Shown here: one piece after another, positions 1 through 23,061 of the stretch
How positions within the stretch are numbered: position 1 is the stretch's first letter
How the letters are laid out: the number at the start of each line of letters is the position of its first letter
Source of the DNA: a virus
DNA length: 23,061 nt
Strand: one strand, 5' to 3'
Virus record (IMG/VR): IMGVR_UViG_3300025108_000403
Coordinates: 1 to 23,061 of that record
Position numbers and translations under genes: made by a program
The notes under the pieces: generated by a model
What the model was told of the DNA's origin: nothing
Database searches by the model: none
The model's input: only the letters and a program-made list of their open reading frames with translations

Positions 1-2
1 TA

Positions 3-434
3 ACTCTACTTGATTATACACGCATGGCAGTCACATCTTTCGGTGCTGACTTTGTGTTTGTTGATCACGTACAACGTCTGGCTTACTTGTCTAACTCTGG
101 TGTTGATGGTGCTACCAGTACTCTGACTACACTTGGGTCACGTATGGCACAGCTTGCCAAGGAGTTGAACATCGGTGTGGTATTTATATCACAGGTCAAT
201 GATGATGGACGCACAAAGTATGCAGCCTCTCTTGAAGAGGAAGCTATTATCTGTGTAAAGATCGAACGTGACACCGAGTCCGAGGATGAAATACTTCAGA
301 ACACTACTGAATTTATTGTTGACAAGAACCGTCCATTTGCTAAGTTGGGCAAGGCAGGTTCAGTCTACTATGATCCAGAGACTACGATCCTAACAGAAGA
401 GATACCTTACGAGAGGAGTGATATAGCAGCATGA
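3..434 (+). CDS. Replicative DNA helicase, DnaB/T7 gp4-like, C-terminal part (5' end outside window)
   Basis: The C-terminal ATPase part of a hexameric replicative helicase that unwinds DNA at the phage fork. The frame is open to the left edge: codons before the first visible ATG at 24 read TLLDYTR and join smoothly, so that ATG is internal and the gene starts outside. Visible RecA-fold elements are a Walker-B-like strand FVFVDHVQRL, a strand ending VVFISQVNDDGR that matches the sensor (H3) motif of DnaB/gp4 helicases, and KNRPFAKLGKAG, which fits the arginine-finger/hairpin region. The Walker A lysine would lie upstream, and a primase domain cannot be judged. The stop overlaps the polymerase start (ATGA), so the two are probably translationally coupled. 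Family assignment is firm; whether it is a primase-helicase fusion is unknown. Confidence 0.85.
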   Translation, partial: TLLDYTRMAVTSFGADFVFVDHVQRLAYLSNSGVDGATSTLTTLGSRMAQLAKELNIGVVFISQVNDDGRTKYAASLEEEAIICVKIERDTESEDEILQNTTEFIVDKNRPFAKLGKAGSVYYDPETTILTEEIPYERSDIAA

Positions 435-2278
435 TTGTATTTGATGTAGAAGCTGACGGACTACTTGATCAGGCTACAAAGATACACTGCTTATCCTATA
501 CCCATGATGGTAAAGACTATAAAACTTTGTTTGATTATTCTGATATGCGTGATCTTATACTCTCTCAGCGGGGGTTGGTTGGTCACAATATTATTAGATA
601 TGATGTACCACTTCTAGAAAAGATCTTGGGTATCAAGGTGACAGCACGTCTCTTTGACACACTACCTATGTCTTGGGTAATAAACTATGATCGACCTAAG
701 CATGGCCTTGAGTCTTTCGGTGAGGACTTTGGTGTACCCAAACCTCAGATTGATGACTGGCAAAACTTAACTCAAGAGGAGTATGCACACAGATGTACCG
801 AGGATGTAAAGATAAACTGGTTGCTATGGCAAGACCTGCTCAAAAGGTTTATGTTTATCTACAAAGACAAGGTACAGTTAGACAAGTTCTTCCGCTATCT
901 GGAGTTCAAGATGGACTGTGCTTCAGTGGCTGAACGTATCGGATGGAAGTTGGACAAGGAGTTGGCACAGAGATGTGTGGACGATCTTACTCAACAGAAG
1001 TCTGAGAAAGAGGCAGAGCTTATTCAAGTTATGCCAAAGCGCAAGGTGACCACCAAGAAAACAAAACCAAAGAATTGTTTCAAGAAAGATGGTTCTCCAT
1101 CTGCTCATGGACAACGTTGGTTTGACCTCCTACAAGAACACAACCTACCCATGCACTACGATGGTGAAGTAGAGGTTATCAAAGGTTGGGATCAACCTAA
1201 CCCTAACTCTACTGATCAGGTCAAGGACTGGTTGTATTCTCTTGGTTGGGAACCTTGCACCTTTAAGTATGACAAGAACAAGGAGACTGGCGAAGAAAGA
1301 AAGATTCCTCAAGTCCGTAAGGATGGTGAACTAACTGACTCAGTAAAGCTGATTGCCGAAAGTAATCCTGCTGTTGAGGTTCTCGAAGGTTTGACTGTGA
1401 TGCAACACAGACTTAAAATCTTTGAGGCATTCATCGAGTGTGAGCAGGGTGGCTATGTCCGTGCTGAGATTGATGGGCTTACCAACACCTTACGATTCAA
1501 ACACAAGAAACCATTAGTGAACCTTCCTGGGGTAGACAGACCGTGGGGTAAAGAGATACGTGGCTGTTTAGTTGCTCCAGACGGTTACGTTCTTTGCGGT
1601 GCTGATATGACATCCCTTGAAGATACAACTAAGAGACACTACATGTATCCATACGATCCTAAGTATGTACACGAGATGTCTCAAGAAGGTTTTGACCCAC
1701 ACTTAGACTTGGCTAAACACGCAGGTGCTATCAAGCAGTCTGACATTGACGCTTACAATCAAGGTCAACGTCCAGAACTCAAGGCACTACGCAAGAACTA
1801 CAAGGTTGTGAATTACTCTGCGACCTATGGAGTTGGTGCAGCTAAGTTATCTCGTACGACAGGTATGGCTATACCCCATGCTCAGTCATTGCTTGATGCT
1901 TATTGGAAACGTAACTGGTCAGTCAAAGCATTTGCTGAGGCACAGAAGGTACGTAAGATCAACGGCGAGATGTGGGTACAAAATCCTGTCAGTGGTTTCT
2001 GGCATTCGCTTCGTTATGAGAAGGATGTGTTCTCTACACTCAATCAATCCACTGGTGCTTATTGCTTTGACAAGTGGGTTGCGTATTACAGAACACGTAG
2101 ACCAAACATCATCGGTCAGTTCCATGACGAGTCTATCAACCTAGTAAAGCAAGGAGAACAGAATGAGCATTCAGATGCATTGAACTGGGCTATTGAAAAA
2201 CTTAATCAAGAGCTTAAATTAAATGTTGACTTGGGTATTGATATTCAATATGGTCAACGCTATAGTGACGTACACTAG
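431..2278 (+). CDS. polA: DNA polymerase I (family A, T7-like) with 3'-5' exonuclease domain
   Basis: Phage replicative DNA polymerase, 615 aa. The N-terminal proofreading exonuclease shows Exo I (D5-V-E7), Exo II (N53...D58) and an Exo III-like D125; the Tyr usually four residues before that Asp is Arg121. The polymerase domain has motif A (D392, E397), motif B (R454, K458, Y462, YG at 466-467) and motif C (H565-D566-E567). The helix-O position equivalent to E. coli Phe762 is Tyr462, as in T7; marine phage work links Tyr here to a virulent lifestyle. After Glu397 the usual ELR is replaced by EDT, so the conserved motif A arginine is absent. There is no N-terminal 5'-3' exonuclease domain, as expected for phage enzymes. 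It overlaps the helicase by four bases and sits 14 bases before the ssDNA-binding protein, forming the core replisome. Confidence 0.95.
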   Translation: MIVFDVEADGLLDQATKIHCLSYTHDGKDYKTLFDYSDMRDLILSQRGLVGHNIIRYDVPLLEKILGIKVTARLFDTLPMSWVINYDRPKHGLESFGEDFGVPKPQIDDWQNLTQEEYAHRCTEDVKINWLLWQDLLKRFMFIYKDKVQLDKFFRYLEFKMDCASVAERIGWKLDKELAQRCVDDLTQQKSEKEAELIQVMPKRKVTTKKTKPKNCFKKDGSPSAHGQRWFDLLQEHNLPMHYDGEVEVIKGWDQPNPNSTDQVKDWLYSLGWEPCTFKYDKNKETGEERKIPQVRKDGELTDSVKLIAESNPAVEVLEGLTVMQHRLKIFEAFIECEQGGYVRAEIDGLTNTLRFKHKKPLVNLPGVDRPWGKEIRGCLVAPDGYVLCGADMTSLEDTTKRHYMYPYDPKYVHEMSQEGFDPHLDLAKHAGAIKQSDIDAYNQGQRPELKALRKNYKVVNYSATYGVGAAKLSRTTGMAIPHAQSLLDAYWKRNWSVKAFAEAQKVRKINGEMWVQNPVSGFWHSLRYEKDVFSTLNQSTGAYCFDKWVAYYRTRRPNIIGQFHDESINLVKQGEQNEHSDALNWAIEKLNQELKLNVDLGIDIQYGQRYSDVH

Positions 2279-2292
2279 TAATGGAGGGCCAA

Positions 2293-2796
2293 ATGGCTAC
2301 ACGTAAAGTAAAACTAACTGGTATTGCCGAATGGGCAAAAGTATTTCCACAGAACCGTGACATGGAAGGTTTTGATGGAGCGTATAGAGAATGCAACGGT
2401 GCTTGCACAATCGACCTCATCCTTGATGATGACAACCTAGCCACACTGAAGGCTTCACGTTCTATGAAGCGGGGTACACCCGATCAGATGGGACGTGGTA
2501 CTAAGGTGAAGTTAGTCCGTAAGTTTGACACTGGAAAGGATTGGGATAGTGGTGCACCTGTTGTTAAAAAGTCTGATGGTACTGATTGGGACTATGATCT
2601 TGATGGCACCATTGGTAACGGATCTACTGTAGAGGTTCTCCTCTCAGTCTACGATACTAAGATGAAGAGTATTGTAGGTACACGACTGGATGCGGTCACA
2701 GTTCTTGACCATGTTCAGTATGTTCCAGATACTGTTTCAGATGATGCTTCGCCATCTGTTGCAGCTGAAAATAATAACAGCGAAGTGTTGTTTTAA
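2293..2796 (+). CDS. ssb: Single-stranded DNA-binding protein, T7 gp2.5-like
   Basis: Probable ssDNA-binding protein of 167 aa that coats unwound strands and contacts the polymerase and helicase. An in-frame ATG at 2281 exists, but the GGAGGG at 2283-2288 lies inside those extra codons and is well placed for the ATG at 2293 (protein begins MATRKVKL), so I choose the latter. The body has a basic, Gly-rich beta-type composition, and the last 25 residues form an acidic tail ending in ...SEVLF. An acidic tail with a terminal Phe is the hallmark of T7 gp2.5, where it mediates protein-protein contacts. Position directly after the polymerase supports the role. A stem-loop terminator follows at 2816. 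The assignment rests on tail, size and context; the OB fold cannot be proven by eye. Confidence 0.75.
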   Translation: MATRKVKLTGIAEWAKVFPQNRDMEGFDGAYRECNGACTIDLILDDDNLATLKASRSMKRGTPDQMGRGTKVKLVRKFDTGKDWDSGAPVVKKSDGTDWDYDLDGTIGNGSTVEVLLSVYDTKMKSIVGTRLDAVTVLDHVQYVPDTVSDDASPSVAAENNNSEVLF

Positions 2797-2815
2797 CCTC
2801 CTCCCAAAACAACTA

Positions 2816-2842
2816 GTGGCCCCCTCACGGGGGCTACCTTTT
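2816..2842 (+). terminator. Intrinsic terminator or processing hairpin after ssb
   Basis: GCCCCC (2819-2824), loop TCAC, GGGGGC (2829-2834), extended by G-T, T-A and G-C pairs at the base to 2816-2837, then a short T run at 2839-2842. It lies between the ssb stop (2796) and the AAGGAG ribosome binding site of the next gene at about 2843, in the only non-coding gap of note in the left block. It probably sets a lower level for the downstream genes. The T run has only four bases, so read-through is likely. Confidence 0.7.
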
Positions 2843-2853
2843 AAGGAGATAAC

Positions 2854-3717
2854 ATGAAAAAGATTGATACATTAGTTGAAGACCTTGAGTCCGTGATCTA
2901 CGGACAAGGCGGCTGGAACGGAACCATCGGTTCTATGCTAGGCAACAACATTGCGATGTCTGCCAACAAAAGATTTAGTAAGCCGCAAGAGCCTCGTGGG
3001 TATCTATCTCTTTCGTCTATTGGCACACCGTGTAAACGTAAGCTGTGGTACAAAGTAAACAAGCCAGGCTTTGGTGAACCACTCAGTGCTAACCTACTGC
3101 TCCGTTTCTTTTACGGAGATATGATCGAAGAACTTATACTCTCTATGGTGATAGCCTCTGGTCACAGCATGAAGGGTTCTCAGGATAGACTAAACGTTCA
3201 TGGCATACGTGGTCACCGTGACTGTGTGATTGATGGTATGACTGTTGATGTAAAGTCTTGTAGCCCATATGCTTTCAAGAAGTTTAAAGATGGTACACTA
3301 CGTGAGAACGATGCCTTTGGCTACATCAGTCAGCTTAGTTCTTATGTTTATGCAGGTAAGGATGACCCACTGGTTACAGACAAGACGCATGGTGCATTCC
3401 TTGCGATTGATAAAGTCAGTGGTGAGATATGCCTAGATGTGCATGACTTCACAGAAGACCTCAAGACTAAAGAGGAAGAGATGCTAGCAGCTAAAGAGTT
3501 AGTTGCAGGTGACATACCTACTGACCGTGTTCAACCTGTACCTGCAAGCAAGGCAAGTCCTAACACTAAGTTAGATAAGTCTTGTCAGTTCTGTGAGTAT
3601 AAGAAAGTTTGCTGGCCTAACCTACGTATGTTCAAGTACTCTTATGGCATTGAGTACCTAGTACATGTAGAGAAAGAACCCAAGGTAGAAGAGGTGTTCG
3701 ATGACACGGGCAGCTAA
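2854..3717 (+). CDS. PD-(D/E)XK exonuclease, Cas4/RecB-like with Fe-S cysteines
   Basis: Predicted DNA exonuclease of 287 aa that probably takes the place of the T7 gp6 exonuclease in recombination and host-DNA breakdown. Nuclease motifs in order are G88-D-M-I-E-E, GHRD at 120-123, D132-V-K134-S (the D-x-K catalytic motif), and Q160-x3-Y164 (the QxxxY motif of RecB-family nucleases). Four cysteines, C60 near the N-terminus and C244, C247 and C253 near the C-terminus, are arranged as in Cas4 and AddB enzymes, where they bind a 4Fe-4S cluster. A strong AAGGAG lies six bases before the ATG. The 3' end overlaps the next nuclease gene by 17 bases. Family call is strong; direction of digestion cannot be read from sequence. 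Confidence 0.85.
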   Translation: MKKIDTLVEDLESVIYGQGGWNGTIGSMLGNNIAMSANKRFSKPQEPRGYLSLSSIGTPCKRKLWYKVNKPGFGEPLSANLLLRFFYGDMIEELILSMVIASGHSMKGSQDRLNVHGIRGHRDCVIDGMTVDVKSCSPYAFKKFKDGTLRENDAFGYISQLSSYVYAGKDDPLVTDKTHGAFLAIDKVSGEICLDVHDFTEDLKTKEEEMLAAKELVAGDIPTDRVQPVPASKASPNTKLDKSCQFCEYKKVCWPNLRMFKYSYGIEYLVHVEKEPKVEEVFDDTGS

Positions 3718-4042
3718 AGCGAAGGGACGTGGTGGACAAAATGAAATCAGGGACAAGCTATTAGAAACCTTTCCTGAGTTCGAGCCTGATGACATAAAGT
3801 CCACAACTATGGGGGACACTGGAGAAGATATCCAGCTGTCCCCTGCAGCTAGAAAAAAGATGCCTATTACTATTGAAGTAAAGCGTAGGAAGTCTGGTAT
3901 GAAGATGGCCTATGATTATATTGAGCAAGCCAGTAAGCACGGTAAAGGAGAACCAGTTGTGTTCTTTCGTGCAGATAGAAAAGACTGGATCACAATGATT
4001 AGTGTAGATCATTACATGGAGTTGTTAAAGAAATGGAAATAA
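3701..4042 (+). CDS. Small PD-(D/E)XK endonuclease, Holliday-junction-resolvase-like
   Basis: A 113-aa predicted endonuclease in the place where T7-like phages often carry a resolvase. Visible motifs are E15 in the first helix, GED at 41-43, E59-V-K61 (the E-x-K core) and Q76 in the following helix, in the order expected for a PD-(D/E)XK fold. The basic N-terminus (KAKGRGGQ) may contact DNA. The gene starts inside the end of the exonuclease gene and itself overlaps the next gene by 10 bases, so the two nucleases are probably made together. Likely role is resolving branched replication intermediates before packaging; a VRR-NUC or nicking role is an alternative. Fold confidence is fair, substrate unknown. 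Confidence 0.65.
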   Translation: MTRAAKAKGRGGQNEIRDKLLETFPEFEPDDIKSTTMGDTGEDIQLSPAARKKMPITIEVKRRKSGMKMAYDYIEQASKHGKGEPVVFFRADRKDWITMISVDHYMELLKKWK

Positions 4043-4281
4043 AAATCTGGGGAGTTACGGAAGGTCCAATAGCTATTGAAGAAGTTTCTGAGTTAGAACT
4101 TGAGATGGCACCTGATGGATCTAAGTATTTTATGGTGTGTAGAACAGAGATAGATGGTGTGGTTGGTGAAGATAACTTTTGGTTCGAAGACTTCGATGAT
4201 GCTTATGAATGGAAGAAGCATTTTATGAAGAGCATTGACCCGATTGTAATTGACATGGATGGCACTAGTGCGTATAACTAG
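4033..4281 (+). CDS. Small acidic protein of unknown function
   Basis: An 82-aa protein I do not recognise. It is strongly acidic (ELELEMAPDG, EDNFWFEDFDDAYEW) with a predicted strand-rich N-terminal half and an aromatic-rich helix toward the C-terminus; no Cys motif, signal peptide or membrane segment is seen. It begins within the last codons of the endonuclease gene and is followed after 11 bases by another small acidic gene. Small acidic early proteins of phages often bind host enzymes or mimic DNA, but nothing here shows that specifically. Confidence 0.6.
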   Translation: MEIKIWGVTEGPIAIEEVSELELEMAPDGSKYFMVCRTEIDGVVGEDNFWFEDFDDAYEWKKHFMKSIDPIVIDMDGTSAYN

Positions 4282-4292
4282 GGGTCTTTCGA

Positions 4293-4454
4293 ATGAGGTT
4301 TGAGCTATCTATAAAAATTAAAGTAGACCCCGAGGCTAACTTTCTTGAGACCTTTGGGGATAACTCTGACGTAGTATCGGAACTAATCGAAGCCAGTCTA
4401 TACGACATAGACGATGTAATTGTGGAAGAATGTGAGGTAAAAAGTGTTGAATGA
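4293..4454 (+). CDS. Short acidic hypothetical protein (53 aa)
   Basis: A short gene filling the gap before mazG. ATG at 4293 follows AGGGG at about 4280-4284 with eight bases of spacing. The translation starts MRFELSIKIKVDPEAN and ends in ECEVKSVE; it alternates hydrophobic and charged residues at the start (a beta strand) and then has an acidic helix-like segment. Its 3' end overlaps the GTG start of mazG by 11 bases and contains that gene's ribosome binding site, which supports it being real. No family recognised. Confidence 0.55.
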   Translation: MRFELSIKIKVDPEANFLETFGDNSDVVSELIEASLYDIDDVIVEECEVKSVE

Positions 4455-4815
4455 TTCGGACCTAGAAGCTTGGGAGTATTACAACGAAGCTTTCAAAGAA
4501 CGTATGACTATGGATCAGTACCAAAGGGCAGCAGCTAAGACTGCTATCTACAACAGTACGCATAGTATATTATACCCCGCCCTTGGCCTAGCAGGTGAGG
4601 CAGGTGAAGTTGCAAACAAAGTTAAGAAGATGATTCGTGACAATAACTTTGATCGGCAGGGTATTGCTGCAGAGATCGGTGATGTGTTGTGGTACTTAGC
4701 TGCACTGTCCCGTGATCTTAACATTGACTTGCATGACATCGCTTTCGAAAACCTAGAGAAACTCTACGGTCGTAAAGCACGAGGTGCACTAAAAGGCTCA
4801 GGAGATAAACGATGA
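4444..4815 (+). CDS. mazG: MazG-like nucleoside triphosphate pyrophosphohydrolase
   Basis: A 123-aa MazG-type all-alpha NTP pyrophosphohydrolase that hydrolyses (d)NTPs to monophosphates. The Mg2+-binding signature EXXE...EXXD is present as E52-x2-E55 (in GLAGEAGEVANKVKK) and E77-x2-D80 (in EIGDVLWYLA). Length matches single-domain phage MazG. I take GTG at 4444 as start because GAGG lies six bases upstream; the first in-frame ATG (4504) would drop 20 residues with no better site. It ends in an ATGA overlap with the reductase, coupling the two. Phage MazG was proposed to lower host (p)ppGpp, but cyanophage enzymes prefer dGTP/dCTP, which fits a role in nucleotide recycling beside the reductase. 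Confidence 0.9.
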   Translation: MLNDSDLEAWEYYNEAFKERMTMDQYQRAAAKTAIYNSTHSILYPALGLAGEAGEVANKVKKMIRDNNFDRQGIAAEIGDVLWYLAALSRDLNIDLHDIAFENLEKLYGRKARGALKGSGDKR

Positions 4816-6719
4816 GTAATCAACTACCAACAGACTATCAATCTTTTATTCACAAGTCACGGTATGCAAAATACTTTGATGATAAAGGCCGTGAGAACTG
4901 GGATCAAACAGTTGAACGTTACATGGATAATGTTGTTGCCAAGGCTTTAACAGATGAATCGGGTTGGGATATTTACAATGATATCCAACAAGCTATCCTT
5001 GGCTTAGAGATCATGCCTTCTATGCGAGCTATGATGACAGCTGGCCCTGCTCTTGATCGTGATAATACTGCAGGTTACAACTGTTCATATCTCCCAGTAG
5101 ATGATCCTAAAAGCTTCGACGAAGCGATGTACATCCTCCTCTGTGGCACGGGGGTTGGCTTCTCTGTAGAACGGCAGTACATCAGCAAGCTCCCAGAAGT
5201 ACCACATCTGTTCGAGAGTGATACCACAGTCGTCGTGAAGGACAGTAAGGAAGGTTGGGCGAAAGCTTTCCGTCAAGTGTTAGCACTCCTATGGGCTGGT
5301 GAGATTCCTAAGTGGGATGTCTCTCGTGTACGTCCTGCAGGTGCAAGACTAAAAACGTTTGGTGGTAGAGCATCAGGCCCAGCACCTTTGGTTGAGTTGT
5401 TTAACTTTGCTGTGTCTACATTTAAGAATGCACAAGGTCGTAAGCTCTCAAGCATTGAGTGCCATGACCTGATGTGTTTCATCGGACAGATTGTTGTGGT
5501 TGGCGGTGTACGTCGATCAGCTATGATCTCTCTATCTAACCTAAGTGATGACCGTATGCGTCACGCTAAGTCTGGTCAGTGGTGGGAGACAGCAGCTCAC
5601 CGTGCACTAGCTAACAACTCTGTATCTTATACAGAAAAGCCTGATGTAGAAACATTCATGCGTGAGTGGACAGCTTTGGTTGAATCCAAGTCAGGAGAAC
5701 GAGGAGTATTCAATCGTGAAGCATCTAAGAAACAAGCTGCAAAATATGGTAGACGTGATAGTGATTACGAGTTTGGGACTAACCCTTGCAGTGAAATCAT
5801 TCTTCGTCCGTATCAGTTCTGCAACCTTACCGAGTGTGTCGTACGGGCTACAGACACTATCGACGATTTGGAAAGAAAGGTCCGTCTGGCAACAATTCTG
5901 GGAACTATCCAATCCACCTACACAAAATTTCCGTATCTGCGAAAGGTGTGGAGAGACAACACTGAAGCCGAACGACTGCTTGGTGTGTCACTCACGGGCA
6001 TAATGGATAACCCACTGCTGACTACAAAGAATAAAGGACTCAATGAAACTCTTGCGCACCTTCGTAAAGTGGCTGTTGATACTAATGCTGAGTTTGCTGA
6101 TAAACTTGGTATCCCTGTATCTGCTGCTATCAGCTGCGTTAAGCCAAGCGGCACTGTCTCTCAGCTTGTGGATTCAGCATCTGGTATCCATGCTCGCCAC
6201 TCACGGTTTTACGTTAGGACTGTACGAGGTGACAACAAAGACCCTCTTACTCAGTTCATGAAAGATCAAGGCATTCCCCATGAGCCATGTGTGTTCAAGG
6301 GTGATACCACTACAGTGTTTAGCTTCCCTCAGAAGTCACCTAACAAAGCTGTAACTCGTGATGATATGTCAGCTATCGAGCAGCTAGAAATGTGGCTGGC
6401 TTATCAACGTAATTGGTGTGAGCATAAACCATCGGTGACTATCTCAGTCCGTGACTCGGAGTGGCTAGACGTGGGTGCCTTTGTGTACAAACACTTTGAT
6501 GAGATGTCTGGTGTGTCCTTCTTACCACACTCTGATCACACCTATCAGCAAGCACCCTATCAGGACTGCAGTGAACGTGAGTATAAAGAACTTTCAAAGC
6601 TGATGCCAAAGTCTATTGACTGGTCCCAGCTTTCAGAGTATGAACAAGAGGACAACACTGTGGCAATGCAAACTATGGCTTGCTCTGGTGACTCATGCGA
6701 AATCGTAGACCTAGTGTAG
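4812..6719 (+). CDS. nrdJ: Adenosylcobalamin-dependent (class II) ribonucleotide reductase, monomeric type
   Basis: A 635-aa class II ribonucleotide reductase that makes deoxyribonucleotides using adenosylcobalamin. The sequence fits the monomeric Lactobacillus leichmannii RTPR type. C91 (AGYNCSYL) and C337 (YQFCNLTE) match the redox pair, N324-P-C326-S-E328 matches the catalytic loop with the thiyl cysteine, and the C-terminal C624-x4-C629 matches the swinging thiol pair that is re-reduced by thioredoxin or glutaredoxin. It is about 100 residues shorter than RTPR, as is common in phages. Start ATG with AGGAG upstream overlaps the mazG stop. Class II enzymes need no oxygen, but the cell must supply B12. 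A DUF1289 protein and a glutaredoxin follow in overlap, the latter a plausible reductant. Confidence 0.95.
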   Translation: MSNQLPTDYQSFIHKSRYAKYFDDKGRENWDQTVERYMDNVVAKALTDESGWDIYNDIQQAILGLEIMPSMRAMMTAGPALDRDNTAGYNCSYLPVDDPKSFDEAMYILLCGTGVGFSVERQYISKLPEVPHLFESDTTVVVKDSKEGWAKAFRQVLALLWAGEIPKWDVSRVRPAGARLKTFGGRASGPAPLVELFNFAVSTFKNAQGRKLSSIECHDLMCFIGQIVVVGGVRRSAMISLSNLSDDRMRHAKSGQWWETAAHRALANNSVSYTEKPDVETFMREWTALVESKSGERGVFNREASKKQAAKYGRRDSDYEFGTNPCSEIILRPYQFCNLTECVVRATDTIDDLERKVRLATILGTIQSTYTKFPYLRKVWRDNTEAERLLGVSLTGIMDNPLLTTKNKGLNETLAHLRKVAVDTNAEFADKLGIPVSAAISCVKPSGTVSQLVDSASGIHARHSRFYVRTVRGDNKDPLTQFMKDQGIPHEPCVFKGDTTTVFSFPQKSPNKAVTRDDMSAIEQLEMWLAYQRNWCEHKPSVTISVRDSEWLDVGAFVYKHFDEMSGVSFLPHSDHTYQQAPYQDCSEREYKELSKLMPKSIDWSQLSEYEQEDNTVAMQTMACSGDSCEIVDLV

Positions 6720-6892
6720 GGTCTACACCTTCACCCTGCGTAAAGGTCTGTCGGATAGAGGATGGATACTGCGCAGGGTGTTTACGAACCGTAGATGAGA
6801 TACGTGACTGGATGATCATGTCTGACTACGAACAAAAGAAACTGTTGTACGAATTGAAATGGAGACAAGATGTACGTAATGATCACTCGTAA
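6695..6892 (+). CDS. DUF1289 family small cysteine protein
   Basis: A 65-aa protein with the DUF1289 signature PCVKVCRIEDGYCAGC: four cysteines C15, C19, C26 and C29 (C-x3-C-x6-C-x2-C), followed by TVDEIRDW. Cellular DUF1289 members are small predicted metal or Fe-S binding proteins of unclear role, common in proteobacteria. The ATG lies 25 bases inside the reductase gene, with only a weak GGTGA close upstream, so it probably depends on translational coupling. The 3' end overlaps the glutaredoxin gene by 23 bases. Lying between reductase and glutaredoxin, a redox or metal-handling role is plausible but unproven. Confidence 0.8.
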   Translation: MRNRRPSVGSTPSPCVKVCRIEDGYCAGCLRTVDEIRDWMIMSDYEQKKLLYELKWRQDVRNDHS

Positions 6893-7121
6893 TCAATGTA
6901 ACTTTTGTGATCAAGCTAAGGCTTTATTGAAAGGGGCTAACTTACAATACACCGAATATAATATCCAATCTAAATCTAGTTCGTGGTTGCTTTATCTTTT
7001 GAAACGTTCTAGTATTACCACAGTACCTCAGATCTTTAGCCCTTCGGGGTCTCACATTGGTGGGTACACAGAACTTAAGGAGTACCTTGAACATGGGCAA
7101 GCCCGTCAGAAAAGCATTTAA
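6870..7121 (+). CDS. Glutaredoxin
   Basis: An 83-aa glutaredoxin with active site C10-N-F-C13 near the N-terminus and the cis-proline loop TTVPQIF later, ending in a GGYTELKEYL helix typical of the family. It is a cytoplasmic thiol-disulphide oxidoreductase. GGAG five bases before ATG 6870 supports this start; a second ATG at 6879 would remove only three residues. It overlaps the DUF1289 gene upstream and the next gene by 29 bases. Placement one gene after nrdJ suggests that it reduces the C624/C629 disulphide of the reductase (inference). The dithiol CxxC rather than CxxS active site is consistent with that. Confidence 0.9.
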   Translation: MYVMITRNQCNFCDQAKALLKGANLQYTEYNIQSKSSSWLLYLLKRSSITTVPQIFSPSGSHIGGYTELKEYLEHGQARQKSI

Positions 7122-7542
7122 TAGAGCACTATACGAAGCGTACGATTCACAAGCAAAGGATGCTTTGACAGAGTACCTCACAAAGAAGGGGCATGTGCTA
7201 GTCAACACTGAAGAGAACTACAATGTAGACGTTGTATCTCAGAAGCATGGCTACACTTACTTCAATGAGGCTGAGGTTAAGGTAGCTTGGGATGGTGACT
7301 GGCCTACACACTGGATGGAGATACGTATTCCAGAACGTAAGCAACGTCTACTTGATAAGTATCAAGGTGAGAATGGTGTACTTAACTTCTATGTCTTTCG
7401 TAAAGACCTCAAGCAAGCTTGGCGTATCAGAGACTTCTTGTTGACTAAGGAAAGTCTTGGTGAAGCAAAGGGTAGATACATCAGACCAGGTGAGTTGTTC
7501 TTTCACATTCCATACACAGAAGCGGAGTTGATTATACTATGA
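7093..7542 (+). CDS. Hypothetical protein with possible PD-(D/E)XK nuclease core
   Basis: A 149-aa protein. I choose ATG 7093 (MGKPVRKAFN) because AAGGAG lies at 7077-7082 before it; an upstream in-frame ATG at 7057 has no such site and would sit deeper inside glutaredoxin. The middle reads NVDVVSQ (D46), a short loop, then NEAEVKVAW with E61-V-K63, the spacing and hydrophobic pattern of a PD-(D/E)XK active site. An Arg/Lys-rich helix (IRIPERKQRLL) follows. I do not recognise a named family. It may be a third nuclease of the replication block, or a non-catalytic relative. It overlaps the DUF3310 gene by ATGA. Confidence 0.5.
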   Translation: MGKPVRKAFNRALYEAYDSQAKDALTEYLTKKGHVLVNTEENYNVDVVSQKHGYTYFNEAEVKVAWDGDWPTHWMEIRIPERKQRLLDKYQGENGVLNFYVFRKDLKQAWRIRDFLLTKESLGEAKGRYIRPGELFFHIPYTEAELIIL

Positions 7543-7757
7543 CAGATAACGTAAACAAGCCTCCTCATTATGGTCAAGGTGAGATTGAATGTATTGATTA
7601 CATCAAAGACATCTTGACAGATGATGAGCTTATCGGTTATTATCGGGGTAACGTTGCTAAGTACTTACATCGGTGGCGTTATAAAAATGGTCTAGAGGAT
7701 TTGAAGAAAGCAAGATGGTACCTAGAAGCACTTATACAGCATCAAAGCAAAAGATGA
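7539..7757 (+). CDS. DUF3310 family protein (T7 gp1.7-like)
   Basis: A 72-aa protein of the DUF3310 family. Signature elements are VNKPPHYGQGEIECIDYI at the N-terminus, then GYYRGNVAKYLHRWRYKNG and DLKKARWYLEALI. This family is widespread in phages; in T7 gp1.7 the related region belongs to a nucleotide kinase that phosphorylates dTMP and dGMP. Here only the short core is present, so kinase activity is uncertain. Position after the reductase and glutaredoxin group fits nucleotide metabolism. Starts are coupled: ATGA with the preceding gene and ATGA with the next. Confidence 0.85.
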   Translation: MTDNVNKPPHYGQGEIECIDYIKDILTDDELIGYYRGNVAKYLHRWRYKNGLEDLKKARWYLEALIQHQSKR

Positions 7758-7942
7758 AACCATTCAATGAGGGCTACCAAGCCTTCCTCAAAGGTGACTT
7801 GGGTAATCCCTACCAAGTTAATACAAAAGATAGTAGGGATTGGGAGATGGGTTTTAATAAAGCCTATTTCAAAAACAAGGAGCTGATAATTGAAAGAGAG
7901 CTTAGAGAAAGAAGCAAAAAAGTTTACTCAGCAAAAGCGTAA
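7754..7942 (+). CDS. Small Rmf-like protein (tentative)
   Basis: A 62-aa protein. ATG 7754 overlaps the DUF3310 stop in an ATGA and gives MKPFNEGYQAFLKGD; the longer reading from 7715 would run through the DUF3310 gene and is less likely. The N-terminal half has the pattern of ribosome modulation factor and related small proteins: (E)GYQAxLxGxxxNPY, a short gap, then RDWEMGFNKAY, where Rmf has RxxWLxGWREA. The C-terminal half is a charged helix (ELIIERELRERSKK). If the resemblance is real it may bind ribosomes or another host RNA-protein machine. It could equally be a small unrelated helical protein. Confidence 0.5.
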   Translation: MKPFNEGYQAFLKGDLGNPYQVNTKDSRDWEMGFNKAYFKNKELIIERELRERSKKVYSAKA

Positions 7943-8096
7943 AGCTCCAACAACACAAAGCCTGACTGCAAGAATCTACTTGGCGGGTCAGGCTTTGAGT
8001 GGTCTATTGGCTGGTGGCAGGTCGAGTAACAATATGCAGGAAATAAAACGGCAAGCATATGATTGGGCAGACTATATGCTAGATGATGATACATAA
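7890..8096 (+). CDS. Hypothetical protein, TTG start
   Basis: A 68-aa protein, last gene of the + block. TTG 7890 is preceded by AAGGAG (7877-7882) with seven bases of spacing, which makes this non-ATG start convincing despite a 53-base overlap with the previous gene. The N-terminus is basic and helical (KEAKKFTQQKRK), the middle is Ala/Gly/Leu-rich (IYLAGQALSGLLAGG), and the end is acidic (DWADYMLDDDT). The middle is too short and broken to call a membrane segment. No family recognised. Its stop falls at the foot of the convergent terminator. Confidence 0.55.
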   Translation: MKESLEKEAKKFTQQKRKAPTTQSLTARIYLAGQALSGLLAGGRSSNNMQEIKRQAYDWADYMLDDDT

Positions 8097-8097
8097 A

Positions 8098-8122
8098 AAG
8101 AGGGGGCTTGATGCCCCCTTTT
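8098..8122. terminator. Bidirectional intrinsic terminator between convergent blocks
   Basis: A perfect stem AGGGGGC (8101-8107) / GCCCCCT (8113-8119) with loop TTGAT. It is flanked by AAAAAG on the left and TTTTATTTT on the right, so each strand reads hairpin plus T run. It lies between the last + gene (stop 8096) and the stop of the first - strand gene (8126), exactly where the two blocks converge. Confidence 0.9.
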
Positions 8123-8125
8123 ATT

Positions 8126-11100
8126 TTATCTACCGTATTGTCTTGCTCCAACCTCCGCAGGAACCTTGAGCATTTCTATCTGCTCTACTGTAGAGAGATA
8201 TTCCTTAAGGACATACAGTTCTGCCCTAGTCATATCCCCAATCTCACCATCAAAGTTTAATTCTTCAATAGCATCGTCTAGTTTTTTATTGTTGTATTTA
8301 CCTGATAATTCATACTGCAGGTCGATAGTATCGAGTGGACCTGAGTACTGCAGATACAAGAAGCTCTTAGCTAACTCTTGAGCTTCAGGCAGTATCTCCT
8401 TTTTCCAATACAGTCTCTGTCTATCAAGAGGCATGTTTCTAAATGCCTTACTATCCATCAAGGCAGATGCCTTAGCTTCAATAACATCAAACAGAATACC
8501 GTTGTATTCGTTAGCAGCTTCAGGTACTTTTGTTCTGATTTGTCTAGCAGCATTGATATCAAACTGCTCATAGCCTAGCATGTTCATAACACGTTGGGTA
8601 TCAGTAAGCCTGATAGATCTTACACCTAATGACTTTGTAGATGTAATATCAGCTTCTCCTGTTGCTGCTTGCTTAAGTGTCTCACCGACTGGTTCACCAG
8701 TAAACAGTGGAATAATATTGTCAACATAACGAACAGAGTCATTGTAGAGTTTGTTTCCCTGATAACGATCAATAGGTCTTGCTTCTTCACCTCTAGCAAT
8801 ACCAGCCAATGTGTTGAGAGGTTCGATAAAACGTGTAGCTGCAGAGGCTACCTGTGAACCTACACCTCCCATAGATTTGCCAAAGGCTCTCCACATTTCT
8901 TTCATATCACCCTGAAGCATATAGAAACCAATACCTGCAACATCCTGTTGAGTTTGATCTAGGTTTCTAAGGACACCTTCAAGTGTAAAGTCTCTAGCTA
9001 CTTGAGCGAGAAGTTCTGCAGGTGGTTCTTCTCCATCCATCCAGTAAGATGCAACTCTTGCAGCAGCTTTGAATGCTGAGACTGGGTAATCGTACTGACG
9101 TGTAACAACTTCACCACCGATAGATTCTTGATAGAGGCCCAGTCCATTCTTGCGGTTTTCACTTTCTTCCATAACTAATGTAGAAGTGTAACCCCAAGAT
9201 ACGGTTGCTCTAGTAAAGAGTTCTCCATAACTTTTATTAGAATATTTACCTGCAGCTTTACCTGCAATAGCAAGTCCAGAAGCTTGTAGGCCAAAGTCCA
9301 CTGTGTTGTTAAAGAACCTACCGAACGGAATAAGTAAACCAACCCCAGGGATATTTCTAGCATCTTCAATTACTGCAGCAACTTCACCAACAAGCCCTGG
9401 TCCTTTGTAGGATTTACTAAAAATAGATTCCAGTGTTTTATCTACAGCTTTAGCTTCTATCTGAGCATACTCTTTTGTAGCCATAAACTTTGCTGCATCT
9501 TCCCAGTTGTAAAAGTCTGACCAACCTTTACCAGTAACCAGTCTAAGTTCTTTATCCATTTGAAAGATAAACTCTTGAGACTTAGTGAAGCTGTCCTGTG
9601 CTTTAACAAATGATAACGTTTGAATAAAGTCTACAATACCATCTGTACCTTCACCTATAAGTTTTTGGTTAGGGGTAAACTTACCGTCTGTAACTAACCG
9701 TGTTACATTATCAATGCCACCTGGCAATGTACTTGCTAATGTTTGTAGTGCCTCAGTGTTACGTGTAAGTGCAGACTCGAATGCAGCATGAGTCATATCA
9801 GGGTCAAGCAGCAATCTCATACGAAATGCATTAGACTCGAAGAGTGTTCTAGCAATCTTGTAAGATTTCTCTCCAGCCTTTTCCATACCAATAGCTTTGG
9901 CAAGTGTACCCCTACCTGCGTGTAGGGTCATCAGTGCCATATCAGAAACAGTATTAAGACCTGCATTAGCACCCCAACCAATCATGTTAAGTGCACTGGT
10001 TGATGGGTTAGACACAAGCAATCTAATCAATCTGTTCTGATTGTTACGAACAAACTCTGGTAACTGTTCTGAAAGACGTGTTGCATAAGGATCATCAGGC
10101 TTCTTCAAGAACCCTAGGTCTAATGCAGTATCAATCATCTCTGCAATCTCTAGGTCTTTAGCAGACAGACCATTAAGCTTTGCACCTTGTGATGCAGCAT
10201 TAAGTACTCTAGCAGCACCATTCATCTTAGCTGCAAAAGTATCTGCAAACTCTTCAACTGTCAGGGTCTTAGCTTGCTTTAACTTATTGCCTGTAGACTT
10301 CTCAAAAGCTTTGATAAACTGTTTGATCTCTGCTGGGTCTGACTGCTTAATCATGTCAGCCATCCAGTTGCTATACAGATCACCATCACCACGTCTGGTA
10401 AATCTTAGACCACGTTCTTGAGCTATCTGAGCCATACCTTTCAGTACAACATTACCTTCGTCGTCAACGTGACCTAGCAATAGGTCAACAAAGAAGTCAG
10501 TGTCTAGATCTTTAAGTTCTACACCACCCTTAACTTTGTTCTTCCAACTACCAGTCTTTGGAACTAAGGCATTTGTGTACTCTTCAATGGACTTGGCAAT
10601 ATCAACCAGCATACCTTTAGCATCTGGCTCTTTTACAGTAACAGATGGTGCAGCTACATCAGAGCTACCACGAAGTACGACTTTACCTGCTTGCACTGCA
10701 CCAATAGCAGTGGCACCCAGTGCTGCAATACCCATAGCAAACTTGTCGTAGTCATCACGTACACCTAGTTCTATTAGTCCGTCTTGATATAGGTATTCCA
10801 TACCAACACTTACAGCAGCTTCAATGCTAGTGACTGTTGCAATCTCAGCTAGTGCACCTTTCTGTGCTAGACGCTTAAGACCTTTAGAACCTAGTAGTTG
10901 AGCTGAGTAATTTTTAACTTGATTAGTTGTAATCTTACCTGCTTCATCTACAGCTTTTATGAAAACTTTTTTACCAGTTTCTGCTACAACTTTAGGGGTT
11001 GCACCTGCTGCTTGTTTCTTAGCCATCTCACGTAGTGCTACTTTCTTAGCACTCTGAGTTCCTAAACGAACAGCACCACCACCAATAAACTTACCGATGA

Positions 11101-11572
11101 GGCCACCAGCTAGGTTGATTGGGTCTAGCAATGCTGTACGAACGTAGTCACCAGTACCCCTGACCTTTTCACCTAGCGTAGTTTCACCTGAGTACAGACC
11201 TGCCATGTTTTCAAAGAGAGCTGCAGCAGCAGCTGCATTGACAGTCTTATCTTGATCATCTTTGATGTCGTTAAGGTAGTCCATCTCAGATAATCCACGT
11301 ACTGTATTACCTGCAGACACACCACGGCGATTGTCTAGAAAATCATCTACAATCTTTTCACGACTAAGTCCCTCTACGGACTGTAGCCCATAGCGGTCGA
11401 GCATGTAGTTGTTGATGATGGTAAACATCCTATCATCCTCAACCATTTCATTTTCTGTATAGGTTCCTGGCTCAGGTAGAGCAGGTTGCTGCACAGATGA
11501 TGCATCAAATTGATCAAAGAAGTTACCTGCTGGTTCTTCCTGTGGATCGAATTGATCAAAAAAGTTTGTCAT
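8126..11572 (-). CDS. Large internal virion protein (DNA-ejection protein, T7 gp16-like in position)
   Basis: A 1148-aa protein, last gene of the - block. The N-terminus carries two copies of NFFDQFD (residues 3-9 and 17-23), followed by an acidic disordered stretch. Further on are a Gly-rich hydrophobic segment LLDPINLAGGLIGKFIGGG (about residues 150-170) and a possible membrane-inserting helix at about 276-296 (MGIAALGATAIGAVQAG). The remainder is long, mixed-charge and helical. Size, position at the end of the virion block and composition fit the large internal proteins of podoviruses that are ejected to form a conduit for DNA. I see no clear transglycosylase motif, unlike T7 gp16. The stop is followed by the bidirectional terminator; the start overlaps the preceding stop by one base (TAATG). 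Confidence 0.65.
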   Translation of the reverse strand: MTNFFDQFDPQEEPAGNFFDQFDASSVQQPALPEPGTYTENEMVEDDRMFTIINNYMLDRYGLQSVEGLSREKIVDDFLDNRRGVSAGNTVRGLSEMDYLNDIKDDQDKTVNAAAAAALFENMAGLYSGETTLGEKVRGTGDYVRTALLDPINLAGGLIGKFIGGGAVRLGTQSAKKVALREMAKKQAAGATPKVVAETGKKVFIKAVDEAGKITTNQVKNYSAQLLGSKGLKRLAQKGALAEIATVTSIEAAVSVGMEYLYQDGLIELGVRDDYDKFAMGIAALGATAIGAVQAGKVVLRGSSDVAAPSVTVKEPDAKGMLVDIAKSIEEYTNALVPKTGSWKNKVKGGVELKDLDTDFFVDLLLGHVDDEGNVVLKGMAQIAQERGLRFTRRGDGDLYSNWMADMIKQSDPAEIKQFIKAFEKSTGNKLKQAKTLTVEEFADTFAAKMNGAARVLNAASQGAKLNGLSAKDLEIAEMIDTALDLGFLKKPDDPYATRLSEQLPEFVRNNQNRLIRLLVSNPSTSALNMIGWGANAGLNTVSDMALMTLHAGRGTLAKAIGMEKAGEKSYKIARTLFESNAFRMRLLLDPDMTHAAFESALTRNTEALQTLASTLPGGIDNVTRLVTDGKFTPNQKLIGEGTDGIVDFIQTLSFVKAQDSFTKSQEFIFQMDKELRLVTGKGWSDFYNWEDAAKFMATKEYAQIEAKAVDKTLESIFSKSYKGPGLVGEVAAVIEDARNIPGVGLLIPFGRFFNNTVDFGLQASGLAIAGKAAGKYSNKSYGELFTRATVSWGYTSTLVMEESENRKNGLGLYQESIGGEVVTRQYDYPVSAFKAAARVASYWMDGEEPPAELLAQVARDFTLEGVLRNLDQTQQDVAGIGFYMLQGDMKEMWRAFGKSMGGVGSQVASAATRFIEPLNTLAGIARGEEARPIDRYQGNKLYNDSVRYVDNIIPLFTGEPVGETLKQAATGEADITSTKSLGVRSIRLTDTQRVMNMLGYEQFDINAARQIRTKVPEAANEYNGILFDVIEAKASALMDSKAFRNMPLDRQRLYWKKEILPEAQELAKSFLYLQYSGPLDTIDLQYELSGKYNNKKLDDAIEELNFDGEIGDMTRAELYVLKEYLSTVEQIEMLKVPAEVGARQYGR

Positions 11573-12507
11573 TATAGATACTCGTCAGCAGATCCTGGTC
11601 CATATTTCAGCTCAAAGTCTGCCTTTAAGCTGGGATTATTTTGAAGTGCAGCAATAGCCTCAGCTGAAGGCGTTGGGTATGTCGTTTCGTTTTGCGGTAC
11701 TGAGGTTGCAATGTAAGGTTTAATCAGAAAGTTATTGGACAGTCCACGATAAGCCGATGGATTTTCTTCTTCAAGACTTGTAATAAATTCTGATGTGATA
11801 AACGTAGATAGTAAATAATCTCTTGCATCAGCTTTCTGACCTGGGTCAGAAGAGTTTAAGTTATTTAGTGCATTCTGTGTCTGAACTCTGTTAGGATCAT
11901 TTTCTAAACCTGCACGAGCAGTTCTAATCACGTTTTGTAAGACACCCTCAAACTGTTTTTCTCTTGCAGCAAAGTCAGTTTTTTGGATAGCTTCTGGTTG
12001 TATATCAACAAATACAGTACGACCACCTTTAGTGGTCATATCTGTAATTCTTTTAGCCAGCTTATAGTATTCTTCTTTATTTGTAAGATCAACAACATCA
12101 AACTCTTTAAACAAATCAATCTTATCATCCACTGATGTAGGAGCTTGGATGATACTAATCATTGTAGGTAAATCTTGAAGGTTAATAACCCTGTCGTAGT
12201 TAGTAGCTTGATCTTCAATAAAATCTAAAACATCTTTAGCAGCATACGGATCATCCAAGATATTGTTTAGATAGTTTAAAGTATCTTCATCTTCAATGCC
12301 AGAATTATCAATACGTTGCTGTAGTTTTAATGCAGACTCTGCTGCAGTTTGTGTATCTTTAGATTTACCAGTGCCAGTTGATCCACCACCTTTAATGTAA
12401 AGACCTAGAAGAGCATCCTCTCTGCTACGAATAAGTTCATCTTCTTTTGCCTTAGCTGCATCAGCTTTGTCTAACCAATTAAGAACACCTACTGGATTAA
12501 TTGCCAT
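11572..12507 (-). CDS. Virion-associated protein of unknown function (311 aa)
   Basis: A 311-aa, mostly helical, hydrophilic protein. It has a charged N-terminal helix (LDKADAAKAKEDELIRSRED), a Gly/Ser/Thr linker (KGGGSTGTGKSKD), and a C-terminus ending in LKADFELKYGPGSADEYL. Similar tails with a KYGPGSA-type ending occur in phage internal or structural proteins. GAGGG seven bases before ATG 12507 supports the start, and the gene sits two bases after the previous stop and one base over the large internal protein start. No signal peptide or membrane segment. It probably accompanies the large internal protein in the virion, by context only. Confidence 0.55.
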   Translation of the reverse strand: MAINPVGVLNWLDKADAAKAKEDELIRSREDALLGLYIKGGGSTGTGKSKDTQTAAESALKLQQRIDNSGIEDEDTLNYLNNILDDPYAAKDVLDFIEDQATNYDRVINLQDLPTMISIIQAPTSVDDKIDLFKEFDVVDLTNKEEYYKLAKRITDMTTKGGRTVFVDIQPEAIQKTDFAAREKQFEGVLQNVIRTARAGLENDPNRVQTQNALNNLNSSDPGQKADARDYLLSTFITSEFITSLEEENPSAYRGLSNNFLIKPYIATSVPQNETTYPTPSAEAIAALQNNPSLKADFELKYGPGSADEYL

Positions 12508-12509
12508 AG

Positions 12510-13034
12510 TTATACCCTCGCCATTAGGCCAGTTTTAGCTGGCTCTTCTTGTACCATCTCTGGCTCTTCTGGTTCCATCTCTGGTTCCATTGTAGGTTCT
12601 GGCATAGGTGTTGCCATACCCTTTTCTTCTTTAAGCTTATCCAACATCTTTTTAGCACGGGCTGAATCTCTGCGATAGTTGATAACTTCTTCAGCTTCTT
12701 TATCTTCAAAGCCCTCATTAAAGTCTAAGTCCATTGCCTCTGCAAAACCCTTTATGTGTTCGTGTATTACAGGTGCAATAATAAGACTTACATCTAATGA
12801 GTGTATACCTGCAACAACACCACTACGAAGTACACCCTGAACCAAAGTCTTTAGGTCTACACCCATCTCTAAGAAGTATAGTACATCTTCCATAGCACCT
12901 TGTTTACTAAGGTTGTCCAGATGCATATCTAATGCTTCGATCGGATCAGCAGTTTCTGGGGGTCTTTCATAAGCAGCATTTTTAGGGGAGTCAGTTAGAG
13001 ACTGGCCTGGGATTGGTGCGTCAAAAGTTCTCAT
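12510..13034 (-). CDS. Putative phage structural protein with Pro/Glu/Met tail (174 aa)
   Basis: A 174-aa protein starting MRTFDAPIPGQSLTDSPKNA followed by YERPPE and DPIEAL. I recall similar N-termini in hypothetical structural proteins of other tailed phages; no function is attached. A central hydrophobic segment LVQGVLRSGVVAGIHSLDVSLIIAPVI is amphipathic rather than clearly transmembrane. The C-terminal 35 residues are low-complexity Pro/Glu/Met repeats (EPEMEPEEPEM) ending TGLMARV. ATG overlaps the lysozyme stop (ATGA). Context says virion-associated. Confidence 0.55.
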   Translation of the reverse strand: MRTFDAPIPGQSLTDSPKNAAYERPPETADPIEALDMHLDNLSKQGAMEDVLYFLEMGVDLKTLVQGVLRSGVVAGIHSLDVSLIIAPVIHEHIKGFAEAMDLDFNEGFEDKEAEEVINYRRDSARAKKMLDKLKEEKGMATPMPEPTMEPEMEPEEPEMVQEEPAKTGLMARV

Positions 13035-13768
13035 AAGTTATACCCCTGTGTAAATAGATCGGCCTCTGCTTGCCTACGTTTAGTTAGTCCAGGAAGTACT
13101 TTACCACCGGCCCTATTATATTCTAAAATCATTTCAGAGATTTCTTCATCTCCTCTAAGACCACCTTCATCACCCTTAAGTAGTTTATTAAAGTTACCTT
13201 GACCTAGATTAAAGGTAAAGCTAGTTAAAGCATCAATTTGATTATCAGACCAGTCGTATCCAAACTCTTTAGCTGCCTCTAGTACAACAGTTTTAGCTTT
13301 CATAACCTCTTTAGACAACTCTTTCATTGCCTCTTCTCTGGTTATGGTTTGATTTTTGCTTGAAGCAGGTGTACCAAAACCAATAGTCAACTGTCCATAG
13401 TCATCGTAGGCTCTCTCTTTAAAACCCTCAAATCCTGCAATAAAGCTGATGATGTCTCCAGACATATTAATATCAGGATCTTCTGTAGGTGGTTCTATAT
13501 CACCTGTTACAGGGTCTTGCTCTATGCCATATTCTTTTAACTTTTCTTTTAAAGTGTCATTACTTTCTTTTACTTTCTTAAACCTATTAAGGATACGTTC
13601 TTCTGTGGACTGTGGTCCATCAAGCTTTTCTCCTAAAGCATCTATAGAAGATGCAACACCAAGACCTCTGCTTTGCCTAGCATCCCTAGCTGCCTTATAA
13701 GTTTTAGTTCCACCTTCTTGTAAGGCTTGAACTAGTGTCTGGTAGTTTGGTCCGTAATTAAAACTCAT
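13031..13768 (-). CDS. GH24 lysozyme (T4-type muramidase) with N-terminal extension
   Basis: A 245-aa peptidoglycan hydrolase. The catalytic domain is in the C-terminal 140 residues: E114 in FEGFKERAYDDYG, D123 nine residues on, and T128 in LTIGFGT, matching Glu-Asp-Thr of T4 lysozyme, though with one residue fewer between Asp and Thr. NQIDALTSFTFNLGQGNF and LPGLTKRRQAEADLF are further GH24 signatures. The first 105 residues are an extra, charged, partly coiled-coil region with no signal peptide. Cytoplasmic phage endolysins usually start close to the catalytic domain, so the extension and the location among virion genes suggest a virion-mounted lysozyme; a normal endolysin helped by a holin remains possible. 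Confidence 0.9.
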   Translation of the reverse strand: MSFNYGPNYQTLVQALQEGGTKTYKAARDARQSRGLGVASSIDALGEKLDGPQSTEERILNRFKKVKESNDTLKEKLKEYGIEQDPVTGDIEPPTEDPDINMSGDIISFIAGFEGFKERAYDDYGQLTIGFGTPASSKNQTITREEAMKELSKEVMKAKTVVLEAAKEFGYDWSDNQIDALTSFTFNLGQGNFNKLLKGDEGGLRGDEEISEMILEYNRAGGKVLPGLTKRRQAEADLFTQGYNL

Positions 13769-13785
13769 AACCTATTTTCCTTTAA

Positions 13786-16700
13786 TTAAAATATTCCGCC
13801 AAACAATCCATCAGGATCTGAGCCAAAGAAGAATCTAAACAACAGTTCTGATCCAGCTTCTGCTTTTCTTTCAGCTAGTTGCTTTTCCACTTGTTCAAGT
13901 TTCTTATCCCCTAGAAGTAGATTAAGTGATCTATCAAGTGCAGACTGTTGTGCAGTAAATGCATACGACATAATATCACGTTCACGCTGCCAGATCTGGT
14001 CTAGGTTGGTAGAGGTAAGAGCATTAATAGTTTTAGCAAAGTCCATGTTGCTTTCGTTTTGAGCAGCAGTGTTTAACGTTGCAATGTTCTGCCTCCACTG
14101 AGCATTAGCCTGTGCAACTACAAGACCATTCTGTGCATTAAACATGTCACGTTGTTGCTGCATCTCAGAGTTAAATTGTCTCATAGCATTGGTTGTGTTT
14201 ACGTTAAACTGATCCATAGCATTTTGTTGAGACGCATTAAATTGTCCAACTTGTGAGGTAAGGTTTGCAAAGAACTGGTTAGTCTGATTCTCACTTGTAG
14301 CATTAAATTGTGCAGCAGCATTCTCAGCAGCTTGATCAGTAAACAGTGCTTGAATATTTTGTTGTGCTTTAAACAAAGCTGTCTGTTGTAAGTTTGACAG
14401 ATTGGCCATGTCCATTTGCAAGAAGTTCTGAGCATTTTGTACTGCAGCTTGTTGACGATTGCTTAAGTTAGCCATATCCATATTAGCTAGTGCAGCAGCT
14501 TCAGCCATTACCATAGCTTGTTTGTTGGATAAGTTTTGCAAGTTCATTGTATTAGCAGCACGAGAATTTTCTAATGCAATGTTTTGCTCTGCAGTAAAGT
14601 TCATATTGGCAATGTCACCAATACGAGCTGAGTTCTGCACACGTGCTTGGAATGCTTGATCAAACTCTTGACCTAGGAACTGTGCCCTTTGTTGTGCTGC
14701 AAGCATAGCACGTTGTTGTCTGTTTGACAAGTTCTGTGATTCAAATTGTGCTTGTGTTTGTGCATCCATCTGTGCGATAGGTAATGCAGCTTCCATTGCA
14801 GCTTGAATAACAGCTTGACCTGCCATAGAGGAAGCACCTAAGCCACGTGCAGAAAGTTTAGCCATAGCATTACGCATAGAACCTGCAGCCCAAGGGGGTG
14901 TATTACCATCCTCAAACTGTTGCATAAGACCTTCTAGCTGACCTGCTACTGTGGCTTTTTGTGAAGGCTCTGCAGTAGCTGCTTCGATTTGCTCAGTAAA
15001 CTCTGCAGCTTTCTGTGCATCAGCTGCACCAGAAATAAGTTCACCATCTTGGATCTCCCTTTGTACAGGGTTATCCATCATGATAGCTGTACCTTGTTCA
15101 GCTTTTAGTTGAGATACAGAAGAGGTTTCTTGTTGTGCAGCATCTACTTGAGATTGTTCACCAAGTGTTCCTGTTACACCAGTAAGTCCTTCAGTTACCT
15201 GCTGTACACCTGTACCAACTGTAGCAGGGTCTACAGTAGATGTTGGGGCAACTTGTGGTTGGGCTACCTGCGCAGCTGTACCTACAGTAGCAACGTCAGC
15301 ATAAGGAGCTGTCCCTGCAGTTTGACCTGCAGTCTCTCCGATAAAATCTGCACCATCAGGTGTAATCTGAGCAACGTTAGATTGTATAGGTTGCATAGTT
15401 TGATTGATCAGATTTTGCTGCATACCTTGAAAATCTTCAAGAGAAGTTCCAACAACACCCTGATTTGCACCAACTCTTTTTTGTGCCATACCTGCCATAG
15501 CTTGTTGATACTTACCCATACGAGCAGCTGCTGCAGGATTAGCAGATAAGAAGTTTGTAAGCTGAGAAGCTGGGCCATCAAAGCCTAGGAATTTTTTAGC
15601 TAGTTTTACATCAGGTCCATCTTCTGATACTGATCCACCTTCCGCTTGACCTTGTACAGCAGAATAACCTGGAGGTACATAGGTAAGAGGATTACCTGAT
15701 CCATCAACAGTAACTGTTATCTGCTGCCCAAACTGGTTACGATAAGTACGTTGACCACCGAAACCTTGTTGAGATTGTGACGTCAAATTCTGTAGGGTAG
15801 TCCCAGTATAGTTATCCATAGTCGTAACACTTGGGGGTGTTGCAGTTAAACCCGCAGTTTGTAGTGGTACAGAAGTATCACCAGTTGTTGGATAGGTACC
15901 TTGATCAGTTTGAAAAGGCTCCGTAGTAGTAGTAGTTGCAGTCGGTACAAAAGGTTCAAAGGTCGATGTACCTCCTTTAAAGGTTGTGTCTGTAGCAGTA
16001 CCTGTAGTGGTACCTGTAGTGGTACCTGTAGTATCTGTAGTTTCACTACCTTCATCTCCAGTAATGGTTTGACCTGTTACACCTAGATTACCATCACCTT
16101 TACCAAACTCTTGTGCAGACTTGTCTAGCTTACTAAACCATTCACCGTAGGACTCTGTACTCTGTGTAATTGTAGGTACAAAAGTGGTAAGGTCAGGCAT
16201 TTCGGGTTGATACCAATTCTTACCTTCTGTTGATATACCTTGTTCTTGTGCAGCTGTACCCCAAGAAGCGTATATATCCTTGAGAGTTTGCTGTCTTTTC
16301 GCCATATCATCACGAACAAACTGATTAAACTCTTCATCAGTTTTTAGACCACGAGACTGCATTATATACTGCTTTTCGTTAGAAGTAAAGTTTTGACTTC
16401 TTTCTGCAGAACGCATAGCTAGGTTTAGTTTGTTTGCCTCACTACCCCAAGATTTGTTTACGTCAGCATAAGAACCGCTGGACATAATTGCACCATTAGG
16501 CGCAACCAAATTCGCAGTACCGTCTGCATTTCCAGAGATTCTATAAGAGCCTTGCCCTATACGAATAGAACGTACAGTTAACCAAGAATTATACTGATCA
16601 TCCGTATTAAAATCTTCTCTTGTACGCCCGTCTTGTATAAAGTCGTTGTATTTATTTGCAGCATGATACTGTCTACTAGCGGCTTGTAAACCTTCTTGTC

Positions 16701-17022
16701 CCTCACCAAAATAGCTATAAGTACCGTCAGCATACTTAACAGCATATTGACCAGCACCTTCACCACTGTTAACCTTAACAACTGTTCCAGCGTCCTTTAG
16801 TAAAGAAGGGTCTACTTCTTTTTTAGGATTCTCTTTGTACTCATTTAAAACTTTAGTAGAACCATCAGGATAAGTAACAGTACCTAGTCTTTTACCATAA
16901 GCATTGGAAGCAGAATTAAGAAGCGTTTCTACATCTGAACCACTAATAGTGTGTCCTGTACCTATGGTAACAGTACCATTTGCATTTACTCTGACAGCTA
17001 ATTCGCCTTGTTCCATTGCCAT
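13786..17022 (-). CDS. Large virion protein with Thr-rich linker and hendecad coiled-coil rod
   Basis: A 1078-aa protein. AAGGAA seven bases before ATG 17022 supports the start. The N-terminal part (about 1-300) mixes beta-like and charged segments (RVNANGTVTIGTG, TVTYPDGSTKVL). Residues about 310-375 are a Thr/Gly low-complexity linker. The middle is Gln/Thr/Ala-rich with ARGLGASSMAGQA at about 735, a phrase I associate with phage structural proteins. Residues 764-983 are an unbroken 11-residue repeat rich in Asn, Gln and Ala, and the last residues are GLFGGIF. No signal peptide or enzyme motif. By size and position it could be an internal (gp14/gp15-like) or tail-interior protein forming a long helical bundle; the exact role is unknown. 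Confidence 0.6.
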   Translation of the reverse strand: MAMEQGELAVRVNANGTVTIGTGHTISGSDVETLLNSASNAYGKRLGTVTYPDGSTKVLNEYKENPKKEVDPSLLKDAGTVVKVNSGEGAGQYAVKYADGTYSYFGEGQEGLQAASRQYHAANKYNDFIQDGRTREDFNTDDQYNSWLTVRSIRIGQGSYRISGNADGTANLVAPNGAIMSSGSYADVNKSWGSEANKLNLAMRSAERSQNFTSNEKQYIMQSRGLKTDEEFNQFVRDDMAKRQQTLKDIYASWGTAAQEQGISTEGKNWYQPEMPDLTTFVPTITQSTESYGEWFSKLDKSAQEFGKGDGNLGVTGQTITGDEGSETTDTTGTTTGTTTGTATDTTFKGGTSTFEPFVPTATTTTTEPFQTDQGTYPTTGDTSVPLQTAGLTATPPSVTTMDNYTGTTLQNLTSQSQQGFGGQRTYRNQFGQQITVTVDGSGNPLTYVPPGYSAVQGQAEGGSVSEDGPDVKLAKKFLGFDGPASQLTNFLSANPAAAARMGKYQQAMAGMAQKRVGANQGVVGTSLEDFQGMQQNLINQTMQPIQSNVAQITPDGADFIGETAGQTAGTAPYADVATVGTAAQVAQPQVAPTSTVDPATVGTGVQQVTEGLTGVTGTLGEQSQVDAAQQETSSVSQLKAEQGTAIMMDNPVQREIQDGELISGAADAQKAAEFTEQIEAATAEPSQKATVAGQLEGLMQQFEDGNTPPWAAGSMRNAMAKLSARGLGASSMAGQAVIQAAMEAALPIAQMDAQTQAQFESQNLSNRQQRAMLAAQQRAQFLGQEFDQAFQARVQNSARIGDIANMNFTAEQNIALENSRAANTMNLQNLSNKQAMVMAEAAALANMDMANLSNRQQAAVQNAQNFLQMDMANLSNLQQTALFKAQQNIQALFTDQAAENAAAQFNATSENQTNQFFANLTSQVGQFNASQQNAMDQFNVNTTNAMRQFNSEMQQQRDMFNAQNGLVVAQANAQWRQNIATLNTAAQNESNMDFAKTINALTSTNLDQIWQRERDIMSYAFTAQQSALDRSLNLLLGDKKLEQVEKQLAERKAEAGSELLFRFFFGSDPDGLFGGIF
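14074..14733 (-). repeat. Hendecad (11-residue) protein repeat, 20 units
   Basis: Within the 1078-aa protein, residues 764-983 divide without insertion or deletion into twenty 11-residue units. Examples are NLSNRQQAAVQ, NLSNKQAMVMA, NATSENQTNQF, NASQQNAMDQF and NVNTTNAMRQF. Position 1 is Asn in most units and position 11 is often Phe, Gln or Ala; NLSN recurs every second unit (22 residues) in the first part. Eleven residues equal three helical turns, so this predicts a long, nearly straight or right-handed coiled coil, or an amphipathic membrane-lying helix. Confidence 0.85.
15999..16034. repeat. 12-bp tandem repeat, three copies
   Basis: On the + strand tacctgtagtgg occurs twice in perfect tandem and a third time with its last two bases changed (tacctgtagtat). 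It lies in the Thr/Gly linker of the 1078-aa protein and encodes TTGT-type units. As 12 is a multiple of three, slippage would change linker length without shifting frame. Confidence 0.85.
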
Positions 17023-17033
17023 AGTTTAATTCC

Positions 17034-17288
17034 TTACTTACTCATTGTCATCCACACTGCACCAGCTATAAATGTCAGTACGGCGACAGTGACTAATTTT
17101 GTTATTGTTGACCAGATCGACTTACGAGTGTCACGCCAAGCTTCTATCAAGCTACGCATCTCTGTAATATCTTTATGTGCATCATCATCAAGTAGACCAA
17201 TAGAACGTAGGGCTTCTTTAGCTCCACGTCTAGCTGCACGATCCAGCATAGCTTCTAACTCATCTGGGGAAAGTTTTACTTCACTCAT
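17034..17288 (-). CDS. Small membrane protein with C-terminal TM segment (possible holin-like; DUF6127-like)
   Basis: An 84-aa protein. The N-terminal two thirds are a soluble, charged helix pair (ELEAMLDRAARRGAKEALRS, then IGLLDDDAHKDITEMRSLIEAWRDTRKS). The C-terminus is one hydrophobic span, ITKLVTVAVLTFIAGAVWMT, ending with a short basic tail. The GAKEAL...IGL.DD.A..DI.E.RSLIEAWR pattern resembles small proteins of alphaproteobacterial phages annotated as DUF6127; I hold that loosely. With the lysozyme two genes downstream, a holin or anchoring role is possible. Its cytoplasmic-helix then TM order with only one span would be unusual for a canonical holin. Confidence 0.6.
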   Translation of the reverse strand: MSEVKLSPDELEAMLDRAARRGAKEALRSIGLLDDDAHKDITEMRSLIEAWRDTRKSIWSTITKLVTVAVLTFIAGAVWMTMSK

Positions 17289-17317
17289 AGTTTAACTCAT
17301 AAATGCTAAAATGTCAA
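17289..17317 (-). promoter_or_regulatory. Candidate sigma-70 promoter within the structural block
   Basis: Reading the - strand in the 34-base gap before the small membrane protein gene: TTGACA at 17317-17312, a 17-base spacer, and TAAACT at 17294-17289 (4 of 6 matches to TATAAT). The -10 ends directly at the ATG, so the start of transcription would fall inside that gene and the promoter would mainly serve the 1078-aa gene and those beyond. The same gap must also serve as leader for the 84-aa gene, where only a weak GAG is seen. Confidence 0.3.
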
Positions 17318-17322
17318 GTTAT

Positions 17323-17868
17323 TTATGGCTTTGTAGGCCAGTCATCATCAGATAAGTTAGGCCAATTAGTATGTGAAGTAATATCACGTAAAGCCTGACG
17401 ATATGTAGTCATCTCAGCAGAGAGTGTCATATCTGATAGTGCTAAGTAATCTGTAGCAGCTAGTAGTTCGTTACGTTTAGCACGGTTTGTCTCAGCCGTA
17501 TCCGCATCCTGTTCTGCAATTTCTTCAGCAGTCAGATCAACGACAGTGCGTGTCAGCACCCAGTCATTGCCATAGATAGGTGTGCCGACTAGATCAGTGT
17601 TGACCTCATTTGTGATGGGATGAGTCGCATCTTCTTCAGTCATCAGGCGCACAACATTGCGTGTAGGTGTTGTCGCTGTTGTGACCTTCTGTGTCAGCGG
17701 GTCATAGTCTGGCATTGCTTCTGTTGTGACAGGGCGCATACCATATCTACGCATAATCTCTACTGGGATATTGCGTGGGAATGATACGTTTGGATTGTCA
17801 CGGCGTAGCTGGCCCGTTGAATACGGATACTTGGCTACTGCCCCGTTTGTTATCTTAACGTAAGACAT
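17323..17868 (-). CDS. Putative tail protein, tail assembly chaperone-like C-terminus
   Basis: A 181-aa protein. The N-terminus (MSYVKITNGAVAKYPYSTGQL) resembles the beta-hairpin start of phage tail proteins that mimic short fibre ends. The C-terminal 60 residues read RAKRNELLAATDYLALSDMT, then TYRQALRDIT and NLSDDDWPTKP. This is the pattern of the Phage_tail_APC / XkdW-like assembly chaperone domain: a helix with R..LL..TDY, YRQALRDI, and a terminal W-P motif. It lies just downstream of the fibre genes, where such fibre-assembly helpers are commonly found. Likely helps assemble or cap the propeller fibres; direct interaction is inference. Confidence 0.65.
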   Translation of the reverse strand: MSYVKITNGAVAKYPYSTGQLRRDNPNVSFPRNIPVEIMRRYGMRPVTTEAMPDYDPLTQKVTTATTPTRNVVRLMTEEDATHPITNEVNTDLVGTPIYGNDWVLTRTVVDLTAEEIAEQDADTAETNRAKRNELLAATDYLALSDMTLSAEMTTYRQALRDITSHTNWPNLSDDDWPTKP

Positions 17869-17886
17869 TGTGGTTTTCTCCTTTGG

Positions 17887-18921
17887 TTAGGCTAGGACTA
17901 TTGCACCAGCACTTAAGAGGTTAGTGCTATCAGAAAGCGCATCTAGTTCTACTAGGCTTGATGTGTCTGTTGTGTCAAAAGACTTTAAGTTACTGTTATA
18001 AGATACATAAAGCGTACTGGTTGCATCATCGTGTGCTGCATAGGCGTTGCTTGCCGTAATGTTTTGGTAGCTTATTTCCGTCATATTTGATGGATCACTT
18101 ACGTCTATCATTGTAATTGGGCCAGTGTTTGACGGGACAAACAAGACAGACCTAGTTAAGTCTATTGCAGGTGACCAACATTCAGATTGGCCGCTTGGAT
18201 TTATAGTGTCTAAAACGGACATGCTAGAGGGGCTTGTAATATCTACAGATGTAACGCCATCTTTTTTTGATACATATAGCTTACCATTAGCAAAATCAGG
18301 TACAGAGAAAGTTGCTTCATCTAGCGTTGTTGTATTTTGCAAGAACTGAAGCCCTGTTGGGCTTGATGCAGTGGATACATCTATTGAAATAACTCTGTCT
18401 GTGCTACGACTTAGCATGTATGCAGTATCTGTATCCGCATCAAATTCAACAGCCCTCAACTGCACAAAAGAGGCTGTATTGCGGTATGTTCCAACTACAG
18501 ACGGACTACTTAAATTTGATATATCAACCACGTTAAATTGATAGCGGTCTTCCGCTGTTACATAAGCGACTTGCTCAGTTGGATTAACCTTAACTCCACG
18601 ACAGTCATCAAGATTTGTGTTATCTTGAAGGCTTCCTGTAATGGACATATTTGCTGGGTCACTAATATCAACAGTAATAATTCTATTCTGCTTGCTTACT
18701 AAAACTGCGGCATTTCTCTCTGTGTCTAAATCTATTGCCACAACATCGTTTAGAGTTGTACCGTTATAAAGACTGCCTAGAACTGTTATATTTGATGGGT
18801 CAGTAATATCTAAGGCAGTAATCCTAGCAGACCCTTGAGTAACAACATATGCCCTTGTTTTGGGCGCAGCAGCACCCCCAGCACCACTACCCAAGCCCAT
18901 CATCATTGCTAAGTTGCTCAT
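17887..18921 (-). CDS. LVIVD-repeat seven-bladed beta-propeller tail protein
   Basis: A 344-aa protein with a Gly/Met-rich leader (MSNLAMMMGLGSGAGGAAAP) and then seven repeats of 40-50 residues. Each is marked by a strand of the type (A/V/I)DI(T/S)DPSN: ALDITDPSN, TVDISDPAN, VVDISNLSS, SIDVSTASS, SVDITSPSS, MIDVSDPSN, SFDTTDTSS. This is the LVIVD repeat pattern, predicted to fold as one seven-bladed propeller. No signal peptide. AAAGGAG precedes ATG 18921 after a short spacer, and the start overlaps the upstream fibre gene by ATGA, so it is co-translated with the fibres. Role is probably a tail fibre tip or receptor-binding accessory; ligand unknown. Confidence 0.75.
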   Translation of the reverse strand: MSNLAMMMGLGSGAGGAAAPKTRAYVVTQGSARITALDITDPSNITVLGSLYNGTTLNDVVAIDLDTERNAAVLVSKQNRIITVDISDPANMSITGSLQDNTNLDDCRGVKVNPTEQVAYVTAEDRYQFNVVDISNLSSPSVVGTYRNTASFVQLRAVEFDADTDTAYMLSRSTDRVISIDVSTASSPTGLQFLQNTTTLDEATFSVPDFANGKLYVSKKDGVTSVDITSPSSMSVLDTINPSGQSECWSPAIDLTRSVLFVPSNTGPITMIDVSDPSNMTEISYQNITASNAYAAHDDATSTLYVSYNSNLKSFDTTDTSSLVELDALSDSTNLLSAGAIVLA

Positions 18922-20078
18922 GCTACTGCGTCCCCTGCTTGCTTGGCGTAATACGTTGTGCCGCCATCGGTTGTTACGAATACATAAAGGTCTTTCTCAC
19001 CTGCCGCTGGTGCATCTGGTGCTGTTGCTTCACTCCACTTTACGCTGCTAGGCCATGCGACTGTGGCGGCTGCAGTAGAAGAAAATGTATATTGATAAAT
19101 AGTGTCACTACCACTGTCTGCATAATACAAATACTCACCATCTGAACCTGTTGCAATTCCTGTTGGTGTAGTACCCTGACTACTAATAGAAAATACCTGA
19201 CTTTGATAAGATGCTGTGGAAACATCCCAAGCAGTGGATAAAGAGTAACGATACAACCTATCACTCTGAGAACCAAGAAAAAACATCTCAGTACCATCAG
19301 AGTTAAACACAACTCCAATTTCTACTGAGTCCTGTAGACTTAGTTGATACTTTTTACTGGTGTTATGAGAAGCTGTTGATAAATCCCAAGCTGTAGTCAT
19401 ATCATACTGATAGACGTAACCTGATGTATTACCTGTCATATAAAATGAAGTACCATCAGGTTTAAAAAATACATTCATAGGAACAGCATCTTCACTAGAT
19501 AAATCGACAGTATTTAAACCTGATTGAGTTGCTACGCTACTTACATCCCAAGCAGTATTTAAGTCGTACTCATTTAGTCTGTCGGCTCCATAACCACCAG
19601 CATACATCTTAGTACCATCGTCGTTAAATGCCAACAAAGAAATGTTAGTGTCCAAAAGCTGTACACCACTTGTTGCGCCAGTCTTTGTAGACACATCCCA
19701 AGGTGTAGTTAAGGCATACTGGTAGACATAGTTATAGCCGCTGCCAACAAAAAACAATTTAGTACCGTCTGACTTAAAAGCTATACCTCTTGGACTAGGT
19801 TCTTGTGAAGCTACGTTCAAACTTATATTAGCATAACTTAATGCGTCCCAGTCGTACCCGTTAGTAACATCAGCACCCGTCACCTCTAACGCAAAGCTGC
19901 CAGCAGTGCCTGACGCTGGTGGGTTGCTGAAGGTAAACGTAGTGTTAGCCGATAGCGTCTTGGTGAAGTAGCTGCCCAGCGACATATCCACATCACTAGC
20001 TGCTACGGCTGTGCTATTCTGCAAGTACCGCTTGGCACTCAGTCCGTTCTTAATCTTAAATGCTTTATCATTCGCCAT
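18918..20078 (-). CDS. Tail fibre protein, one five-unit beta-propeller array
   Basis: A 386-aa protein. Layout: N-terminal tag MANDKAFKIKNGLSAKRYLQ; a small beta module (about 33-68, GSYFTKTLSANTTFTFSN...SFALEVTG) that also appears in the neighbouring fibres; a propeller array (about 75-335) of five units with the marker FKSDGTK / FNDDGTK / FKPDGTS / FNSDGTE / GSDGEYL at D104, D154, D208, D261 and D313; and a C-terminal cap (about 341-386, ATAPDAPAAGEKDLYVFVTTD). Units are joined by YQYxLxTAWDxSTA linkers. The protein is extracellular in the virion, probably receptor-binding. It begins 15 bases after the stop of the next fibre gene, with GGAG in the gap. Confidence 0.75.
   Translation of the reverse strand: MANDKAFKIKNGLSAKRYLQNSTAVAASDVDMSLGSYFTKTLSANTTFTFSNPPASGTAGSFALEVTGADVTNGYDWDALSYANISLNVASQEPSPRGIAFKSDGTKLFFVGSGYNYVYQYALTTPWDVSTKTGATSGVQLLDTNISLLAFNDDGTKMYAGGYGADRLNEYDLNTAWDVSSVATQSGLNTVDLSSEDAVPMNVFFKPDGTSFYMTGNTSGYVYQYDMTTAWDLSTASHNTSKKYQLSLQDSVEIGVVFNSDGTEMFFLGSQSDRLYRYSLSTAWDVSTASYQSQVFSISSQGTTPTGIATGSDGEYLYYADSGSDTIYQYTFSSTAAATVAWPSSVKWSEATAPDAPAAGEKDLYVFVTTDGGTTYYAKQAGDAVA
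19074..19856 (-). repeat. Beta-propeller repeat array A (five units)
   Basis: Five protein repeats with DG markers spaced 50, 54, 53 and 52 residues apart. At DNA level the linker appears on the + strand as near-copies of catcccaagcagt at about 150-160-base intervals (near 19225, 19384, 19544 and 19693). Confidence 0.8.
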
Positions 20079-20093
20079 GTTTCACATCTCCAC

Positions 20094-22031
20094 TTAGCTG
20101 AATGCGTCACCAGACTGAACGCCGATATATGTCGTACCGCCATCGTCTGTCGTAATTGTGTATATGTCTTTCTCACCAGCGTCAGGGCTATCAGGTGCAG
20201 TACCGCCAGCCCACTGTATGTCTGCATCCCATGTTATTGTGATGGCTGATGATGTAGAGTATTGATATACTGCATCTGTAGCATAACCTGTTATATACAT
20301 TTTAGTACCATCATCTTTAAAAAAGATACCTGTAGGAGTAGAGTCTTGAGAACTTACACTAAAAACTCTTACGTGAGATAAGGTACTAATATCCCAAGCT
20401 GTGCTTAAACTAAATTCGTTTACTTCATCTCCAGTTGTACCTATAACAAATACTTTAGTGCCATCTGTACTAAAATATAAATTCCATGGTGCGCTTTCAT
20501 AAGATGAAATACTGCTAGATTTTTGATTAAAAGATGCTGTTGATATATCCCATGCAGTTGTCATGTCAAACTCATTTATATCAGTACCTGACTGTCCCAT
20601 CATATAAAATTTAGTTCCGTCATATTTAAAGAAAATACCTGCTACTGCAGTGTCTTCCCCTGAACCTGCTGTTACATTATCAAAACTAGCTGTACTTACA
20701 TCCCATGCAGTGCTTAAAGAATATTGGTTTATATCATCTCCTGTAGCTCCACTAATATACATTTTAGTACCATCAGTTTTAAATGATATACCTGATGGAT
20801 TAGTCTCTTGTGAAGAAACACTAAACTGAGTTGCGTAACTAGCTGTAGAAATATCCCATGCAGTGCTTAATGAGTATTGATAAACACTATCTCCTCCAGA
20901 ACCTACCATATACATATCTAAACCATTATCTCTTATATATATTTGTCTTGGAGTAGCATCATTTGAACTAAAACTAAAAGTTTTGCTATCATAAGCTGCT
21001 GCACTTAAATCAAAACCTAAATTATTACCCGTCACCTCTAGCTGAAACGACTGCACATCCCCAGCATTGCTGAAGGTGTACTCTACGTCTGCGCTGGGCG
21101 TGTCTATGAAGTAGTTGCCAGTGGATAGATCAAAGCTGCCTGTCGTAACTGTGCTGCCAAAAGTGTATTGATATACATTGCCCAATCTTGATTGGTACAA
21201 TTTAGTGCCATCTGTCTTAAATACAAAATTATTTGTGTCTGTAATAGCAGACAAACCCCCTATACTGCTTACGTTGTCATAGCTTGCTGTTGATAAATCC
21301 CAAGCAGTGCTAAGTGAATACTGATATATATCATCAGCATTAACACCAAACATCTTTGTACCGTCAGAATTAAATTGAACATACCAACCATCATCAGGTG
21401 TTTGACCACTAACTGCAAACGACACACTGTCATATGATGCTGTAGAGATGTCCCATGCTGTAGACATTGTATATTGATACATTGGGCTGTCATTGTCGGA
21501 GACATAAATTTTTGTACCGTCTGAGCTAATAGTAAAATCATACGAAGTACCAGTCTGACTTCCGTAATATAAACTGTTTCCAGTAGCACTTGTAGTAGAT
21601 AAGTCCCATGCGGTGCTTAATGTGTGCTCATACACTCTGTCATCTTCATAAGCCTGTATATACAGCCGTGTGCCATCAGACTTAAATTGAAGGCCGTAAC
21701 CAAAGGAAATATTTCCGTTTGAATAACTTACACTATCATAACTTGCCGTTGAAATATCCCAAGCAGTAGACAACGAATACTGAAAAACATCACCCGCACC
21801 TGTAGAAGAAGCGGATGTAACGTACATTTTTGTACCGTCTGTTTTAAATGCTACACCAGCGGCATATGCTATCTCTGATGAAACGTCTGCTGACTTACTA
21901 TCGTAAGAAAGAGAGGAAATATTATAACTATCTACATAACTCCCCGCACTTGCAGCATCGCCCAGCGTGACCTTAGTAGCACCGCCAACCTCAACAGCAT
22001 TCTTTACGATGAAATCCTTGTCGTTAGCCAT
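20094..22031 (-). CDS. Tail fibre protein, two five-unit beta-propeller arrays
   Basis: A 645-aa protein, the largest complete fibre here. Order: N-terminal tag MANDKDFIVKNAVEVGG with VTLGDAASAGSYV; first array of five units (about 36-292; markers at 65, 119, 171, 223, 273); the small beta module (about 298-337, GNYFIDTPSADVEYTFSN...FQLEVTG); second array of five units (about 342-596; markers at 369, 420, 471, 523, 574); and the C-terminal cap (about 599-645, GGTAPDSPDAGEKDIYTITT). The first marker of the second array is degenerate (RDNGLDM). Cap and beta module match those of the 386-aa fibre, so the genes arose by duplication and module joining. TAATG overlap with the upstream fibre gene. 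Predicted receptor-binding fibre. Confidence 0.75.
   Translation of the reverse strand: MANDKDFIVKNAVEVGGATKVTLGDAASAGSYVDSYNISSLSYDSKSADVSSEIAYAAGVAFKTDGTKMYVTSASSTGAGDVFQYSLSTAWDISTASYDSVSYSNGNISFGYGLQFKSDGTRLYIQAYEDDRVYEHTLSTAWDLSTTSATGNSLYYGSQTGTSYDFTISSDGTKIYVSDNDSPMYQYTMSTAWDISTASYDSVSFAVSGQTPDDGWYVQFNSDGTKMFGVNADDIYQYSLSTAWDLSTASYDNVSSIGGLSAITDTNNFVFKTDGTKLYQSRLGNVYQYTFGSTVTTGSFDLSTGNYFIDTPSADVEYTFSNAGDVQSFQLEVTGNNLGFDLSAAAYDSKTFSFSSNDATPRQIYIRDNGLDMYMVGSGGDSVYQYSLSTAWDISTASYATQFSVSSQETNPSGISFKTDGTKMYISGATGDDINQYSLSTAWDVSTASFDNVTAGSGEDTAVAGIFFKYDGTKFYMMGQSGTDINEFDMTTAWDISTASFNQKSSSISSYESAPWNLYFSTDGTKVFVIGTTGDEVNEFSLSTAWDISTLSHVRVFSVSSQDSTPTGIFFKDDGTKMYITGYATDAVYQYSTSSAITITWDADIQWAGGTAPDSPDAGEKDIYTITTDDGGTTYIGVQSGDAFS
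20244..21008 (-). repeat. Beta-propeller repeat array C (five units)
   Basis: Second array of the 645-aa fibre: markers spaced 51, 51, 52 and 51 residues, four STAWD-type linkers, and a terminal half-unit ending YQYSTSS. Confidence 0.8.
21156..21926 (-). repeat. Beta-propeller repeat array B (five units)
   Basis: First array of the 645-aa fibre: markers spaced 54, 52, 52 and 50 residues, four STAWD linkers, terminal unit ending YQYTFGS. Confidence 0.8.
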
Positions 22032-23061
22032 TATGCCGCCCCATCTATTGCTATTGCTGCTTGGTAAGTCGTGCCACCGTCACGGGTGCTGAATGTTAGT
22101 ACATCTGTTTCACCTATGGCTGGACTATCTGGTGCAGTGCCACCGCCAAACTGTAGGGTGCTATCGTAGGTGACTGTGTAGGCTGATGATGTAGAGTATT
22201 GATAAATAGTATCATTAGTGCTACCTGTTACATACATTTTAGTACCATCATCTTTAAAGACTGCAACATAAGGGTTAGTCTCTTGACTTGATACATCAAA
22301 TTCTTGTACATAAGAAAGAGTAGAAACATCCCAAGCAGTACTTAAGCTATACTCTGTTACGACATCTGTGGAGTTATTAGGAATAAAAACTTTAAGTCCA
22401 TCTGAAGTGAAAAATGGTTGTCTTGGACTGGCAACTATAGACGGTGAATATTGATTAAATGTAGCTGTAGATAAGTCCCAAGCCGTACTTAAGTTGTACT
22501 CTACAAGTTTATCATTTTCATCACCTGAGAAATACATCTTAGTACCATCTGGCTTAAAGAATAGACCAAAAGGAATATTATCTACAGTAGAAACATCTAA
22601 GGTATGTGTAATGCTTCCTGTAGATATATTCCAAGCAGTAGTTAGAGTATGTTCATATATGTTATCACCACCGTATCCAGCAATATACATTTTAGTGCCA
22701 TCATCCTTAAAGAAAATACCTGAAGGTATAGTCTCGGCTAGAGCAAGAACTCTTACATAAGTTAGTGTACTTAAATCCCAAGCAGTGCTTAATGTATACT
22801 GATTTACTTCATCTGCACTAGCCCCAACCATAAACATTTGGGTTCCATCATCAGTAAAATATAAACCCATCGGACTGTTATTCTGACTAGCAAGACTTGT
22901 ACTCACACTATCATAAGCCGCACTGCTTAGGTCATACCCATTTACCGCCCCATCCAACAACAACGTAGCCTGACTAACAGTCCCACTTGCCGCAGGGTTG
23001 CTTAGGCCAACCTGAATGTCAGACGTTGGGGTGATCTCAAAGACTGAACCTGTGGATAGGT
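22031..23061 (-). CDS. Tail fibre protein with five-unit beta-propeller array (5' end outside window)
   Basis: The C-terminal part of a third fibre. The reading frame is open to the right edge: codons before the first possible internal start (a TTG at 22963) read STGSVFEITPTSDIQVGLSN then PAASGTVSQATLLL, which is the same small beta module seen in the other two fibres, so the gene begins outside the window. After it come five propeller units (markers DDGTQ, DDGTK, PDGTK, SDGLK, DDGTK, spaced 49, 51, 49 and 51 residues) and the cap (GGGTAPDSPAIGETDVLTFST). The stop overlaps the start of the next fibre by one base. The N-terminal tag and any further array are unknown. Confidence 0.75.
   Translation of the reverse strand, partial: LSTGSVFEITPTSDIQVGLSNPAASGTVSQATLLLDGAVNGYDLSSAAYDSVSTSLASQNNSPMGLYFTDDGTQMFMVGASADEVNQYTLSTAWDLSTLTYVRVLALAETIPSGIFFKDDGTKMYIAGYGGDNIYEHTLTTAWNISTGSITHTLDVSTVDNIPFGLFFKPDGTKMYFSGDENDKLVEYNLSTAWDLSTATFNQYSPSIVASPRQPFFTSDGLKVFIPNNSTDVVTEYSLSTAWDVSTLSYVQEFDVSSQETNPYVAVFKDDGTKMYVTGSTNDTIYQYSTSSAYTVTYDSTLQFGGGTAPDSPAIGETDVLTFSTRDGGTTYQAAIAIDGAA
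22187..22936 (-). repeat. Beta-propeller repeat array D (five units)
   Basis: Array of the partial fibre. Four STAWD/TTAWN linkers are visible on the + strand as near-copies of tcccaagcagt near 22327, 22474, 22627 and 22775, plus a terminal unit ending YQYSTSS. Confidence 0.8.

What the first reader, a model, noticed from the sequence alone, without database searches (positions are those of the whole stretch)
19074..22936. Quantised five-unit propeller arrays in three adjacent tail-fibre genes
Seen: four separate arrays, each with exactly five repeats of about 51 residues, defined by an F-K-x-DGTKMY marker and a YQYSLSTAWDISTASY linker, each ending with a shortened unit (YQYSTSS or similar). 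Each array follows or precedes the same small beta module, and every gene ends with the same cap. Known: YVTN/NHL-like SPDG...LYV motifs mark propeller blades. Inference: each array is one closed five-bladed propeller, and the fibre is a string of such discs on a shared scaffold. Five-bladed propellers are rare compared with six to eight blades. The fixed count suggests selection for ring closure despite highly recombinogenic repeats. This looks like a modular receptor-binding system.
Basis: partly seen in the sequence, partly recalled or inferred. Interest (0 to 1): 0.7.

Follow-up and report, generated by a model that had tools for sequence, protein, structure and literature searches.

The report
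Phage fibre propellers counted in fives
Marine phages build their tail fibres from closed ring-shaped protein modules that always hold exactly five repeats, are moved about as whole rings and vary mostly on one face, which looks like a swappable grip for host surfaces.

Summary
The repeats are real: four arrays of five ~51-residue units, in three adjacent minus-strand genes of a Roseobacter phage CRP-9-type contig. A near-identical relative shows that the cut-off first gene carries a fifth array. Each unit is a four-stranded blade. A single array folds with high confidence (pLDDT 95, pTM 0.92, 20 strands = 5x4) and matches beta-propellers.

Closure is supported without AlphaFold: across 350 rings the last strand of blade 5 covaries with the first strand of blade 1 under the same residue rule that links neighbouring blades, the signature of a "Velcro" closure.

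Among 369 complete non-redundant arrays, 340 score as 5, 10 or 15 units. The exceptions I read resolve to five, are broken, or are too divergent or unrelated; none is a clear counter-example. All ten named phage records give multiples of five, although blades can be 84% alike.

The "beta module" and "cap" are two halves of one tail-fibre domain split by the inserted ring; natural empty sites exist. Rings move between slots. Substitutions concentrate on one face, suggesting receptor binding (inferred, not shown).

Five-bladed propellers in phage receptor-binding proteins were known (phi11 Gp45, PRD1 P2). The family, strict five-count and insertion architecture appear undescribed.

The parts
22031..23059 (-). 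Fibre gene gA (5' end cut by contig end; 342 aa seen). Half-module, ring, cap. Intact relative L004 has 640 aa with two rings.
   Evidence: ORF; full-length relative
22184..22924 (-). Ring in gA: five blades
22937..23059 (-). N-terminal half of split tail-fibre module in gA
22034..22180 (-). C-terminal half (cap) of the module in gA
20094..22031 (-). Fibre gene gB, 645 aa, two rings
21927..22031 (-). Conserved N-terminal tag MANDKDFIVKNAVEVGG... of gB, shared by the paralogous fibre genes
   Evidence: alignment; coordinates
21153..21914 (-). Ring 1 of gB (in front of the module): five blades
21015..21137 (-). N-terminal half of split tail-fibre module in gB
   Evidence: natural empty sites L049, L030
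20247..21002 (-). Ring 2 of gB, inserted in the module: five blades, modelled at pLDDT 95, pTM 0.92
20097..20243 (-). C-terminal half (cap) of the module in gB
18918..20078 (-). Fibre gene gC, 386 aa, one ring inserted in the module
19857..19994 (-). N-terminal half of split tail-fibre module in gC (phrog_9017 when joined to the cap)
19077..19844 (-). Ring in gC: five blades
18921..19067 (-). C-terminal half (cap) of the module in gC; matches phrog_9017 tail fiber protein
17887..18921 (-). Adjacent LVIVD-repeat propeller-like protein, 344 aa (a different propeller family in the same cluster)
   Evidence: Pfam PF08309 E 1.3e-12; TIGR04312 below cut-off
17323..17868 (-). Phage_tail_APC / tail fibre assembly protein, context marking the cluster as tail fibres
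   Evidence: PF16778 E 2.4e-11; PHROG tail fiber assembly

Best explanation
Each array is one closed five-bladed beta-propeller. Each ~51-residue unit supplies strand D of one blade and strands A, B and C of the next. The first strand of the array pairs with the last strand of unit 5 and locks the ring (Velcro closure), so five is the smallest complete repeat of the design and longer arrays are two or three rings in a row (strongly supported). The rings are carried by paralogous tail-fibre proteins as whole cassettes, in two slots: in front of a small tail-fibre domain, or inserted into a loop of that domain, which splits it into the 'beta module' and the 'cap' (shown by sequence). The conserved face (AB and CD loops) keeps the fold; the opposite face (DA and BC loops) changes fastest and most likely binds host-surface receptors, probably glycans (inferred). 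Blades duplicate and exchange among positions 1-4, but chains with four or six blades fail to close and are removed by selection (inferred).
For: Units and counts. Fold: whole gB model, array 2 mostly pLDDT 90 or above, four strands per unit; single ring pLDDT 95, pTM 0.92, 20 strands; listed PDB fold matches are propellers; profile matches the YVTN propeller 1l0q at E 5e-15. Closure: the 5-to-1 coupling map correlates 0.58 with that of adjacent blades (adjacent pairs 0.52-0.64), against 0.36-0.40 for blade 5 to 2, 3 or 4. At columns 42/7 the rule E-Q, Q-V/K/I is obeyed in 97% of closing pairs with 0 Q-Q, Fisher p 5e-9, while 5-to-2 shows nothing (p 1) in 179 rings under 55% alike. Count: 298 arrays of 5, 35 of 10, 7 of 15 out of 369, with spacings often irregular between units 5|6 and 10|11. 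Ten named phage records: CRP-9, CRP-13, CRP-2 = 5+5+5; CRP-738 = 5+5; ICBM2, S-SKS1, Molly_1, ctPCi537, S-SCSM2R, LR756508 = 5, after setting aside near-zero-score extra hits. Insertion: with the ring removed, gC matches phrog_9017 contiguously (54.8 bits, positions 55-149) against cap only when intact (36.9 bits, 107-149); contiguous relatives L018, L049, L030, L014 align to the split modules. Whole-ring transfer: rings 91% alike in different slots, L164 vs L120; 86% alike in different genes, L016 vs L118. Face bias: substitution rates DA 0.35 and BC 0.36 vs AB 0.09 and CD 0.16.
Against: Model coordinates could not be inspected, so closure rests on strand assignment, confidence and covariation. 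PDB matches have only TM 0.50-0.57, which I attribute to the six or seven blades of the listed propellers; no five-bladed structure is among the 50 listed. The closing pair has few E residues, so its statistic leans on the absence of Q-Q. Related sequences inflate covariation; it persists at the 55% redundancy cut. The test in contiguous arrays (blade 5 with blade 1 versus blade 6) was uninformative because of gaps. Receptor binding has no direct evidence. Most relatives are metagenome assemblies.
Confidence: 0.8

Rival explanations
1. The arrays are open beta-solenoids or stacks of four-stranded sheets and the count of five is inherited from a common ancestor rather than needed for closure.
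For: Whole rings are copied as cassettes, so a count could be inherited passively. Model coordinates were not inspected.
Against: Blade 5 covaries with blade 1, which are not neighbours in the chain, and not with blade 2. Fold matches are propellers. Ten- and fifteen-unit arrays recur without confirmed 6-9 or 11-14. Blades 1-4 have mixed position ancestry, so blades are exchanged while the count stays.
Confidence: 0.05
2. The rings are structural spacers or virion decorations that stiffen or lengthen the fibre, not receptor-binding discs.
For: Rings occur in several paralogues per genome and in different places, including inside a gene annotated as baseplate wedge protein 53 in S-SCSM2R and as a stand-alone gene beside tail genes in Molly_1.
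Against: Fast substitution on one face only, cassette exchange between fibre genes, adjacent tail fibre assembly gene, and precedent of five-bladed propellers in phage receptor-binding proteins (PMC4901313).
Confidence: 0.2
3. The rings are enzymes (for example glycan-cleaving), since many propellers of this size are glycosidases or lactonases.
For: Weak Pfam matches to SGL and Lactonase families; many five-bladed propellers are glycosidases (general knowledge).
Against: The listed families match only short stretches; no invariant set of acidic residues outside the structural DGT and linker motifs was seen in the alignment (by eye); blades are near-interchangeable, unlike an enzyme site placed on particular blades.
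Confidence: 0.08
4. The fixed count is an artefact of assembly or of the repeat finder.
For: Repeat arrays can be collapsed by short-read assembly; most relatives are metagenomic.
Against: Named phage genomes recorded as complete give the same counts; blades are median 48% alike, so most are not collapsible; collapse would give variable counts; exceptions that I read resolve to five.
Confidence: 0.02

Closest known systems
Staphylococcus phage phi11 receptor-binding protein Gp45 (PMC4901313)
   Same: Five-bladed propeller in a phage receptor-binding protein, four strands per blade, N-terminal strand completes the last blade (read).
   Different: phi11 has one propeller per chain on a helical stem; the profile search listed no phage chain in the PDB. 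Here the blades are clear tandem repeats, with one to three or more rings per chain inserted in or placed before another tail-fibre domain.
PRD1 P2 receptor-binding protein
   Same: Described as a distorted five-bladed propeller head of a receptor-binding protein (PMC4901313).
   Different: Not compared directly here; single head in a tectivirus, not listed by the profile search.
YVTN-family propeller of an archaeal S-layer protein (PDB 1l0q)
   Same: Closest solved relative by profile, E 5e-15; same PDGT-K-x-Y-V type motif.
   Different: Matched over about 206 residues of a 391-residue chain. YVTN propellers are seven-bladed with shorter blades (general knowledge); here 51-residue units in rings of five.
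Highly repetitive propellers surveyed by Pereira and Lupas (PMC9218822)
   Same: Tandem blades of high mutual similarity that look recently amplified.
   Different: That survey found a continuum of blade numbers around preferred values and notes that amplification has no counting system. Here the count is almost strictly 5, 10 or 15.
PHROG 9017 / 7760 / 3904 tail fiber proteins
   Same: The split module plus cap belongs to this tail-fibre domain.
   Different: In the window the domain is interrupted by a whole propeller.

Membership tests
Beta-propeller fold | Tandem four-stranded blades | tested here: met
   20 strands in a 267-residue ring, 5 x 4; same pattern in the whole protein
Beta-propeller fold | Closed ring, first and last blades joined | tested here: met
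   Covariation of blade 5 with blade 1 and N-terminal strand assigned as paired; coordinates not inspected
Beta-propeller fold | Structural similarity to solved propellers | tested here: met
   Matches listed by Foldseek are propellers, E about 1e-11 to 2e-9, TM 0.43-0.57, limited by different blade numbers
Five-bladed propeller | Five blades per ring | tested here: met
   Five units in each window array and 5, 10 or 15 in relatives
YVTN / 7-bladed lactonase families | Profile match at curated cut-off over the full domain with seven blades | tested here: not met
   SGL and Lactonase pass cut-off in some members but over short stretches; the rings have five blades
phi11-type five-bladed receptor-binding protein | Sequence homology to phi11 Gp45 | tested here: not met
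   No phage receptor-binding chain among the four profile matches in the PDB
phi11-type five-bladed receptor-binding protein | Binding to a host surface receptor | not testable with these tools
   Needs binding assays
Phage tail fibre proteins | Tail-fibre domain homology | tested here: met
   phrog_9017 E 2.6e-14 for the rejoined module
Phage tail fibre proteins | Location in the tail gene cluster with assembly chaperone | tested here: met
   PF16778 and PHROG tail fiber assembly next to the genes; same arrangement in ICBM2
Phage tail fibre proteins | Trimeric assembly on the virion | not testable with these tools
   Needs structure or virion proteomics

The most novel reading that the evidence does not exclude
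A widespread family of phage propellers behaves as a quantised cassette. Single blades duplicate and recombine freely, yet only multiples of five survive, and whole rings are inserted, lost and swapped between slots of fibre scaffolds. It would be a natural system in which ring closure enforces an exact repeat count on a recombining locus that generates receptor diversity.
Probability: 0.55. Interest if true: 0.65.

Novelty: new variant of a known kind. Interest (0 to 1): 0.5.

Why it matters
It gives a large natural data set on how closure of a toroidal protein limits the number of tandem repeats; the published survey of repetitive propellers found a continuum instead. It also supplies a likely host-recognition module for abundant marine phages whose propeller genes are annotated as hypothetical proteins, a pairing rule that predicts ring closure from sequence, and a natural example of whole-ring insertion into a fibre domain that could be used as a modular binding scaffold.

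Tried and rejected
Single-sequence search of the PDB found nothing; a profile was needed. A first pass with a loose threshold gave arrays of 6; the extra hit was the cap motif DGGTTY or a hit near 0 bits. Arrays scored as 1-4, 6, 8 or 16 were read by eye: L148, L069/L295, L048, L166, L178, L346, L352, L345, L357 and L321 look like five with a divergent missed blade; L149 (2+3) and L035 (3+2) are frameshifted; L083/L302 is broken in several frames; L066 is a cut 5+5; L110 is a very divergent array of about 20; L113, L327, L328, L329 look like other, irregular propellers. Reading by eye is less rigorous than the automatic count. Testing closure inside contiguous 10-unit arrays was uninformative because the relevant columns are gapped. 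No relatives on plasmids at that sensitivity; only two hits in prokaryote genomes, both in one MAG. No paper in the library holds the signature peptides. The alternative that the fixed count only reflects vertical inheritance was weighed; position-mixed blade ancestry argues against it but does not fully exclude ring-level copying.

Full report
Observation. The window is a 23,061-base IMG/VR virus contig. Three adjacent minus-strand genes at its right end (gA 22031-23059, gB 20094-22031, gC 18918-20078) hold four arrays of five units each, 48 to 55 residues per unit. Array coordinates are 22184-22924, 21153-21914, 20247-21002 and 19077-19844. gA is cut by the contig end. Contig L004, whose best segment against gB is 100% identical, has an intact gA-type gene of 640 aa with 5+5 units, so the locus probably carries five arrays.

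What phage this is. Left-hand genes match DnaB-like helicase, family A DNA polymerase, MazG and B12-dependent ribonucleotide reductase; right-hand genes include an endolysin and a tail fibre assembly protein. The 1148-aa protein matches only three Roseobacter phages, CRP-9, CRP-207 and CRP-603. The 1078-aa protein is 53% identical to CRP-9 gp40 over 780 aligned positions, and the small DUF6127 protein is 98% identical to CRP-9 gp41. The DNA polymerase is closest to Roseobacter phage CRP-6, 55%. Published work describes CRP-9 as a mosaic of cobavirus-type replication and HMO-2011-type morphogenesis genes (PMC8528129), which fits. A Rhodobacteraceae host is therefore likely (inference).

Fold. 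AlphaFold2 on the 645-aa protein with 26 sequences gives mean pLDDT 81, with array 2 mostly around or above 90 and four strands per unit. A single ring (gB residues 336-602) with 80 natural rings gives pLDDT 95, pTM 0.92 and 20 strands. The listed Foldseek matches in the PDB are propellers; TM-scores are mostly 0.50-0.57, which I attribute to the six or seven blades of the listed targets, and the closest in size are the six-bladed Pizza6 designs. By sequence profile the nearest solved structure is the YVTN propeller 1l0q, E 5e-15.

Closure. In the model the first strand of the ring (residues 11-18) is assigned as a strand. In propeller topology it is the outer strand D and its only free partner would be the last strand of unit 5 (inference). 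The independent test is covariation over 350 rings (322 after removing near-duplicates). Maps of coupling between blades i and i+1 are similar to one another, and the map between blade 5 and blade 1 correlates with them at 0.575, within the adjacent range of 0.52-0.64; blade 5 with 2, 3 or 4 gives 0.37, 0.40 and 0.36. Some other non-adjacent pairs reach 0.54, so the contrast is clearest for blade 5. The strongest contact-like pair is column 42 (strand C) with column 7 (strand D of the next unit): E goes with Q, and Q with V, K or I. In 179 rings less than 55% alike the closing pair obeys the rule in 97% of cases, with 111 Q-V/K/I, 7 E-Q, 4 E-V/K/I and no Q-Q (Fisher p 5e-9), while blade 5 against blade 2 shows 23 Q-Q and no association (p 1). 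This is what a Velcro closure predicts. Caveats: relatedness inflates such counts, and E is rare at the closing position.

Count. A blade profile was run on six-frame translations of 368 loci. Of 369 complete, non-redundant arrays, 298 have five units, 35 have ten and 7 have fifteen; 29 scored otherwise. The exceptions I read have a divergent missed blade, a false hit or a frameshift, or are very divergent or unrelated; one broken contig (L083/L302) cannot be assigned. In arrays of 10 and 15 the spacing is often irregular exactly between units 5|6 and 10|11 (38-39 or 54 residues), while internal spacing is mostly 51-52. Ten named phage records, from Roseobacter-group, Maribacter and Synechococcus hosts and from uncultured phages, give 5 or multiples of 5 once extra hits of about zero score in CRP-13 and CRP-738 are set aside. 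Blades within a ring are 48% identical in the median and up to 84% on average; 50 rings contain a pair at 80% or more. Blades 1 to 4 find their nearest relatives in other rings at mixed positions, whereas blade 5 most often finds other fifth blades. So blades have been exchanged while the number has stayed. Pereira and Lupas describe a continuum of blade numbers in highly repetitive propellers and point out that amplification has no counting system (PMC9218822); this family differs.

Scaffold. The 'beta module' (DLSTGxYF...FSNPPASGT...LEVTG) and the 'cap' (VTWPSSVKW...DGGTTY) are the two halves of one tail-fibre domain. With the ring removed, gC matches phrog_9017 continuously (profile 55-149, 54.8 bits); intact gC matches only with the cap (107-149, 36.9 bits). 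Relatives L018, L014, L049 and L030 carry the same domain uninterrupted, with their ring in front of it instead, and align with the split forms. L049 and L030 start and end like gB and lack array 2, so they are natural empty sites. Rings thus occupy two slots: before the domain or inside it. Rings 91% alike occur in different slots (L164, L120) and rings 83-86% alike in different genes (L016, L118, L131).

Function. The genes sit beside a tail fibre assembly gene, as in Lentibacter phage ICBM2, where hypothetical-protein genes, one of them the ring gene, alternate with tail assembly chaperone genes. Between close rings, substitutions are concentrated in the DA and BC loops (0.35, 0.36) against the AB and CD loops (0.09, 0.16). 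In propellers DA and BC lie on the same face, which usually carries the ligand site (general knowledge). I infer that this face binds host-surface receptors. Precedents are phi11 Gp45 and PRD1 P2, five-bladed propellers in phage receptor-binding proteins (PMC4901313). No binding data exist for this family here.

Verdict. What appears new is the family itself (no Pfam, PHROG or NCBIfam model describes it as a whole; signature peptides absent from the paper library), the near-exact count of five with a covariation signature of closure, and the insertion architecture. Five-bladed propellers on phage adhesion devices were known, so I file it as a new variant of a known kind.

Noticed in passing
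17887-18921 (-): A different propeller-like gene (LVIVD repeats, PF08309) directly follows the five-blade genes; so two propeller families share one fibre cluster.
   Followed up: partly
17034-17288 (-): DUF6127 protein is 98% identical to Roseobacter phage CRP-9 gp41 while the neighbouring 1078-aa protein is only 53% identical to CRP-9 gp40, suggesting recent exchange beside the fibre cluster.
   Followed up: partly
L097, L109, L225, L232, L234, L241, L246 (15 units); L160 and others (10 units): Contiguous arrays without spacer come as 10 or 15 units, often with irregular spacing at the 5|6 and 10|11 borders.
   Followed up: yes
L110:2555-5983: Very divergent protein with about 20 consecutive blade-like units; could be four rings, not resolved.
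   Followed up: partly
L327, L328, L329, L113: Long phage proteins with irregular, longer blade-like units; probably other propellers outside this family.
   Followed up: partly
L190, L191: The only prokaryote-genome hits are two short contigs of one marine Euryarchaeota MAG (NP73), likely a binned phage.
   Followed up: no
L339 (S-SCSM2R, 3026-5368): A five-blade ring lies inside a gene annotated as baseplate wedge protein 53 in a Synechococcus phage, so rings may also sit on baseplate proteins.
   Followed up: no
L336 (Molly_1, 4911-5741): A stand-alone five-blade protein of 276 aa between two tail protein genes in a Maribacter phage.
   Followed up: no
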